Assembly (NCBI GenBank): GCA_015075745.1
Contig: JABTTW010000001.1
Location: forward strand, 1,426,001-1,490,000
From: Planctomycetia bacterium
GTDB lineage: Bacteria > Planctomycetota > Phycisphaerae > UBA1845 > UTPLA1
Direction of reading: 5' to 3'
DNA length: 64,000 nt
The translations under genes were made by a program, and so were the position numbers. Positions 1 through 64,000 of the stretch are shown one piece after another. Position 1 is the stretch's first letter; the number at the start of each line of letters is the position of its first letter. The notes under the pieces are model-generated. The model ran no database searches. It was given only the letters and a program-made list of their open reading frames with translations, and was not told the DNA's origin.

Positions 1-344
1 GGCTGGGAGACCTGCATCTCCGCGCCGCCGACGCGAAAGACATCGCCGATGCAGACGTCGCTCTCCAGCATCCCCTGCGTCGTGAGATTCTCCCCAAAGG
101 AAGGCACTTCCAATTCTCGCCCGAGAATCGGCGACCAGTGCGCGTAGTGTTCGTGAGGGTAACAGCAGACCGCCTTATCCGGTCCGCCGTGGGATTTCTC
201 GTTCGAGACTCGATCGCCCACGAAGCCCAATGGCGTCGCCTCAAGCGGCCCCTCTACCGGGCGGCGATTAATCGACGTGCTGTACTGCTGTCCCCCGCAC
301 ATGACGATCTGCGGCCGGCCGATGTTCAATGAAACGACGCGCAT
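1..344 (-). CDS. MOSC domain protein (YiiM-like), C-terminus beyond window
   Basis: Translating the minus strand from the ATG at 344 gives a protein starting MRVVSLNIGRPQIV, with GDRVSNEKSHGGPDKAV and GENLTTQGMLE further on. This is the pattern of MOSC domains of the YiiM type (molybdenum-cofactor-related sulfur carrier fold; conserved HGGxDKAV and GENL segments). The sequence runs off the left edge after about 114 residues, so the C-terminus is missing. In-frame GTG codons at 362 and 368 are alternative starts. The gene lies only about 27 bp downstream of the oligoendopeptidase stop on the same strand, so the two are probably co-transcribed. MOSC enzymes of this group are linked to detoxification of N-hydroxylated compounds; the substrate here is unknown. 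Confidence 0.8.
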   Translation of the reverse strand, partial: MRVVSLNIGRPQIVMCGGQQYSTSINRRPVEGPLEATPLGFVGDRVSNEKSHGGPDKAVCCYPHEHYAHWSPILGRELEVPSFGENLTTQGMLESDVCIGDVFRVGGAEMQVSQ

Positions 345-371
345 CTCCTGGTTCTCCGGCACGGCCACGAT

Positions 372-2300
372 TCATCGGGCCGCGCGCTTTGCATGCTTCT
401 CGTAGAGCGATTCGAACTCCGTCAGCAACGAGTCGAACTGCGCCATCGTGTCTTCGATGGGCTTCGGGTTGGTCATATCCACGCCGGCCAGCTTGAGAAT
501 ATCCAGCGGATACTTGCTGCTGCCCGCGGATAGAAAGCTCATCAACCCTTCGACGGCGCCCTTCTCGTTATCAATGATACGTCGGCCGATGTTCGTAGCC
601 GCGCAGTGACTCGTCGCGTAGGTATATACGTAGAAGTTCCGGTAGAAGTGCGGAATGCGCAGCCCCTCGGCGGCCCCGCATTCGTCCACGGCGCAATCCG
701 CCCCATAATACTTGGCGACCAGTTCGGCGTACTTGCTCATGAGCAGCTCGCCGGTGAGCGGCGTGCCGCTCTCGGCCAGACTGTGAAAGAGCATCTCGTA
801 CTCGGCGAACATCGTCTGCCGGAATACCGTCGTGCGGATGCCTTCGATCTGCTGCTGAAGGATCAGCAGCCGCTGCGTATCGTCCGCTGCGTTGTTGAGG
901 AGGTAGTGCGCGAGCAGCACCTCGTTGACCGTGCTGGCTACCTCGGCGCAGAAGGTCGCATAGTCGCCGTAGACCAGCGGCTGGTGCTTCACCGTGTACC
1001 ACGAGTGCATCGCGTGGCCCATCTCGTGGGCGACCGTCGAACGATCGTTCATCGTCCCCGTGTAGTTCAGCAACAGGTATGGATGCGTCAGATAGGCGCC
1101 CCAGCAATATGCCCCGCTCCGCTTGTTCGGCGTCTCATAGACATCAATCCAGCGCGACTCAAACGCCTTCTTCAGCGTGCCGGTATAATCGCTGCCCAAC
1201 GGCGCCAGCCCCTTGAGGATCGTGCCCACGGCATCGTCGTAACCGATGTACGGCGTCTGGGCCTCCACCATCGGCACATACAGGTCGTACTGATGCACGT
1301 CCTCCAGGCCCATCAGTTTCTTGCGCAGTCGGACATACCGATGCAGCTTGTCCACGTGCCGGCCCACCGTCTGCACCAGGTTGTCATAAACCGACACCGG
1401 AATGTTCGGCCCGTTCAGCGCCGCCTCCCGGGCACTGGCAAATCCGCGTGCCTTCGCGAAGAACATGTGCTGCTTCACATGGCCGGACAAAAGCGCCGCC
1501 AGCGTGTTGGCCTTTGCCTGGTAGGTCTCGTGCATGCCGATGAAGGCGTCTCTGCGCACCCGGCGATCTTTTGAAAAGATGAGGTTGTAGTATCGCGCCG
1601 AGCTGAGCTGAATCTCCTTGCCGCTCTCGTCTTTAATCTTCGGAAAATCGAGATTCGTATTGGTCAACAGGCCATAGACGCTCTCGGGGGCCGACGCCAC
1701 GTCACCGGCCATCGCCAATAGCTCCTCTTCCCGCGCGGAGAGATAATGGGCGCGCTGCCGATGGATGTCCTCGATGTAATGCCGATAGACGGCCAGAGCG
1801 TCGCTGCGGGCCATCCAGTCGTGGACCGTCTCCGGTGCGATTTGCAGAATCTCCGGAACGAGCCAGCTCAGCCCCTCGGACGCCCGCGTGCCCAGCGACT
1901 GCGCCCGATCCCAACGACCCTGCGTGGCGCTGACGCTCATGTCCTCGTGATACGAAAGGCCCGCGTACAGCGTCACACGATCCAGCTCAGAAGCAAGCTC
2001 ATCCCGCGCCTTGAGCCCGGCCAATAGCGAATCGCCTGACTTGCCGAGCGTGCCTTTGAACTTCTTGAACGACTCAATAAGACCCTCGATCTTCTTGAAG
2101 GCCGCCTCGAAATCCGCGTCGCTCTTGAAGATTTCGGCGAGGTTCCATCGGCACTTCTCGGGCACGTCCGCCCGCTTCTCAAAGTGAACCGCGCCGCCGC
2201 CGCCGCCGTCCTCGGCCAGATGAATCCCGCTCTCCGCAAAGACGTTCGATGTCGCCATGATGGCACCTGCGCTGATAAGAAAAGTAAGAAACCTGAACAT
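372..2300 (-). CDS. pepF: Oligoendopeptidase F (M3B family), exported form
   Basis: This 642-residue zinc metallopeptidase of the M3B family hydrolyses short oligopeptides. The zinc site is visible as HEMGH at residues 425-429, with the third ligand most likely the Glu in FCAEVAS near residue 453; the downstream HFYRNFYVYTYATS segment is also typical of PepF. Length fits the family (about 600) plus an N-terminal hydrophobic signal of about 22 residues (MFRFLTFLISAGAIMATSNVFA). The start is supported by GGAGG seven bases upstream. Classical PepF is cytoplasmic, so the signal peptide implies a periplasmic enzyme scavenging peptides. It is the upstream partner of the MOSC gene. Family call is firm; localisation is inferred. 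Confidence 0.93.
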   Translation of the reverse strand: MFRFLTFLISAGAIMATSNVFAESGIHLAEDGGGGGAVHFEKRADVPEKCRWNLAEIFKSDADFEAAFKKIEGLIESFKKFKGTLGKSGDSLLAGLKARDELASELDRVTLYAGLSYHEDMSVSATQGRWDRAQSLGTRASEGLSWLVPEILQIAPETVHDWMARSDALAVYRHYIEDIHRQRAHYLSAREEELLAMAGDVASAPESVYGLLTNTNLDFPKIKDESGKEIQLSSARYYNLIFSKDRRVRRDAFIGMHETYQAKANTLAALLSGHVKQHMFFAKARGFASAREAALNGPNIPVSVYDNLVQTVGRHVDKLHRYVRLRKKLMGLEDVHQYDLYVPMVEAQTPYIGYDDAVGTILKGLAPLGSDYTGTLKKAFESRWIDVYETPNKRSGAYCWGAYLTHPYLLLNYTGTMNDRSTVAHEMGHAMHSWYTVKHQPLVYGDYATFCAEVASTVNEVLLAHYLLNNAADDTQRLLILQQQIEGIRTTVFRQTMFAEYEMLFHSLAESGTPLTGELLMSKYAELVAKYYGADCAVDECGAAEGLRIPHFYRNFYVYTYATSHCAATNIGRRIIDNEKGAVEGLMSFLSAGSSKYPLDILKLAGVDMTNPKPIEDTMAQFDSLLTEFESLYEKHAKRAAR

Positions 2301-2760
2301 GTGATGGCCTCCACGCGGCGCGGCGGCCTCGCCCCATCAGACGGCCGAAATCACCGCGTATGATCTGTTCAACCAGTGGCAGATTTAGCACGAATGGCCC
2401 CGATTGTATAGCGCCCACCGGCGATGACCGAGACCGCCGGATCGCGCCGCCCGGATGGTGCAGGAGTGCCGCTCTCGCGTTCGTCCAAGGCGCCCTGAGG
2501 CGTGCCGGCGGGCCGTTCGCCGGGACCATGCCGCGCTTGCCCTGACCGCGTCATGACCCTATCGGCCGCCCCAAGTCACTCGTGCAAACGATGCGACTGC
2601 GGCAATCGTCATGTTCCGTCGCGATGCGGATGACCGGCCCGACCGACACTGGGGCGTTGATGACCCGGCGGCCGAATCGGCCGTGCAGGAACGCCGAATC
2701 TTGACACGCCTGCGATCCGACTTTCTAATGCCTGATCCCCGGAAACGCATGGTTTCCCAA
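2301..2760. other. Gene-free spacer between pepF and tRNA-Ala
   Basis: About 460 bases upstream of pepF and of the tRNA. It presumably contains promoters for both, diverging, but no convincing -35/-10 pair, hairpin or repeat was seen. Short open frames here lack ribosome binding sites and family resemblance. Confidence 0.5.
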
Positions 2761-2833
<73 letters not shown>

Positions 2834-3059
2834 TTTTTCTTGGAACAATTCTTTCTCCTTCAGAGATCGGACTTTCGCCGGGCGGACCGACGGTGTCGGG
2901 GCAAATCCCGCGCCGCGCAAGACTCGGCACGTCTATTTCGGCCTGGAGGTCATTCAGGAATACGAGTGCGGCGGGGCGGCCAGCGTCGGCTCATGCACCT
3001 CGGCCCCGCTACTGGTCCGCGACTTTGTCCACGGCGACCCCCAGCGGTATCCTGAAGTC

Positions 3060-4073
3060 GTGGCCATGCAGACGTACACGATCAACTTCCCCAACCCGGA
3101 GGACCCGCCGGTCTCGGTGCCGTCGGCCGCCTATCACTATCTGCACGATGTGCTCGGCAGCGTGATCGGCCTCGTGAACGACGCGGGCGAACTTGTCGAG
3201 CAATACACCTACGACCCCTACGGCAAGGTGTTCATCGAGAAGTGGGACGCGGCGGCCAACGGCGGCGCGGGGGCGTGGCTTGCATCCGCCGAGCCGACCA
3301 GCGGCAAGCTGCCGGTCTCCTCGATCGGCAACCCGTTCCTGTGGACCGGCCACCGCTACGACGCGGCCGTCGGGCTCTACGCCACGCTTTACCGCACCTA
3401 CTCGCCGACCCTCGGCCGCTGGCTGCAACGGGATCCTGCCGAGTACATCGACGGGGTCAATCTTTATGAGGCGATGCGTAGTAATCCCGTTGTTTTTACT
3501 GATCCTTTTGGAGACGCTGTTCCGCTTGTAGCCGGTGCTGTCGTCGGCCTCTCCACTGCCGAGACCATCGCGGCATCATTCGGATTGACTCTTACTGCAT
3601 GCATGGCGACGCCAAGTTGCAGAGATGCGGTTTACGAAGGTCTGAGAGATGGCGTTCGCGAAACAGCTAACGTAATATCTCGCGCGGCGGAGAGAATTGC
3701 GGACAGGGCATGGAGGCTACGAAGAGCGATCGAACGGAGATTTAGAGATGGATACCGTAGGCGCGGAGATTGCACCCCAGGCCAACATGATGCATTGCAA
3801 GCGGCAGTTGAAATGGCGTGCAAGGAGAAGGCAGGTGAGCGAAGTTGTGTCGGCGTGTCAGACTGCAAGACCATACTTGCGAATCTTGCAAAGAATGCCG
3901 CCTGCAATGCCGCGAGAAACAGAATCAACATGCTGTGCTTTGGGGGCGGAAACTTAGGTCACCAAACTGCGGCAAACCAGTCTGCGACTGCAATGGGGAC
4001 GTGTGTCTCGCAGGGAATCGCCAATCACTGCTTCAAGAGGCACGAACGTCCCGGCCATGGTTGTAATAAGTAG
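3060..4073 (+). CDS. RHS-core polymorphic toxin, N-terminally truncated, Ntox16-like C-terminal domain
   Basis: The 337-residue product begins in the last RHS/YD repeats (YHYLHDVLGSVIGLVNDAGE, YDPYGKVF, GHRYDAAVGLYATLYRTYSP) and the core signature LGRWLQRDPAEYIDGVNLYE near residues 120-140. This precedes the junction where toxin tips are swapped. The tip has a helical stretch and then, from residue 238, a Cys-rich domain (C238, C254, C263, C269, C282, C293, C315, C324) with CTPGQHDALQ, RINMLCFGGG and NLGHQ. This resembles the predicted polymorphic toxin domain Ntox16, recalled from family knowledge and not searched. The GTG start is arbitrary: the same frame stays open with RHS-like sequence (TRHVYFGLEVIQEYE) back to about 2917 and into the tRNA. 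The normal shell-forming N-terminus of over 1000 residues is absent, so it is probably a displaced or orphan tip cassette. The DUF6714-like immunity candidate follows. Confidence 0.8.
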   Translation: MAMQTYTINFPNPEDPPVSVPSAAYHYLHDVLGSVIGLVNDAGELVEQYTYDPYGKVFIEKWDAAANGGAGAWLASAEPTSGKLPVSSIGNPFLWTGHRYDAAVGLYATLYRTYSPTLGRWLQRDPAEYIDGVNLYEAMRSNPVVFTDPFGDAVPLVAGAVVGLSTAETIAASFGLTLTACMATPSCRDAVYEGLRDGVRETANVISRAAERIADRAWRLRRAIERRFRDGYRRRGDCTPGQHDALQAAVEMACKEKAGERSCVGVSDCKTILANLAKNAACNAARNRINMLCFGGGNLGHQTAANQSATAMGTCVSQGIANHCFKRHERPGHGCNK

Positions 4074-4149
4074 CAGGACGATGCATTGTCTTCATCGCTT
4101 ACAAACGTTTACAAATCCGCGCGTAGCTAGAGTAAATAGGACTTCTGCG

Positions 4150-4680
4150 ATGGATTCGAAACATGACGTGCGACAAATGATCCAGGAGGCGTTCTCCGGT
4201 GTTCGACATCCTGGCGATTGGTGCCTCCGAGGAAGTGACGAAGGCGACGAGCCTTTTCTTACGGAAGAGGAATTCTCTGGAAAGCACGACTGGCGAGATC
4301 TTACTCCAGAGTTTCTCGACAATTCGCCCGATGGATTTGGCTCCGCCTTGAGTTTCCTATCTGACGAGGCATTTCACTTTTTCATACCGGCCTATCTCAT
4401 CGCAGACGTTGAGGGAGCTCTCAAGAATGTAAATCCTTCCTTTTATCTCTACCACGGTCTATTAGACGAATCCAAGATCAAGAAGGTAAATCCGGAAAGG
4501 TACGGAGAGCGAACATGGTTTCAGGCGGCGTCCCACAGGCTTTCCGTTTTTAGCCGTCCTGAGTCAGCAGCCATAGTTTCCTATCTGCTCTTTGTTCGCG
4601 ACCGAGATTCGTACACTCGAGATTTCATTAATCAAGCTCTGCAAAATTACTGGTTTGATCGAGCTGGGATCTCTGTTTGA
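4150..4680 (+). CDS. DUF6714-like protein, probable immunity protein for the upstream RHS tip
   Basis: This 176-residue soluble protein contains IQEAFSGVRHPGDW near the N-terminus and LSFLSDEAFHFFIPAYLIAD in the middle. That layout (AF..V..PGD, then FLSDEAFHFFIPAYL) is what I associate with DUF6714, small proteins often found beside toxin tips. The ATG at 4150 is chosen because the domain starts there; the longer frame from 4003 would overlap the toxin gene and adds a non-conserved leader. It follows the RHS toxin by 76 bp on the same strand. Both genes are visibly lower in GC than the flanking housekeeping genes, consistent with transfer. The immunity role is inferred from position and family. 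Confidence 0.65.
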   Translation: MDSKHDVRQMIQEAFSGVRHPGDWCLRGSDEGDEPFLTEEEFSGKHDWRDLTPEFLDNSPDGFGSALSFLSDEAFHFFIPAYLIADVEGALKNVNPSFYLYHGLLDESKIKKVNPERYGERTWFQAASHRLSVFSRPESAAIVSYLLFVRDRDSYTRDFINQALQNYWFDRAGISV

Positions 4681-4952
4681 TCGTCTTTTGGCACCTTCAA
4701 GAAACCTATTGACGTATGGAGAGTTAATCGAATCAGATTATGTTAGCCGATCTCGCGCGGGTCCACCAGCGAGGGGCCAAATTGTCGCGGAGCTTTCAAT
4801 TCAGTTTCGGACCGACGTCATTTGGATGCGCGCCCGTGAAAACGACGTGCTAGAAGAAGCGTTAGACTCGCGAACCGGTGCAGGCGCCCAGCGGCATTTT
4901 ACTCGAATCTCATTCGAGTCCGGGCTGGCGACGTGGATGATCGGTAGACCCG

Positions 4953-5060
4953 CTACGCGGCGCGGTAGTAGTGGGGGAGCAACCCGCCCAGGAGCTTCTG
5001 ACAGCGGACGCGATCGATGTTCTTGTTGGCGCTGCCGACCCTTGGCGGTCCCGTTGCTGC
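4953..5060 (-). pseudogene. C-terminal scar of an rve-type integrase/transposase
   Basis: The minus strand, ending at a TAG at 4953-4955, reads NKNIDRVRCQKLLGGLLPHY followed by YRAA and stop. I recognise the RLGGLL..YYREAA tail as the usual C-terminus of integrase-core transposases common in Planctomycetota. Nothing of the catalytic core is present. It lies between the immunity gene and the second RHS fragment and marks earlier mobile-element activity. Recognition rests on about 25 residues only. Confidence 0.4.
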
Positions 5061-5073
5061 CGACGCCGTACGT

Positions 5074-5163
5074 CGATGGGTGTTCCACTACCTGCACGAC
5101 GCCCTGGGCAGCGTGATCGGCCTCGTGAATGACGCGGGCGAGCTGGTCGAGCGGTACACCTAA
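5074..5163 (+). pseudogene. RHS fragment, left half, split by IS1380-family element
   Basis: The frame encodes FHYLHDALGSVIGLVNDAGE and then LVERYT followed by TAA. It is nearly identical in protein to residues 22-50 of the intact RHS tip at 3.1 kb. The expected next residues (YDPYGKVF) are found on the other side of the insertion sequence at 6755. The stop codon TAA replaces the TAC (Tyr) of the intact copy and forms part of the 4-bp target duplication. Confidence 0.85.
5160..5163. repeat. Target-site duplication, left copy (CTAA)
   Basis: CTAA directly precedes the left inverted repeat and is repeated at 6755-6758 directly after the right one. A 4-bp duplication is normal for IS1380-family elements. 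Confidence 0.85.
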
Positions 5164-6754
5164 CCCGAATATTTCATCAGGTCGGCGTTGAATAGGAATA
5201 GAAAAAGCCTCGAAGCCCTGTAGACTGGGGTTTCGTAAGAACATTCCGGTCCATAGGCAGGGAGGCTTTTTCGTGACAGACTGTAACAGCAAACCGATGT
5301 TCTTTTCCAGTCTCGGCCGCAAGAAAATCGTGGCCGATTTCACAGGCGGAACGCTCACCTCAGACGCCGGGGGTCTGCTGCTTCGGGAGGTCGAGCGGCG
5401 TCTGGGCCTGGTCGATCAACTGGCCGGGGTCATCAACGACCCGCGTGATCCGGCCCGAATTCAACATGACCAGCGGGTCATGCTGGCCCAGCGCATCTTT
5501 GCCATTGCGATGGGCTACGAAGATCTCAACGACCATCAAGCCCTGCGGAGCGATCCCGTGCTGGCGGTCCTGACCGGGCGGCCGCCGAGCGCGGATGAGC
5601 CGCTGGCCAGCAGTCCGACCTTGTGCCGGCTGGAGAACCGCGTCACGCGCGGCGACCTGGCACGAATGTCGCGTGTGCTGGTGGAGCAGTTCATCGCGTC
5701 CTATGAATCGCCGCCGGAGGAATTGATCCTCGACTTCGACGCGACCGACGATCCGATCCACGGCAACCAGGAAGGCCGCTTCTTCCACGGCTATTACGAC
5801 CACCACTGCTTCCTACCGCTGTATGTGTTCTGCGGCTCGCGGCTGCTGGTCTCCTACCTGCGGCCCAGCAACATCGACGGGGCCCATCACGCCTGGCCCA
5901 TCCTGAAGCTGCTGGTGCAGCGCTTGCGACAGGCGTGGCCCGGGGTGCGGATCATCGTCCGCGGGGATTCCGGCTTCTGCCGCCGGCGAATGATGAAATG
6001 GTGCGACCGGCACGGCGTCAAGTACGTGCTGGGCCTGGCCCGCAACACCGTCCTGGAGAAAGCGGCCGAGTCCTTCATGCAGGCGGCCGAGGCCCAGTTC
6101 GCCACCACGCAGCAGAAGGTGCGGAACTTCCACGAGATCGAGTACGCGGCGCAGACCTGGGATCGCCCGCGCCGCGTGATCGTCAAGGCCGAGCGGCTGG
6201 TTCAGGGGCCCAACGTTCGATTCGTGGTGACCAACCTGACCGACCGCACGCCGAACGATATCTACGACGGTCTGTACACGGCCCGCGGCGACATGGAGAA
6301 CCGCATCAAGGAGCAGCAGCTCGGGCTCTTCGCCGATCGCACCAGTTGCCACGCCTTCCTGGCCAATCAGTTCCGGCTGCTGTTGTCCTCGGCGGCCTAC
6401 GTCCTGGTGGAAACGCTGCGCCGCACGGCCCTGGCCGGCACCGAACTGGCCGAGGCCCAGGTGAACACCATTCGCCTGAAACTCCTCAAGGTCGCCGCGC
6501 GGGTGGTCGTCTCCGTGCGCCGCGTCGTACTGCGACTGTCGAGCAGCTGCCCCCTGCAGGACCTGTGGCGATCCCTGGTTCCACGACTCCGCCTGATCCC
6601 GCCCGCCCCATCATGACCCGAAAAACAACCTGATCACCGCTTGGGGGTAAGGGGGCTCTGCGCGCCCCAACCTCCACCTTCATCCCTCCGCTCACGCACA
6701 AAGCCGAAAAACTCCGTCCATCACCATTCGAAGATCACTGATGAAATATGCGGG
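5164..6754 (+). mobile_element. Complete IS1380-family insertion sequence
   Basis: A 1591-bp element bounded by 17-bp imperfect inverted repeats: CCCGAATATTTCATCAG at 5164-5180, and the inverse of CCCGCATATTTCATCAG at 6738-6754, one mismatch. It is flanked by the CTAA duplication. It carries one intact transposase gene on the + strand and sits inside an RHS fragment, whose two halves join cleanly when the element and one duplication are removed. An intact frame and near-perfect ends suggest recent insertion and possible mobility. Confidence 0.95.
5273..6616 (+). CDS. IS1380-family DDE transposase
   Basis: A 447-residue transposase with a GTG start at 5273. Family hallmarks are the N-terminal FTGGTLTSDAGGLLLREVE segment, ILDFDATDDPIHGNQEG with the first catalytic Asp at about 156, RGDSGFC with the second Asp at about 232, and RGDMENRIKEQQ with the catalytic Glu at about 342. 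Length matches the family (about 420-460). There is a 93-bp non-coding lead from the left inverted repeat to the start codon and about 120 bp after the stop. The frame is unbroken, so the protein is probably functional. A GGAGG sequence lies upstream of the start. Confidence 0.95.
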   Translation: MTDCNSKPMFFSSLGRKKIVADFTGGTLTSDAGGLLLREVERRLGLVDQLAGVINDPRDPARIQHDQRVMLAQRIFAIAMGYEDLNDHQALRSDPVLAVLTGRPPSADEPLASSPTLCRLENRVTRGDLARMSRVLVEQFIASYESPPEELILDFDATDDPIHGNQEGRFFHGYYDHHCFLPLYVFCGSRLLVSYLRPSNIDGAHHAWPILKLLVQRLRQAWPGVRIIVRGDSGFCRRRMMKWCDRHGVKYVLGLARNTVLEKAAESFMQAAEAQFATTQQKVRNFHEIEYAAQTWDRPRRVIVKAERLVQGPNVRFVVTNLTDRTPNDIYDGLYTARGDMENRIKEQQLGLFADRTSCHAFLANQFRLLLSSAAYVLVETLRRTALAGTELAEAQVNTIRLKLLKVAARVVVSVRRVVLRLSSSCPLQDLWRSLVPRLRLIPPAPS

Positions 6755-6988
6755 CTAAGACCCCTACGGCAAGGTGTTTATTGAGAAGTGGGACGCGGCG
6801 GCGGATGGCGGCGCGGGCGCGTGGGCGGCGAGCGAGACGGACTGCGGCTCGTCCACCTGCGGCAAGCTGCCGGTCTCGTCGGTCGGCAAGGCGTTCCCAT
6901 GGACCGACCACCGCTACGACGCGACCGTAGTGGCTCCCACGCCACGCATTTCCGCATCTACTCCCCGACCCTCGGCAGCCCGATCTGA
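6755..6988 (+). pseudogene. RHS fragment, right half, frameshifted and truncated
   Basis: After the CTAA duplication the sequence resumes with PYGKVFIEKWDAAADGGAG and KAFPWTDHRYDATV, matching the RHS core of the gene at 3.1 kb. Near 6930 the reading frame shifts: the continuation (FRIYSPTLG) is found in another frame and ends at the TGA at 6986-6988, before the LGRWLQRDP core and any toxin tip. This copy was therefore decayed independently of the IS insertion. Confidence 0.85.
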
Positions 6989-7090
6989 AGCGCAATACCG
7001 CGCAGTGTTACACTTCGCTGCCCCTCAAGTGTAGCGCAGGTGCCGACGCCGCACTCCAAACTGCGGTACCGCCGCATTGTCCTGCCTACG

Positions 7091-8587
7091 TCATGCGGTC
7101 TGAGGAACGGCGGCGCCCTTCTTCTGAAACTCGGACACGTCGATCCCCAGCCTCTTGGCTACACGAGCCCCGTAGTCCTCGTCCGCCCTGAAGAAATGGC
7201 AGAGCTGCCGCATCTGGACTTCCTTCCGCGCCTGGCCCAGCACGCCCGCGACGCGCGTCGCCAGCCGGTCCCGATGCCCGTTGTCGAACATTCGATAGAG
7301 ATTGCCCGCCTGGGTGAAATCATCGTGGTCCACGGTTGAATCGTATCGATCGACGATGACCTGACCGAGATTCCACGCGGGATCCTTGAACCGCGCGTCG
7401 GGCTCGGGCGCGCCCTCGCGCGAATTCGGCCAGTAATTCGGCCGACCGCCGTAGTTGCTCGCCGTCGCCATCGCGCCGTCCCTCGAGTAATTCATCACCG
7501 GGCAGCGCGGCTTGTTGACGGGAATTTCGCGATAATTCACGCCGAGACGGTACAGGTGCGTGTCCTGATAGCTCATCAGTCTCGCTTGCAGCATCTTGTC
7601 AGGGCTCGTGCTGATGCCCGGCACCAGCGAGCTGGGGCTGAACGCGGCCTGCTCAATCTCGGCAAAATAATTCTCAGGGTTCCGATTCAGTTCGAGAATC
7701 CCCACCTCGATCAGCGGGAACTCCGCATGCGGCCAGACCTTGGTTAGGTCGAACGGGTTCCACTGAAACTTGTCCGCCTGGGCCTGCGTCATGACCTGAA
7801 TGCAGAACCGCCACTTGGGGAATTCGCCCTTCTCAATCGAGGTGAACAGGTCCCGCTGGTGCGTCTCGCGGTCCTCGCCGATCCGCTTCGCCGCCTCATC
7901 GTCCATCCAGCACTTGATGCCCTGCATGGTCTTGAAGTGGAACTTACACCAGATGCGCTCGCCTTTGGCGTTGATCAGGGAGTAGGCGTGGCTGCCGTAC
8001 CCATTCATGTTTCGCAGGCTGGCCGGGATGCCGCGATCGCTGAACAAAATGGTGACTTGATGCAGCGACTCGGGGCAAAGTGACCAGAAGTCCCACTGCA
8101 TGTCCATGTCGCGCAGGTTTGTTTTGGGATCGCGCTTCTGCGTATGAATGAAGTTCTGAAACTTGTACGGATCGCGGACGAAGAAGACCGGCGTATTGTT
8201 GCCCACCATGTCCCAGTTGCCTTCGTCCGTGTAGAACTTCAGGGAGAATCCGCGAACATCGCGCTCGGCGTCAGCGGCGCCGCGCTCGCCGGCAACCGTG
8301 GAGAATCGGGCGACCACATCCGTCTTCTTGCCGACTTTGCTCAGGAAATCAGCTCTTGTGTATTTGGAAATATCATGGGTAACGGTGAATGTGCCGTGAG
8401 CTCCGGAACCCTTGGCATGCACAACGCGCTCGGGAATCCGCTCACGATTGAACAATTGCATCTGCTCGAGAAGCTGGACGTCCTGCATCAGCACCGGACC
8501 GCGCTCGCCGGCCGTCAGTGCCTGCTGCATGCCAATCGGACATCCATCCGCCGTCGTGAGTATGGGCTTGTCCTTCTTTTCCGTCAT
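7091..8587 (-). CDS. katA: Monofunctional haem catalase
   Basis: A small-subunit (about 500-residue) catalase converting hydrogen peroxide to water and oxygen in the cytoplasm. Counting from the ATG at 8587 it has 498 residues. The distal haem pocket shows RVVHAKG with His57 and DMVGNNTPVFF with Asn130; the proximal haem ligand is Tyr340 in RLMSYQDTHLYRLG. An upstream in-frame start at 8629 exists, but AGGGAG six bases before 8587 favours the shorter form. It stands alone, downstream of the RHS debris. No catalase-type regulator (OxyR or PerR) is nearby, and no clear promoter was recognised in the 240-bp spacer upstream. Confidence 0.96.
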   Translation of the reverse strand: MTEKKDKPILTTADGCPIGMQQALTAGERGPVLMQDVQLLEQMQLFNRERIPERVVHAKGSGAHGTFTVTHDISKYTRADFLSKVGKKTDVVARFSTVAGERGAADAERDVRGFSLKFYTDEGNWDMVGNNTPVFFVRDPYKFQNFIHTQKRDPKTNLRDMDMQWDFWSLCPESLHQVTILFSDRGIPASLRNMNGYGSHAYSLINAKGERIWCKFHFKTMQGIKCWMDDEAAKRIGEDRETHQRDLFTSIEKGEFPKWRFCIQVMTQAQADKFQWNPFDLTKVWPHAEFPLIEVGILELNRNPENYFAEIEQAAFSPSSLVPGISTSPDKMLQARLMSYQDTHLYRLGVNYREIPVNKPRCPVMNYSRDGAMATASNYGGRPNYWPNSREGAPEPDARFKDPAWNLGQVIVDRYDSTVDHDDFTQAGNLYRMFDNGHRDRLATRVAGVLGQARKEVQMRQLCHFFRADEDYGARVAKRLGIDVSEFQKKGAAVPQTA

Positions 8588-8827
8588 TGAATGCTCCCTT
8601 GAAGACGTCGTTTTCCGCTCCCGCGCCAAGTCGCCAGGGCGCGCCGCAAGCAGTTTGCGAACCGCGATTAATTCGGTCGCGCAAGACAGGAGAGGATAGT
8701 TTGCCAGACCAGGAATTGCTTCCCGTTATTTGCGAATCTCCGGGATTCTAAGCTGTGTCCCCGGAAATTTACAGGCCCGGCACGCAGGACCCGACATCGG
8801 CGATGAATCATCACCAATCGCGAAAAA

Positions 8828-11101
8828 TCAGTCTTGCCGCGATCCTGCCTCATGCCCCGCAGGCGGCGTCGCACTTGCTTGCCCCCCCGCGCCCTGGCCC
8901 GTTTGAATCTCCGTCAGCAGCCGGCGCGACTCGGCCGTCTCCGGGTGCGTTTCGCCAAGTACGCGGATACGCATCTCCAGTGCTTCCTCGCAAAAACGCC
9001 CAGCCGCGCCCGCATCGCCCCCCCGCCATGCCAGACTCGCCAGGTTATGCAAAACCCGAGCAATGTACTGGTGGTCGCGCCCCAATCCTTCGTCGCGCTG
9101 CATGATCCGCAGCGACTCGCGATACGCTTCCGTCGCCCCGGCCATGTCGCCCTGCTCCTCGAGAAACTTCCCGAGATTATTCTGCATCTTCGCGACCTCC
9201 GGGTGATCCGGTCCGAACGCCCCGAGGCGAATGCGCAGGGCCTCACGATAACAGCGCTCCGCCTCCCGGACCGAATCGGCGTCGGCGCGACTTCGGTAGA
9301 GACCGCCGAGATTGTTCAGCGTTTGTGCCACGTCATTGGCAGCGCGGCGCCGCTCCTTGAGGCTGTTAGGCTGCCGCGTCTCCGCATCGGCATACACCCG
9401 CCGTCGCAAAAGCAGCGACTCCTTCAAGTGGCGCTCGGCCTCGTCGAGCTTCCCGCGCCGCCGGAGGAGATTGCCGATGTTGTTAAGCGTCTCGGCCACG
9501 TCGGCCTGTGACCCACTCTCCCGCCGAGCCGCCAGGGCCCGACGCCACAGTTCCTCCGCATCATCGAGTCGCTCCTGAAAATACCGAAGCTCCCCGAGGT
9601 CATTCAGGCTCTCGGCCGTTTCCGCGTCCGCGTCGCCAAGCAGGCGCTCGCGCGTCGAAAGCGCAAATGAAAGGTGCGACTCCGCCCCGTCAAATTCGCT
9701 GAAGCTCAGATAGGTCATTCCCATCGTATTGCGCACGGCCGCCGCAACCAGCGGATCGTCTTCCAGCTCCGCCTCGATCTCCCGCGAGCGCGCGTTCAGC
9801 GTCTCCAACACCGTCACATCACGCCGCCCCGCCTTCCACGGGTCGGCCGCCTCATAAAGCGCCTCAAATTCCGCAATGATGCGCGACTTCTTCGCCGCCT
9901 CCCCGGCAATCCGCCGCGCCTGCACCACCGCGACGACTCCTGTCACCGCAATGGACACGATCAACAGCCCCATCAGCATCGCAGGAATCTTGTGCCGCGA
10001 GATCATCTTGCGAAGGTGATAAACCGTGCTCAACGGCCGCGCGTGGATCGGATAGCCCTTGCGAAACCGATCGATGTCCTCCGCCATCGCCGCGACGCTC
10101 TGATACCGCCGCGCCGGGTCCTTCGCCAGCGCCTTGAGATTAATCGTCGCCACGTCACGCGGAATCTCAGGCGCCAGTCTTCTCGGGTGCTCCGGCTCGC
10201 GATCGCAGATAATGCGAACCTTCTCCAGGATGGAGTGGCTGTCCAGCCGGTACGGCATCTCCCCGGTCAGCATCTGATAGAGAATCACCCCCAGCGCATA
10301 CACGTCACTGCGCAAATCAATCCCGTCGGCGCTGCCCCGCGCCTGCTCCGGGCTCATGTACGGAAGCGTTCCGACGAGCCGGCCGCTCTCCATGACCAGC
10401 GACCGCCCGTCGGCGCCCTCGTCGTCGATGATTCTGGCCAGACCGAAATCCAGAATGCGCGGTTGCCCGCCCGCCGTCATCAGAATATTGCTCGGCTTCA
10501 GGTCGCGGTGAATGACGCCCCGCTGGTGCGCGTAGTTGACGCCGTCGCAGATCTTCATGAACAGTTCGAGCTTCCGCCCCATCGCCGCCGCCGAGCGATC
10601 GCCCGACGCCACCGTCGCATCATCGAGCAGCGTCACGCCATCGACGAGTTCCATGGCGAAGTAGTGGTTGCCGTCCTCGGTCCGGCCCGCCTGATAGATC
10701 GCGGCGATGGCCGGATGATTCAGCCGCGCCAGCGAGATGATCTCCCGTTGAAACAGCTTGATCTGCAAATCGCTAACGTGCCGTCCCCCGATGATGACCT
10801 TCAGCGCCACGCGCCGCTGCGTCTCGGGCTGCTCGGCCTCATAAACAACCCCCATCCCGCCCTGACCGATCTTGCGAATGATCCGGTAAGGCCCGATGAA
10901 ATCCGGCGGCGCCGCCAAAGTAACCGGCACTGCCTGTGCGGCATCTCCAATGTCGCCGAGCAGCGCACGCATCTCCGCCGCGCGCCGGCCGCACTCCGCA
11001 CAATCCTCGACGTGCCGCGCAATCTCGGCGCACAATGCGTCGTCGTCCTCTTCATCGTGTACCCAGGCCCAAAGGCGATCGTTCGACATCCCGCAAGTCA
11101 T
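8828..11101 (-). CDS. Membrane Ser/Thr protein kinase with N-terminal zinc-finger-like motif and C-terminal TPRs
   Basis: A 757-residue Hanks-type kinase. Residues 30-37 (HVEDCAEC) form an HxxxCxxC motif of the anti-sigma zinc-finger type. The kinase domain covers about residues 70-350, with glycine loop IGQGGMGVVYEAE, catalytic Lys101, HRDLKPSN (198-205), DFG (218-220) and the MSPEQAR activation segment. One membrane segment lies at about 372-394 and is followed by an extracytoplasmic region rich in TPR repeats (LNNIGNLLRRRGKLDEAERH and relatives) to about residue 730. The start codon overlaps the stop of the ECF sigma gene (ATGA), so the two are translated together. A role as anti-sigma and phospho-switch for that sigma factor is inferred; ECF-kinase pairs of this kind are common in planctomycetes. 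Confidence 0.93.
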   Translation of the reverse strand: MTCGMSNDRLWAWVHDEEDDDALCAEIARHVEDCAECGRRAAEMRALLGDIGDAAQAVPVTLAAPPDFIGPYRIIRKIGQGGMGVVYEAEQPETQRRVALKVIIGGRHVSDLQIKLFQREIISLARLNHPAIAAIYQAGRTEDGNHYFAMELVDGVTLLDDATVASGDRSAAAMGRKLELFMKICDGVNYAHQRGVIHRDLKPSNILMTAGGQPRILDFGLARIIDDEGADGRSLVMESGRLVGTLPYMSPEQARGSADGIDLRSDVYALGVILYQMLTGEMPYRLDSHSILEKVRIICDREPEHPRRLAPEIPRDVATINLKALAKDPARRYQSVAAMAEDIDRFRKGYPIHARPLSTVYHLRKMISRHKIPAMLMGLLIVSIAVTGVVAVVQARRIAGEAAKKSRIIAEFEALYEAADPWKAGRRDVTVLETLNARSREIEAELEDDPLVAAAVRNTMGMTYLSFSEFDGAESHLSFALSTRERLLGDADAETAESLNDLGELRYFQERLDDAEELWRRALAARRESGSQADVAETLNNIGNLLRRRGKLDEAERHLKESLLLRRRVYADAETRQPNSLKERRRAANDVAQTLNNLGGLYRSRADADSVREAERCYREALRIRLGAFGPDHPEVAKMQNNLGKFLEEQGDMAGATEAYRESLRIMQRDEGLGRDHQYIARVLHNLASLAWRGGDAGAAGRFCEEALEMRIRVLGETHPETAESRRLLTEIQTGQGAGGQASATPPAGHEAGSRQD

Positions 11102-11667
11102 GGATTCGTCCCGGAAAGACCCTCCAGGCGTTCTCGCAGAAACTCCGATGCCCGAACCAGCCGCCCCTTCACCGCGGCCTCCGTGATGCCCAGCGTCTGC
11201 GCCATCTCCTCGCGCGAGAATCCGTCGAAGTGCTTGAGCATCAACACTTCGCGATACTCCGCAGGCATCTGAGCGATGATCTGTCGAATGATCTCCGCCC
11301 GCTCCTCCCGCGCCGCCCGCGTATGCGGCCCCGCCGTCGACTGCGCCGCGTCAAACCCGGTGCGAATCAGCCGGTTATGCGTCGGGCTGCGCTGATGTCG
11401 GCGCAGAATATCCAGACAGCGATTGCGGGCCACCTTGTAGAGCCACGGCCTCGCCGATCCGGCGGGCAGCTCAGTCGTCGTCGCAATCTTCGAAAACGTC
11501 TCCTGCACCACGTCCTCGGCCAGCGCATCGTCCCCCAGGTAAGAGGCACAAAATCGATGCAGGGGCGACCAGTAGCGGCGGGTCAATTCATCCGTGGCCG
11601 TGGTGTCGCCCTTCCGAAGAGATTCGATCAGGGTTTCGTCAGAAGGGGGTGTGGATTCGCTGGTCAT
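11098..11667 (-). CDS. ECF-family RNA polymerase sigma factor
   Basis: A 189-residue sigma-70 family factor of the extracytoplasmic-function type. Region 2 is seen in DELTRRYWSPLHRFCASYLG, DALAEDVVQETF and RPWLYKVARNRCLDILRR. Region 4 is AQMPAEYREVLMLKHFDGFS followed by the helix-turn-helix REEMAQTLGITEAAVKGRL. It is the first gene of a two-gene operon with the Ser/Thr kinase (4-bp ATGA overlap), which probably controls its activity. Its own promoter must lie in the 330-bp spacer shared with the divergent metalloprotease gene, an attractive target of the sigma factor, although no repeated promoter motif was identified. Confidence 0.95.
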   Translation of the reverse strand: MTSESTPPSDETLIESLRKGDTTATDELTRRYWSPLHRFCASYLGDDALAEDVVQETFSKIATTTELPAGSARPWLYKVARNRCLDILRRHQRSPTHNRLIRTGFDAAQSTAGPHTRAAREERAEIIRQIIAQMPAEYREVLMLKHFDGFSREEMAQTLGITEAAVKGRLVRASEFLRERLEGLSGTNP

Positions 11668-11889
11668 GAGCCTGCCTTGACGAGATGACTTACCGAAAAA
11701 CCCGGCGAGAGGCCATTTTACGGAGTTTCACCACGCCCGTGGAGTTTCTGCCAGAAATCGGGCACGTCCCACACGTCATGACATTCAGCCCACGCCCCTG
11801 AAAAGGGCCTCTACGGGGCCGCAATCGAGCATTTTTGCCTATTTCGAGATTCGCGGTCCGCCCGCTCCCCCTGTTCGTGACAAAGGTAG

Positions 11890-11956
11890 GCCGGCCAGTG
11901 GAGGTGGGCCTGTGAGAGTGATCAAGAGCCCGTCACCTCACAGGCCCCCGGCCGGC
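11890..11956 (+). promoter_or_regulatory. Two-tier hairpin in the leader of the metalloprotease gene
   Basis: Two nested inverted repeats are present. An outer stem GCCGGCC (11890-11896) pairs with GGCCGGC (11950-11956), and an inner stem GGGCCTGTGAG (11906-11916) pairs perfectly with CTCACAGGCCC (11937-11947). The structure ends about 40 bp before the start codon at 11998, which has its own AAGGAG. There is no T-run, so it is not a simple terminator. It may be a leader structure or a protein-binding site. Confidence 0.5.
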
Positions 11957-11997
11957 TGAATGGGACAACGAAACCTCGAACCGAAGGAGTCACGAAC

Positions 11998-14466
11998 ATG
12001 ACCACGAAACGAAACAACTCAGCGAACCTGATCCTGACCGTCGCCCTGGCAACGGTCATCGTCTTCGCGCGACCTTCCGCCGCACAGCCGGTGCTTCAGG
12101 CCGCCGATCGCCAGACCGCGATCACTCGACTCATGCAGCCAATCACGGCTCGTGTACTTAATGCCGCACATGTCCATGCCGACGCCGACGGCGCGGCCTG
12201 CCTTGAGCTTCCGGAAATGAGCGTGATGTTCGACGCCGATGCGACGGCGACCGACGTTCAGACATTTCTCAAATCGCTCCCCGACGACGACGTCATGGCG
12301 GCCTTTCAACCGCAGGGCAGCCGCTGGACCTACACCGCGACCAACGGCACGGTCGCCGAGGGAATGCCCCTGACCATCACCTACAGCTTCATGCCCGACG
12401 GAACCCAAATCAACACCAGCTACGGCAACGGCCCGAGCGACCTCTTCGCCCGCATGAACGGCAGCTTCCCCGGCGGCATGACCGCCTTTAAGGCCGAATT
12501 CGCCCAGGCGATGAATCGCTGGAGCGAGCTCACCAACATCACCTACGTCGAAGTAGCTGATGACGGTCAGGTCTGGGGCGCCCTCGGCCAGCTCAATGCC
12601 CGCGGCGATGTCCGCATCGGCATGATCCCCCTCGGAACGCCGCTGGCCGTCAACCATTACCCGCAGTTCGGCGGCGACATGGTCTTCGACAGCAACGACA
12701 TGGCCACCTTCGCGAACTCGGTCAACGATTTCCGCTCACTTCGCAACACCATCATGCACGAGCACGGCCACGGCCTGGGCCTGAAGCACAACATGCCCAC
12801 CGACAACACCAAGCTCATGGAGCCCTACCTCAATACCAACTTCGACGGCCCACAGGACGACGACATCCGCGGCGCGCAGTTCATCTACGGCGACTGGGCC
12901 GAGTACAACGACGAACCCGCCAACAACGAGTTCATCAACGGCACGCTTCGATCCGTCGCCACCCATGGCGTCATCACGCACGTCCTCGAAGACCTCGCCC
13001 TGGAGCGCGACAACGCCTCCGACTGGTACGGCTTCGGTGCTGACCCCGGCACGCCCATCGCCATCCGCGTCGAGCCCATCGGCTCCACCTACACCCAGGC
13101 GCCGCAGGACAACCCCAATAACACCTCGACGGTCAACTCCAAGGCCGCCCGCAATCTGGCCCTGAAGCTCTACACCCGAACGTCCGTGTCATCCGATCAC
13201 CTGACGCTCCTGGCCCAGATCAACTTCAACGACGCCGGCGAGGCCGAATACCACCCGCCGATCCCCTACGGTGCCTTTGGCTTCGGTTACATGCTGGCCA
13301 ACATCTACTCGAACGACGGCATCGACGACGTACAGCGCTACCGCCTGACGATCAGCAACAGCGCCATCGAGGCCCAGCCCGAGCCCCAGCCGCAGACCGC
13401 CCCCGTGTTCGGTCTCTTCAACGTCACCGCCGGTCAAAACGTCTTCGACGGAACGACCGTCCAGTTCGGCAACGTCAACCTCGGCCAGTCGGCCAGTCGA
13501 ACACTCGCCATCACCAACAGTGGCGATGCAAACCTGACCATCGGTCAGATCACCCTTGCCGGACCGGGCGCGGCCGACTATGGCTTCACCCTGCTCCAGA
13601 GCACGATCGCCCCGGGTTCGACGGGCAATCTCGCCGTCAGCTTTCTGCCGAGTGCAGCCGGCGTGCGACAGGCCGTCATGACCATCCCCAACAATGATCC
13701 CGACCAGGCGAACTTCAGCTTCATCCTCAGCGGTTCAGGCGTTCAGCCCGCAGCCCCGGTGATGGAAGTTCGCGTGAACAACGTCGTCGTGCCCCACAAT
13801 AACACCGTGGACCTCGGCGACGTCGAGATCGGCGACAGCGCAACGGCGTCCCTGATCGTCAAGAACGTCGGTAACGCTACGCTCAACGTCTCCAACATCA
13901 ACTTCGGTGGCGCCGCCGCCGGCGAGTACTCGACGGCGCTGGCGAGCGCGAACCTGTCGCCGGGTGCCCAGGTGACCGCGTCCGTCAAGGTCGCACCGCT
14001 CGCGGCCGGCAATCGCGACGCCGAGCTGCGGCTGTTCAACAACAGCAGCCAGAGCCTGTTCGTCGTGCGGTTCACCACCAACGGCGTCCAGCCCCAGCAG
14101 CCGATCACCGACTGCAACTCCAACGGCATCGACGATGCCCAGGACCTGGCCGACGGCACCAGCGAAGACTGCAACACCAACGGCGTGCCCGATGAGTGTG
14201 AGGTCGATAGCGACAACGACGGCGTCATCGATGATTGCGACGTGTGTGCCGGCGAGGACGACAACCTCGACACCGACGGCGACGGAACGCCGAACTGCCT
14301 CGATCAGGACCCGGTCGATCCCGACGTCGGTGGCAATCCTCTTCCGCCGGATGAGGACAACAACGACAACCGGAACGGTTTCTGCGGTGCCGGGTCGGCC
14401 ATGCCGATGATGGCCGGAATGCTGGGGCTCTGCGGTGCAGGCCTCGGACGACGACGCCGCAAGTAA
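11998..14466 (+). CDS. Secreted metzincin (matrixin-like) protease with choice-of-anchor D domains and C-terminal sorting tail
   Basis: An 822-residue secreted protein with a signal peptide at about 1-30 (ending SAAQ). The zinc site HEHGHGLGLKHN at 254-265 fits HExxHxxGxxH, with a downstream Met-turn candidate KLMEP (272-276), as in matrixin-type peptidases. Two beta-rich repeats follow (about 490-690; each has G.V..G.S.......N.G...L), matching the choice-of-anchor D type. Next come Asp/Asn/Cys-rich calcium-binding repeats like thrombospondin type 3 (DCNSNGIDDAQDLADG, DSDNDGVIDDC). The end is a short hydrophobic segment with Cys/Gly followed by RRRRK, resembling a sorting signal. The start is supported by AAGGAG. 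It is divergent from the ECF-kinase operon and may be controlled by it. Confidence 0.88.
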   Translation: MTTKRNNSANLILTVALATVIVFARPSAAQPVLQAADRQTAITRLMQPITARVLNAAHVHADADGAACLELPEMSVMFDADATATDVQTFLKSLPDDDVMAAFQPQGSRWTYTATNGTVAEGMPLTITYSFMPDGTQINTSYGNGPSDLFARMNGSFPGGMTAFKAEFAQAMNRWSELTNITYVEVADDGQVWGALGQLNARGDVRIGMIPLGTPLAVNHYPQFGGDMVFDSNDMATFANSVNDFRSLRNTIMHEHGHGLGLKHNMPTDNTKLMEPYLNTNFDGPQDDDIRGAQFIYGDWAEYNDEPANNEFINGTLRSVATHGVITHVLEDLALERDNASDWYGFGADPGTPIAIRVEPIGSTYTQAPQDNPNNTSTVNSKAARNLALKLYTRTSVSSDHLTLLAQINFNDAGEAEYHPPIPYGAFGFGYMLANIYSNDGIDDVQRYRLTISNSAIEAQPEPQPQTAPVFGLFNVTAGQNVFDGTTVQFGNVNLGQSASRTLAITNSGDANLTIGQITLAGPGAADYGFTLLQSTIAPGSTGNLAVSFLPSAAGVRQAVMTIPNNDPDQANFSFILSGSGVQPAAPVMEVRVNNVVVPHNNTVDLGDVEIGDSATASLIVKNVGNATLNVSNINFGGAAAGEYSTALASANLSPGAQVTASVKVAPLAAGNRDAELRLFNNSSQSLFVVRFTTNGVQPQQPITDCNSNGIDDAQDLADGTSEDCNTNGVPDECEVDSDNDGVIDDCDVCAGEDDNLDTDGDGTPNCLDQDPVDPDVGGNPLPPDEDNNDNRNGFCGAGSAMPMMAGMLGLCGAGLGRRRRK

Positions 14467-14483
14467 GGATCAGGTTCACGACC

Positions 14484-14519
14484 GCGAGGGTCGAAGCGCT
14501 TCGGTGCTTCGGCCCTCGC
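14484..14519 (+). terminator. Hairpin terminator candidate after the metalloprotease
   Basis: GCGAGGG and CGAAGC pair with GCTTCG and CCCTCGC around a TTCG-containing loop, 18 bp after the stop codon. The T-tract is weak, so termination efficiency is uncertain. Confidence 0.55.
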
Positions 14520-14602
14520 TTCGCTTCCGCCACACACAGGAAGATCAACGAAGCATCTGTTACAATCAGGACTACTCGCCCATATGAAGGAGATGATTCA
14601 CG

Positions 14603-15691
14603 ATGATTCGATCAAATCGACTCCACGCATTCCTTCTCGCTGCCTTCTGTTTAATGACCTGCACGGGCGGCGGTTGTCCGATGCAGATGCCCACCCCCGG
14701 CCCCGAAGGACCGCCCGGCCCCATGGGCACCGACGGACAGCTCAGAATCTATGGCAACGGCTCGGCCGGCGCACGCGTCGTCAGCAGCGATGAAAACTGG
14801 AACGACGCCTCTCAGGCGCCGATCAACCTGCAATTCACCGATCTGACCATCAGCGCCGGCGCCACCCTCATGCTGCCCAGCGGCATGACCATCCGCTGCA
14901 CCGGCACATTCACCAACAATGGAAACATCGTCGTCCGCACCGGCGCCGACGGCGGCTTCGCCGGTCACGACGGGCCCGGCAACGACGACCTCGCCAATGG
15001 TCCGGTCGATCCCGTCGCGGGAATCGGGACCATCGCCGCACAGGCCGGAGACGCCGGTGACAACGCCGCGGCACGATTCGGCGGCCGGGGCGGATTCGGC
15101 ATCAGCGAGTTCGAAGCCCGCCAGGTCACCACCGTCGCGACGGCGGCCGGCGGCGGCGGCGCCGCGGCGGGAACAGATGCATCCGGCGGCGTCACCGACA
15201 ACAAGGGCTCCTCCGGCGGCGGCGGCGTACGCATTCTCGTCATGGGAGCCATCACCAACTCCGCGGACGCAAACATTTCCGCCGATGGCGCTGAAGGCGA
15301 GGGCGGCGGCGGCGCAGGCGGCGTCATCATCATGGCATCCATGACCTCCATCACCAATGCCGGCGCCATATCCGCAAACGGCGGCGACGGCGAGGCCGGC
15401 GACAGCAACGAAGGCCCCAGCGGCGGCGGAGGCGGCGGAGTCGTCCACTTCCTCGCCCCGACCATCACAAACAGCGGCACGGCAACCGTCGCAGGCGGCG
15501 CGGCCGGCGCGGTCGGCCCGGGCGTCTCAGCGGTCGATCGTTTCGGCGGCGGAGGCGGCGGCGCATCCGGCGGAAGCGGCGGCAACGGCGGCATCGTTCC
15601 AGCAGGCGCGAATCCGACCCCGCTCGCCGCGACAAGCGGCGCCAGCGGTTTCGTCCTCCAGTCGCAACTGGACCCGACGTCGCTCTTCTAA
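14603..15691 (+). CDS. Gly-rich secreted protein with a short collagen-like segment, putative lipoprotein
   Basis: 362 residues. The N-terminal hydrophobic segment ends in a Cys cluster (LMTCTGGGC) that could hold a lipobox, although the match is imperfect. It is followed by a short Gly-X-Y run (GPEGPPGPMGTDGQ) as in collagen-like lipoproteins. The rest is a repetitive, Gly/Ala/Asn-rich region (TNNGNIVVRTGADGG, ANISADGAEGEGGGGAGG, ITNAGAISANGGDGE) with the spacing of parallel beta-helix or autotransporter-like surface proteins. The start at 14603 has GAAGGAG about 11 bases upstream. No enzymatic motif was seen. It follows the secreted metalloprotease on the same strand and is probably a surface or matrix protein. 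Confidence 0.75.
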   Translation: MIRSNRLHAFLLAAFCLMTCTGGGCPMQMPTPGPEGPPGPMGTDGQLRIYGNGSAGARVVSSDENWNDASQAPINLQFTDLTISAGATLMLPSGMTIRCTGTFTNNGNIVVRTGADGGFAGHDGPGNDDLANGPVDPVAGIGTIAAQAGDAGDNAAARFGGRGGFGISEFEARQVTTVATAAGGGGAAAGTDASGGVTDNKGSSGGGGVRILVMGAITNSADANISADGAEGEGGGGAGGVIIMASMTSITNAGAISANGGDGEAGDSNEGPSGGGGGGVVHFLAPTITNSGTATVAGGAAGAVGPGVSAVDRFGGGGGGASGGSGGNGGIVPAGANPTPLAATSGASGFVLQSQLDPTSLF

Positions 15692-15720
15692 TTGTGAAGT
15701 GCCGCGCAAAGGACACGTTA

Positions 15721-16371
15721 ATGACAGTGAAAAACTCTCAGGATTTTGATGCATGGATTGGGCAAGTCTTTGACCATCCCTCTTGCGGACCTGAGTGGGA
15801 TGATGCCGCAGGTCCGTGTCCATCGACTGCAGCAGAGTATCTGGCTCAGTTATTCGAGGCTCCTTGCGCCTTGCTCGGTAGGTTTTCCGAGAAGCAGATC
15901 GCCCTTGGCCTTGAGCGGTTGCTGTCGAATGCCAATTCAAATTATGTATTTGTCTTGGCGGATGAGTCCGTGCCACAGGAACTTCAGTTGCGCGTCGTTA
16001 GTTCGTTATACACACTGTTCAAGGACTTGCTCGCGAAGATATGTTCGGAAAACGTCGGAGTCGACCACCCTCATCGGCGACCGGCAGATTCGATTTGCTT
16101 CATGATGTGGGATGCAGGTCTCTTACAGATCTATCCTGAGCGACCCGAGCACCGCATTGTCGATTTGGCAATACTTGATGTTCTAGGCCGGATTCTTGCT
16201 TTGCCGTCACAAGCTTGCCAAAAAAGCGCTTTGCATGGGCTTGGACATGCTCATTATGACTATCCGGACGCAATACCACCGATCATTGACGCGTTCTTAG
16301 CGGATCATCCAGACCTGAACGAGGACCTTCGCGAATATGCACTAGCTGCGCGAGTTGGTGGTGTTCTGTAG
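15721..16371 (+). CDS. Hypothetical protein, possible immunity protein of a lost RHS toxin
   Basis: The soluble 216-residue product was not recognised. Sequence features are an acidic, Trp/Cys-containing N-terminus (WIGQVFDHPSCGPEWDDAAG), helical middle segments and a conserved-looking GLGHAHYDYPDAIPPIID near the C-terminus. The start at 15721 (ATG, MTVKNSQ) is preferred over an upstream GTG at 15694 because the extra residues look unstructured. Base composition is distinctly lower in GC than its neighbours, and an RHS scrap (YHHHGKVFIESW) follows 45 bp downstream. This is the arrangement expected of an immunity gene left behind after toxin loss. Function is inference from context only. Confidence 0.6.
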   Translation: MTVKNSQDFDAWIGQVFDHPSCGPEWDDAAGPCPSTAAEYLAQLFEAPCALLGRFSEKQIALGLERLLSNANSNYVFVLADESVPQELQLRVVSSLYTLFKDLLAKICSENVGVDHPHRRPADSICFMMWDAGLLQIYPERPEHRIVDLAILDVLGRILALPSQACQKSALHGLGHAHYDYPDAIPPIIDAFLADHPDLNEDLREYALAARVGGVL

Positions 16372-16416
16372 GTGGATGCAATTCTCTGACAAGAGTCATG
16401 GTCTTTCGAGTTCTTC

Positions 16417-16503
16417 TACCACCATCATGGCAAGGTGTTTATCGAGTCGTGGAGCCAGACCACAAACGGCAGAGTGCAATTCGCCGATTCCAGCTTGGTT
16501 GCG
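16417..16503 (+). pseudogene. RHS core scrap
   Basis: The frame gives YHHHGKVFIESWSQTTNGRV, which aligns with YDPYGKVFIEKWD of the two RHS copies at 3.2 and 6.8 kb. Only about 25-30 residues are recognisable before homology fades at the end of the convergent dnaE2 gene. It is the third RHS fragment in the window. Confidence 0.6.
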
Positions 16504-16509
16504 TTCGCA

Positions 16510-19500
16510 CTAACGAAAATCCCGCGACATCGCCGGCAGCGAGAGTGTCTCGTCCGTCACCTCCTCAATCCGGCTCGGCAGGATGTGCACCACGCGGCCA
16601 TCCCGCTCGACGCGGCCATGGGCGATGATCGTCCGGCCGTACAAAGCCGCCGTGGCGCACCGCCGATATACCCCGGGACGCACGATCAGATCGGCGCGGC
16701 CCGTCTCATCCTCCAGCGTCATGAACATGACACCCTTCGCCGTCCCCGGCCGCTGCCGAAACAACACGATCCCCGCGACGCAGGCCATGCGCCCATGCGG
16801 GCAGCACTGCTCGTCCCGAATCTGCGCCGCCGTGAGGACGCGGCGCTTCGTCAGCACCTCACGGATGAACGAAATCGGATGCGCCTTGAGTGACAGCCCG
16901 ACGGCATGGTAATCGCGGACTACTTCGCCCGGCGCCGACACCGGCGGCAGCAACGCCGGCTGATTCGCCGACTCCGACTCGCGCCAGGCGGCGTCAAACA
17001 GCGGCAGCGGCTTTCCCCGAAGCGACTGCACCGCCCACAAGGCCTGCTGCCGGTCCAGCCCCATCGACCCAAAGGAATCCGCCAGCGCCAAAACCTCCAG
17101 CGCATGAGCCGACACCTCGCTCGCCCGCCACAGATCGACCACCGATGCAAAGGGCCCCCGCTGCCCCACCGCCTGATGGATCGCGCCGGCGTCGGATTCG
17201 CGCAGGCCTCTGACCATCCGCATGCCGAGTCGAACCGCGCCGCCCTCCTCCAGCGTGCAGTCCCACGCGCTGTGGTTCACGTCCACCGGCCGCACCGTCA
17301 CACCGTGATCCCGCGCATCGCGGATGATCTGCGCCGGCGCGTAAAAGCCCATCGGCTGACTGTTGATCAGCGCCGCCGCAAAGACGGCCGGGTAATAACA
17401 CTTGATCCACGCCGACGCATAAACGAGCAGCGCGAAGCTCGCTGAGTGCGACTCCGGAAAGCCGTACTCGCTGAACCCCTTGAGCCGCTCGAAGCACTGC
17501 TCCGCGAACGCCCGCTCATACCCGTTGCCCACCATCCCCTCGATGAATCGACTGCGATAGCGCGGGATCGAGTCCTTGCCCCGGTTCTTCCACGCGCTGA
17601 TCGTCCGCCGCAGCATCTCCGCCTCTCCGGCCGTGAAGCCCGCCGCGACAATCGCCAGCGCCATCGCCTGCTCCTGGAAAAGCGGCACCCCCAGCGTCCG
17701 GCTCAACACCTTCTCAACCTTCGCATCGGGATAGATGACCCGCTCCTCACCGTTGCGACGGCGCAGATAGGGATGCACCATGTCGCCCACAATCGGGCCG
17801 GGCCGGACAATCGCGACTTCGATCACCAGATCGTAAAAGCACCGCGGCTTCAAGCGCGGCAGCATCGTCATCTGCGCCCGCGACTCAATCTGAAACACGC
17901 CGACCGTGTCCGCCTTGCAGATCATGTCGTACACCCGCGGGTCCTCCGGCGGAATCGTCGCCAGCGACAGCGACCGGCCGTGATGACGCTCCACCATGTC
18001 CAGCGCCTTGCGGATGCAGCTGAGCATCCCCAGGGCGAGCACATCCACCTTCAACATCCCCAGCGCCTCGATGTCGTCCTTGTCCCACTCGATGATCGTG
18101 CGGTTCGCCATCGCCGCATTCTCAATGGGCACCAGCTCGCACAGCGGCCCGCGCGAAATCACGAACCCCCCCACGTGCTGCGACAGGTGACGCGGAAACC
18201 CGAGGATCAAAGCCACAAGCCGAACGAACAGCCCAAGCTGCGCATCCTTCGGATCGAGCTGAAGCGACGCGAGCTTGTCCATCGTGAAACCGTCCTCGTG
18301 CCAGTCATGCACCCGCTTGGCGATACGGTCCACCGCGTCGAGCGACAGCCCCAGCGTCTTGCCCACGTCGCGGATGGCGCTGCGACTGCGATACGTGATG
18401 ACTTCCGCGGTCAGCCCCGCCCGGTCGCGGCCGTATTTCTCGTAGATGTATTGAATGACCTCCTCGCGGCGCTCGTGCTCGAAGTCGATATCGATGTCCG
18501 GCGGCTCGCTCCGCTCCTTGCTGACGAAACGCTCGAACAAAACATTGATACGGTCCGGGTCCACCGCCGTGACCCCCAGACAAAAGCACACCGCCGAGTT
18601 CGCCGCCGCCCCGCGACCCTGACAAAGAATGCCCCGCGAACGCGCGAACCGAACCAGATCGTGCACCGTCAGGAAATACGGCGCGTAGTCCAGTTCGTCG
18701 ATCAGCCGAAACTCGTGCTCAACCTGCCGGCGGACTTTTTCCGAAATCCCCTCCGGATATCGCTCGGCGGCTCCCTCCCACGTCAATTGACGCAGATGCT
18801 CCATCGGCGCGAGTCCCGGCGGACAAATCTCGTGCGGATACTCATAGCGAAGCTGATCGAGCGAAAACCCCGACGCGCGACGCGCGATCTCAACCGTCCG
18901 CGCGATCGCCTCGGGATGGTCCGCGAAGAGCCGCGACATCTCCTCCGGCGGCTTGAGATGACGTTCCGCATTGGAAAACAGCCGGAAGCCCGCCTCGTCC
19001 AGCGTGCAGCCATGACGCACACAGGCCATGACATCGTGCAGCGGCGCCCGCTGCGGAATGTGATATTGCACGTCATTCACCGCGACCAGCGGAACGCCCA
19101 TCTCTCGTGAAAGACGTATGACCGTCTGCTGGCAGCGAGGGTCGTGAGCCGTATAGAGCCGGGCAATGGCCAGAGAAAAACGATCGTCATCAAACAAAGT
19201 GGCCAGTCGGCCGATCACCCCCGGCACGTCCGCATCATCGGGCGATGCAAACCACGCAACGGCCAGCAAACCCTCGCAATGATCGGCCAGATCATCCAGC
19301 CAAAGATGACATTCGCCCTTGCCCGCGCGCCGCTTGCCGACCGTCAGCAACCGGCACAGCCGCCCGTAGGAAGTGCGATCCGTCGGGTAAACAAAGAGCG
19401 ACAATCCCGTCGGCTCGACAAAGCGCAGCCGCGAACCGACGACAAACGGAAGGCCCGCCTCCTTCGCGGCCACGTGTCCCCGAACGATCCCGGCCAGCGT

Positions 19501-19722
19501 GTTGCAATCCGTGATGGCGATGGCCCGATACCCCAGCAGCGCGGCCTGCCCGATCAGTTCATCCGCATGACTCGCCCCGGTGAGAAACGTGAAGTTACTG
19601 GTGACAGTGAGCTCCGCGTACGCAACCGGCGAGCGCGCACACGCCGCATCAGCCGCCCGCGCTTCAGCCGCGCCGCGCTTAAATGGGTGGGCATGAACTT
19701 TCGGATCCGCTGGATCGGGCAC
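16510..19722 (-). CDS. dnaE2: Error-prone DNA polymerase III alpha subunit, DnaE2/ImuC
   Basis: A 1070-residue C-family DNA polymerase for damage-induced translesion synthesis. An N-terminal PHP domain (YAELTVTSNFTFLTGASHAD, AITDCNTLAGIVR) is followed by the polymerase core with the catalytic Asp cluster PDIDIDFEHERREEVIQYIY, the finger motif SRAQMTMLPRLKPRCFYDLV and GFPESHSASFALLVYASAW. The C-terminal OB-fold (GVMFMTLEDETGRADLIV) ends the protein. The length of about 1070 and absence of the long C-terminal extension of replicative DnaE1 fit DnaE2. The start is a GTG at 19722 with AGAGGA upstream, 15 bp after the imuB stop. It is the last gene of the SRAP-imuA-imuB-dnaE2 block and works with ImuB as beta-clamp adaptor. 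Confidence 0.95.
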   Translation of the reverse strand: MPDPADPKVHAHPFKRGAAEARAADAACARSPVAYAELTVTSNFTFLTGASHADELIGQAALLGYRAIAITDCNTLAGIVRGHVAAKEAGLPFVVGSRLRFVEPTGLSLFVYPTDRTSYGRLCRLLTVGKRRAGKGECHLWLDDLADHCEGLLAVAWFASPDDADVPGVIGRLATLFDDDRFSLAIARLYTAHDPRCQQTVIRLSREMGVPLVAVNDVQYHIPQRAPLHDVMACVRHGCTLDEAGFRLFSNAERHLKPPEEMSRLFADHPEAIARTVEIARRASGFSLDQLRYEYPHEICPPGLAPMEHLRQLTWEGAAERYPEGISEKVRRQVEHEFRLIDELDYAPYFLTVHDLVRFARSRGILCQGRGAAANSAVCFCLGVTAVDPDRINVLFERFVSKERSEPPDIDIDFEHERREEVIQYIYEKYGRDRAGLTAEVITYRSRSAIRDVGKTLGLSLDAVDRIAKRVHDWHEDGFTMDKLASLQLDPKDAQLGLFVRLVALILGFPRHLSQHVGGFVISRGPLCELVPIENAAMANRTIIEWDKDDIEALGMLKVDVLALGMLSCIRKALDMVERHHGRSLSLATIPPEDPRVYDMICKADTVGVFQIESRAQMTMLPRLKPRCFYDLVIEVAIVRPGPIVGDMVHPYLRRRNGEERVIYPDAKVEKVLSRTLGVPLFQEQAMALAIVAAGFTAGEAEMLRRTISAWKNRGKDSIPRYRSRFIEGMVGNGYERAFAEQCFERLKGFSEYGFPESHSASFALLVYASAWIKCYYPAVFAAALINSQPMGFYAPAQIIRDARDHGVTVRPVDVNHSAWDCTLEEGGAVRLGMRMVRGLRESDAGAIHQAVGQRGPFASVVDLWRASEVSAHALEVLALADSFGSMGLDRQQALWAVQSLRGKPLPLFDAAWRESESANQPALLPPVSAPGEVVRDYHAVGLSLKAHPISFIREVLTKRRVLTAAQIRDEQCCPHGRMACVAGIVLFRQRPGTAKGVMFMTLEDETGRADLIVRPGVYRRCATAALYGRTIIAHGRVERDGRVVHILPSRIEEVTDETLSLPAMSRDFR

Positions 19723-19737
19723 GACGCTTGTCCTCTG

Positions 19738-21297
19738 CTACATCCATTGACCGTGCACGAACCAATCGCCCGACCGTCCATCTTGAAACACCCACAGTCG
19801 TCGCCCATGCTCGTCGTCGATCTCGTAGTAGTCCCGCGTCCCGCCCCGATCCTTCCACCACGGAAAGACGATGCGCTCCGGCCCGACCCCGGCAACGATA
19901 TTGCCCGATCGACCACGCCAATCCAGCCAGACCGGCGGCCCATCGGGCACGAGCGACATGACGCGAATCGGCTCGGGCCTCTCAAAAAGTTGTGAGGGTC
20001 TGTCGGCAGGATCGACGGCCTGCTCGATCGCGCTCGCGCGCCCCGGCGAGCGCGACGCGATCTCATGAACGGCCGTGGCGACAAACGTCCGCTCCGGGAC
20101 ATAGCTTTCGGTCGCGTCAATCTGCCTGACCGTCCCGGCGCCGAGCCGGTCGATCAATTGATCCAGCAGCGCGCCCAGCGCCGCGGGTTGATCGACCGCC
20201 TCGCGCGCCGCATCACGAAGAAACGCCGACTGCTCGACCGGGATGCGCCCCGTGCGAACGGCGCGCAGAATAATCGCCTCGACCCCATGACCCAGGTGCG
20301 CCCGCTCCAGTTGGGATGAGAGAAGTTTCCAAAGGTGCGAAAGATCGCAATTGGGATAGGTCAGTCGCAAAGTCAGAACGTGCGGCGCAAGCTCCGCACG
20401 GCGCAGCGACACGCTCAATTCCAGAACACCCAGACCGCCGGGCCGCAGTTGCGTCAGCAACCGGGCCAATAGTTCGCGCGTCGTGGCCTCAATCATCTCA
20501 AACCGCCGATTGGGTCCGTCGAACTCGTACGATTCCTCAATACGGCGGACAGGCTGAACAGACCGGATCGTCTCCTCCATCGCGCCGGTCGTCTGATCCA
20601 ACCGCCGAAGCAGCGCGGAACCGAACCTCGCCGCCAGTTCGTCGCGCGGCAAAACCAGAAGATGCTCGATCCGCTCGATCCCGACGTCGGCCAGAGACTC
20701 CACCGTCCCCGCGTCGATCCGCAGCGCGCTGACCGGCAGCAGTGACAGCGCCGCGTACATCTGGCTCTCGCCAATCCACGTGATCGGCTCCTCGCCGTAT
20801 CGCGCCAGCGCCCACGCGCACGCAAACGTCGGGGCCACCGCCAGCCTTCTGCGAAGCCCCGCGCGTCGCAACGCCTCCGAGATGCGATGCACATGCTCGC
20901 GCTCGCCGCCGAATAACTTTCCGCAACCGGCGATGTCCAGCATCAACCCGTCCGAACCATCGGGCGATACGACCGGGGCAAAGCGCAGCATCCAGCGGGC
21001 AAGCTTGTGCAGTGAATCCGCGTCAGCCTCCGGCGCCGCCTGCTGCTCCTCGACCACCACGCCGGACAGCAGCGAACGCGCATGAGCCAGCGTCATCCCC
21101 ACGCGCACGCCCGCCGCCGTCGCGCGCTCACAACAAAAGGCCACCTGCTGTACCGAGCGCTGCGAAGTCCACAACAGCCACGCCGACGTCTCAGCCGGCG
21201 CGTTGTGGCCGACGCGTGAAGGCGACGTGCGCCTCTGTCTCCGGCGGGCCAGCCAGATCGGCCAGTCGGGCAGATAAACCGACAGTGCTCTTGGCAC
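19738..21297 (-). CDS. imuB: ImuB, Y-family polymerase-like adaptor of the mutasome
   Basis: 519 residues from the GTG at 21297. The N-terminus reads VPRALSVYLPDWPIWLARR, lacking the catalytic acidic residues of active Y-family polymerases, as expected for ImuB. Other markers are FCCERATAAGVRVGMTLAHA, DIAGCGKLFGGEREH and the little-finger region that precedes PDGPPVWLDWRGRSGNIV near the C-terminus. The 21297 start is preferred over an upstream ATG at 21366 because GGAG lies seven bases before it and homology begins there. Its start lies 107 bp inside the 3' end of imuA, indicating translational coupling. ImuB recruits DnaE2 to the sliding clamp during SOS mutagenesis. Confidence 0.92.
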   Translation of the reverse strand: MPRALSVYLPDWPIWLARRRQRRTSPSRVGHNAPAETSAWLLWTSQRSVQQVAFCCERATAAGVRVGMTLAHARSLLSGVVVEEQQAAPEADADSLHKLARWMLRFAPVVSPDGSDGLMLDIAGCGKLFGGEREHVHRISEALRRAGLRRRLAVAPTFACAWALARYGEEPITWIGESQMYAALSLLPVSALRIDAGTVESLADVGIERIEHLLVLPRDELAARFGSALLRRLDQTTGAMEETIRSVQPVRRIEESYEFDGPNRRFEMIEATTRELLARLLTQLRPGGLGVLELSVSLRRAELAPHVLTLRLTYPNCDLSHLWKLLSSQLERAHLGHGVEAIILRAVRTGRIPVEQSAFLRDAAREAVDQPAALGALLDQLIDRLGAGTVRQIDATESYVPERTFVATAVHEIASRSPGRASAIEQAVDPADRPSQLFERPEPIRVMSLVPDGPPVWLDWRGRSGNIVAGVGPERIVFPWWKDRGGTRDYYEIDDEHGRRLWVFQDGRSGDWFVHGQWM

Positions 21298-22072
21298 GAT
21301 TCCACTCCAAGAGCCACTCGTGTGCGGCTCCGGTAGGCCGCATTCCTTTACAGCGCAGGAGTTCAACGATCCATCGGGGATGACCGCCGGCGGTCTGCTT
21401 TCCGGGCACCGAAGGCATCCAGTGAATCAGCCAGCGTGTCTGAGCGGCGGACAGTTCGCTCTGCTGTCGTGAAGGGCAGGTCGCCAGCACCCACTTGGAT
21501 TGCGTCCGCGCCAGCGACTGAACCCGCTGCGTCGCGGCGCGATGAAAGCCGCTGCCGTCAGCAATGATGACGCCGACCGCCGGCGAACGAAGTGCCGAGT
21601 CAATGGCCCAGAGCCGCGCGGCCGCGTCCCGCGATGCAACGAACAGCGAGCGCTTTAGCAACCGTCGATCCCGGCCGCCGTCCCGTATGAGCACGCGCGG
21701 ATAAGGGTGACAGCGCTCCCCGATCCACAGCGTCCAGGGCAGGGATGGTTGGTGATCGAGCGCCTGCCACGCCAGGTGTGCGAGGATACAAAGCGGCGGC
21801 GTCCAGCGAGCGTCAAGCGATCGAGCGCCTCCGGTCGACCCGCTGCCGCCGGCCTCCTCAACCCCGAACCACTCGTGCAGACCGCCGGCCGCCAGCCCGC
21901 CTCCAAGAACGGTGTCGATGTCCGGCCAGCCCGTCGGAAAATGCGCCGACGCCGGCTGATCGATGAAGCCGTGTCGCGGAACGACGTCGTGTCGCTCCTC
22001 GATGGCGCGAATCCGCGCCGCCAAATTTCGCAGATCCACTTCTCTGCTGACGCCCATGGCCACGGCTCCCAC
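21191..22072 (-). CDS. imuA: ImuA, RecA-like mutagenesis protein
   Basis: 293 residues related to the RecA/SulA-like ImuA family. It contains FPTGWPDIDTVLGGGLAAGG (the conserved entry to the RecA-like core) and LHEWFG, then LPWTLWIGERCHPYPRVL, DAAARLWAIDSALRSPAVGV and the C-terminal RWIVELLRCKGMRPTGAAHE, all usual for ImuA. A second Met at 22057 is an alternative start. It is followed by imuB with a long overlap, and preceded by SRAP 98 bp upstream, all on the minus strand. ImuA is thought to act with ImuB and DnaE2 in translesion synthesis; its own activity is poorly defined. Confidence 0.9.
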   Translation of the reverse strand: MGAVAMGVSREVDLRNLAARIRAIEERHDVVPRHGFIDQPASAHFPTGWPDIDTVLGGGLAAGGLHEWFGVEEAGGSGSTGGARSLDARWTPPLCILAHLAWQALDHQPSLPWTLWIGERCHPYPRVLIRDGGRDRRLLKRSLFVASRDAAARLWAIDSALRSPAVGVIIADGSGFHRAATQRVQSLARTQSKWVLATCPSRQQSELSAAQTRWLIHWMPSVPGKQTAGGHPRWIVELLRCKGMRPTGAAHEWLLEWNRAKSTVGLSARLADLAGPPETEAHVAFTRRPQRAG

Positions 22073-22170
22073 GATGTTCGGTATATGTTAGGTTATCGCG
22101 GGAGGGATTGCAAGGGGCTGAACGAACGACGGACAAGCCAAACGCGGCCAGCCCTTTGCCCCGGCGGCAT

Positions 22171-22884
22171 TTAGGAAAGCTCGGCGATGCAGCTCGGATC
22201 GTCGTTTCGCGGACTGTTCACCTGACGGCTCACCGGAGAGACCACCAGCCACTCCACCGGACACGGAACCAGCAGCGCCTGAAGCTCCTCGCCCTTGGCC
22301 TCCGGACTGAGCCACAAGTCGTAATCCTCGGGCCGCAGAATCACCGGCATTCGATGATGAAACGGCCTCATCACCTCGTTGGCGTCCGTCGTGATGATCG
22401 TGAACGACTCAATCTCCTTGCCGTCCGGACTGACCCAGCGCTCCCACAGCCCCGCCAGTCCCATCGGTCTGCCATCCTTGCGCCGAATGTAGTGAGGCTG
22501 TTTGACCTCCTTGCCCTTCTGCATCGACTTCTGCCATTCGTAAAACCCGCTCGCCGGCACGAGGCACCGGCGCTTTCGAAATGCATCGCGAAATGAAGGC
22601 TGCGTAGCGACCGTCTCCGATCGGGCATTGATCGTCTTGTAGCCGAACTTCTCGTCTTTGGCCCAGTGCGGAATCAATCCCCAGCGGAGAATGTCCAGTC
22701 GACACTTGCCGCTCGCTTCAGAGAATCTGACCACGGCCATTTCCGCCGAAGCGGCAAGCCGAACGATCGGCACTTCCTGAGACGGGGCGATGTTATAGCG
22801 CGGCGCAACCGGAACCGGCTCGGCCAGATCGAATTCAGCCGCGAGTTCCTCCGCCTGCGCCAGCAATGTATAGCGACCGCACAT
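22171..22884 (-). CDS. yedK: SRAP-domain abasic-site protein (YedK/HMCES family)
   Basis: 237 residues. SRAP proteins form a covalent thiazolidine link to abasic sites in single-stranded DNA through the N-terminal Cys2. All catalytic residues are present: Cys2 (MCGRY), Asn86 in NARSE, Glu116 in SGFYEW and His176 in HHRMPVIL. Length is normal for the family. It is the first gene of the damage-response block, 98 bp ahead of imuA on the same strand. A perfect palindrome sits 20 bp upstream of its start codon. SRAP genes are often adjacent to SOS and translesion genes, and this arrangement supports a shared damage-inducible role. Confidence 0.94.
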   Translation of the reverse strand: MCGRYTLLAQAEELAAEFDLAEPVPVAPRYNIAPSQEVPIVRLAASAEMAVVRFSEASGKCRLDILRWGLIPHWAKDEKFGYKTINARSETVATQPSFRDAFRKRRCLVPASGFYEWQKSMQKGKEVKQPHYIRRKDGRPMGLAGLWERWVSPDGKEIESFTIITTDANEVMRPFHHRMPVILRPEDYDLWLSPEAKGEELQALLVPCPVEWLVVSPVSRQVNSPRNDDPSCIAELS

Positions 22885-22903
22885 GTCGGGCTCCTCGATG
22901 GAT

Positions 22904-22919
22904 TGTAAGTCATCTTACA
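22904..22919. promoter_or_regulatory. Perfect 16-bp palindrome TGTAAG-N4-CTTACA upstream of SRAP, candidate SOS operator
   Basis: TGTAAG, a TCAT spacer and CTTACA form a perfect dyad 20 bp upstream of the SRAP ATG, where a repressor would block the promoter. The form resembles known LexA boxes of the TGTTC-N4-GAACA kind but is not a recognised variant. The same dyad was not seen upstream of imuA. Assignment to LexA is inference. Confidence 0.5.
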
Positions 22920-22979
22920 TCAATCGATCCCCGCCTGCCGCCACGTCCCCCAGGCTGCAGGTCGTTCGAAGGCCCACCC

Positions 22980-23702
22980 CTATTCCGCAGGCGCGCTCGT
23001 CGCGGGATTGTCAGCCGCCTTGTCAGGCAGTGGATGTTCAAGGGCATCGAGCAGCGCATCATGCGCCCCCCAGTAGGCCGCCTCGGCATAGTACAGGATG
23101 GATTCCTCGTGCAACTTCCGCAGCGACTCCGCCTTTTCGACGCTCTTCTCGCGGATGCGAGGATACTGCTCCGAAAACATGCGCTGCATGCGCTGCCACA
23201 TCTCGATCTGCTCGCGAATCGGCGCAAAGATGACCCCGTCGCGACCCTTCGCGGCCTTCGTGCGCGACATGAACAGCTCAATCGAGTCGTCCGGCCCGGC
23301 AAAAAGCATGTGAACTCCCCGCTCCATCCAGTCGGCATCCGTCGACAAGATCAACTTCGTCGCCAGCTCCACGCGTAGCGCCGAGTCTCGCGGGGTGCCG
23401 AGGATCGCCGCCACCCGCGAGGCGATCTCCGGCGTCTTGTGCGTCACGTGTGGAATGAGCAGCGCCGAGATCTCATCGCCCATCGCCGACAATTCGCGCT
23501 GCGCCGCCTCCCGCTCGTCAAAGCGTCTCGCCCCCAGTTGCCGGACAAGTTGCTCGACCTTCGCCTCCAGCGCCGGCGCGCTCGTCGGTTGAGTCGTCGG
23601 CGCGTCCACAGGTCGGCTCGTCGGTTGCTCCGCTGGCAACGACGCCAACACCATTGTCACGGCAAGAAGCGAAGACGCGATGGGCACGATGCGAAACACC
23701 AT
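22980..23702 (-). CDS. Secreted hypothetical protein with HEAT-like segment
   Basis: 240 residues with a signal peptide (MVFRIVPIASSLLAVTMVLA) followed by a Pro/Thr/Ser-rich linker (QPTSRPVDAPTTQPTSAPA). The mature part begins with VEQLVRQLGARRFDEREAAQ, the usual start of planctomycete HEAT-like repeat domains, and then RVAAILGTPRDSALR. The C-terminus is helical and charged and ends in a second Pro/Ala-rich tail. No enzymatic motif. It is separated from the SRAP promoter by about 60 bp and followed by the DUF456 gene on the same strand. Family type is recognisable, function is not. Confidence 0.75.
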   Translation of the reverse strand: MVFRIVPIASSLLAVTMVLASLPAEQPTSRPVDAPTTQPTSAPALEAKVEQLVRQLGARRFDEREAAQRELSAMGDEISALLIPHVTHKTPEIASRVAAILGTPRDSALRVELATKLILSTDADWMERGVHMLFAGPDDSIELFMSRTKAAKGRDGVIFAPIREQIEMWQRMQRMFSEQYPRIREKSVEKAESLRKLHEESILYYAEAAYWGAHDALLDALEHPLPDKAADNPATSAPAE

Positions 23703-23738
23703 GTCGCTATTGTAGCGAATGAAACCGGGCCCGAGGGC

Positions 23739-24251
23739 TCACCACGCCGCGCGCAGCGCCATGGCGACCGTCGCCCCACCAATGACCATGGCCGCCGATG
23801 TCTTGGCCGCAAGACCGATGACCCGGCCGATCGTCGCGAAAAGACCCACTCTCGCCCCAGCCGCCAGGTTGTTTTGCTTGGTCAATTCCGCCCCCAACGC
23901 CCCAACAAAGCAGCCCACCAATCCCCCGATCACAGTCCCGATCACCGGCACCGGAACGCTGAGCAGAATCATCCCCGCAAATCCGCCGACCAGCGCCCCC
24001 AGCGCCGCCCGGCGACTCGCACCGCAGCGCCGCGCCGCCACAACAGCCGCCAGTGAATCGACCACCTCCGCCGCCACCGCCAGCAGCCCGAGCCCAACCA
24101 GCCACTGCCAGCCGATCCGCTGCCAGCCGTAATACCAGTCATAACCGATCGCGGAAATCAGAATGACCCACGTCCCCGGCAATTGCAGGACCGCCAGCAC
24201 CGTGCCGGAAAGGCTCAGCGCGATCAAGCTGATAAGAAGAATCGTATTCAC
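23739..24251 (-). CDS. DUF456 family membrane protein
   Basis: 170 residues, almost entirely hydrophobic, with about four membrane segments. The N-terminal LLISLIALSLSGTVLAVLQL followed by PGTWVILISA is the hallmark PGTW motif of DUF456. The Gly-rich repeats (ALGALVGGFAGMILLSVPVP, GTVIGGLVGCFVGALGAEL) match the small-residue zipper region of the family. Function of DUF456 proteins is unknown. It sits 21 bp downstream of the last BMC gene on the same strand, so it may be transcribed with the microcompartment operon without being part of it. Confidence 0.85.
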   Translation of the reverse strand: MNTILLISLIALSLSGTVLAVLQLPGTWVILISAIGYDWYYGWQRIGWQWLVGLGLLAVAAEVVDSLAAVVAARRCGASRRAALGALVGGFAGMILLSVPVPVIGTVIGGLVGCFVGALGAELTKQNNLAAGARVGLFATIGRVIGLAAKTSAAMVIGGATVAMALRAAW

Positions 24252-24272
24252 GCTGTGACTCGGCCCCGTGCG

Positions 24273-24548
24273 TTAATCCGCCGCCACTTCGACGGCATCG
24301 ACAATCGCCACAATGACCGATCGCGCCGGCCCCATCGGGTCGTTGAGAACCTGTCTCGCCCCGTTGCCCTCGTCATTCACCAGCACGGTCTCGCCCACCC
24401 CAGCGCCCACCGAATCGATTGCGATCACATACTTGCCCGTCGGCTTTCCCGCCGGGTCGATATAGTCCACGATCAACAGCTTGCGATTCCTGTAGAAGGC
24501 GTGCTGAATCGTCGAGAAGATCGAGCCGCGTACGATTCCAAGAATCAT
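24273..24548 (-). CDS. BMC-P pentameric shell protein (EutN/CcmL family), copy 1
   Basis: 91 residues. The EutN/CcmL fold is clear from MILGIVRGSIFSTIQHAFYR, LLIVDYIDPAGKPTGKYVIA and the signature AIDSVGAGVGETVLVNDEGN, ending in SVIVAIVDAVEV. Pentamers of this family cap the vertices of bacterial microcompartment shells. The start at 24548 is set by the ATGA overlap with the preceding shell gene. This copy has a longer insertion (HAFYRNRK) than usual after strand two. It is the last gene of the BMC operon. Three different BMC-P genes in one locus suggest that vertices may be heterogeneous. Confidence 0.95.
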   Translation of the reverse strand: MILGIVRGSIFSTIQHAFYRNRKLLIVDYIDPAGKPTGKYVIAIDSVGAGVGETVLVNDEGNGARQVLNDPMGPARSVIVAIVDAVEVAAD

Positions 24549-24826
24549 GATTCCCCCCGCGGCATGTCCACCCCGTCCACGATTCCAATGATCGAATGAT
24601 CCACCGGAACAAACCACGGATCCAGCGCCATCGCCGCCTCGCGCCCGCCTTCGTAATAGACCAGCTCCCCCGGCCCTGCCATCCGTGTGGCATCGCAGCA
24701 CACAATCGGCGATCCGCCCGGCTCCTGGCGCGAGGTCAGCGGCTCGACAATCAGCATCGGCACGCCCTTCAACCCCTCATAGGCGACGCAGGGGACCACG
24801 GTGCCGATGACGCGACCCAGGTGCAT
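24545..24826 (-). CDS. BMC-P pentameric shell protein (EutN/CcmL family), copy 2
   Basis: 93 residues from the ATG at 24826: MHLGRVIGTVVPCVAYEGLK, then GVPMLIVEPLTSRQEPGGSP and IVGIVD-like C-terminal HSIIGIVDGVDM. The fold is BMC-P, but the usual DxxGAGxGExV loop is replaced by CCDATRMAGPGELVYYEGGR, a divergent version with two Cys. It overlaps the upstream tandem shell gene by one base (TGATG) and the downstream BMC-P by four (ATGA), so all three are translationally coupled and should be made in fixed proportion. Confidence 0.92.
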   Translation of the reverse strand: MHLGRVIGTVVPCVAYEGLKGVPMLIVEPLTSRQEPGGSPIVCCDATRMAGPGELVYYEGGREAAMALDPWFVPVDHSIIGIVDGVDMPRGES

Positions 24827-25407
24827 CAGCGTCCCTCTCCAAAGTACGTCGACTTGCCGAGCATGTTGCGCAGGTCGTCGTCGATCCGTGGAATGATCGT
24901 CGTGCACACGCACTGATTCTTATAAGCCACCCGCCGCGAGCCGATCTCAACCGCCGCTTCCACGTCCGCCTGAATCCCCGCGAAATGCACAATCCCCTTG
25001 CCGTGAAGCCCGTCACCCAGGCGAATCTGCACCACGTGCACGTCGGCCCCCTTCACCGCCGCATCGGCCGCCTCGATAACCGCCGCCATCGTCTCTGTCT
25101 CGATCACCCCGATCGTATCGGCGTCCCATTTGCCCTTGGTCCCGAGGATCGCCCCGCGGACCTCGCCATGCACGTCCGGCAGCAGCACCCGATCGATGAC
25201 CGAATCGGTCCCGACGCGCAGCCCCTCAACGTACGACTCCTCCACCGCCGCGACCTCGCCGGAAAAAAGCACAGCGTACTTGCCCGGCTGAATCGTCCCC
25301 GCGCGAATCAACGTGACCGGCGCCTTCTTCACCAGCAAGTCCGTCGCGCGCGTACCGATCGCGATGCTGGCGTATTCGATGAGTGCAATGGCGGATTGAT
25401 CGGTCAA
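24826..25407 (-). CDS. Tandem BMC-domain shell protein (BMC-T)
   Basis: 193 residues with two BMC folds in tandem. Domain one starts IALIEYASIAIGTRATDLLV and continues KAPVTLIRAGTIQPGKYAVL with FSGEVAAVEESYVEG. Domain two starts DTIGVIETETMAAVIEAADA, followed by AVKGADVHVVQIRLGDGLHG and KGIVHFAGIQADVEAAVEIG. BMC-T proteins form pseudohexameric trimers in the shell facet, often with gated larger pores. It lies eight bases after the aldehyde dehydrogenase stop codon on the same strand and is coupled to the BMC-P gene behind it. Confidence 0.95.
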   Translation of the reverse strand: MTDQSAIALIEYASIAIGTRATDLLVKKAPVTLIRAGTIQPGKYAVLFSGEVAAVEESYVEGLRVGTDSVIDRVLLPDVHGEVRGAILGTKGKWDADTIGVIETETMAAVIEAADAAVKGADVHVVQIRLGDGLHGKGIVHFAGIQADVEAAVEIGSRRVAYKNQCVCTTIIPRIDDDLRNMLGKSTYFGEGR

Positions 25408-25414
25408 TGGGTGC

Positions 25415-26878
25415 TCACACGATTCGGAAATGGTCCTTCACGACACAACGCCGCTCACGCGAAAATGACCGGGGGTCGGTCAGTCCTTCGCCCGTCGGAC
25501 TCGCGATGGAAAACGAGCTGTATCCCTCGCCGCCTTCACCGAGCCCCGCATAGATCGGGCCGTTCTTCACGAAGATGCTGACGTTGATCTCGCGCGCCAT
25601 CCGGCTCAGATTGCCCAGGTGCATCGAGTGCATCGACGCCGAGTGACCGAAGCGATGCTCCGCCGCGATCGCCAGGTCGATCGCCTCATCCGCGCTCGAC
25701 ACCCGCGCCACCGGCAGCACAGGCATGAGCTGCTCGGTCCAGATGAGCGGGTGATCGACCGGCACATCGAGCACCGCGAGCCGCACCGTGTCCGGCAGAC
25801 GCAGGCCGATCTGCTCCAGGATCACGTTGGCGTTCTTGCCCACCCATTTCTTATTCGTCACGCCGGGCTTGCGCGGCCCGCGCATCTCTTCGAAGATGAC
25901 CTTCTCCAACGCAGTAATCTGCGGCTTGGTGAGCACCACCGCGCCGTTCGCCTCCATCGCCTTCAGCAACTTGTCGGCGACCGACTGCACCACGAACACT
26001 TCCTTCTCGTCGGTGCACACAACGTTGTTGTCGAACGATGTACCCAGAACGATGTCGCGGCCGGCCTTCTCAATCACCGCCGTCTCATCGACCACGACCG
26101 GCGGGTTCCCCGGCCCGGCGCAGATCGCCCGCTTGCCGCTGTTCATCGCCGCCTTCACCACGCCCGGGCCGCCCGTCACCACCAGCAGCCGAACACCCGG
26201 GTGACGCATCAGTGTCTGTGCGCTCTCAATGGTCGGCTCGGCCATCGCGGTGACAACATTCGGTGGTCCCCCCGCCCGCACGATCGCCTCATTGATCAGC
26301 CCGACATTTCGACATGAAACGCGCTGCGCGTTGGGATGCACGTTGAAGACCACGGTGTTGCCCGCCGAGATCATCCCGATGCTGTTGCAGATAATCGTCG
26401 AGGTCGGGTTCGTCGTCGGCGTGATCGCGGCGATGACGCCGAAGGGCGCCCGCTCGATCAGTGTCAATCCATCGTCACCCGACCACCCCCGCGGCTCCAG
26501 AACTTCCGGCCCCGGTGTCTTCCGCGTCACCAACCGGTTCTTGATGATCTTGTCCTCAACCCGGCCCAGCCCCGTCTCCTCCTGGGCGTCGCGCGCCAGG
26601 CTGATCGCATGAGCCGACATCGACTCGCGAACAGATGCAATGACCAGCTTGCGCTTTTCCAATCCGAGCTTCGAAAACTGAACGAAAGACGCCTGCGCCG
26701 CCGCCACGCACTCGTCGATCGTGCGAAACACGCCCATCGGCAGCGCCCCGCCGCGCGACAGCGACTCCTTCACCGCCGGCTTGAGAACCGGACCGGCCGC
26801 CGCCTGACCGCCCGCCCCCAGTCGCTCCGCCACCATTCGGGCAATCGCGTCGAGTTGTGTGTCTGAAAGTGAACGCAC
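25415..26878 (-). CDS. CoA-acylating aldehyde dehydrogenase with encapsulation peptide (PduP/EutE type)
   Basis: 487 residues. It should oxidise an aldehyde to acyl-CoA with NAD inside the microcompartment. Catalytic Cys288 is in SFDNNVVCTDEKE; the cofactor region shows APFGVIAAITPTTNPTSTII and VTGGPGVVKAAMNSGKRAIC. Residues about 4-20 (LSDTQLDAIARMVAERL) form an amphipathic helix and are followed by an Ala/Gly linker, which is the standard layout of an encapsulation peptide. The start is a GTG at 26878 with GGAGG upstream. It is the only enzyme in the shell-gene cluster. In known metabolosomes the acyl-CoA is recycled by a phosphotransacylase such as PduL, which is not seen here. The substrate (acetaldehyde, propionaldehyde or lactaldehyde-derived) cannot be read from sequence. 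Confidence 0.95.
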   Translation of the reverse strand: MRSLSDTQLDAIARMVAERLGAGGQAAAGPVLKPAVKESLSRGGALPMGVFRTIDECVAAAQASFVQFSKLGLEKRKLVIASVRESMSAHAISLARDAQEETGLGRVEDKIIKNRLVTRKTPGPEVLEPRGWSGDDGLTLIERAPFGVIAAITPTTNPTSTIICNSIGMISAGNTVVFNVHPNAQRVSCRNVGLINEAIVRAGGPPNVVTAMAEPTIESAQTLMRHPGVRLLVVTGGPGVVKAAMNSGKRAICAGPGNPPVVVDETAVIEKAGRDIVLGTSFDNNVVCTDEKEVFVVQSVADKLLKAMEANGAVVLTKPQITALEKVIFEEMRGPRKPGVTNKKWVGKNANVILEQIGLRLPDTVRLAVLDVPVDHPLIWTEQLMPVLPVARVSSADEAIDLAIAAEHRFGHSASMHSMHLGNLSRMAREINVSIFVKNGPIYAGLGEGGEGYSSFSIASPTGEGLTDPRSFSRERRCVVKDHFRIV

Positions 26879-26975
26879 CGAAAGGAATCCTCCAGAAGCG
26901 CCGGACGGATCATGGGACTTGCAAGATCAGGAAGCTCCGGCGCGGTTGCCGCCCGAGGACTCCCTTCTCAATCTA

Positions 26976-27263
26976 TCATTTCTTGTACTTCTGCTCGCCG
27001 CCGACCTCCCATTGATCGACGATCGCCATCACGACCGCATCAACCGGCCGCTTGTCCGTGGCCACGGTCTGCCGCGCCGACGAGCCGCTGGCGTAAAGCA
27101 CCATCTCGCCCACACCCGCCCCGACCGCGTCCGCCGCAACGACCGTGGAACCCGAGGCCTTCCCCTCCATGTCCACCCCGCGCAGCACGAGGAACTTCAG
27201 CCCCGAGAGACTGTCCTCCTTCCGCGTGGACACAACTGTTCCGATGACTTGGGCGAGGAGCAT
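26976..27263 (-). CDS. BMC-P pentameric shell protein (EutN/CcmL family), copy 3
   Basis: 95 residues: MLLAQVIGTVVSTRKEDSLS, then GLKFLVLRGVDMEGKASGST and the classic AADAVGAGVGEMVLYASGSS, ending VVMAIVDQWEV. This is the most canonical of the three vertex proteins. It lies between BMC-H and the aldehyde dehydrogenase. About 100 bp separate it from each neighbour, in contrast to the overlapping genes further down the operon. Confidence 0.96.
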   Translation of the reverse strand: MLLAQVIGTVVSTRKEDSLSGLKFLVLRGVDMEGKASGSTVVAADAVGAGVGEMVLYASGSSARQTVATDKRPVDAVVMAIVDQWEVGGEQKYKK

Positions 27264-27363
27264 GAAATCCCCTACGGATATTGAGAATCGAAAAGGTGGA
27301 ATTGAGTACCAATAAGCCAGGCGATCCGCCCGGCCTAAGTGCGCTCAATCCTCAACTCCACAC

Positions 27364-27669
27364 TCAACTCTTCGCCGCCTTCTTGGCCTGCTCCAGCCGG
27401 CCCAGCGGCAGCGCGAGGTCCACATTGGTATGAGGGCGGGCGATCACATGGACCGAGACAACCTCACCGACGCGAGACGCGGCTGCCTGACCGGCGTCAC
27501 AAGCCGCCTTCACCGCCGCGACGTCGCCCCGCACGATGGTCGTGACGTAGCCCCCGCCGATCTTTTCGTAGCTGACCAGCTCGACCTTCGCCGCCTTCAC
27601 CATCGCGTCAGAGGCCTCCACCATCGCCGCGAAGCCTCGCGTTTCGATCATTCCCAGCGCATCCGTCAT
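27364..27669 (-). CDS. BMC-H hexameric shell protein (PduA/CcmK family)
   Basis: 101 residues, one BMC fold: [40 protein letters not shown] and [20 protein letters not shown], then [11 protein letters not shown]-like [16 protein letters not shown]. The pore-loop region KIGGGY corresponds to the KIGSG loop of PduA-like hexamers. It is the only single-domain BMC-H in the locus and should form the bulk of the facets. Confidence 0.96.
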
Positions 27670-27756
27670 CGCACAATTCCTCCGACCGGTACTCCGGTCT
27701 GTTCATACCGTGTCAGCATCGCGGCTCTGGCATCCTCCTGCCGCACGCCGCATCAT

Positions 27757-28392
27757 TCATCCGTGGTGTTTCTTTTCGATCTTCCGGCCGCTGACACTGG
27801 CAATCGCCGCCTCGGCGGCGCGATACGCCACGTCAATGTCGCGCTCCTCGCCGCCCAGATAAACGCGGCCGAAGCTGCCGAATGCCCGAACCTCGAGCAC
27901 GTTTATGTTCGCCGCCTTCTCCGCCTCGTTCGCCGCCAGCGCCGCATACGCCGCCGGCTCCAGCTCCATGACATAAAGCGTGTGCCCCGGCAAGATCATG
28001 TTCCCGTGGCGCATCCGATTGATAAGCTGCGTCTGATAGGCGTCGATGTTCCGAATCACCTGGCTGGAAGAAACCACCGGCTTGTGCCGGTCATCCTCCT
28101 TCAGTTCCAGCGTCTCCAGAATCGCCCGGCCCGCCGCGCGGATGTCCGCCTGCGACTCCGAGTGAATCTCCAGCATCCCGTACAACCGCTCGACGATCTG
28201 CATCCCCGGCGTGACCCGAGTGCTTTTCAGCGCGATGTCCGTAATCCGGTTGATCTCGATGCCCGGTGAGATCTCCACGAACAATGACGCCATCCGAGGC
28301 ACAGGCAAAAACCCCTGCGCCACCGTCGCGAGAAACGATGCGTATTGCGGCTGAAGGCTGTCGAGAAAAACGTATGACCGTAAGTCAACCAT
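27757..28392 (-). CDS. Tandem BMC-like protein, divergent, first gene of the BMC operon
   Basis: 211 residues. The second half ([20 protein letters not shown], then [20 protein letters not shown] and [18 protein letters not shown]) reads as a BMC domain. The first half ([59 protein letters not shown]) looks like a more divergent one, so this is probably an unusual BMC-T. It could instead be a BMC-associated protein of unknown role. It is the promoter-proximal gene of the operon, 87 bp ahead of BMC-H. The ATG at 28392 was taken as start; the upstream 190 bp are shared with a divergent membrane-protein gene. Confidence 0.75.
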
Positions 28393-28581
28393 GATGTCGA
28401 TCCGATTGATGGCGACGCATCAGCATCCGCTTGATGGCCGCCTGTCATCGACTGTCGCGAACCCGTGCAAACAAGCCAGACAAACTAGGGCCGGACCGCC
28501 CGGGTGTCAATCGCCCGCGGCCCTCCGCGCCCCGGTCTCCCCGTTCCAGCCGAACACCCATTCGATTACATTGACCAACCC

Positions 28582-30906
28582 ATGAATGCGCAGATCGACT
28601 CCGACATCATGCCGCCCCTCGAACCGTCGCATCACGCGTCCAATCGCTTGGGTCGATGGCTCATCGTCATCGCACTCGCCGCCGTCGGCTTGTTGATCTT
28701 CGCCGCCTCCTGCCGCAGAATCTGGAACACAGATTTCTGGTGGCAGTACAAAACCGGCCAGCTCGTCGCCGAGCACGGCATCCCCCACCAGGACACCTTC
28801 TCCTACACCCGCCACGGCGCCGAATACATCGAACTTCGTTGGATCTTCTGCTACTGCCTGTATCAGTTGATGCGCCTCTTCGGACCGGCAGGCGTCATTC
28901 TCACCCAGTGCGCCGCCATGCTCGCCACTTTCGGCCTGCTCGCCGCCATGCCCGGTTCGAGAAAAGCCCTACCCGCCACAGCCCTCGCCGCAACCATCGC
29001 CGTCCTGGCCGCCAGCCAGCGGTTTCAATGCAGACCCGAGCAGGTCAGCTTCCTCTTCCTCGCCGCGTTCCTCTGGCTCATCGACATGTCGCGCCTGCGC
29101 AGCCCGCGCTGGGCCATCGCGATCCCCTTCCTTCAGATCATCTGGTCGAATTCCCACACCATCTTCATCCTCGGTCCCCTCGTCGTCGGCGCATGGCTCG
29201 TCGGCGCCCTCCTCGATCGCTTCCTCGCCGGCCCAACGACCGCCGAACCCCCGAAGCGCCCCAGCGAAATCCGTGTCGCATCGATGACACTCGCCGCCAC
29301 CCTCTTGGCCATTCTGCTCAACCCATACGGCTGGCGCGGCATCGCCTTCACATTCCAGCTCGCCACTGAGATCCACGGCACCGCATTCAAAAACAACATC
29401 TCTGAGTTTGCGGATACCTTTTCGCTCTCGCAGGACTACACCGCCGTCTTGTTCCTCAAGCTGCTCATCGCCCTCGCCGTTCTCTCCGCCGTCATCAACT
29501 GGCGGCGCATCGATCGGTTCCTCCTCATCGTCTGCCTCGCCATGGGTTACCTGTCGTTCACCGCTATTCGAAACCTCCCCTTGTTCGCCATCGCCGCCGT
29601 CCCTTTTGTCGCCCAGAACGTGGCCCGCTCCCAACTCTGGGATCGCCCCTTCGCTCGCCGTTACCTCCCCGCCGGCCGCATCATCGCCTGCCTGGCCGCC
29701 ATCCTCGTCTGCACCGTCGGCGCGTGGAGCAACATGACCGACCGCTTCCACGTCCGCCAGAACGACAACAACCAGTTCGGCATTTCCCTCGCAAACAACC
29801 GCTTCCCCATCGAGGCCTTCAAGTTCTTCACCGAACAAAACCTCCAGGGGCCCGTCTTCAACACCATGATGGAAGGGGGCTACCTCCTCGCCAACGACGT
29901 CCCCGTCTTCATCGACTCCCGGCTCGAAGTCTACGGCGAAGAATTCTTCCTCGACTTCCTGCGCATGATGGCCGATCCCGCCGACTGGAACAAAGCCGTC
30001 GACAAGTACGATTTTCGCGTCCTCTTCGTGGAATTAGGCTTCGCCGCCTCCGGCCTCGTCAGCGACAATCCCAATTGGCCCCTCGTCTATTTCGACGATG
30101 TCATCGCCATCTACCTGCGAAGCGACTGCCTCGCCGGCCTCCCGGTCATCGGCCGCGATGTCCCGTTCGAGCCTTCCCTGCAGCGCGCCGCCGCCAATCA
30201 TCCGCCGGTTAAGCCGATCGACGACACCTCGCTCTTCGCCCGCGTCTCATCGCCCTTCGCCGCCTACAAGCTCGCCATGTTCCTCTACAACATGCAGCAG
30301 TTCGCCGCCGCCCTCCCCTTCGTCGACAACGCGATCACCATCAAGCCCGACTTCGCGCCGTTTTTTTCCCTTCGCGCAAAAATCATGGATCAACTCAAGC
30401 GGCTCCCCGATGCCATCGCCGCCTACGAAGAAGCGATTCGCCTCGACCCGACCGACACGACCAGCCGCGGCCTCCTCGGTCGCCGATATTTCTCCAGCAA
30501 TGATTTCGACAGGGCAGCCCCTCTGCTCGAAGCCTCGGTAGACGCCATCCCCGACAACGCCGTCAACTGGGCCCTGCTCACCAGAATCTATCTGTCGCGT
30601 TCAAAACTCGATCAGGCACTGAACAGCGCCCGGCGCAGCGTCGAGTTCGATCCCACCAATGCCCAGTACAGAAAAGACCTGGCAAAGATCTATCTCGCTC
30701 TCGGCGAAATCGAGCCCATGATCCCCGCATTCCTCGAAGCCGCCCGTCTCGCCCCCGATGACTGCGGCATCTGGCGCGACATGCTCAGCTCCCTCATCAA
30801 GATGAAGCGCATCGACCGCGCACGACCCCTCGCCGACCAGGTGCCGCCCGCCTGCCGCCAGTCGCCCGAAGTCGCCGCCCTGCTCCAACAGCTCAGTCCG
30901 CGCTAA
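28582..30906 (+). CDS. Polytopic membrane protein with C-terminal TPR repeats
   Basis: 774 residues from the ATG at 28582. About ten hydrophobic segments fill the first 430 residues. The first periplasmic loop carries NTDFWWQYKTGQLVAEHGIP and DTFSYTRHGAEYIELRW. This D.WWH..G......G.P..D.FS.T..G pattern is common in large membrane hypotheticals and glycosyltransferase-C-like proteins. The C-terminal third contains TPR-type repeats (AAYEEAIRLDPTDTTSRGLL, SARRSVEFDPTNAQYRKDLA). A longer reading from 28504 adds 26 residues without a binding site, so 28582 is preferred. It is divergent from the BMC operon and has no evident functional link to it. Confidence 0.8.
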   Translation: MNAQIDSDIMPPLEPSHHASNRLGRWLIVIALAAVGLLIFAASCRRIWNTDFWWQYKTGQLVAEHGIPHQDTFSYTRHGAEYIELRWIFCYCLYQLMRLFGPAGVILTQCAAMLATFGLLAAMPGSRKALPATALAATIAVLAASQRFQCRPEQVSFLFLAAFLWLIDMSRLRSPRWAIAIPFLQIIWSNSHTIFILGPLVVGAWLVGALLDRFLAGPTTAEPPKRPSEIRVASMTLAATLLAILLNPYGWRGIAFTFQLATEIHGTAFKNNISEFADTFSLSQDYTAVLFLKLLIALAVLSAVINWRRIDRFLLIVCLAMGYLSFTAIRNLPLFAIAAVPFVAQNVARSQLWDRPFARRYLPAGRIIACLAAILVCTVGAWSNMTDRFHVRQNDNNQFGISLANNRFPIEAFKFFTEQNLQGPVFNTMMEGGYLLANDVPVFIDSRLEVYGEEFFLDFLRMMADPADWNKAVDKYDFRVLFVELGFAASGLVSDNPNWPLVYFDDVIAIYLRSDCLAGLPVIGRDVPFEPSLQRAAANHPPVKPIDDTSLFARVSSPFAAYKLAMFLYNMQQFAAALPFVDNAITIKPDFAPFFSLRAKIMDQLKRLPDAIAAYEEAIRLDPTDTTSRGLLGRRYFSSNDFDRAAPLLEASVDAIPDNAVNWALLTRIYLSRSKLDQALNSARRSVEFDPTNAQYRKDLAKIYLALGEIEPMIPAFLEAARLAPDDCGIWRDMLSSLIKMKRIDRARPLADQVPPACRQSPEVAALLQQLSPR

Positions 30907-30929
30907 GCCAGCCGCCCCGCCCAGCGCCC

Positions 30930-33086
30930 TCAGATCTTCGTGTCGTCCATCTTCAGCGCCCGAACCAGAAACGCCCACATGTCCGCCGCCTCGTCGATCT
31001 GCTTCGACGTCGGCTTGCCCGCACCATGCCCCGCGCGCGTCTCAATCCGGATCATCACCGGATTATTCCCCGCGTTGCACTCCTGCAACCGCGCCGCGAA
31101 CTTGAAGCTGTGGCTCGGCACGACCCGATCATCATGATCCGCCGTCGTAATCAGCGTCGGAGGATACGCCGTCCCCGGCTTCAGATTGTGCAGCGGCGAA
31201 TACGCATACAGCGTGTTGAACTGGTCGGTGTCATCCTCCGAGCAGCCGTAGTCGCTCGTCCACGCCCAGCCGATCGTAAACTTGTGGAATCGAAGCATGT
31301 CCATCACGCCGACCGCCGGAATGCACGCCCCGAACAAATCAGGCCGCTGCGTCATGCACGCACCAACCAGCAGTCCGCCGTTGCTACCGCCCAATATGGC
31401 CAGCCGATCACTCTTCGTATACTTGTTCGATATCAGCCACTCACCCGCCGCGATGAAGTCGTCAAACACGTTCTGCTTGTTCTTCAGTCGCCCGGCATCG
31501 TGCCATTCCTTGCCGTATTCACCGCCGCCGCGCAGGTTCGCCACCGCATACACCCCGCCCATTTCCATGAACACCAGCCTGCTCACCGAGAACGACGGCG
31601 TGATCGACGCATTGAACCCGCCGTACGCATAAAGAAGCGTCGGGTTGTCGCCGGTCAGCGTCAGACCCTTCTTGTGCGTGATGAACATCGGGACCTTCGT
31701 CCCGTCCTTGCTCGAATAGAAAATCTGCTTCGTCTCGTACCGGCCGGGATCAAAATCGACCTTGGGCTGCCGATAGACACTGCTCTGCCCGCTCACCATG
31801 TCATACCGATAGATCGTCGGCGCCATGTTGAAGCTCGTGTACGAATAAAATGTCTCCGTCTCCTTGCGCTTCCCGTCAAAGCCGCCCGCCGTCCCGATGC
31901 CCGGCAGCTCGACGTCGCGAACCGACTTTCCGGCGAGGTCGAACATCTTGATCTGCGTATGCGCATCCTTCAGATAGTTGCACACAAACATGTCATTGAT
32001 CACCCCGACGCCCTGAAGCGTATCGGTCGACTGCGGGATGATTTCCTTCCAGTTCGTCCGCGCAGGACTGCGCGTGTCGATCGCCAGAACCCGCCCGCGC
32101 GGCGCATTCAGGTCAGTCTTGAACCAGAACACCGGCCCATCGTTCTGAACAAAGTCATATTCGGCGTCGAAGTCATTGAGCAGCTCGACCACCTTCGTCG
32201 ATCCCCCGCCCAATTCCTTGTAGAAGACCCGGTTCTTCTGCTCCGTCCCCTTCCACACATTGATGATCAGATACTTGCCGTCCTCCGTCACGCTGCCGCC
32301 GAAGCCCCACTCCTTCTGGTCCGGCCGCTCGTAAACCAGCACGTCATCCGCCTGCGCCGTGCCGATCTTGTGGTAGTAGAGCTTCTGGAAATAGTTCGTC
32401 CCCGCCATCTCCTCGCCCGACTTCGGCGCGTCGTATCGACTGTAGAAGAATCCCTGGTTGTCCGTCGTCCACGCCGGATAAGAAAACTTCACCCACTCCA
32501 GCTTGTCCGGCAGGTCCTTGCCCGTCGCCACCTCGCGAACCTTCACCGTCCGCCAGTCCGAGCCCCCGTCTGAAAGCATGTACGCCATGTGCGTGCCGTC
32601 ATCGGAGATGGAGTACTCGCCCAGCGAAACCGTGCCGTCCTTCGACAGCGTGTTCGGGTCGATCAGTACCGTCGGCTCCTTGTCCAGCGAGTCGGTCCAG
32701 TAGATCACCGACTGATTCTGCAAGCCGTCATTCTTGGAGAAGAAGTATCGCCCGCCCTCCTTCTTCGGCAGCCCGTACTTCTCGTAGTCCCACAGCTTCG
32801 TCAGCCGCCGCCGAATCTTGTCGCGCGCCGGAATCTCCGCCAGCCACGCATTCGTCACCTTGTTCTCTGCCTCAACCCACGCCTTCGTCTCCGCGGAGTC
32901 CAAGTCCTCCATCCACCGATAAGGGTCCTCGACCTTCGTGCCGTGATAGTTGTCCACCACCTCGACCTTCTGCGCCTTCGGATAGACCAGCGGCTCCTGC
33001 GAATACTGTGTCGGCTGCGCGCAGCCTGCCGAAATGCAGCCCAATAGGGCGACGACTGCGAAGCATCGTGAGGCAACTCGAAACAT
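30930..33086 (-). CDS. Prolyl oligopeptidase family serine peptidase (S9A), lipoprotein
   Basis: 718 residues from the ATG at 33086, set by GAAGGAG six bases upstream; the long open frame further upstream is not coding. It cleaves short peptides after Pro. The N-terminal beta-propeller starts YHGTKVEDPYRWMEDLDSAE, typical of S9A. The catalytic Ser568 lies in GGSNGG, the Asp in ADHDDRVVPSHSFKF and His687 in RAGHGAG. The signal region ends LLGCISAGCAQ, a good lipobox (SAGC), so the protein is probably tethered to a membrane outside the cytoplasm. It converges with the TPR membrane gene, with 23 bp between the two stop codons. Confidence 0.95.
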   Translation of the reverse strand: MFRVASRCFAVVALLGCISAGCAQPTQYSQEPLVYPKAQKVEVVDNYHGTKVEDPYRWMEDLDSAETKAWVEAENKVTNAWLAEIPARDKIRRRLTKLWDYEKYGLPKKEGGRYFFSKNDGLQNQSVIYWTDSLDKEPTVLIDPNTLSKDGTVSLGEYSISDDGTHMAYMLSDGGSDWRTVKVREVATGKDLPDKLEWVKFSYPAWTTDNQGFFYSRYDAPKSGEEMAGTNYFQKLYYHKIGTAQADDVLVYERPDQKEWGFGGSVTEDGKYLIINVWKGTEQKNRVFYKELGGGSTKVVELLNDFDAEYDFVQNDGPVFWFKTDLNAPRGRVLAIDTRSPARTNWKEIIPQSTDTLQGVGVINDMFVCNYLKDAHTQIKMFDLAGKSVRDVELPGIGTAGGFDGKRKETETFYSYTSFNMAPTIYRYDMVSGQSSVYRQPKVDFDPGRYETKQIFYSSKDGTKVPMFITHKKGLTLTGDNPTLLYAYGGFNASITPSFSVSRLVFMEMGGVYAVANLRGGGEYGKEWHDAGRLKNKQNVFDDFIAAGEWLISNKYTKSDRLAILGGSNGGLLVGACMTQRPDLFGACIPAVGVMDMLRFHKFTIGWAWTSDYGCSEDDTDQFNTLYAYSPLHNLKPGTAYPPTLITTADHDDRVVPSHSFKFAARLQECNAGNNPVMIRIETRAGHGAGKPTSKQIDEAADMWAFLVRALKMDDTKI

Positions 33087-33318
33087 GTCGGTCTCCTTCA
33101 TTCGGGGCGATTCGTCGTCGCCCGTCTTGCCGTGGGGGGACGCGGCCCTCCGCCTCGTCATCGAGACGCCAGGGGCAGCGGATGCCGGATAATCCAAGTC
33201 GCCCATTCTAACGGACGGGCCGATCCAACGCATCCAGACAGCCTCGCCTTGCCCATCCGGAAGACACGCGGGACAATTACGTTCTTCCAATAGCACCCCA
33301 ACACGTGGAGGCCCCGCC

Positions 33319-33912
33319 ATGCTGCCGCAACGCCTGATCGCCATTGTCATTTCGATGTCACTGGTCGCTTTTCTCGCACTCTCCGCCGCGCCGAAGTCCG
33401 CGAGGTCGGACCAGCCCGACGCAGACAAATCCGCAGCAGGCGAGAAGCCCTCCGACAAGAAGGCCGCCACAAAAAAGGAGTTGGAAGTCGAGTTCCAGCA
33501 GACGCTCTCCGGCAGCATCCTTCGCGGCACCTGGCAGATGGTCAAAGGCGAAGAAGGCCTCGCCGGAAAAGTCCCCCTCATGGACCCCAAGCCGGAAGAG
33601 TACACCATCGGCAAAGTCTCCAAGGCCTCCGACGACTACTGGATCATCAATGCGAAGATCAAGTACGCCGACCGCGAAGCCAACATCCCCGTCACCGTCC
33701 GCGTCGTCTGGGCGGAAGACACCCCCATCATCACCCTCGACAAAGTCGCCCTCCCCGGCCTCGGCACCTACTCCGCCCGCGTCATGATCTATCGAAACTT
33801 CTACGCCGGCACCTGGTTCGGCGACTGCTACGGCGGCATCCTCTCCGGCCAGATCACCCGCCCCGCAATCCCCGCCTTCCCCTCCACCCAACCCGCCGGA
33901 ACCATGCGCTGA
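33319..33912 (+). CDS. Secreted hypothetical protein
   Basis: 197 residues with a signal peptide (MLPQRLIAIVISMSLVAFLA ending SAA) and a Lys/Asp-rich linker. The mature domain (QQTLSGSILRGTWQMVKGEE, YWIINAKIKYADREANIPVT, VRVVWAEDTPIITLDKVALP, FYAGTWFGDCYGGILSGQIT) looks like a small beta-sandwich or lipocalin-like fold seen in other planctomycete hypotheticals. The start has GGAGG nine bases upstream. It is divergent from the prolyl oligopeptidase and is followed by a long repeat-filled spacer. No function is assigned. Confidence 0.75.
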   Translation: MLPQRLIAIVISMSLVAFLALSAAPKSARSDQPDADKSAAGEKPSDKKAATKKELEVEFQQTLSGSILRGTWQMVKGEEGLAGKVPLMDPKPEEYTIGKVSKASDDYWIINAKIKYADREANIPVTVRVVWAEDTPIITLDKVALPGLGTYSARVMIYRNFYAGTWFGDCYGGILSGQITRPAIPAFPSTQPAGTMR

Positions 33913-33920
33913 CCAAGCCT

Positions 33921-33988
33921 CCGCGCCGATCCAATCCCCGCGCCGATCCAATCCCCGCGCCGATCCAACCCCCGCGCCGATCCAATCC
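33921..33988. repeat. Four tandem copies of a 17-bp unit
   Basis: Unit CCGCGCCGATCCAATCC is repeated four times without gaps, with one substitution in the third copy. It begins 8 bp after the stop codon of the secreted hypothetical and runs directly into a second array. Confidence 0.95.
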
Positions 33989-34134
33989 CCGCACGATCAT
34001 TCCCCGTCGCACTCTCCCCGCACGATCATTCCCCGTCGCACTCTCCCCGCGCGATCATTCCCCGTTACACTTTCCCCGCGCAATCATTCCCCGTAACGCT
34101 CTCCCCGCGCAATCATTCCCCGTAACGCATTTCC
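33989..34134. repeat. Five tandem copies of a 29-bp unit
   Basis: Units begin CCGCACGATCATTCCCCGT or CCGCGCAATCATTCCCCGT and end CTCTCC or similar. The first two copies are identical and the later three drift; the last is 30 bp. The array shares the CCGCG start of the 17-bp array and seems to have grown from it. There are no unique spacers of the kind seen in CRISPR. Confidence 0.93.
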
Positions 34135-34270
34135 CGCGCCGATCCGATCCCCGCGCGACCCCCACCGCGGCTTGCCGTTTGGCGACGCCGCACCAACCCA
34201 CTCCCCACGACGTAGCCCGCGCTCCCCACAAAAAAAACCACCCCCGCGCCCCATCCGCAGCACCGCGCGC

Positions 34271-34570
34271 CCCCCATCCGTAGCGTCACCCCTTGTGGGT
34301 GACGACGTAACGCTCGACATCCCCATCGGCGTCATCTCCCGCGTAACCCCCCGCCCCCCATCCGCAGCGCCGCGCGCCCCCCATCCGTAGCGTCACCCCT
34401 TGTGGGTGACGACGTAACGCCCGACATCCCCATCGGCGTCATCTCCCGCGTAACCGCACACCCTCCATCCGCAGCACCGCACGCCCCCCATCCGTAGCGT
34501 CACCCCTTGCGGGTGACGACGTAACGCCCGACATCCCCATCGGCGTCATCTCCCGCGTAACCGCACACCC
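34271..34570. repeat. Three tandem copies of a 107-bp unit carrying a perfect hairpin
   Basis: Copies start at 34271, 34378 and 34485, exactly 107 bp apart. Each holds the inverted repeat CGTCACCC-loop-GGGTGACG followed by a conserved ACGTAACGC and CATCCCCATCGGCGTCATC. Between copies lies a shorter sub-unit, CATCCGCAGC, also present just before copy 1. In copy 3 the change T to C falls in the loop and leaves the stem intact. Confidence 0.93.
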
Positions 34571-34720
34571 CCAAAGAAAAAGGCGCGCACGTCGAGCAAG
34601 TATTCGCCAATAGAGCTCGAACCCAACACGCTCAAAAAAGATGCACGCAATGAACGAATCGCACATCCTCCAAACCGCAAGCCCCAGGCCTCATGTCCCA
34701 GCCCTGTGTCGCTCATTTTT

Positions 34721-34830
34721 CACCCAAATCGCGAACCACCCCAACCCACGCCCACCACAAGTGTTGCCACAATCTCCGCGAGGCTTGTGTCACCTTATGT
34801 CACCTTCGCTTTTGCAGGATTTACGCGAAC
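34721..34830. repeat. 110-bp direct repeat, copy 1
   Basis: Starts CACCCAAATCGCGAACCACC and includes TGTGTCACCTTATGTCACCT. Copy 2 is 320 bp downstream at 35041-35150 and a partial third copy (TTGTCACCTTCGATTTTGCA) is at 35216-35262. About 85-90 percent identical by eye. Confidence 0.88.
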
Positions 34831-35040
34831 GCCGCGCCCCCGATCCGAGCCGCGCGCGTCAGCAAGCGGTACCAGAAAATCCGGACCCCCAATCGAATTC
34901 AACACCAACCGCCGACCCAATCAGTACCGCCGCCTCTGCATTCTCCTGGACCCTCTCGAATGCCCCCCGCGCAACCCCGCCGCCGCTCAAAATTTCGACG
35001 TTTCGACTTTTCGACGTTTCGACGTTTCCGCCAAGAAAAC

Positions 35041-35150
35041 CACCCAAATCGCGAACCACCCCAACCCACGCCCGCCACAAGCGTTGGCACAATCCCCAAA
35101 CCCTTGTGTCACCTTATGTCACCTTCGCTCTTGCAAGACTTGCGCGCGAT
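35041..35150. repeat. 110-bp direct repeat, copy 2
   Basis: Matches copy 1 at 34721 over its full length with scattered substitutions. Between the two copies is a short run of TTTCGACGT-type 8-9 bp repeats at about 34993-35030. Confidence 0.88.
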
Positions 35151-35414
35151 CAAAGCCTTTGTCTTCACCCTGGACCCCTTTGCCCCTCGGTCCCTTGGCC
35201 CCTTTTTTTCGCCTATTGTCACCTTCGATTTTGCAGCACTTACGCGCGACCAGGGAGGCCGCTTGCCATTGGCCGGTGCCGGGCTATCCTAAGAAATACC
35301 TGTTGGCCCGGCCGAAAATATTGGTGGGCGCGGTTTGCCTCGTTCACCGGCCCCGACAGGCTAAAAAAGCACCTCGCCGGACGTGCCCTCGCTGGTCGGA
35401 GGAATCGAAAAAAG

Positions 35415-36551
35415 ATGTCAAACGGAATGGATTCTGCCGCCTCCCTCGCTTACTCCCCGTTCGCCGGTGTGAGCAGTCGAATCGGCATCACCAGATGGAA
35501 CTTCATCAAGGCCGCCCTCGGCACCGCGGCCATCGTCTTTATCTTCTGGACCGCCTACAAATTCGAGCGCGACTACCTCAACCGCCACCCGGCCGACATC
35601 CGCTACATCCGCGAGGCCAGCGAAGCCGCGATGCGTTACATCACCATCCCGCACATCATCATCGGCTTCCTGTTTCTCGTCTCGTCGAAGAACAACAAGA
35701 ACGTCCGCTCGCGCATCTGGACCGTCGCCTTGCTCATCCTCGGCGGAATCCTCTGCGCCCTCTACTATCGCGGCGGCGGCAGGACCGACCTCGTCCTGTC
35801 GGTCGGCGTATACTTCTACTTTCTCGTCCACGAATTACGCGACGAGGCCATGTTCTACACCGTCCTCGGCGAAGCTGCGCCCATTCCCGACAAAAAGCTC
35901 TTCAAGGGTTTCGTCCGCTGGATGGTCCTCCTGATCGTATGCTCCCTCCTGGCCTTCGTCCTGGCCGCCGCCCCGACCGGCTTCTATGTCAGAAAAATGA
36001 CCGCGTCCGACACCGGCCTGGCCAGCCTCGGTCTGGCCGGCACGGCCTGGTTCGACGGCTCCATGTCCACCCCGATGAAGATCTTCGCCGGGGCCTTCCC
36101 GCTGCTCGTCGTCGCCGCCGGATACACCTACGTCCTTCGCCGCTACAGCCGGGCCTTCGGCTACGACAGCGTCAGGAGCTTCATGCAGGCTTACGACAAG
36201 TTCTTCTTTGTCATGTTCGGCGTCGCCGCCGTCCTGGGGCTGGTCATCGTCCTCACCCAGCGCTTCTACGCGCTGATCCTATTCCACGTCGTCGCGTGGT
36301 ACGTGTTCGCGTCATATCAGTATTCCAGAAACCCACCGAAGGAAACGCCGAAGAGCTGGTGGCAGTGGATGCGCACAACGCCGAAGGGCTTCAAAACCCT
36401 GCACATCGGCATGGCCGCCATTCTCATGGTCATCGGTCTGGTCTGGACCATCGGCCTCAACCTGCACCCATCGCTCGACTGGCTGCTGGCGCCCGAGTCG
36501 TTCCTCTACTGGACGATCATGCACATCACGGTAAGTTTCGTCCCGCGATAG
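35415..36551 (+). CDS. Polytopic membrane protein, unknown function
   Basis: 378 residues from the ATG at 35415, preceded by GGAGG at a distance of about 12; a second Met at 35427 is possible. Hydrophobic segments, about eight in all, include FIKAALGTAAIVFIFWTAY, YITIPHIIIGFLFLVSS, IWTVALLILGGILCALYY, WMVLLIVCSLLAFVLAAAP and IFAGAFPLLVVAAGYTYVL. Charged loops carry YDSVRSFMQAYDKFFFVMFG and KSWWQWMRTTPKGFKTLH. I do not recognise the family. It precedes rnfC by 99 bp on the same strand, but no Rnf subunit matches it. Confidence 0.75.
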   Translation: MSNGMDSAASLAYSPFAGVSSRIGITRWNFIKAALGTAAIVFIFWTAYKFERDYLNRHPADIRYIREASEAAMRYITIPHIIIGFLFLVSSKNNKNVRSRIWTVALLILGGILCALYYRGGGRTDLVLSVGVYFYFLVHELRDEAMFYTVLGEAAPIPDKKLFKGFVRWMVLLIVCSLLAFVLAAAPTGFYVRKMTASDTGLASLGLAGTAWFDGSMSTPMKIFAGAFPLLVVAAGYTYVLRRYSRAFGYDSVRSFMQAYDKFFFVMFGVAAVLGLVIVLTQRFYALILFHVVAWYVFASYQYSRNPPKETPKSWWQWMRTTPKGFKTLHIGMAAILMVIGLVWTIGLNLHPSLDWLLAPESFLYWTIMHITVSFVPR

Positions 36552-36650
36552 CTTTCCGTGCCCCGCTTGCGCCGTGTCGCTCCCGGTTTTCCACGATACA
36601 ATCACGCCTCGTGATCGCACTTACCAAACGATCAATCGGGAACACGTTGA

Positions 36651-37973
36651 ATGTCACTCTTGGTTGACCTTCTGGGACCGCGCCAGGGATTTGAAGGCGG
36701 CTTGTTCTTGCCCGACTTCAAATCCGCCACCGCGCGCCGACCGATTGAGACAATGCCCGCCGACGTCCCGCTGAATGTCCCGCTGCAGGCAGCCGCCTCC
36801 TGCAAGACGCGCACTCTCGTCTCCCCCGGCGAGCGCGTCCTGCAGGGCCAGTGGCTCTCCGCCCCAGCGGACGTGAACTCCCTGCCCGTTCACTCCCCCG
36901 TCTCGGGGCGGATCGTGGAGCTGTCTCGTGCCTGGACCGCAAGAGACGGATACCTGTCCAGCGCAGTCATCGAGCCCGACGGCCGCGCCGAATCCGTGCC
37001 GCAACAGGTCGGCTGGCAGGGTGAATCATTCATGGGCCAGCTCGCCAACAAAGGCGTCTTCGCCGCATCGTCGCGAAAGCCCGCCCACGTCCTGTTGCAG
37101 AACGCAATCGCATCCGGTGCAACGGAACTGATCATCAACGCCATGGAGACAGAGCCCTATCTCACCGCCGAGCTCCGATTGCTCGTCGAGCAGCCCGGCC
37201 GCATGGTCGATATGGCCTGCGAGTTGGCGGATGCGATGGGTGTCTCGCGGCTGATTCTGGCCATCCCTTATCGCCATCGTCGCGTCGTGCGACGAATCAT
37301 GTCCGAAGTGCAGGGCCGACACGTGGAGGTCGTGCCGCTCTCCAATAGCTATCCACAGTGCCATCCGATTATTCTGGTTAAGACGGTGCTCGACAGAGAA
37401 GTGCCGCCGGGTGGAGATGTGCTCGATGTGGGGGCTGCCGTACTGTCCCCACTGACGCTTCACGCCGCGGCGGACGCAATCTTTTCGGATCGACCCCAGA
37501 CTCAGGTGGTAATGACAATTTCCGGCGACGCGGTCGAGCACGCCGGCACCTATCGAGTGCCGATCGGGATGCCGATTCGTCGCCTTGCGGAGCGCGTAGG
37601 GTTGCTTGGTCCGGTGGAGCAAATGGTCTGGGGCGGCCCGCTGACCGGCGTGTCACTGACGCGCGACGACGCGGTGGTGACGATTGACACGACCGCGGTA
37701 TTGTTCTTCCTGAAGGCGGAAAAGGCCGAACCGGTGCCCTGCATTCGCTGCGGCTGGTGCGTGGAGGATTGTCCCACGGGATTAGACCCCTCAGCGCTGG
37801 TTCAGCTTGAGGCCGAGACCTCCGTGCCGCGACATACGCTGACGCACCTGAAGGCGTGCATTGACTGCGGCCTGTGCAGCTACGTCTGCCCCGCGTCCCT
37901 TCCACTTGCCGCGTCGATCAGCCGATCGCGGAGCCGCTTCTCACGATTTCAAAATTCGACGGTCAGTCCATGA
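36651..37973 (+). CDS. rnfC: RnfC-like electron transport subunit
   Basis: 440 residues. RnfC is the peripheral NADH-entry subunit of the Rnf complex, which couples electron flow between NADH and ferredoxin to ion transport. Visible features are the N-terminal barrel-sandwich region (VPLQAAASCKTRTLVSPGER, VHSPVSGRIVEL), the flavin/NADH-binding middle (INAMETEPYLTAELRLLVEQ, SPLTLHAAADAIFS) and two C-terminal 4Fe-4S motifs: C364-x2-C367-x2-C370-x3-C374 and C403-x2-C406-x2-C409-x3-C413. It overlaps rnfD by four bases (ATGA). No rnfA, B, E or G is present in the flanking 10 kb, which is unusual. Confidence 0.9.
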   Translation: MSLLVDLLGPRQGFEGGLFLPDFKSATARRPIETMPADVPLNVPLQAAASCKTRTLVSPGERVLQGQWLSAPADVNSLPVHSPVSGRIVELSRAWTARDGYLSSAVIEPDGRAESVPQQVGWQGESFMGQLANKGVFAASSRKPAHVLLQNAIASGATELIINAMETEPYLTAELRLLVEQPGRMVDMACELADAMGVSRLILAIPYRHRRVVRRIMSEVQGRHVEVVPLSNSYPQCHPIILVKTVLDREVPPGGDVLDVGAAVLSPLTLHAAADAIFSDRPQTQVVMTISGDAVEHAGTYRVPIGMPIRRLAERVGLLGPVEQMVWGGPLTGVSLTRDDAVVTIDTTAVLFFLKAEKAEPVPCIRCGWCVEDCPTGLDPSALVQLEAETSVPRHTLTHLKACIDCGLCSYVCPASLPLAASISRSRSRFSRFQNSTVSP

Positions 37974-39154
37974 GTGCCAACCCGATTGCATATCAAACCG
38001 GTTGGATCGCCCGGTCGGCACCTCACCGGCTCGGCGGAAGCACGGTTCAGGACATTATTCGTTCATGGACCCTGGCCGGAGGCATCGTCGGACTTTTCGG
38101 CACGCTCCTCTTCGGCGTGGCCGCGGCGAAAGTGCTGCTGGTAGCGATGGTCTCCGCGGTATTGACTGATTTTGTCGTTGGCTATGCCCGTGGGCGCGGT
38201 GTCGTCGGCGGGCTCTCTCATGCGGCTCTCACCGGACTGTTGCTGGGGCTGACGCTTCCCGCCACGGTGGCGTGGTATGTGCCGACGGTCGGCGCCGCGG
38301 TCGCGGTGGTATTCGGCAAGGTTGTCTTCGGCGGATTCGGACATTATTTCTGGCAGCCCGCGCTGGTCGGACGCGTGGTGGTGCAGCTTGTGTTTCTTCC
38401 AAGCCTGTCGCTGGGCTCTGTCGAATCGGTGAGGCCGGTCTTAGCGCCGGGGCACTTGCTGGTCGGCCGACTCGACTCCAATCAAGAAGTCTCCATGGCG
38501 GGTTACCGCGGCTGGCAGGACATGCCCGCGACTGCCGGGAACGATGCGCTGTTGATGCCGACGCCGCTGCAGTCCCTCCGCGCGTTTGCCGAGGGAAAAG
38601 TGAAGCCGGATGGCGACCTTGTCTATACGCCGCTGGTTCGTGACATGCTTCCACCCTGGGAGGACACGATCTTCGGGACGATTCCCGGCGGGATCGGTGA
38701 GACCTGCGTCCTCGCGCTGCTCGTCGCCGGGCTGTATCTGATCTATCGGGGATTCATTCGGTGGCAGCTTCCGGCGACAATGTTCGCGGCCGCGTTTCTT
38801 GCCGCCGGACTGCTCCCCGTCGAGTACGGCGGGGCCGAAGGGGGATACGATTGGTTCCCCATCTTTGCCGTTGAGAATGGTCGCGCCGTCGGACTGGCGT
38901 ATGTCATGTATCACCTCACGTCCGGCGGACTGATGCTGGGAGCTTTCCTCCTGGCAGGCGACATGGTGACAACGCCGATGCGGGCCAGCGGTCAGATCAT
39001 CTTCGCGGCCGGCGTGGGGACGCTCACGATCTTCATGCGACTTTACGGAGTGGCCGAGTGCGCCAGTTATTGGTCGATTCTCATTTTAAATACGCTGGTC
39101 ATGCCGATCGATCGGCAAATGAAGCGAACCGTGCTGGGCGTGGAGGAGTTGTGA
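37970..39154 (+). CDS. rnfD: RnfD-like membrane subunit (NqrB/RnfD family)
   Basis: 394 residues from the ATG at 37970. About nine membrane segments (TLAGGIVGLFGTLLFGVAAA, VLLVAMVSAVLTDFVVGYAR, GLLLGLTLPATVAWYVPTVG, ILNTLVMPIDRQ). The segment DALLMPTPLQS holds Thr198 in the position where RnfD and NqrB carry covalently bound FMN (family motif SGATPL). FGHYFWQPALVGR matches the conserved NPALVGR-type stretch. It is translationally coupled to rnfC and followed by about 100 bp to the carbamoyltransferase. With RnfC it would make a partial module, since the other subunits are not here. Confidence 0.9.
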   Translation: MSANPIAYQTGWIARSAPHRLGGSTVQDIIRSWTLAGGIVGLFGTLLFGVAAAKVLLVAMVSAVLTDFVVGYARGRGVVGGLSHAALTGLLLGLTLPATVAWYVPTVGAAVAVVFGKVVFGGFGHYFWQPALVGRVVVQLVFLPSLSLGSVESVRPVLAPGHLLVGRLDSNQEVSMAGYRGWQDMPATAGNDALLMPTPLQSLRAFAEGKVKPDGDLVYTPLVRDMLPPWEDTIFGTIPGGIGETCVLALLVAGLYLIYRGFIRWQLPATMFAAAFLAAGLLPVEYGGAEGGYDWFPIFAVENGRAVGLAYVMYHLTSGGLMLGAFLLAGDMVTTPMRASGQIIFAAGVGTLTIFMRLYGVAECASYWSILILNTLVMPIDRQMKRTVLGVEEL

Positions 39155-39256
39155 GCGTGCGCTGGAGGAGATCGCGTCGGCGGCCTCTTGCGAAGTCGCA
39201 CGTGCTTTGGCTTATAATGCAACGCATCGGAATAAACTGATCGGAGACAACGCAAC

Positions 39257-40291
39257 ATGACGAGTCATCTCAAGGGACGCGACTATATCGAGACGCAGGA
39301 CTTCACCACCGCGGAGATTGATGAGCTTGTCACTCTTGCGCGGGACCTGAAGGCCAAGTTTCACCGGGGCGAGCCGACCATCCTGCTGCCGCATCAGACC
39401 GTCTTTCTCCTTTTCTTCGATAACAGCACGCGAACGCGCAATGCCTTCGAGGCCGGCGCCACGCAGTTGGGCGCCCACGCCCACTTCCTCGACAGCAAGG
39501 TGACGCAGATCGCTCACGGCGAGACGGCGAAAGACACTGGTCTCATCCTGGGATCGATGGGCCACGGCATCGCCATCCGCCACGACCTGATTCTCGACGA
39601 AGGCAACAAGTACATGCGCGAGGTTGCCGAGGCCACCAAGAGTCCGGTGATCAACATGCAGTGCGACGTGGATCATCCGACGCAGACCCTCGCGGATCTG
39701 ATGACCATCCGTGAAGTCTTCGGCGACGATCTTCGCGGCCGGAAGATCGCGGTGTCCTGGGCCTATTCGCCTTCCTATGCCAAGCCGCTGTCCGTGCCGC
39801 AGGGACTCATCACGCTCATGACCCGCTTCGGCATGGACGTCACCCTGGCTCACCCGCCGGAGTATCGCCTGATGGATCGTTGCATGAAGGACGCGCGCGA
39901 AAATGCCAAGGCAGCGGGCACGAAGTTTGAGGTCGTCGACAGCATGGACGCCGCGTTCGATCGGGCGGACATTGTCTATCCCAAGAGCTGGGGCCCCTAT
40001 GACCTTATGCTCCAGCGGCGCGATGCGAAGAACAACGAAGACATGAAGGGCATTGAAGAGAACATGCTCTCGATGAATGCCCGATACAAGAGCTGGATCT
40101 GCAATGCCGAGCGGATGCGCAAGGCCAAGCCGAACGCAATCTATATGCACTGTCTACCGGCCGACCGCGGGGCGGAGGTCACCGACGAAGTGATCGACGG
40201 AAAGCAGTCGGTCGTTTTCCAGGAGGCCGAAAACCGGCTGCACACCGCCAAGGCGATCATGGCGGCCACCATGCGTGAAAGGCCGTACTGA
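39257..40291 (+). CDS. ygeW: YgeW-type knotted carbamoyltransferase
   Basis: 344 residues of the aspartate/ornithine carbamoyltransferase superfamily. Carbamoyl-phosphate binding is shown by STRTRNAFE near residue 60, the ligand-binding HPTQTLADL near 140 and HCLPADR near 300. The stretches QIAHGETAKDTGLILGSMGH, QCDVDHPTQ, WAYSPSYAKPLSVPQGLITL and MTRFGMDVTLAHPPEYRLM match YgeW rather than ArgF or ArcB. YgeW proteins occur in purine, hydantoin and uric acid breakdown clusters; the exact acceptor is not settled. The next gene is a carbamate kinase, so the pair can make ATP from a carbamoylated compound. GGAG lies 12 bases before the start. Confidence 0.88.
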   Translation: MTSHLKGRDYIETQDFTTAEIDELVTLARDLKAKFHRGEPTILLPHQTVFLLFFDNSTRTRNAFEAGATQLGAHAHFLDSKVTQIAHGETAKDTGLILGSMGHGIAIRHDLILDEGNKYMREVAEATKSPVINMQCDVDHPTQTLADLMTIREVFGDDLRGRKIAVSWAYSPSYAKPLSVPQGLITLMTRFGMDVTLAHPPEYRLMDRCMKDARENAKAAGTKFEVVDSMDAAFDRADIVYPKSWGPYDLMLQRRDAKNNEDMKGIEENMLSMNARYKSWICNAERMRKAKPNAIYMHCLPADRGAEVTDEVIDGKQSVVFQEAENRLHTAKAIMAATMRERPY

Positions 40292-40406
40292 CCACACTGG
40301 GGGAATGGCCAGAATCAGGGTGGGTACATCTTGATCCCCCCTCACGGGGCCGCCATAAAGAGGGCTTCCTCGCCATCGTGCCCCGCATTGCCCGATACAT
40401 TTACTT

Positions 40407-41351
40407 ATGAAAACCGTAGTCGCAATTGGTGGGAACGCCCTTGTGTCGCCCGGCGGGGCCGGTGACATCGGGGATCAATTTGGTCGCAGCCGCGAGGTCG
40501 TCAGGTCTCTGGCCAATCTGGTCGAGCAGGGATGGCAGGTCACTGTCACTCACGGCAACGGTCCGCAGGTCGGCAACATCATGCGCCGGGTGGAGCTTGC
40601 ATCCGGCGAGGTTTATCGCATCGATCTGGGCCTGGCCGTCGCCGACACTCAGGCGGGCATGGGCTACATGATCGCGCAGACCTGGATGAACGAGCTGAAG
40701 CGCCGCGGCCGCGATGCGGTCGTCGTGGCGCTCGTGACCTCCTGCGTCGTCGATCAGAATGACCCGGCGTACCAACGGCCGACCAAGCCGATCGGGCCGT
40801 TTCTTTCACAGGAGAAGGCTGAGTATCATCGCCAGCGCGACGGCTGGTCCATCATCGAAGACTCAGGCCGCGGTTGGCGGCGAGTCGTTCCTTCGCCGCG
40901 ACCGACGCGCATCGTCGAGATGCCGATCCTTGTCGACATGGTGAAGAAAGGGCATCTCATCGTGGCCGGCGGCGGCGGCGGCATCCCGGTGATCGAAATT
41001 GAGAACGGTGAAATGCACGGGGTAGAGGCCGTGATCGACAAGGACTTCACCAGCGCGATGATCGCCGCCGAAGTCGGCGCTGAAACGCTCTCACTGGTCA
41101 CCGCGGTCGAGCACGTCTGCATCAACTACGGCAAGCCGAATCAGGAGGCACTTCGCAATGTCAAAGTTGCGAGACTCCATGAATTGATCGCTGAAAAACA
41201 GTTTCCCGAAGGATCGATGTTGCCGAAGATTCGCGCGGCGATCGACTTCATGGACCGCAGCGACCGCCCGGACGCCCGCGCGGTGATCACCAGTCTCACC
41301 CACCTGCCGGCGGCCCTCGCCGGCGAAACAGGCACCACGATCACGAGGTAG
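40407..41351 (+). CDS. arcC: Carbamate kinase
   Basis: 314 residues. It interconverts carbamoyl phosphate plus ADP with carbamate plus ATP. Signatures are the N-terminal VVAIGGNALVSPG, VTHGNGPQVGN, PTKPIGPFLS, GWRRVVPSPRPTRIVE, VAGGGGGIPV, GVEAVIDKDFTSAMIAAEVG and the C-terminal GSMLPKIRAAIDF. Length is normal. It lies 115 bp after the carbamoyltransferase on the same strand. In uric-acid-type clusters the equivalent enzyme is YqeA. No arginine deiminase is nearby, so an arginine pathway is unlikely. Confidence 0.96.
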   Translation: MKTVVAIGGNALVSPGGAGDIGDQFGRSREVVRSLANLVEQGWQVTVTHGNGPQVGNIMRRVELASGEVYRIDLGLAVADTQAGMGYMIAQTWMNELKRRGRDAVVVALVTSCVVDQNDPAYQRPTKPIGPFLSQEKAEYHRQRDGWSIIEDSGRGWRRVVPSPRPTRIVEMPILVDMVKKGHLIVAGGGGGIPVIEIENGEMHGVEAVIDKDFTSAMIAAEVGAETLSLVTAVEHVCINYGKPNQEALRNVKVARLHELIAEKQFPEGSMLPKIRAAIDFMDRSDRPDARAVITSLTHLPAALAGETGTTITR

Positions 41352-41401
41352 CCGTCCGGCACACGGTAGTGGTGCCACTGCTTCCATTGCATCACGACGA
41401 T

Positions 41402-44326
41402 TCACTGCAATAAGGCGGACACCAGGATTTCAATATCCAGTTCGGAAAGGACCCCGTCAGCGTCAAGGTCCGCAGCACAGACACCTGCATCACTCGACTC
41501 TGAAAGTAAAATGGCATCAACAAGTGTCTGCACATCATGCCCATCAACAAAACGATCCCTGTTAAGATCGGGCGTCACTCGTGCGGAACGACAGGATACA
41601 TCCAACTGAGCAGCCCGACTGATCTTGATTCCGGCGGAATTGGTGATGGCTACATCGTATTGTCCGCGGTCGTTCAGTCGAATACTGGAGATTCGAAGCG
41701 TCTCCGTAGCCGCCCCCGAGAACCGCTCGCCGTCGGCAAGGTCCTGCCCGTCAAGGCGCCATCGGTATTGAAGCGAATCCCCTCCGCCCGCCTTCACATT
41801 GAAGAGCGCCGATTCATCCACGCCGCGCTGCAGACTTGCTGGCTGGCGAACGATGTAAGGCACGCGCAGTCCCCAGCGGGCGACGCCGACTGATTGAATT
41901 CCGTCAACCGAGTTGAACTGCCCACCTACGTAGAGTCCCGGCGGGTTGGGCCCGTCAGCGTCCTCGTCGAAGACTGTGAGACTTCGCGCGTCCAACCACG
42001 AACGCGCCGCGAACCTTGCGAATCCAGTCCACTGATGACCGTCCCATCTTAAAAGCGAATGTGATTGATTGTCGCCAACAAACTGGAAAGCGCCTAGCGC
42101 TAAGAGGTGAGGCGGGTTGCCGCCGGGGCCGTCTTCGTCGAAGACTTTCATTGATTTGGCGGATGCATTGTCGATTCCACCTACGGGCGTCCAATCAAAA
42201 CCGTCGGGTGATTTCGCGCCGGCGACGAGGCTCCACGTTCCATTCTCGTATCTCGCGATGCCTTGGTAGCGCCGCTCGTCGGCAAATCGAAGGTGCCCTG
42301 ATACGTAGAGTCCTTCAGGAACCGCCGCCGAATCCTCGGGCCGAACAACCACGAGGGAGGTTATTCCGCCTTCTTTGGCATCGCCCACGGGCATCCATAC
42401 CTCGCCGTTCCATGCCGCTATCCCACTTGCAGGAGCGCCGCCGGCCTGGTCGAAGTGTCCGGCGACGACCAGCACGCGGCTCCGGGGGTCGCCATCAACC
42501 ATCTGCCACTCTGTCAGCGAATCTACCCTCGCCCCATACGCCGCTGTGACCCCGCTTCCTACACGAGACCACGAGTATCCGTCCCACCTGGCAATATTCT
42601 CGCATTGAATTCCATCAACTGAGGAAAAGACTCCGCCCACATAGAGCGGTGGCGGGGTCCCCTCCACGCCGTTCTCGTCAAATGTCTGCAAGGTCAAGAC
42701 TCTTAGTCCCCCGAACTCCTGGCTTGTCATCGTATTTGCCACAGGCACCCAGGTTTGCCCATCCCACAATGCAACGTTGGTAGCAGCAATTTCATTGATT
42801 TTGCGGAAGTCTCCCCCGACTACGATTTGTGGTGTCCCGCCCGTATCGTCACCGAAATTTACCGCCTCCACCGCATAGACGTTGACAGGGTTTTCGATGT
42901 TTCCAAGCGAATTCCATTCCTCGCCGTTCCAAACTGCCACCGATTGAGTAATGTTGCTCCCCGCCGCATAGAAATAACCAAATGCATAAAGCTGCTCTGG
43001 CCGAGGTCCATTGCCGTCGGGATCGATCGCTCGCAAAGCGTGAGGCCCACGCCAAAGGCCATTCCCAACGCCCACGAATTCGGTGCCGTCCCATTGGATA
43101 AAGCCCCTGACCGTATCCAGATCACTCCAGAAACCCCCTCCGGCGAAAAAGCTGGCATCGCGTCCACCGTCACTGTCGTCGTCGAACATCCCGAAACTCG
43201 TAACATCGGAATAGCCCCATCTACGAATCACGGTTTGCAGGGGGCTCCACTCGAATCCGCTCCATAGAGCTACCCCACCTGGATATGATCCAGATTTGTT
43301 GGTAACAAGTGAACGGGGCAGTGGTCCTTCGCCGTCGACATCGAACACGCCAAGTTTGTCCGAGTATGACTGGCCGACTCCGGGCACCGGTGACCAAGTG
43401 TTCCCATCCCATCGCACATGCCGCAGGTAATTGGGGTAATTGGGCAGGCGGATGTACCCCGTTGCATACAAGTAGCCCTGACCTGGGTAATCTCCGTCGG
43501 GATCGAAGAACGCGAGGTCGTCGATCCAGCCGCTCAACCCATCTCCTATCTGCGACCAAGCATTGCCATCCCACTTTGCGCACATTTGGACCGGCGCAGT
43601 GGGATGCCACCATCGGAAATCTCCGCCTGCGTAGAGCGCAGCGGGCAATGGACCCGGGCCATCTTCGTCAAAAGCGACAAGTGCATTTACCTGGCCGCCT
43701 GTGACGTACACGGATTCGTCTGCCGGTGACCATTGTGAACCGTTCCAGCACCAAATGCCGGTTTCGATTCGACCTGCGGCGAAGAGCCTTGGTAACCCAG
43801 GGCCGGAGCCGTCATCATCAAATACTGCAAGATCGTAGATGGGCCCAGCCGGATGGAAGCACGGCGGTGCGCAAACACGTGTCCATGCGGTTCCATCCCA
43901 ACGGAATATTCCGCCCTGGCCGTTGATTGCGAACCCGTAGCCGACGACGTAGAGACTCTCCGGAATCGGCCCTGGCCCGTCTTCATCAAACACCGTCATC
44001 GCGAGGACTCCCGTGTAGGGTGAACCTGACGAAACCGACGAAGCGCTTCCCCCGACGTCGGTCCATCGCACCCCATCCCAACGAGCGATTGCCGCCACCC
44101 ACGGACCGCCGACACCTGCGGTGCGAAACGATCCGCCGGCGAAAAGGCTTGGCAGGCCCGGGCCGGGGCCGTCTTCGTCGAAGACGGCCATACACCGAAC
44201 GACTCCACCGTCGAGGTCTCCGGTAGCAAACTGATCCGACCAGCCCGGTTCGGGTTGCCCCAGAACGGACTGTGAAGTCGCCGCCACGGCACCTAAGGCC
44301 CAGTACATCGCGCATTTTCTTTTCAT
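41402..44326 (-). CDS. Large secreted repeat protein with Ig-like domain and C-terminal dockerin
   Basis: 974 residues. The signal peptide (MKRKCAMYWALGAVAATSQS ending VLG) is followed by about fourteen repeats of 50-70 residues. Each contains a FDEDGPGP-like acidic loop, then FAGG.F, then ARWDG..W..VG, as in beta-propeller or kelch-like repeats (for example GIQCENIARWDGYSW). An Ig-like domain (IVRQPASLQRGVDESALFNV to DRGQYDVAITNSAGI) lies at about 820-910. The C-terminus (LNRDRFVDGHDVQTLVDAIL, DLDADGVLSELDIEILVSAL) is a type I dockerin-like pair of calcium loops. AAGGAGG precedes the start. Probably an extracellular adhesin or carbohydrate-associated protein; function unknown. Confidence 0.85.
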   Translation of the reverse strand: MKRKCAMYWALGAVAATSQSVLGQPEPGWSDQFATGDLDGGVVRCMAVFDEDGPGPGLPSLFAGGSFRTAGVGGPWVAAIARWDGVRWTDVGGSASSVSSGSPYTGVLAMTVFDEDGPGPIPESLYVVGYGFAINGQGGIFRWDGTAWTRVCAPPCFHPAGPIYDLAVFDDDGSGPGLPRLFAAGRIETGIWCWNGSQWSPADESVYVTGGQVNALVAFDEDGPGPLPAALYAGGDFRWWHPTAPVQMCAKWDGNAWSQIGDGLSGWIDDLAFFDPDGDYPGQGYLYATGYIRLPNYPNYLRHVRWDGNTWSPVPGVGQSYSDKLGVFDVDGEGPLPRSLVTNKSGSYPGGVALWSGFEWSPLQTVIRRWGYSDVTSFGMFDDDSDGGRDASFFAGGGFWSDLDTVRGFIQWDGTEFVGVGNGLWRGPHALRAIDPDGNGPRPEQLYAFGYFYAAGSNITQSVAVWNGEEWNSLGNIENPVNVYAVEAVNFGDDTGGTPQIVVGGDFRKINEIAATNVALWDGQTWVPVANTMTSQEFGGLRVLTLQTFDENGVEGTPPPLYVGGVFSSVDGIQCENIARWDGYSWSRVGSGVTAAYGARVDSLTEWQMVDGDPRSRVLVVAGHFDQAGGAPASGIAAWNGEVWMPVGDAKEGGITSLVVVRPEDSAAVPEGLYVSGHLRFADERRYQGIARYENGTWSLVAGAKSPDGFDWTPVGGIDNASAKSMKVFDEDGPGGNPPHLLALGAFQFVGDNQSHSLLRWDGHQWTGFARFAARSWLDARSLTVFDEDADGPNPPGLYVGGQFNSVDGIQSVGVARWGLRVPYIVRQPASLQRGVDESALFNVKAGGGDSLQYRWRLDGQDLADGERFSGAATETLRISSIRLNDRGQYDVAITNSAGIKISRAAQLDVSCRSARVTPDLNRDRFVDGHDVQTLVDAILLSESSDAGVCAADLDADGVLSELDIEILVSALLQ

Positions 44327-44341
44327 CGACGGCCTCCTTAG

Positions 44342-44962
44342 CTACACAAAGCCGAGAGCCTCCTTTGCTGCATTGAGAGCCTCCTCTTCAACCACCATCA
44401 GCCTCCCTTCACCGGCAAAATCCTTGCGCAGGCGGCCCGCCTGCGATGTTTGCAGTTGACATGCGCCGCCCTGACGCTCAGCGACGCGGACCCATCGCTG
44501 CCCGGCTTGGCGCGCGGAATTATCGTGTGCACGACGTAGCGCGCGCAAACCAAGCGCGTAAGCAACGCACACTCAATTGTCGAGATGAAACGGATCGTGA
44601 TATAAAGGGAGGCGGGAGGGAGTCGGCCGATGGCCGTCAATTGACAACCACCGGGAATACCAGCTTAAGAATGAATAAATGGCAAATACGGGATGATTCG
44701 ACTCCTACCGGATCCACTTTCATACGACGGATGCCGATTCCTCACGACTTTACTATACCCGATAACTCGGGCATCGGCAACATTTTTCTACCGCGGTGAA
44801 AGCAATCCGCGCGGCACTCGACGAGTTTAAGACGTTCGCGTGAAGGCATGACCAGGGACTCGTCGCACGCTTCGTCCCAGGCTTGGCGTTCGGCATGGCG
44901 GTTAATCGTCTAACCGGGTCGGTTGGTAGTTCGCTGCCCAAGCGGCTAAATTATCCTCTGAA
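44342..44962. other. Gene-poor spacer upstream of kynureninase
   Basis: About 620 bases. A 76-codon minus-strand frame (44342-44572) ends 15 bp before the large repeat protein and could encode a small protein, but it has no recognisable family and no strong binding site, so it is not called. No hairpin or repeat was seen. Promoters of the flanking divergent genes should be here. Confidence 0.45.
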
Positions 44963-46258
44963 ATGGCCGCGCAAAAGAAAACGCCAAGCCCGCACTTCGA
45001 GGCCTCTGAGTCCTTTGCCCGCGGGCTGGACGAAAAAGACCCGCTTCGCGCATTCCGAGATCGCTTCTGCATTCCGACCGGCCGGGACGGCAAGCCGGTC
45101 ATCTATTTCTGCGGCAACTCGCTCGGGCTCATGCCGAAGGCGGCAAAGGATGCGGTCGAACAGGAGTTGGAAGACTGGGCGCGGCTCGGCGTGGACGCGC
45201 ACTTCGACGGCCGGTCGCCGTGGTACCGCTATCACGAGCAATTCCGCGAGGCGGCGGCGCGACTCGTCGGGGCGCAGCCCGGCGAAGTCGTCATGATGAA
45301 CAGCCTGACGGTGAACCTGCACCTGATGCTGGCGACCTTCTATCGACCCACGCGCAGCCGTTACAAGATCCTAATCGACACACCCTGCTTTCCCTCGGAC
45401 ATGTACGCCGTCAAGAGCCAGGCGGCGATGCACCGGTTCGATCCGAATGATGCCGTTGTCATGACACGACCTCGGGAAGGCGAGCACTGCATGCACACCG
45501 GCGACATCGAATCGCTGCTGGAGGATCATGGCGACATGATCTCGCTCGTGTTGTTTGCGGGTGTGAACTTTTTTACCGGTCAGCACTACGACCTCCGGCG
45601 CATCATCGCGATGGCGAAGCGCGAGGGCTGCGTGGTCGGACTCGATCTGGCCCACGCCGCAGGAAATGTGCCGCTCTCATTGCACGACTGGGGCGTCGAT
45701 TTCGCGGTGTGGTGCAGCTACAAGTATCTCAACTGCGGACCGGGTGCGGTCGCGGGGTGCTATGTACATGAGCGTCATGCGAGCAATCCCAGTCTGCCCC
45801 GGCTGGCGGGATGGTGGGGCAACGATCCGGCGACTCGATTTCAGATGCACCTGTTGCCGGATTTTGTGCCGGTTAGCACGGCGGACGCGTGGCAGGTGAG
45901 CAATCCTCCGATCTTTTCGATGGCGCCGCTGCGGGCGTCACTGACCATCTTCGACGAGGCGGGGATGCCGGCGCTGCGTACCAAGTCGGAAATGTTGACG
46001 GGCTATTTGCGATTTCTCATCGAGACGATGCCGTCGAAGCGATTTGAGATCATCACGCCAAGCGAGCCCGCGGCGCATGGTTGTCAGCTTTCGATCCTCG
46101 CCCGGGACGACGCCAAGGGACTGTTCAAGCGGCTGGAGGAGGCGGGGATCAAGGGCGACTTTCGAGAACCAAATGTCATCCGCGTGGCGCCCGTACCGCT
46201 GTACAACACGTTTCACGAAGTGTGGCAGTTTGCGCAGGTTCTCGCCGAGAAGGCCTAG
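44963..46258 (+). CDS. kynU: Kynureninase
   Basis: 431 residues, PLP-dependent. It cleaves kynurenine to anthranilate and alanine in tryptophan breakdown or NAD synthesis. The PLP lysine is Lys254 in WCSYKYLNCGPGAVAGCYVH. Other family signatures are YFCGNSLGLMPKAA, DDW-like LEDWARLGVDAHFDGRSPWY, NSLTVNLHLMLATFYRPT, GLDLAHAAGN and QVSNPPIFSMAPLRASL. Length is normal. No tryptophan dioxygenase or kynurenine formamidase is nearby, so the rest of the pathway must be elsewhere. The ribosome binding site is weak. Confidence 0.96.
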   Translation: MAAQKKTPSPHFEASESFARGLDEKDPLRAFRDRFCIPTGRDGKPVIYFCGNSLGLMPKAAKDAVEQELEDWARLGVDAHFDGRSPWYRYHEQFREAAARLVGAQPGEVVMMNSLTVNLHLMLATFYRPTRSRYKILIDTPCFPSDMYAVKSQAAMHRFDPNDAVVMTRPREGEHCMHTGDIESLLEDHGDMISLVLFAGVNFFTGQHYDLRRIIAMAKREGCVVGLDLAHAAGNVPLSLHDWGVDFAVWCSYKYLNCGPGAVAGCYVHERHASNPSLPRLAGWWGNDPATRFQMHLLPDFVPVSTADAWQVSNPPIFSMAPLRASLTIFDEAGMPALRTKSEMLTGYLRFLIETMPSKRFEIITPSEPAAHGCQLSILARDDAKGLFKRLEEAGIKGDFREPNVIRVAPVPLYNTFHEVWQFAQVLAEKA

Positions 46259-46288
46259 CGCCGCAGCCGTCCGCGTACCCGGCAGTCT

Positions 46289-46759
46289 CTATTTTTCCAA
46301 GTGTTTCCGCATCGCCTTGTCGAAAAGCCACATCCAGCCCTGGTGCGTGCTCTCCAGCTTGGCGTCGGTGATCTGTCCAAATGAGGTGTCCGAAACCTGC
46401 AATATCGTTTTTTTGCCGGACTTTTTGAAGGTGAATTTCAGATTGACCATCGCGGGGCCGCCGAACGCGGGCGTGAGGTAACCGATGAGGTCCACCGATT
46501 TGCCGGGATCGACACCGATGACGTTGCCCCATACGAGACCGGCGCCGTTGCCCCAGTCTTCGTACATGCGGCCGCCGAGCTTGGCTTCGATGTGGAAGCC
46601 CTTGGGCGACGGGACGTTGTAGAATTCCGCCGGCCACCACTTGGAGGTTTCGCTGAACAGTGCCTTCCAGACGCGCTTGACGTCGGCGTTGAAGGTGAAT
46701 TCGAGTTCGGCCCGGGCCACGCCGAAGTCGGTCTTCGTCTTACTTTTTTTTCCTGCCAT
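46289..46759 (-). CDS. SRPBCC/AHSA1-family ligand-binding protein
   Basis: 156 residues from the ATG at 46759. Aha1-type START-like fold: RAELEFTFNADVKRVWKALF, KWWPAEFYNVP, AKLGGRMYEDWGNGAGLVWG and the C-terminal GWMWLFDKAMRKHL. It overlaps the 3' end of the ArsR gene by 20 bp. ArsR-SRPBCC pairs are common; the SRPBCC partner probably binds a small hydrophobic ligand. An in-frame Met at 46786 is another possible start. Octa-A runs in the overlap are noted among the findings. Confidence 0.88.
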   Translation of the reverse strand: MAGKKSKTKTDFGVARAELEFTFNADVKRVWKALFSETSKWWPAEFYNVPSPKGFHIEAKLGGRMYEDWGNGAGLVWGNVIGVDPGKSVDLIGYLTPAFGGPAMVNLKFTFKKSGKKTILQVSDTSFGQITDAKLESTHQGWMWLFDKAMRKHLEK

Positions 46760-47096
46760 TTTTTTTGTCACCTTTCCGGCCTTCAATGTGCCGCTGAAGA
46801 CTCAACAATCCCGTCGCCCAGACCGCTCCGTAGGGGCGCACCCAACGTTCGTAGATCGCGCGGATGGGCACCGCGTTCAGATGATTCCACCGCTCCCGGC
46901 CGCGCCGGCGAACGACGACAAGCCCGGCGGACTCGAGGACGGCGAGGTGCTTCATGACGGCGAAGCGTGAGAGTCGTCGAAACGACTCGGCCAGTGCGCC
47001 GGTGGTTCGCGGTCCGTCGCGGAGCAGATCGAGGATTCGCCGCCGAGTGGGGTCGGCCAGGGCTCGCCAGACGGCATCCGATGCCGAAGATTCCAT
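46740..47096 (-). CDS. ArsR-family winged-helix regulator
   Basis: 118 residues. The helix-turn-helix is clear: ADPTRRRILDLLRDGPRTTG followed by ALAESFRRLSRFAVMKHLAV, then the wing LVVVRRRGRERWNHLN and the family tail YERWVRPY. There are no metal-binding Cys pairs, which fits the SRPBCC-associated subgroup. Start is the ATG at 47096; a 24-bp palindrome overlaps the start codon and is the likely autoregulatory operator. It is the first gene of the pair with the SRPBCC protein. Confidence 0.93.
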   Translation of the reverse strand: MESSASDAVWRALADPTRRRILDLLRDGPRTTGALAESFRRLSRFAVMKHLAVLESAGLVVVRRRGRERWNHLNAVPIRAIYERWVRPYGAVWATGLLSLQRHIEGRKGDKKNGRKKK

Positions 47097-47118
47097 ATGT
47101 GACCATATGGTAACATAT
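47095..47118. promoter_or_regulatory. Palindromic operator candidate of the ArsR regulator
   Basis: ATATGTGACC, an ATAT spacer and GGTAACATAT form a 24-bp dyad with one mismatch. It covers the start codon of the arsR-like gene and its upstream edge. It is AT-rich against a GC-rich background. Binding of ArsR here would repress its own gene and the SRPBCC gene. Confidence 0.65.
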
Positions 47119-47189
47119 TAACGGGTGGAACTGCAAGGGGTATTCGTCGGACTTCAGAATGGGCGAATTTCGAGAGAATCCGCGCTGGG

Positions 47190-47448
47190 GTGGACTGGAT
47201 ATTCAAACTGCTCGATGTCTCTCTGGTGACACAGTGTCGCGCCATGGCGCCCGATGGCATCGCGGGAGGAGATCCCGGTAAGCCCGGAGTGAATTCGCTC
47301 ATTCGGGCGGGGTCCAAGTCCGACGAGTCCGCCGAATTCATGCCGTCGATCTGTCACCGACTTGTTCAGGCCGGCGATGTTCTAATTGTTGAAACACTCG
47401 GCGGAGGCGGCTATGGAAGTGCGCCGAATGCGATTGGCGATGTCCCCC
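47190..47448 (+). pseudogene. Hydantoinase B / 5-oxoprolinase subunit remnant (C-terminal end)
   Basis: The frame reads MAPDGIAGGDPGKPGVNSLI and later AGDVLIVETLGGGGYGSAP. The GIAGGxPG and GDxLxxxTxGGGGxG motifs belong to the C-terminal end of the HyuB/5-oxoprolinase B family. Only about 70-85 residues remain of a roughly 550-residue enzyme and no start region is present. It runs straight into an NRAMP transporter fragment. Confidence 0.7.
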
Positions 47449-47461
47449 CAGAGTCGGGGCG

Positions 47462-47893
47462 GTGCTCACAGCAACGCTGGCAGCCATACTCCTCTTCCTC
47501 GGAAGCTATTCGGCTGTTGAAAAGCTACTGACGTGTCTGGTCGGGCTGATGGGCGCCGCGTTTATCGTGACGGCGATCATGATCGGGCCCGACATTCGTC
47601 ACCTGCTTTCAGGTCTCCTATCACCGAGCCTGCCGCCCCACTCGGTCTTGACGGTCATGGCACTCATTGGGACCACGGTTGTCCCCTATAACCTTTTCCT
47701 CCATGCGAGCGCAGTCCAGCAGGGATGGAGCGAGGAACTTCCACTGGGGAGGGCATTGCGCGAATCGCGATGGGACACTGGCCTCTCCATCGGGTTCGGC
47801 GGATTCATCACCACCGCGGCGATTGTCACCGCGGCCGGTCTTCATGGCGACGCGGCAGCCATTGACGGTGCAAGTGACATGGCACGGCAGCTC
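47462..47893 (+). pseudogene. NRAMP-family transporter remnant (middle part)
   Basis: The frame encodes LLTCLVGLMGAAFIVTAIMI, then TVMALIGTTVVPYNLFLHAS and SIGFGGFITTAAIVTAAGLH. The GTTVVPYNLFLHAS stretch is diagnostic for NRAMP/MntH proteins (GAVVMPHNLFLHS in better-known members). Both N- and C-terminal membrane segments are missing. Homology stops abruptly at about 47893, at the stop codon of the convergent GH38 gene, implying a deletion or rearrangement joint. Confidence 0.75.
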
Positions 47894-50672
47894 AGGCCGT
47901 GTGCTTCTCAAACTCAATTTCGATCGTCGCGATTTTGTGCGGCCCCAGGGCAACTTCAAGGATCTGGCCGCCGTGCATCGAGAGTTTTTCTTCGCGTTCC
48001 TCCAGCAGATTTGTCCGCCACGCCGCCTCAGCTTTCTTGCCAAGTCTCAGCGTCTCCGTAACTGCTGTGTCAGACTGATTGAACACGCGTACGACAAGTG
48101 TGTCTCGCGTCTCATGCTTCTTGATCGCAGTGATCGCTGCGTGCGAAGATGTCGCTTCGACGAGTCCCGCTCCCCCGAGCACCTGCAAGTCCTCAACGCC
48201 CTGAACCACGAGCGGGGGCACACGCCACGCCTGACAAGCGTGTCTGACTCTCGCTGACAGCCAGCTTCCGACATAGGGCATGACGGCGTACTCGAATCGA
48301 TGAGTACCGATGCATTGTGCGTCCGGTGTACTCAAGGTGGGGCCTGCATTTTGCCGACGCCGAGTTGAGAAATCGTCCCTTGATAGCCACCCGACGCACC
48401 GCAGCAACGTCATTGCCATTCCCACGCCGCCAGTGCCATCGTTGAGCGGCTCCATCTCCGGCAGTCCACGGTTGAAAACCGCCAGCCCGCCGCGATCATC
48501 CTCGACCGCCGAGAATTCCTGCTGCGGGTACGTTTTCGGGCTTGGCTGGACCCATGTAGAACCATCCGGTCGATCCAAGGGCCGCGCGTTGACGAAGAAG
48601 TGGCCGTCGCTCCAGATCCGATCAGTCTTGATGCCGAACGGGAATCGTGCTCGGAGTCGATGGTCCCTCGCGAGATTTTCAATTTCAAGCTTGATATCAA
48701 CGACACCATTTAGCGCATTGAGTCCGATTCGTGCCCGTACCCGGCAAGCTACGCGGTCTTTCGTGCGGGCCGAGCGATCCGGCATGATGGCTGACGGTAG
48801 CGCCAGGTCAAATTGAACTTCCAGCGCGCCCACGAGGCCGGAATCTCGATAAGTTGTGATCGCTCCAGCGATTCCTGCCGCTGTGATCGTCTCCGTCTTT
48901 TCGCACGGCGCGAAGTCGTATTCGTCTCCGATGTCCTCGGTATCCTCAAGGAAGTTCATCCCTTGGTAGGTTCGTCCGGTGGACTTGTCGGTCAGGTCAA
49001 ATGTCGCATTGGGATGAACAACGACACGACAGAATGCGTTCTCAATGATGGGGCCCTTGATGACAACTGGCTGCGGCAGATCCCGGGACGTCGCGGTCGC
49101 AGGCCTGTCGGTCAGGCAATAATTGACATGGCCCACCGGCGGCAGTTCGTCCGCCACGAATTGAAGCAGAACATATCGATCCGTGAGCGGTGTCTCGACT
49201 TTGTCCCTCAGTATCCGTGGCCCGAAGTCGCGACGATAGACCTCGAACTGGTCGAGTTGTGGTTGAACATCGAGAAACAGCCGGTAGTCCACGCCCCAGA
49301 ATCGCTCCACGTACGCGAGATCAATGATTGCGTGCGGCAGCTCGCGACCCCGGGAGTCAACAAGCCGCAGTTGATCCACGTCGGCGCAGCAAGGCTGCAG
49401 AATCACAAGCCGTTCGATCACGGCCGAGCGCCGATGAGGGAGCGTGTTCGCCACGCACAGAACCGTGTCCCTATCGCCGGCGTCCTCCCGGGCGAATTCG
49501 GGCGCGAGAGCTTCCATTTGGCGAACCATCGCCTCTTCCGCCGTGTCTATCACGCCGCGGAAACGGGGAATCATTTCGGCGTGCACTTCATCAATGCTGC
49601 ATCCGCAGATCGAATCGTGCGGATGATTCTTGAGAAGAAGCTTCCATGCGTACGCGATCGCCCCCGCCGGGTATTGCCATCCCAGCATGAAATGAACATA
49701 GGCCGACAGCGGCTCGAGATATGCTGACAGCAGCGATTGGCACCGGTCGTTGAGCTGCTTGAGGTACATCCTCGCCGACCAGACACCCGACAGCACATGG
49801 GCGAGCTTGCCGCTCATCAACTCGCCGCGATACGACTTGAGCTGATGTCCGCACTTCCGGACATCGCGAAGATACTCCGACAAATCGCTGTGACGAAACT
49901 CGACGTCGGAAAAGTCCACACGGAGCCGGGCCATGATGCGGGCAAAATCTCGTTGCGGCGGAAAGTGATCGCAGCCATTGTTGAGCAGAGCGACGGATGA
50001 TCGGGCGCGCTCGCCGATGACTCGAAGCAGCTCGCCGACGCGCTTGGATGCGAGGTCCAGATCCACAGTCTTGCGAGTATGGGAATGCCATATTTCGCGA
50101 TGACCCAGCCCAGCCGCATTGCAGTATCCGCCGGTCTGTTGAATGGCGAGCACTTCACTGCCGTCGGGCGCCACCCAGGTATACTCTAGGCCAAGCTCGT
50201 CAATTTCGTCGCCGTTACCCCTCCAGTAAATAAACGAATCGAGCTTCGACTGCCGGAGTAGCTGCGGCATCTGGGCGACGTGCCCAAAGGTATCCGGCAT
50301 GTACCCGACCTGGTTCCAACCCCCCATTTCCTGACACACACGATGCCCGATGAGTACGTTTCGAACCATCGCCTCGGCGCCGACCAGAAACTCATCCGGA
50401 AGAATATACCATGGCCCAATGGAAAGCCGCCCGGCCCGAATGTGATTGCGAAGTCGTTCCTTATCTTCCGGGTGAATCTCGAGGTAGTCCTCCAGAATCA
50501 CCGCCTGCCCATCGAGCAGGAAATGCTTGAACTCTGAATCGCTTTCCAGCGCTTCCATGACCGCCTGAACGGTCCGGCATAGCCACGTTCGATAGACGTG
50601 AAATGTACGATACCACTCTCGATCCCAGTGGGTATGTGAGACAATATGTGCGACGCGCGGGTGGTTTTTCAT
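47892..50672 (-). CDS. GH38 alpha-mannosidase
   Basis: 926 residues, cytoplasmic by absence of a signal. GH38 enzymes hydrolyse alpha-mannosides with a zinc-assisted nucleophile. The N-terminus AHIVSHTHWDREWYRTF gives the zinc ligands His15 and Asp17. The nucleophile Asp127 lies in GYMPDTFGHVAQMPQLL. Helical-domain residues HPHDSICGCSIDEVHAEMIP are also typical. The C-terminal half is the beta-sandwich region. It overlaps GH130 by four bases. It is the last gene of the symporter-GH130-GH38 operon. Its stop lies at the joint with the NRAMP remnant, but the protein looks complete. Confidence 0.95.
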   Translation of the reverse strand: MKNHPRVAHIVSHTHWDREWYRTFHVYRTWLCRTVQAVMEALESDSEFKHFLLDGQAVILEDYLEIHPEDKERLRNHIRAGRLSIGPWYILPDEFLVGAEAMVRNVLIGHRVCQEMGGWNQVGYMPDTFGHVAQMPQLLRQSKLDSFIYWRGNGDEIDELGLEYTWVAPDGSEVLAIQQTGGYCNAAGLGHREIWHSHTRKTVDLDLASKRVGELLRVIGERARSSVALLNNGCDHFPPQRDFARIMARLRVDFSDVEFRHSDLSEYLRDVRKCGHQLKSYRGELMSGKLAHVLSGVWSARMYLKQLNDRCQSLLSAYLEPLSAYVHFMLGWQYPAGAIAYAWKLLLKNHPHDSICGCSIDEVHAEMIPRFRGVIDTAEEAMVRQMEALAPEFAREDAGDRDTVLCVANTLPHRRSAVIERLVILQPCCADVDQLRLVDSRGRELPHAIIDLAYVERFWGVDYRLFLDVQPQLDQFEVYRRDFGPRILRDKVETPLTDRYVLLQFVADELPPVGHVNYCLTDRPATATSRDLPQPVVIKGPIIENAFCRVVVHPNATFDLTDKSTGRTYQGMNFLEDTEDIGDEYDFAPCEKTETITAAGIAGAITTYRDSGLVGALEVQFDLALPSAIMPDRSARTKDRVACRVRARIGLNALNGVVDIKLEIENLARDHRLRARFPFGIKTDRIWSDGHFFVNARPLDRPDGSTWVQPSPKTYPQQEFSAVEDDRGGLAVFNRGLPEMEPLNDGTGGVGMAMTLLRCVGWLSRDDFSTRRRQNAGPTLSTPDAQCIGTHRFEYAVMPYVGSWLSARVRHACQAWRVPPLVVQGVEDLQVLGGAGLVEATSSHAAITAIKKHETRDTLVVRVFNQSDTAVTETLRLGKKAEAAWRTNLLEEREEKLSMHGGQILEVALGPHKIATIEIEFEKHTA

Positions 50673-51640
50673 GAGACAGACTCACACGCATCCAGAATCT
50701 CATTGATCGTGGTCCTGGCCAGGCAGACGCAGGTGTCTGCGGCGCCGTAGTAAACCCGAACGATGCTGTCCATTTCGGCGACGCCCTCTGTGCCCGGTGA
50801 ATCGATGATCATGCCGCTGGGGAAAACGACATTCGGGACCTGACCCGTCAACTCATACTGTTCACGTGGTTCAAGTAGGTTCCGGCGGCTCCGAGCAAGG
50901 ACCTTCCGCGGATTGGAATAGTCCAGAAGCACGGCCCCCGCCTGGTAGATATTGACGCTGGCGAAGTGAGTTGCAATGCCATGATAGAGATGCAGCCATC
51001 CGTGGCGCGTTCGCACCGGCGGCGGACCCGAGCCGATTAATTCGTCCCAATACCGCCAGCGTCCGTCCATGACGGGCCCGGCGCTTCGCCATGAAACAAG
51101 ATCGTCTGACTCCGCAAGTTCGATCATCGAACCCGAGACCGGCCCTCCGTTCTTCGCCGGTTGATTCGGTCGTTGAAGCCGAAGAAATCGCCCGCCGATT
51201 CGCTCCGGAAAGAGTACGCCGTTTCGCCGGTCACCCTCCGGATCAAAGGAAACCAGCTCAAAATCGCCCTCATTAAGACATCGTCCAATGGCCAGGCGAC
51301 ATCCTTCATCCGTATCAACTGCGAATACCCCGTACAGGTCTCCTTCGAGAATGGTCAGGCGCGGGTCGTAGATGTGATAGGCGCGAAGCGGCTGCCGCTC
51401 GATTCCTCGCAGATCGACAACGTCTGGGTGCACAATCCAGCGCTCGCCGCCGTCGCCCGGTCGCTCCGCCCACATCAGCAGGGTCTGTCGTCCGCGCGAC
51501 TGGACTCTGAGCAGCAGGCGATCTCTGCCTTTCCAATGAACCGCCCCGGGATTAAAGACGGACGATACGTCGACAAGGTCGGGTCGACCGGGCGGAATGT
51601 CGGACCGGGTGATAATGGGATTGCTGCTGTACCGCCTCAC
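50669..51640 (-). CDS. GH130 mannoside phosphorylase or hydrolase
   Basis: 323 residues of the five-bladed propeller family GH130, which acts on beta-mannosides mostly by phosphorolysis. Key marks are VSSVFNPGAVHWKGRDRLLL, the catalytic Asp92 in HIYDPRLTILEG, the binding stretch PVSGSMIELAESDDLVSW, HGWLHLYHGIAT, and the C-terminal VFPSGMIIDSPG plus YYGAADTCVCLARTTI. It is coupled to the symporter upstream and the GH38 gene downstream through ATGA overlaps. The unit should take up a mannose-containing disaccharide and split it inside the cell. Hydrolase against phosphorylase cannot be decided by eye. Confidence 0.92.
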   Translation of the reverse strand: MRRYSSNPIITRSDIPPGRPDLVDVSSVFNPGAVHWKGRDRLLLRVQSRGRQTLLMWAERPGDGGERWIVHPDVVDLRGIERQPLRAYHIYDPRLTILEGDLYGVFAVDTDEGCRLAIGRCLNEGDFELVSFDPEGDRRNGVLFPERIGGRFLRLQRPNQPAKNGGPVSGSMIELAESDDLVSWRSAGPVMDGRWRYWDELIGSGPPPVRTRHGWLHLYHGIATHFASVNIYQAGAVLLDYSNPRKVLARSRRNLLEPREQYELTGQVPNVVFPSGMIIDSPGTEGVAEMDSIVRVYYGAADTCVCLARTTINEILDACESVS

Positions 51641-53676
51641 TGGGCCACCTTCTCGTCGCGCACGATGCCGTCATCATGGACATCGCGCTTCATCGTTCGA
51701 AGCTGCTGTAACATCGCATGGATGTCCTTGAATCCGCCAATTGTGAACCAGATAACCACTGTCAGTGCAATGCCGACCTGAATCCAGACATAGACCTGCC
51801 AAAAACGCATCCAGCCCGCATCGAATTGACGAAATCCCTCCCCGGACGATCCCACCGTGAGCATGTAAACCGTGCCAACCGCAAAAACGATGACCCATGC
51901 GGCCGTCCACAAATAGGTGCTGATGTACAGGAATTTATCACGACGGGAAAAATAGCGATTCATGCCCAATACGCGCCAACCGACGGACGTCTCTCCCTCA
52001 GTCTCGGGTTGACAGGTCTCGACCGCATGTTTTCCGCGATGCAGGAGACTGTCCAGTTCAAACTTCCGCGGGCGATAGATCAGCGACACAACAACGTATG
52101 TTGCCAGGCAGCATGGCATGGCCAGGCCCCACAACTCCTGCCCGTTCGGCAGATGGCTGCTCAGCCATTCGCCGATCGCATCGACGCGAACTTCTCCAAG
52201 CCAGTTCAGCACGCCCCAGAGTGTACGCCCGCGTTCATGATAATCGGTATTTGCGCTCGCCAGCACGAGTCCGCCGAGGGCGATCCCGATCCCCAGAATC
52301 GCGGCAGCCCAAGCTCCTTCCGTGGTACCGCGCCTCCAGTACAGACCGCCGATGATAACGGCGCCCGACCACCCGGCGAAGATCGCTCCCGTCAGTGCGA
52401 GGAATAGCGCGATGGCCTGATTCTGCTCGTAGCAAAGCGCAAAGACAAACGTGAAAGCCGCGACGCCCAGGGCGGAAATCCGAAGCAGCAGCAAGTGACC
52501 GCGCGGTGAAATGGGCTTGCGCCGCAAAGGCAGAATCACGTCCTGAATCAGGATGCTGCTCCACGAATGCATATAAGCGCTTTGGGTACTGATGGACGCG
52601 CACAACATCAGTGCGGCGAATGCACCGAGAAGACCAGCCGGAAGCAAACCGGCGAGTGCCACGGGGACCCTCATCTGGCTCCGTGTTTCCAGATTGGCAA
52701 TGTCGGACAATTGCGAGTCGACTCGCGTCTGCAGGTCGCCCCATGCCGCGTGATGCATCACGACAAAGATCAGGATCGGCAGAAGCATGATGAGCAGGCT
52801 CTGCGGGTAGCCGCGCCAAGTGCCGATCACCATTCCCATCTTCGCTTCGTGAGCACTCTTCGCCGAACTGTTATATCCCTGGGTACCCTGCCAGGACATT
52901 GCGTTGTACACGACCCCCATTACCCCGATGATGAAGAATCGAAAGTTAAAGGTCTCGACGTATCCTGTGTCGAATGGATTGATCTTGGAATGGCCCGGCG
53001 GCACCTGGGTCAGCACGTCGCTGATGTGCCGCCACGGGATTATCAGCAGCAAAAAAACCGCTAATCCCACGAACACTACATTAGCGAAAGCGCCCTGCAG
53101 AAAACTGGTCATCATGGCGGTCACCTGCCCGCCGCGGAAAACAAAGAAAACGGCCGTACCGAGCAGGAACAACATTACTAGGGGATAGGTCGGCGCGGAA
53201 AGAGGCCCGACCTGCAGCCGCTCCGGCAGGTGTATGAAGTGCATGAAGAAGCGCGCTTCGACGGCGGGAAAGATCCCGAAGTTGATAATGCCGGCCCCGA
53301 ACGCAACCAGTCCGGCGAAGATCCGAAATCGTCTGCTGTAGCGGCGCTCGAAGAACTCCGCGAGCGTCAGGCAGCGGGTCGCCCGAAATCGATAATTGAC
53401 CCAGCCGGTTACCGCCAGGACGACGACGACGACGGCCATGCTCATTCCCCACCACGACATGGCGAATCCGGCTTCGTAGTTCATCTGGAAGTCACGAATG
53501 ATGCTGATGCCACCGAGACCCGCCATCCCCGAGGCAATCGCAAGAAGATAGCGGCCTGCCGTGCGGCCCGCGGAGAGATAATCCGCGACGCCCCGCATCC
53601 GTCGCCCTGCCTTCATCGCGCCGAAAAACAGGACGCAGTACATGCCTACGACAATGGACCAGTCGACGATGGTCAT
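51637..53676 (-). CDS. SSS-family sodium:solute symporter, probable mannoside transporter
   Basis: 679 residues with about 14 membrane segments. Sodium:solute symporter features are YLSAGRTAGRYLLAIASGMA, LTLAEFFERRYSRRFRIFAG, NAMSWQGTQGYNSSAKSAHE and LCASISTQSAYMHSWSSIL. It is larger than average through a cytoplasmic loop and extra C-terminal segments (RYFSRRDKFLYISTYLWTAA). First gene of the glycoside unit; its start has GAGG upstream. Substrate is inferred from the adjacent GH130 and GH38 enzymes. Confidence 0.92.
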   Translation of the reverse strand: MTIVDWSIVVGMYCVLFFGAMKAGRRMRGVADYLSAGRTAGRYLLAIASGMAGLGGISIIRDFQMNYEAGFAMSWWGMSMAVVVVVLAVTGWVNYRFRATRCLTLAEFFERRYSRRFRIFAGLVAFGAGIINFGIFPAVEARFFMHFIHLPERLQVGPLSAPTYPLVMLFLLGTAVFFVFRGGQVTAMMTSFLQGAFANVVFVGLAVFLLLIIPWRHISDVLTQVPPGHSKINPFDTGYVETFNFRFFIIGVMGVVYNAMSWQGTQGYNSSAKSAHEAKMGMVIGTWRGYPQSLLIMLLPILIFVVMHHAAWGDLQTRVDSQLSDIANLETRSQMRVPVALAGLLPAGLLGAFAALMLCASISTQSAYMHSWSSILIQDVILPLRRKPISPRGHLLLLRISALGVAAFTFVFALCYEQNQAIALFLALTGAIFAGWSGAVIIGGLYWRRGTTEGAWAAAILGIGIALGGLVLASANTDYHERGRTLWGVLNWLGEVRVDAIGEWLSSHLPNGQELWGLAMPCCLATYVVVSLIYRPRKFELDSLLHRGKHAVETCQPETEGETSVGWRVLGMNRYFSRRDKFLYISTYLWTAAWVIVFAVGTVYMLTVGSSGEGFRQFDAGWMRFWQVYVWIQVGIALTVVIWFTIGGFKDIHAMLQQLRTMKRDVHDDGIVRDEKVAQ

Positions 53677-54034
53677 GGTGCCTCAAGGAGCTTGCCGGCA
53701 ACGATCCCAGGGCGTCGCCGGCATGAGCTTATAGCGAATGCACAGGAGCCGACAGTTCCCTTAGTTGCTGCGCATAACCTTGCGAGCTGGCGATGCACAC
53801 AAGCGAACCAGAGGACTTGATTTCCGGAGGTCATGCACACGCCAAAATGACTGCATGGCCCGAGCCCAGGCAGAATCCGAGATGCGCACGTCGGACCAAG
53901 CCGGCCGAGGAGTTCCCGATACACATGGCATGTGCATGGATTGGAAACGCCCAGAAATGAAGAGAAGAGATACCGCCGAAATCGCGATGACGACCCGAAA
54001 AACGCGTTTGAAGGTGCCAAAGCTATGTCACATA
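53677..54034. other. Spacer between symporter operon and tRNA-Gln
   Basis: About 360 bases upstream of the symporter operon. An inverted repeat GCCGGCAACG...CGTCGCCGGC lies at about 53693-53722 just upstream of the start codon. Otherwise no gene or known site was recognised. Confidence 0.45.
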
Positions 54035-54105
54035 CTGGCCCCCAAGGATTCGAACCTTGACAAACAGATCCAGAGTCTGTCGTGCTACCGTTACACTAGG
54101 GGCCA
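54035..54105 (-). tRNA. tRNA-Gln (anticodon CTG)
   Basis: The minus strand gives acceptor TGGCCCC pairing with GGGGCCA, D-arm GTGTAACGGTAGCAC, anticodon arm ACAGA-CTCTGGA-TCTGT with anticodon CTG, T-arm with GGTTCGAATCC, and discriminator G at 54035. The CCA end is not encoded. The U1-A72 pair and G73 are glutamine identity features. Confidence 0.96.
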
Positions 54106-54281
54106 AAAACGAACAGACGAGTCTAGCCGGGCTGCGGATCATGTCAAGAAAGCCGCCTGATTCCGGGCAAGGTCCGTGAATACGCAAGTCTTGTGAAAGC
54201 CCTTGCTTAGTGGCGATTGCGCCACGGTTCGGCAGGGGAAGCGTCTCGCGATGGCGCGACCGTGAGGCGTATCGGCGAAAC

Positions 54282-54325
54282 AAAAAGCTCCCCCGTGGGG
54301 GCGAGGTTCGCCGGCCACGGGGGAG
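54282..54325 (-). terminator. Intrinsic terminator of the low-complexity protein operon
   Basis: On the minus strand CTCCCCCGTGG and CCACGGGGGAG form a perfect 11-bp stem around a 16-nt loop, followed by G-C and TTTTT. It lies about 70 bp after the stop of the 573-residue protein and ends the two-gene unit. Confidence 0.88.
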
Positions 54326-54393
54326 TCGGTTGAATTATAAACGCCGTGCCGCGCGAGGGCGGTGCCATCGAGACGACGCCGGCGTGGGTGATG

Positions 54394-56115
54394 TCATTGA
54401 GCGCCCGGCGTCATCGGACCCGGCATGGAGGAACCAGGGATCGAGTATCCCGAAATCGGGGAGCCGGGAATTCTGCCGCCGGAGTTGCTGACTCCAGCCA
54501 TGACGGACATCGGCATGTTGCCGATGGCGGTCATCGGGACGGGGAGGCCGTTGGGGCCGACTGCAACCATGGCCGGCGCGCCGAAGGGCATTGCGCCGCC
54601 GGGTGCATACGCATGGCCAGCCGTCATCGCGGGGACGGCGTTCTGTGCGATTTGCTTGAGAACGGCGTCGGGCGGAGCGAATTCGCGGTCTTCGCGTTCG
54701 CGCTGGGGCTCGGTGCTTCCCATAAGGTACTGCATCATGCACCAGAAGCGGACGCAGAGTCGCCGCGAGGTTTCAAACTCGGCCGTGGCGTCGAAGGCCA
54801 AGCGCAGTCCGGCGAGGCCGATGTGGGCCGGCGTCGGGATGTGCTGAAGCGTTTCGACCCAGTGAAAGTCGTGGTCCGTCGAGCAGGTCTCGTCGCCGGC
54901 GAGGAGGACGTCCTTCACCTTTCCGGAGGTGCTCATTTCGACGGCCGCGATCGGCTGTACGAAGTCCACGATGCGACCGCCGCCGAGTTTCTGGCAGGGC
55001 GACAGGGCGATCAGACCAGCGACGGCGCGCGTCTCGGTGACGAATGCCAACCATGACGAGCCAAGCTGCATGGCGAGCCGGTTGGGGTCGCCGCAGAGCA
55101 AGTGCACCTGGCTGAAAAGTTCCCGGGCGGGTTCGCCGAGGTTCATCAGCGTGAGTGTCTGCAGCATGACGTGCCATCGGATGTAGGCCGGGGGCACGGG
55201 CGAGTTTGCCTGGATCGTGACGGCGGCGACGGGATCGCTGCCGAGGGTTTCGATCATGCCACTGACGTAGGCCGGGCCGAGCTTGAGGGTGGCGAAGACA
55301 TCCGCGAAGAGCGTCTCATGCCACTGCGCCCAGAGGACGGCCGCCTGTGGGCGAACGCCGCCGGAGACGGACTCGGTCTGAAGCTTGCCGGCGATTTCCC
55401 AACTGATGTTGAGATCGTGATAGACGCAGCGGCCCACGTCGTGGGCGACGGCGACGATGCTCCAGGGCTGGCCGATGAGCCGGCGCGGGATCGTCACGAG
55501 CGAGACCGGGATCTGTCGACCGAGGTTCATGCCGTGCTGCACGTGGTGCTGCCACGGAACGCGACCCTCGGGCACGTCGGCGAGATAGGCCAGCGGCGTG
55601 CGAGAGAGGCATTCCTTGGACACCAGTCCCCGCTGATGAGCGAGCTTGACGGTCGGCAGGTACAGATCGCGCATGATCGCGTCGATGGTGACGAGCTTCT
55701 GATGCAGCTCGTGACTGGTGTGCTGCCGCAGGACCTGGAAGACAAAACCGAAGGTGTCCTCGTTGGGCAGCACGGTGCGCAGTTCGGCGTCGTTGATGAT
55801 CGCCAGGGCATCGTGGGGCCGACCCTGATCGAGCATGGTTCTTGCGCGATCGAGCTGGTCGTTGGTCTGCTCGAGGACGTAGTCATACCAGCGCGAGAGG
55901 GTCTTGAGCTGGGTGGCGACGGATTTGAGCCTCGTTCGCGTCAACTCAAGATCATTGGGAAAAGCGGCCTGCTCGGCCGGGGTAAACCGGACGAGCAGGT
56001 CTTCCTTCATTTCGCCTGAGACCTCGTCGCAATAGAGAGACCAGCGTCTGAGGCTGGCCTGAATATGGCGGGCGCGGTTGCGCAGGCTGACGAGTTTCTG
56101 TTGAATCGTGTTCAT
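54394..56115 (-). CDS. Hypothetical protein with degenerate zincin-like motifs and disordered Pro/Gly/Met tail
   Basis: 573 residues, no signal peptide. The N-terminal 130 residues are coiled-coil-like (TRTRLKSVATQLKTLSRWYD, EQTNDQLDRARTML). The central part has WSIVAVAHDVGRCVYHDLNI and AAVLWAQWHETLFADVFATL followed by KLGPAYVSG. This HD..R...HD plus HE...AD...LGPAY arrangement resembles the H-E-x-x-H and E/D motifs of certain zincin metallopeptidases, but the canonical HExxH is altered (HDVGR), so activity is doubtful. The last 80 residues are low-complexity (PGGAMPFGAPAMVAVGPNGL). The start has AAGGA upstream. It follows the Asn/Pro/Phe-rich protein by 67 bp and shares its terminator. Family not recognised. 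Confidence 0.7.
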   Translation of the reverse strand: MNTIQQKLVSLRNRARHIQASLRRWSLYCDEVSGEMKEDLLVRFTPAEQAAFPNDLELTRTRLKSVATQLKTLSRWYDYVLEQTNDQLDRARTMLDQGRPHDALAIINDAELRTVLPNEDTFGFVFQVLRQHTSHELHQKLVTIDAIMRDLYLPTVKLAHQRGLVSKECLSRTPLAYLADVPEGRVPWQHHVQHGMNLGRQIPVSLVTIPRRLIGQPWSIVAVAHDVGRCVYHDLNISWEIAGKLQTESVSGGVRPQAAVLWAQWHETLFADVFATLKLGPAYVSGMIETLGSDPVAAVTIQANSPVPPAYIRWHVMLQTLTLMNLGEPARELFSQVHLLCGDPNRLAMQLGSSWLAFVTETRAVAGLIALSPCQKLGGGRIVDFVQPIAAVEMSTSGKVKDVLLAGDETCSTDHDFHWVETLQHIPTPAHIGLAGLRLAFDATAEFETSRRLCVRFWCMMQYLMGSTEPQREREDREFAPPDAVLKQIAQNAVPAMTAGHAYAPGGAMPFGAPAMVAVGPNGLPVPMTAIGNMPMSVMAGVSNSGGRIPGSPISGYSIPGSSMPGPMTPGAQ

Positions 56116-56182
56116 CGTGCTATTCCTTCTCGGGCATCACCCGTAATTGCTTCCCGAAAGAACGCTTAGCCGGCTTGTCGCA

Positions 56183-57508
56183 TCAGATGCAGCAAGTGGG
56201 CGAGCACGAATTGACGACGCCGAACGGGCTGTAGTTTGGAACGGTCGATGCGGCACCGAATCCGCCGACGGTTGACAGCGGGTTGAGGCCGTAGGAATTG
56301 TTGACAAACGGCGTGGTGGTCGAGATCGGGGAGAAGCCGTTGGTCGGGTTCCAGTTGTTCCAGGGGGTCGTGTTGTTCCAGGGCGTCGCTGCGAACGACG
56401 GGATCGCCGAATTCAGGAGATTCCAAGGGGTCGTGTTCACGAATGGATTCGACACCAGGGACGGGATGCCGCCGAGCGGGCTCACGCCGAATGGGGAGGG
56501 CGAGAGGCGCGACCAGAGCGACGGGTTCAGGTTGTTGATGAACGGCGTGGCAGGATTCCAGCCGTTCCAGATCGGGTTGCCGATCGACTGATTCCAGATG
56601 GAAGAGCAGTTGAAGGGGTCAATGCTTGCGCCGACGGGATTGTTTGCGAACAGGGGATTTGCGAACGGCGCGATGCCGAACGGCGTGACCGGCGACGGAC
56701 CGCTTACGAGCGGATTGACGTTTACGGCGAACGGGCTGGTCAGTCCCGGGAAATTGACCGGGTTGGAAAAAAAAGGGGTACCGAATCCCGGCTGCTGGAT
56801 GGGATTGATCGTGCCGAACGTGCTGGTCATCGGGTTCACCCAGGCGCCGAAGTTCGGCGTCGAGAAGCCCGGCCGAAACTGCGAGATCGGATTCATGAAC
56901 GGGGTCATGGGGTTCACGAATGCCGACGCGGGATTGACAAACGGGGTCATCGGGTTGACGAACGGCGTCGGGCCAAACGGGGTCGGCATGGCGCCGAAGA
57001 ACGGATGGGCCGTCGCGCCGAAGTTGGGGATGAAGTTCATCGGGTACTGCGTCGAGATGCCGGTGTATGGGTTAACGGCGTAGTTGTACGGCGTCGTCGT
57101 CGGGCAGCCGGTGAAGGAATTCGGGGTCTGGTTGATGAATGGATTGAAGGTGTTGTAGGGGTTCATCGTGGCGTACGGATGGGCGTATGTGCCGAAGCCG
57201 GGCTGGACCCAGGGATTGACGGGCGTGGGGATGCAGCCAAATGGAGTCGGCTGATAGGCCGGGATGCCGGTCGGGATGCCGTAGGCCGTGGGGATGCCGT
57301 TGGAGAAGGGCATCTGTCCGGGGACAAAGTTCTGGAAAGCGTAGGCGGCGGGATTGGGCTGGCCGACCGGAATGCCTGCGTAGGTCGCGGCACCGAGGGC
57401 GGGGTTATAGGCCTGAGTGGGCTCGGCGGTACGAGCCTGGCCGTTGGTTCCGCAGGTCTGCGGATCGAGGGTGGCGGTGCCTCCCTGATATGAGTAGGCG
57501 TTAAACAT
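56183..57508 (-). CDS. Low-complexity Asn/Pro/Phe-rich repeat protein
   Basis: 441 residues from the ATG at 57508, which has AAGGAG upstream; a longer frame to 57616 is not needed. Nearly the whole protein is made of short degenerate repeats around TPF, NPF, NPM and NPx (TPFVNPMTPFVNPASAFVNP, TPWNNTTPWNNWNPTNGFSP), with no signal peptide and few charges. It ends in a Cys cluster (CSPTCCI). The composition predicts an intrinsically disordered, phase-separating or fibre-forming protein and superficially resembles FG/NPF-type repeat proteins. It is the first gene of a two-gene unit. No function is claimed. Confidence 0.75.
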   Translation of the reverse strand: MFNAYSYQGGTATLDPQTCGTNGQARTAEPTQAYNPALGAATYAGIPVGQPNPAAYAFQNFVPGQMPFSNGIPTAYGIPTGIPAYQPTPFGCIPTPVNPWVQPGFGTYAHPYATMNPYNTFNPFINQTPNSFTGCPTTTPYNYAVNPYTGISTQYPMNFIPNFGATAHPFFGAMPTPFGPTPFVNPMTPFVNPASAFVNPMTPFMNPISQFRPGFSTPNFGAWVNPMTSTFGTINPIQQPGFGTPFFSNPVNFPGLTSPFAVNVNPLVSGPSPVTPFGIAPFANPLFANNPVGASIDPFNCSSIWNQSIGNPIWNGWNPATPFINNLNPSLWSRLSPSPFGVSPLGGIPSLVSNPFVNTTPWNLLNSAIPSFAATPWNNTTPWNNWNPTNGFSPISTTTPFVNNSYGLNPLSTVGGFGAASTVPNYSPFGVVNSCSPTCCI

Positions 57509-58243
57509 CGTGGGCATCTCCTTGCCAAAAAGGCAACTCGTTACTTCTCGGCGATCGGGAAACCATCCATCCGCCACGGACACACGTCCGAGGCGATATC
57601 GCCGATGAGTCAGCAAAAATGTGTTGGGTGCGCCGCCGCGGATAAGACTCTGTCATCCGTCGGCGAACATCGCTGGAAAACTCTTCCACACCGCTCGTCG
57701 CATTCGTCATCGCGCCAAGTCGATGACGGGAACGCGAAGTGCCTTCGTCATCGGCGGTATGGCACGGCGGATAAAAGCCAAACATGCCTGAAACCATTAA
57801 GATTTCTTGCAATTACGGCGCGTGGATTTTTGATGCTGGGCGGGCCGTCGCGCGGCTGATTCGATTATCAGCATTGGCAGCGACGGCGCGACAGCACGGG
57901 CGGGTCAATCAATGCTGATAGCCGCAGCCGCGCTCGGCGCGATTTGTCATTAAGGCAGATTGAAGTCGGAAGATCGGTCGAAAGGTTTCCCTGAAGGCTG
58001 CCGGTTCCGCAAAATGGAATCCGACGAATCTACGCTGCGACGCCGTCCCGACGATGAGATCTCCTGGGGATTCGGCCTTTAGAATCAGGCCCGATCCGCA
58101 AAAAAAGACGTTGAGAATCGGACATTTTAGGGCGTCAGGCTCTTGAAGACGGCGCGGCGAGCGGTTTATTTTGTACTGGGAGCGATGCAAAGGTTTCTTG
58201 CTGACTATGCCGAAGTAGCCCAAGACGGCTAGAATCAAGCTGA
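57509..58243. other. Spacer between divergent genes
   Basis: About 735 bases, lower in GC than the flanks, containing the leaders of two divergent genes. Open frames in it (for example 57909-58238 minus) have no family resemblance. No convincing RNA structure was identified. Confidence 0.45.
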
Positions 58244-58957
58244 ATGGAGCAGGAGAACAGATTTTGTGAGGATGCCGTGATCAGGGATCAATGGATCCCG
58301 GTGTTTCCACTTCCCAATGTCGTGCTGATGCCTCGTCATGTGCTGCCGCTTCACATCTTCGAGCCCCGGTATCGCGCCATGACCCGCGATGCACTGGCCG
58401 GGTCCAGGCTGGTTTCGATCGCCCTGCTGCGTAAAGGCTACGAAGAGAAGTATCACACGCTTGAGGCTCCCATCCACGAAGTCGTCGGTGTCGGTCAGAT
58501 CATGCGCAACGAGCGGCTACCGGACGGCCGGTACAACATCCTGCTTCAGGGTCTGAAGCGTGCCCGAATCGTCGCAGAGAATAGTGAGCTTTCCTATCGC
58601 CGGGCGAAAATGGAGCCGCTGGAGCCGGGACCGCTGCCCTGCGAGGTTGAGCTGGAGTTTCGGCGCAGCATCGTGGAACTGCTGGGCAGTCAGACGATGG
58701 TTGAGCTGGCCAGGCAGGGCAACTGGACGAATCTGCTCGAGCATCGCCATGCCTCATTTTCAGACCTTGTTGATGCGCTCGCCGCGTCGGTCCTGATCTG
58801 TCCCGATGAGAAACAATGTTTTCTGGAATTGGTGTGCGCCGCCAAGAGGGCCCGTTACTTGTGCGCCGCGCTTCAGTCGATGCAGTGCCGCCCCCCTGCC
58901 CCTCCGCCTCATGAACATCGGCCGAGAAGCTGGCCGCCGGGAACTTTCGACAACTAA
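58244..58957 (+). CDS. LON N-terminal (substrate-binding) domain protein
   Basis: 237 residues. Family signature IPVFPLPNVVLMPRHVLPLH followed by IFEPRYRAM near the start, then ISVALL-like LVSIALLRKGYEE, VGVGQIMRNERLPDGRYNIL and LQGLKRARIV. This is the PUA-like LON substrate-binding domain without ATPase or protease domains, present as a stand-alone protein in many bacteria with unclear role. The C-terminal half is helical. A GTG at 58277 with GAGG upstream is an alternative start. Confidence 0.92.
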   Translation: MEQENRFCEDAVIRDQWIPVFPLPNVVLMPRHVLPLHIFEPRYRAMTRDALAGSRLVSIALLRKGYEEKYHTLEAPIHEVVGVGQIMRNERLPDGRYNILLQGLKRARIVAENSELSYRRAKMEPLEPGPLPCEVELEFRRSIVELLGSQTMVELARQGNWTNLLEHRHASFSDLVDALAASVLICPDEKQCFLELVCAAKRARYLCAALQSMQCRPPAPPPHEHRPRSWPPGTFDN

Positions 58958-59250
58958 GCCCGGAACCGCACGGACGCCGCGAGACCGCCGATTTTCGGCC
59001 CTGCCCGTCTATCGCTGTGTTGTGGGTGGGAGCCCACCACTGGGGATGGTTACCCAGGGCAACGTCACAATCGTCTGATATCAGTGGGACCGAAACAGCG
59101 AACGCCTTCGGGCGGATTGAGTCAATTTCATTATCGGTGGGCGCGGAACAACCGCGCCAGATTAGGGCCGCGGCACGGGGGATGCTGATTGATGGGCAAG
59201 TCCGGTCAACGACAGCACCCGGACAAAACGAGTTGAAAGGAGTAAGTATC

Positions 59251-59463
59251 ATGGGTTTCCTCTCTATGGCTACATTGGCGGTGGGTGTGGTTCTCTCGGC
59301 GGTTTCCGGCCTCGTCTGCTATATGGGCTCCGGCTCGATCAGCGGTCACGTTTCAGGTCTTCCCGGTATTGAACTCGTCATGTCCCACCCTGCCGCGGCG
59401 CTCGCCGCCGGCGGACTTATCACCGTCATCAGCGCATTCGGCCAGCCCAGTCGCGTCGATTAA
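59251..59463 (+). CDS. Small membrane protein, two predicted segments
   Basis: 70 residues with AAAGGAG eight bases before the ATG at 59251. Two hydrophobic segments are separated by a Gly/Ser-rich loop: ATLAVGVVLSAVSGLVCYMG and HPAAALAAGGLITVISAFG. The good binding site and clean hydrophobic pattern argue for a real gene. Function unknown. About 290 bp of apparently empty DNA separate it from the LON gene. Confidence 0.65.
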   Translation: MGFLSMATLAVGVVLSAVSGLVCYMGSGSISGHVSGLPGIELVMSHPAAALAAGGLITVISAFGQPSRVD

Positions 59464-59681
59464 GCCCATCGCGGGGTCAAACTCGACAACGGGGACGGCA
59501 TCACCCTCCCCTACCGGATGTCCTGCGGCTTCCTGGTGTAGAGCGCCGCGCATTTCGCACATATCATCCTCGACCAATGGATTAACCGGACAAGCGGTAC
59601 GTGGTTAATCCGACAGCGGCCTGTGCGGTGACTGGTTAATTCTGTCGTCGCCGGGCCATAGGGACATCGAGGAGCGGACGG

Positions 59682-61199
59682 ATGAATGACCCCCGATCCA
59701 TGAGCCGACGCGTGTTCCTGACGCGCGTCGGCAAGATCACGATCAGCCTGGGCGCTGCGCCGTGGTGGCTGCCGCGCGTGGCATTCGGCAAGAATCCGTA
59801 CGACGGCGGCGTGTGGCTCGCGGGCGATCACCATATTCACACCAAGTACAGTCCGGACGGACAGTACGAGATCAGCAAACAGGTGCACGAGGCGTTGCAC
59901 CACGGGCTGGGCTGGTGCGTCATCACCGATCACGGCGGTCCGCGGCACGACAAGGTCGCCGTCGAGAAGGCCTATCCCGAACTGGTCGCGGCGCGCAAGG
60001 CGAACCCGGGCATCATTGTGTTTCAGGGGCTGGAATGGAACGTTCCGGATGGCGAGCACGGAAGTGTGATCGTGCCGCCGACCGAGGACGAGGTGAAGCT
60101 GGTCGCCCGATTCGAGCGGCGCTTTGACAACAAGAATTATTCTCGCCCAAACACGCCCGCCAACAGTGAAGCGGATGCCATCGCGGGCGTGAAGCACCTA
60201 CAGGCGGTTCGCGGTGAGCACAAGCCGCTCTTCTTCGTGAACCATCCGGCGCGGACAGGACGGACGAGCCCGACGGAGATGCGTAATTGGGCGGACGCCG
60301 GTCCGGATGTGGCGCGCGGCTTCGAGGGTACCGCGGGGCATCAGGCGGCGCCCCTGATCGGCGCGCCGCGCGGGCACTACTACAAGTCTCGCGGCTTAGG
60401 CTCATTTGAAGGATATCCCGAGGCGTCGTATCGCATGTGGGGCGGCTATGACTGGTTCGTCGCCAAGGTCGGCGGCGTGTGGGACAGCCTGCTGGGCGAG
60501 GGCCGGCCGTGGTACATCACCGCCAACAGCGACAGCCATCGACATTACACCGACCATTCCATTGTCAACTTCGCGACGTATCTCACCAAGGGCTACGTGA
60601 CCGCGACGACACAGCAAAGCGAAACGCATGCGCATAACATTGATTTCTGGCCCGGGGAATATACGAAGACCTGGGTGCATGCGCGGCGGGCGGACCCTTT
60701 TGAGATTCTGGCGGCACTGCGCGGCGGGAGCATGTTCACGGTACACGGCGACCTCGCGGACCGGCTGGAGATGAGCGCGGCGAGTGCCGATGCGATGGCC
60801 CCAATGGGCGGGACACTTGTCCTCGACAAGCGTGGACAGTCGATCGAGCTTCGGGTGCGCATTCGCGAGCCGGAGGGCAAGAACTTCGCCGGCCGGACGC
60901 CGAAGGTGCATCATGTGGATATCATCGCCGGGGACATACTCGGCATCTCCAAGGATCGTGCCGCGATAAGCAACGAAACGACGCGCATTGTTCGGCAGGT
61001 GCCGGTCGATGCGATGATACGGGAGGGGCCGTGGCTTTCGCTTTCGTACACGTTCGAGCGGGTGGATCGGCCGATCTACGTTCGACTGCGCGGAACGAAC
61101 CGCGATACGGCGGAACCGGAGATGGACGCCGACGGTGTGAACCCGTGGGAAGACCTTTGGTTTTACAGCAATCCGATCTTTGTGCGGTGCCCCGGTTGA
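59682..61199 (+). CDS. PHP-domain metal-dependent phosphoesterase-like protein, Tat-exported
   Basis: 505 residues. The N-terminus MSRRVFLTRVGKITISLGAA resembles a twin-arginine signal, followed by the mature start near GKNPYDGG. The PHP fold is shown by WLAGDHHIHTKYSPDG (first metal motif), WCVITDHGGPRHDK (second), FFVNHPAR and ITANSDSHRH. The C-terminal part is a beta domain (FEILAALRGGSMFTVHGDLA, DGVNPWEDLWFYSNPIFV). PHP proteins hydrolyse phosphoesters; substrate unknown. The C-terminal WFYSNPIF end is repeated as a scar at 62.9 kb. Confidence 0.88.
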   Translation: MNDPRSMSRRVFLTRVGKITISLGAAPWWLPRVAFGKNPYDGGVWLAGDHHIHTKYSPDGQYEISKQVHEALHHGLGWCVITDHGGPRHDKVAVEKAYPELVAARKANPGIIVFQGLEWNVPDGEHGSVIVPPTEDEVKLVARFERRFDNKNYSRPNTPANSEADAIAGVKHLQAVRGEHKPLFFVNHPARTGRTSPTEMRNWADAGPDVARGFEGTAGHQAAPLIGAPRGHYYKSRGLGSFEGYPEASYRMWGGYDWFVAKVGGVWDSLLGEGRPWYITANSDSHRHYTDHSIVNFATYLTKGYVTATTQQSETHAHNIDFWPGEYTKTWVHARRADPFEILAALRGGSMFTVHGDLADRLEMSAASADAMAPMGGTLVLDKRGQSIELRVRIREPEGKNFAGRTPKVHHVDIIAGDILGISKDRAAISNETTRIVRQVPVDAMIREGPWLSLSYTFERVDRPIYVRLRGTNRDTAEPEMDADGVNPWEDLWFYSNPIFVRCPG

Positions 61200-61375
61200 T
61201 AAATAGTCGTGACGACCGCGTTTTGGCGCGAAAAATGAAGGCGCACCGCCCCAGGCGCCACACCTATCTCCGGTGAGACCGGCTGGCAGCACTTCGGTCA
61301 TGCGCCGCCCGTTTTCTCCCCGATCAAAATTCTCTCGAATTCGCTTGAGCGTTTTGTCAAGCGGGTGATATATTT

Positions 61376-62785
61376 ATGCATGGTGACGCGGGCCCTCGTT
61401 CGCCGACCCATAGGAGAACCATCGTGTTCGTGCTGGTGGTTTCCGACGAAACGTCTCTCGCCCGCCGCGCTCTCCATCTCATTGCAATCGTCAAGCCACG
61501 ACGAATCGGCTTCTGCCTTTCTGCCATTGTCGCGATTCAGCCCGGCTGCAACCCCCCGGCCGGTTCGAATCTGCCTTGTGCGGGCAGCCAGGGAAGCGCA
61601 CAGGTGGGATTGGCCGACGGTTCGTGCGGCGCATTTGGCAACGGGACTTACACACTGGCAGAAGCCGGAATCACATACCGCGTCATCCTGAACAGCTTGT
61701 CGCGTCCATCTGAGGTTTTCTGGGGCACGTCCCATGCCGCATTTGCATGGAGCAATGACTCGTCACAAGTGACCGCAATCATTGACGAGGAGGGGGCTTC
61801 AGAAATGCACACCTACATCGTATCGAACCCGGGCAATGTTCGTACCAAGTCGGCGTCGTACGCGTCAACCGTCGTTTCGTCCGAATCGGTCGACATCAAA
61901 GTGCTCCTCGGGCCTGCTGCATCGGGCGCGGTTCAATCGGGAGAGTCTTCAGTCGGCGCAACTGGCGTGGCAGAGCGGTCCGTGACAAACGACGCCAAGC
62001 AGATCATCGCCACGTTTCAGAACGCCCCGCCGTTTCGGGATATTCCGGACTATCTCACCTATCTTGGCATGCAGGCTTTGGCGAATAGTTCGTTGGGGGA
62101 TATGATGATGATGCACATCCAGGGGGAAGGACGCGTACCGACCCGGTCCGAGGCGTTCTTGATCGAAACCCTTTCCAGAATCAGCAACATTATCGATCGC
62201 ATCGCCGATCATCAGGAAGATGCATGCTTGCCTTGCACGGCGCTATGCGGTCTGGGCTGTTACGGCGCTTGTCGAACGTCCGCCGGAGGGGTGACCCTGT
62301 GTGTCGTGCGTCGATCGACCGAGTGCCTCCCCTCCAGCACCTTCACGCTGGGCGCCGGCTGCTTCGATAGCGACACCGGGGCCTGCTGCCTGCGACGATT
62401 TGATGAGCCTCGCGGGTGTCGGCCTACCGGTTTGCTCCCCTGCACCGACGAGGGGGGACGATTCAGTCCCATTATTCCGTGTGAATCTGCGAACTGCGCG
62501 CCGGGCGGCGCTTGCTGCCTGGGTAATTTCCAGTGCTTTGCCGCCTTCGATCATCCCGATTGTGAAGCGATTGCGAACCGAGAGGAGGCTTCATCGTTCA
62601 CTTTTCACGAAAATATGACCTGCGACGAACTGGCTGAGGTCGATCTTTGTAACCAGGGCGTCTGCTGCTTTCCGGACGGAAGCTACAACTGCGACTACAG
62701 GAACAGAGAGGCGTGCCTTCAGTCCGGTCGTGAGGGTGCCCGCTTTGCCTTTGGACCATGCGAGGCGGCTACCTGCGGCCATTGA
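61376..62785 (+). CDS. Secreted Cys-rich hypothetical protein
   Basis: 469 residues. A hydrophobic segment (RIGFCLSAIVAIQPGC) near residue 50 may be a signal or lipoprotein anchor, so the true start may be later than 61376 (for example an in-frame codon nearer 61430). The middle has no recognised domain. The C-terminal third carries planctomycete-type Cys repeats: DTGACCLRRFDEPRGC, GGACCLGNFQCFAAFDHPDC and QGVCCFPDGSYNCDYRN, each followed by a short Cys-containing tail. Such repeats occur in many secreted planctomycete proteins of unknown role. It is flanked by the PHP gene and the PHP scar. Confidence 0.75.
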   Translation: MHGDAGPRSPTHRRTIVFVLVVSDETSLARRALHLIAIVKPRRIGFCLSAIVAIQPGCNPPAGSNLPCAGSQGSAQVGLADGSCGAFGNGTYTLAEAGITYRVILNSLSRPSEVFWGTSHAAFAWSNDSSQVTAIIDEEGASEMHTYIVSNPGNVRTKSASYASTVVSSESVDIKVLLGPAASGAVQSGESSVGATGVAERSVTNDAKQIIATFQNAPPFRDIPDYLTYLGMQALANSSLGDMMMMHIQGEGRVPTRSEAFLIETLSRISNIIDRIADHQEDACLPCTALCGLGCYGACRTSAGGVTLCVVRRSTECLPSSTFTLGAGCFDSDTGACCLRRFDEPRGCRPTGLLPCTDEGGRFSPIIPCESANCAPGGACCLGNFQCFAAFDHPDCEAIANREEASSFTFHENMTCDELAEVDLCNQGVCCFPDGSYNCDYRNREACLQSGREGARFAFGPCEAATCGH

Positions 62786-62887
62786 TCGCGAAGTTTCTGC
62801 GGTTTGAGGTTTATCCGCCTTAGGGAGTGAGAGCGCAGGCACACGGGACTAAACTGTATTCATGCTGCTGGCGAACTCGGCGCAAAG

Positions 62888-62974
62888 AGTGTGAACATGT
62901 TGGATGACTGGTGGTTCTACAGCAATCTGATCGTCATCCGTCCAATTGGCAGCGCTATCGGCTTGAATCCGTGA
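62888..62974 (+). pseudogene. C-terminal scar of a PHP-family gene
   Basis: The frame reads SVNMLDDWWFYSNLIVIRPI followed by GSAIGLNP and a stop. It aligns with GVNPWEDLWFYSNPIFVRCP at the end of the PHP protein at 61.2 kb. Only about 20 residues remain. Overlaps the 3' end of the convergent TPR lipoprotein by about 20 bp. Confidence 0.7.
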
Positions 62975-63707
62975 GGCCGCTGGCGGCAAGGTACTCGTCC
63001 ACTTTGTCGGGACGGTCCCAGGCTTGATAGAGAAAAAGGACTCGCTGAAGTGCGTCGAGCGTCTCCGGCGCCTTTTCGCCCTTTAGCTTCAAGAGTCGGA
63101 CGTAGGACTGGACCGTCGTATCTTCGGCGTCGGAATACTTACCCTGCTGGGCAAGGCATTCGCCGATCACGCCGAGCAAGACGGCGGTGTCGGCGCTGGC
63201 GGAATCGAGCCCCTCAAACCAAATTGAGGCCTCTAAGAGCAGCTCCTCCGCTTCGGCAGGCCGACCCGACAGGAGGCGGATTTCACCCAGTGTCCAGGCG
63301 GCGCGGGCCACCTGCTCATCGCCTGTGGGATACTCTTCGATGGGTTGATAGAGTTCGTGCAGCGCCTCATAGGCGATCTCGGCCTCCACCTCGGCATCGG
63401 CGAAGCGTCGATCCGCGGCGAGTACCTGTGCCAACCGCCTTCTGCAAACTGCCGCGGCGATTCGGTCGGCGCGACTGTCCGATGCAGGAATCGACGCGAT
63501 CGCTTCGCGAAGAACTCCCTCGGCTTCCGCATACTCTTTGGCATGACACAGGGCGTCGACCTGGGCGAACGTCTTATCACAATCGAAGGTCGTGCCGGAC
63601 GCGTCGGAGTCGGCGACGCGATTGGGCCCGTGGCATGCGCTGATGATGAAAGCGGCAACTGCCAGGCAGGTAATTGAGATGAGGCGCGGTCGAATCATTC
63701 CGCTCAT
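62955..63707 (-). CDS. TPR-repeat lipoprotein
   Basis: 250 residues from 63707; a second Met at 63698 is possible. The signal ends in a good lipobox (FIISAC), so it is probably membrane-anchored outside the cytoplasm. The mature part contains TPR-type helices: VDALCHAKEYAEAEGVLREA, RRRLAQVLAADRRFADAEVE, TLGEIRLLSGRPAEAEELLL and GECLAQQGKYSDAEDTTVQS. No catalytic motif. Probably a scaffold. It precedes no close partner; the RND gene 123 bp upstream on the same strand may be independent. Confidence 0.82.
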   Translation of the reverse strand: MSGMIRPRLISITCLAVAAFIISACHGPNRVADSDASGTTFDCDKTFAQVDALCHAKEYAEAEGVLREAIASIPASDSRADRIAAAVCRRRLAQVLAADRRFADAEVEAEIAYEALHELYQPIEEYPTGDEQVARAAWTLGEIRLLSGRPAEAEELLLEASIWFEGLDSASADTAVLLGVIGECLAQQGKYSDAEDTTVQSYVRLLKLKGEKAPETLDALQRVLFLYQAWDRPDKVDEYLAASGLTDSSR

Positions 63708-63830
63708 TCTGAAGACTCACTCATCAGATTCGTTCGCCGACGCATCATGCAGACATCGTATCGTGCCGCGCTCGGACTGGGAAATCGGCGACGCATTCGA
63801 CGGGCCGCTGGGAAGGGATCGGACAGAAGA

Positions 63831-64000
<170 letters not shown>

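Follow-up and report, generated by a model that had tools for sequence, protein, structure and literature searches.

A low-complexity Phe-motif protein and a putative pseudo-peptidase encoded as a linked gene pair in one planctomycete family

The window analyzed here, a stretch of 64,000 nucleotides from a Planctomycetia bacterium, encodes two adjacent proteins that appear to be maintained as one unit. P1 is a nearly uncharged protein rich in Asn, Pro, Phe, Thr, and Gly, and P2 is a putative pseudo-peptidase whose closest relatives by sequence are HExxH zinc peptidases. No described system of this form was found in the literature and libraries searched, and we know of none in which a neutral Phe-motif polymer and a pseudo-peptidase are combined. 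Our leading interpretation, which we hold tentatively and at somewhat below an even chance, is that the two proteins constitute a scaffold module, in which P1 would be the disordered polymer and P2 its binding partner, a pseudo-protease.

The gene pair and the composition of P1

The first-pass annotation had described a unit of two open reading frames (ORFs) sharing a strong terminator, and both ORFs and the terminator were found at the positions given in Table 1. P2 lies 67 bp downstream of P1, and the terminator hairpin has a folding energy of -32.1 kcal/mol (z -3.5) that was equaled by none of 200 shuffled sequences. A mechanical ORF list placed the start of P1 at an upstream TTG; this start was rejected in favor of the one encoding MFNAYS, which is preceded by AAGGAG. 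Strong AGGAG-type sites are also located upstream of most of the homologs. The ribosome-binding sites, the selection acting on both genes, and the conserved composition (see below) led us to reject the idea that P1 and P2 are chance ORFs or frame artefacts.

Table 1. Coordinates of the gene pair, its sequence features, and the divergent neighbor in the window.
Feature	Position	Strand	Remarks
P1, low-complexity N/P/F/T/G-rich protein	56183..57508	-	441 aa, 6 charges, no Lys
P1 conserved N-terminal motif MFNAYSYQGGTATLDPQTCGTNGQARTAE	57422..57508	-	family pattern M[FY]..(Q)GGTATLxPQ..G.NG..R..E
P1 C-terminal Cys cluster NSCSPTCCI	56186..56212	-	Cys in last 1-3 residues in 13/13 homologs
Shine-Dalgarno AAGGAG of P1	57518..57523	-	good ribosome-binding site
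P2, putative pseudo-zincin partner	54394..56115	-	573 aa; homology to intact HExxH proteins over residues 113-403
P2 residues 225-230 HDVGRC, putative HExxH remnant	55426..55443	-	first His retained; Asp in place of Glu, Arg in place of the second His
P2 residues 262-272 WAQWHETLFAD, putative third-ligand helix remnant (W..E...D)	55300..55332	-	ligand Glu to Thr
P2 residues 306-313 PVPPAYIR, site of the invariant His-Pro of the intact family	55177..55200	-	His to Val
P2 low-complexity Pro/Gly tail	54397..54621	-	last 75 aa, 1 charge
Intrinsic terminator common to P1 and P2	54281..54325	-	11-bp stem, then CTTTTTG
Stand-alone LON substrate-binding-domain protein (PF02190, E 5.6e-30)	58244..58957	+	head-to-head with the pair

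The LON-domain neighbor was considered as a third component and dropped, as its gene occurs in 16 of the 17 genomes of the bacterial family and stands beside the pair in only 6 of 12. Being near-universal in the family, it is probably only a landmark. Elsewhere in the window, a protein with short Cys-rich repeat units (GACCL..., GVCCFPDG...) is encoded at 61376-62785 (+) and has no Pfam match at E 0.01; two further features were named by eye, the C-terminal piece of an RHS-type protein (3060-4073, +) and a transposase-like ORF (5273-6616, +) that lies downstream.

P1 consists of 17% Pro, 12% Asn, 10% Thr, 9% Phe, and 9% Gly. Among the 52 window ORFs of at least 200 aa, it has the lowest fraction of charged residues (1.4%) and the highest content of Asn, Pro, Phe, and Thr combined (48%). 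The motif [NT]PF occurs 11 times in the body of the protein, compared to an expectation of 1.5 ± 1.2 and a maximum of 6 in 1000 composition-preserving shuffles, and the Phe, Tyr, and Trp residues are spaced more evenly than in shuffles (z about -5). Evenly spaced aromatic residues are a pattern of sticker-and-spacer proteins and are linked with phase separation. The repeats are irregular, three of the six charges sit in the N-terminal motif, and three of the seven Cys residues lie close to the C-terminus (7, 3, and 2 residues away from it). The earlier description of P1 as built almost wholly of TPF/NPF repeats with few charges and a C-terminal Cys cluster is thus well founded. No match to P1 was found in Pfam, NCBIfam, PHROGs, or PDB, and no paralog in its own genome. 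AlphaFold2 (AF2) run on the single P1 sequence gave no fold (pLDDT 34), a result that agrees with disorder but carries little weight on its own; from this prediction and its composition, P1 is apparently disordered. A role of P1 in a condensate, fiber, or barrier, as had been suggested at first pass, is compatible with the composition, the aromatic spacing, and the fold-less prediction.

The same composition raises another reading, in which P1 is a structural protein of the envelope or the extracellular space (a coat, fiber, or matrix), cross-linked through its C-terminal Cys and exported by a non-classical route, with P2 serving it in the cytoplasm as a chaperone or export adaptor. Abundant Pro, Asn, Thr, Gly, and aromatic residues together with terminal Cys are reminiscent of structural proteins, Cys is strictly C-terminal in every P1 copy, and a dedicated neighbor would suit a chaperone. 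However, P1 has neither a transmembrane segment nor, as judged by eye, a signal peptide, and conserved secretion genes beside the pair were not found. We consider this reading unlikely.

Conservation of the pair

In a search of 114 genomes of the order, full-length relatives of P2 were found only in the bacterial family of the window (family f1), in which 12 of 17 genomes carry 13 copies that are 43-66% identical. A P1-type ORF lies directly upstream of all 13 copies on the same strand, and a P1 profile search hit exactly the same 12 genomes, with no match in the other five (Fisher p 1.6e-4 over the 17 genomes, with shared ancestry ignored). The homolog search thus bears out the annotated pairing of the two genes as neighbors. 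Among 392 sampled genomes of the phylum, the P1 profile gave no match outside f1; judging from these searches, the unit is so far confined to one planctomycete family.

Genome G105 carries two P1-P2 pairs whose P2 proteins are sisters in the tree (support 97/97), so the whole unit was duplicated. In G112, the pair lies between a LON-domain gene and a gene that, judged by eye from its sequence, is of the RNase-H type; in G098 and G103, these two flanking genes are only about 0.2 kb apart, with no detectable remnant of the pair between them. On the tree of the LON proteins, these empty sites may reflect either loss of the pair or its never having been gained. The gene surroundings of the pair vary among the remaining genomes. 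The identical presence and absence of the two genes and the empty sites in G098 and G103 indicate that P1 and P2 come and go together. Between two close genomes (G099 and G101), dN and dS were 0.016 and 0.49 for P2 and 0.088 and 0.55 for P1. These values indicate purifying selection on both proteins, including the body of P1, and faster evolution of P1.

The P1 homologs are each 360-520 aa long over their full length. The N-terminal motif (around GGTATLxPQ..G.NG..R..E) is present in nearly all of them and holds most of their charges, and the Asn/Pro/Phe/Thr/Gly body is variable: pairs of homologs share on average 40% identity over the first 32 and the final 8 positions, versus 27-35% over the body. 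The compositional character is nonetheless shared. Aromatic residues are more evenly spaced than in shuffles in all 13 sequences (z -1.3 to -5.0), [NT]PF is several-fold above shuffles, FG is one of the four commonest dipeptides in the bodies, and 11 of the 13 sequences have no Lys. The second P1 of G105 contains 34 charges, so the low charge of the family is not absolute. A conserved N-terminal stretch followed by a variable body and terminal Cys could also be expected of a precursor whose short repeats or Cys tail are cut out and modified, as in a peptide natural product. Against this, the repeats are irregular, no conserved modification enzyme or transporter was found beside the pair, and P2 is predicted to be dead as a protease (see below). 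A precursor role is thus extremely improbable.

The zinc site of P2 and the proposed function

Searches of P2 itself against Pfam, NCBIfam, PHROGs, PADLOC, and PDB gave no match. The profile of its family, however, reaches proteins of about 430 aa elsewhere in the phylum, one of which leads on to Bradyrhizobium, Sinorhizobium, and Paraburkholderia plasmid proteins. These outside relatives display an intact HExxH...W..E...D zinc-peptidase pattern plus a His-Pro His. When the P2 clade alone was aligned with the intact family alone using hhalign, the two matched over P2 residues 113-403 with a probability of 99.7 and an E-value of 5.3e-27, and P2 retains the W, D, G, P, and R residues of the site region. 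In the tree, whose deep branches are long, the P2 proteins form one clade (support 99/99). The initial label of P2 as degenerate zincin-like is upheld by the intact HExxH...E ligands of this outside family, and P2 appears to descend from an unnamed family of zinc peptidases with the pattern HExxH...W..E...D...G...HP.

The catalytic features of that family are lost in the P2 clade. The two motifs singled out at first pass, of which the first begins with HDVGRC and the second lies within WAQWHETLFAD...LGPAYVSG (residues 262-286), correspond to the sites of the zinc ligands. The second zinc His is missing in all 13 P2 proteins, and the third-ligand position is occupied by Thr, Val, Ile, or Cys, whereas both HExxH and the third-ligand Glu are intact in all 13 outside relatives. 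Likewise, the His of His-Pro is missing in 13/13 P2 proteins, compared to its retention in 12 of the 13 relatives. The earlier suggestion that the partner may cleave P1 is thus disfavored, since two of the three zinc ligands are gone from every copy, and an active protease was rejected on the same grounds. As a standard zinc site should be unable to form, P2 is predicted to be a pseudo-peptidase; it lacks the catalytic features of zincins though it is a zincin by descent, and we have therefore filed it as a pseudo-member.

It may be argued that P2 is still an enzyme that processes P1 by another metal site or chemistry, as the first His is present in 11 of 13 copies and the Glu of HExxH in 12 of 13, and the site region contains an invariant Asp, Gly, Pro, and Arg. 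The loss of the second His, the third Glu, and the His-Pro His in every copy, as well as the Glu-to-Asp replacement in the window copy, speaks against this possibility and makes it very improbable.

Outside the zinc site, the annotated coiled coil of P2 has weak support. AF2 with an alignment of three sequences (pLDDT 38.6) did place helices at the N-terminus, in line with a coiled coil, but at low confidence. The Pro/Gly tail is confirmed as a low-complexity segment with a single charged residue; a long tail is found only in P2 of the window, G108, and G109, being short or absent elsewhere.

In the scaffold module that we tentatively favor, P1 would act as a sticker-and-spacer polymer, with Phe, Tyr, and Trp as stickers and Pro, Asn, Thr, and Gly as spacers, and may form a cytoplasmic condensate or network by self-association. 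P2 would keep the peptide-binding body of its ancestor without its chemistry and bind P1, most likely via the conserved N-terminal motif, thereby nucleating, anchoring, or limiting the assembly. The uncharged Pro/Gly tail of some P2 proteins might allow them to enter the phase formed by P1, whose C-terminal Cys may cross-link or hold a metal. The first-pass proposal that P2 may bind or assemble P1 is left standing.

Among known proteins, P2 can be compared with pseudoproteases such as FtsHi of plants, in which, according to PMC8197885, the protease site is lost and the protein is still needed. P2 resembles them in having lost catalytic residues with the rest strongly conserved; it differs in belonging to another fold family, in having no AAA domain, and in having a dedicated low-complexity partner.

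For P1, the closest likeness is to FG-nucleoporins and prion-like scaffolds of eukaryotes, with which it shares low charge, short Phe-rich motifs, evenly spaced aromatics, and Asn/Thr/Gly/Pro spacers. Of the features typical of FG-nucleoporins, P1 has low charge, spaced Phe motifs, and a long stretch with no predicted fold. In contrast, its Pro content is much higher, NPF/TPF takes the place of GLFG/FxFG, and neither a pore nor a transport receptor is known for it. Since Pfam, NCBIfam, and PDB gave no nucleoporin homology, the resemblance appears to be one of composition and spacing, without homology. No conserved scaffold gene was found beside P1. Papers on pore-like structures of planctomycetes (for example PMC5287468) deal with other organisms and other proteins. 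A bolder version, in which P1 forms a meshwork or compartment of Phe motifs with physics like that of the FG-nucleoporin barrier, run by a pseudo-protease recruited out of a conflict system based on proteases, is speculative and quite improbable.

Planctomycetes have been central to a long debate over internal organization in bacteria, and to our knowledge dedicated Phe-motif scaffolds of bacteria are poorly known. With a single, strictly linked partner, the pair would allow a scaffold and its handler to be tested together.

Gene setting of the intact HExxH family

The intact relatives of P2 are often preceded by a low-complexity protein of their own, which is acidic and of a Gly-zipper, LEREFELE type. 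This arrangement was observed in G308, G388, G495, G487, G330, G208, G115, G090, and Paraburkholderia. The P1-P2 pair retains the order of a low-complexity protein followed by a zincin-type protein; its low-complexity member, an NPF protein in place of the acidic Gly-zipper protein, is unrelated in kind, and the rest of the zinc-peptidase island is absent around the pair. The loss of the zinc site in the P2 clade was accompanied by the loss of the old neighbors and the gain of a new low-complexity partner, presenting what may be a clean case, as read from the sequences, of a protease turned into a binding protein.

Several intact relatives are located near CHAT, C25, caspase, S8, VanY, patatin, or PLD genes. 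The pair may accordingly be viewed as the relic of a conflict system from such islands, in which P2 serves as a sensor or decoy and P1 as a bait or regulated polymer in defense or cell death. The neighbors of the intact relatives, their frequent position directly downstream of the acidic Gly-zipper protein, and the PADLOC peptidase_U41 match of one relative (E 4e-11) are in line with this view. Moreover, PMC8195603 reports inactive zincin-like domains as effectors of immune-like systems in bacteria; these and P2 are both bacterial, inactive, and zincin-like, but the reported domain, as compared by its description, forms a fusion with a STAND NTPase system, whereas P2 stands alone with P1. On the other side, ORF clustering revealed no recurring CHAT-, C25-, or caspase-type neighbors and no recurring defense neighbors by the pair in the 12 genomes, PADLOC gave no match for P2 and PHROGs none for P1 or P2, and relatives in phage records were not found. 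A conflict relic is in our judgment distinctly unlikely. A phage origin of the pair was rejected, given that PHROGs and phage matches were lacking and no relatives were found in viral contigs.

The survey of the intact family also brought to light gene arrangements of separate interest. The acidic Gly-zipper protein with its LEREFELE-like N-terminus, the intact HExxH protein, and one or two further genes make up an operon type for which we found no description. The loci concerned (L033, L034, L035, L037, L038, L039, L040, and L063) belong to planctomycetes and to a Paraburkholderia plasmid, and caspase, VanY, and other genes lie in the vicinity. Intact family members also lie on rhizobial plasmids beside CHAT and C25 peptidases (L062 and L064), and the relative matching peptidase_U41 is from Sinorhizobium. 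In addition, locus L036 of a planctomycete genome encodes at 9599-11818 a hemocyanin-like protein (Hemocyanin_M, E 1e-26; Hemocyanin_C, E 3e-20), whose gene adjoins two CHAT-domain genes and two genes of the zincin family.
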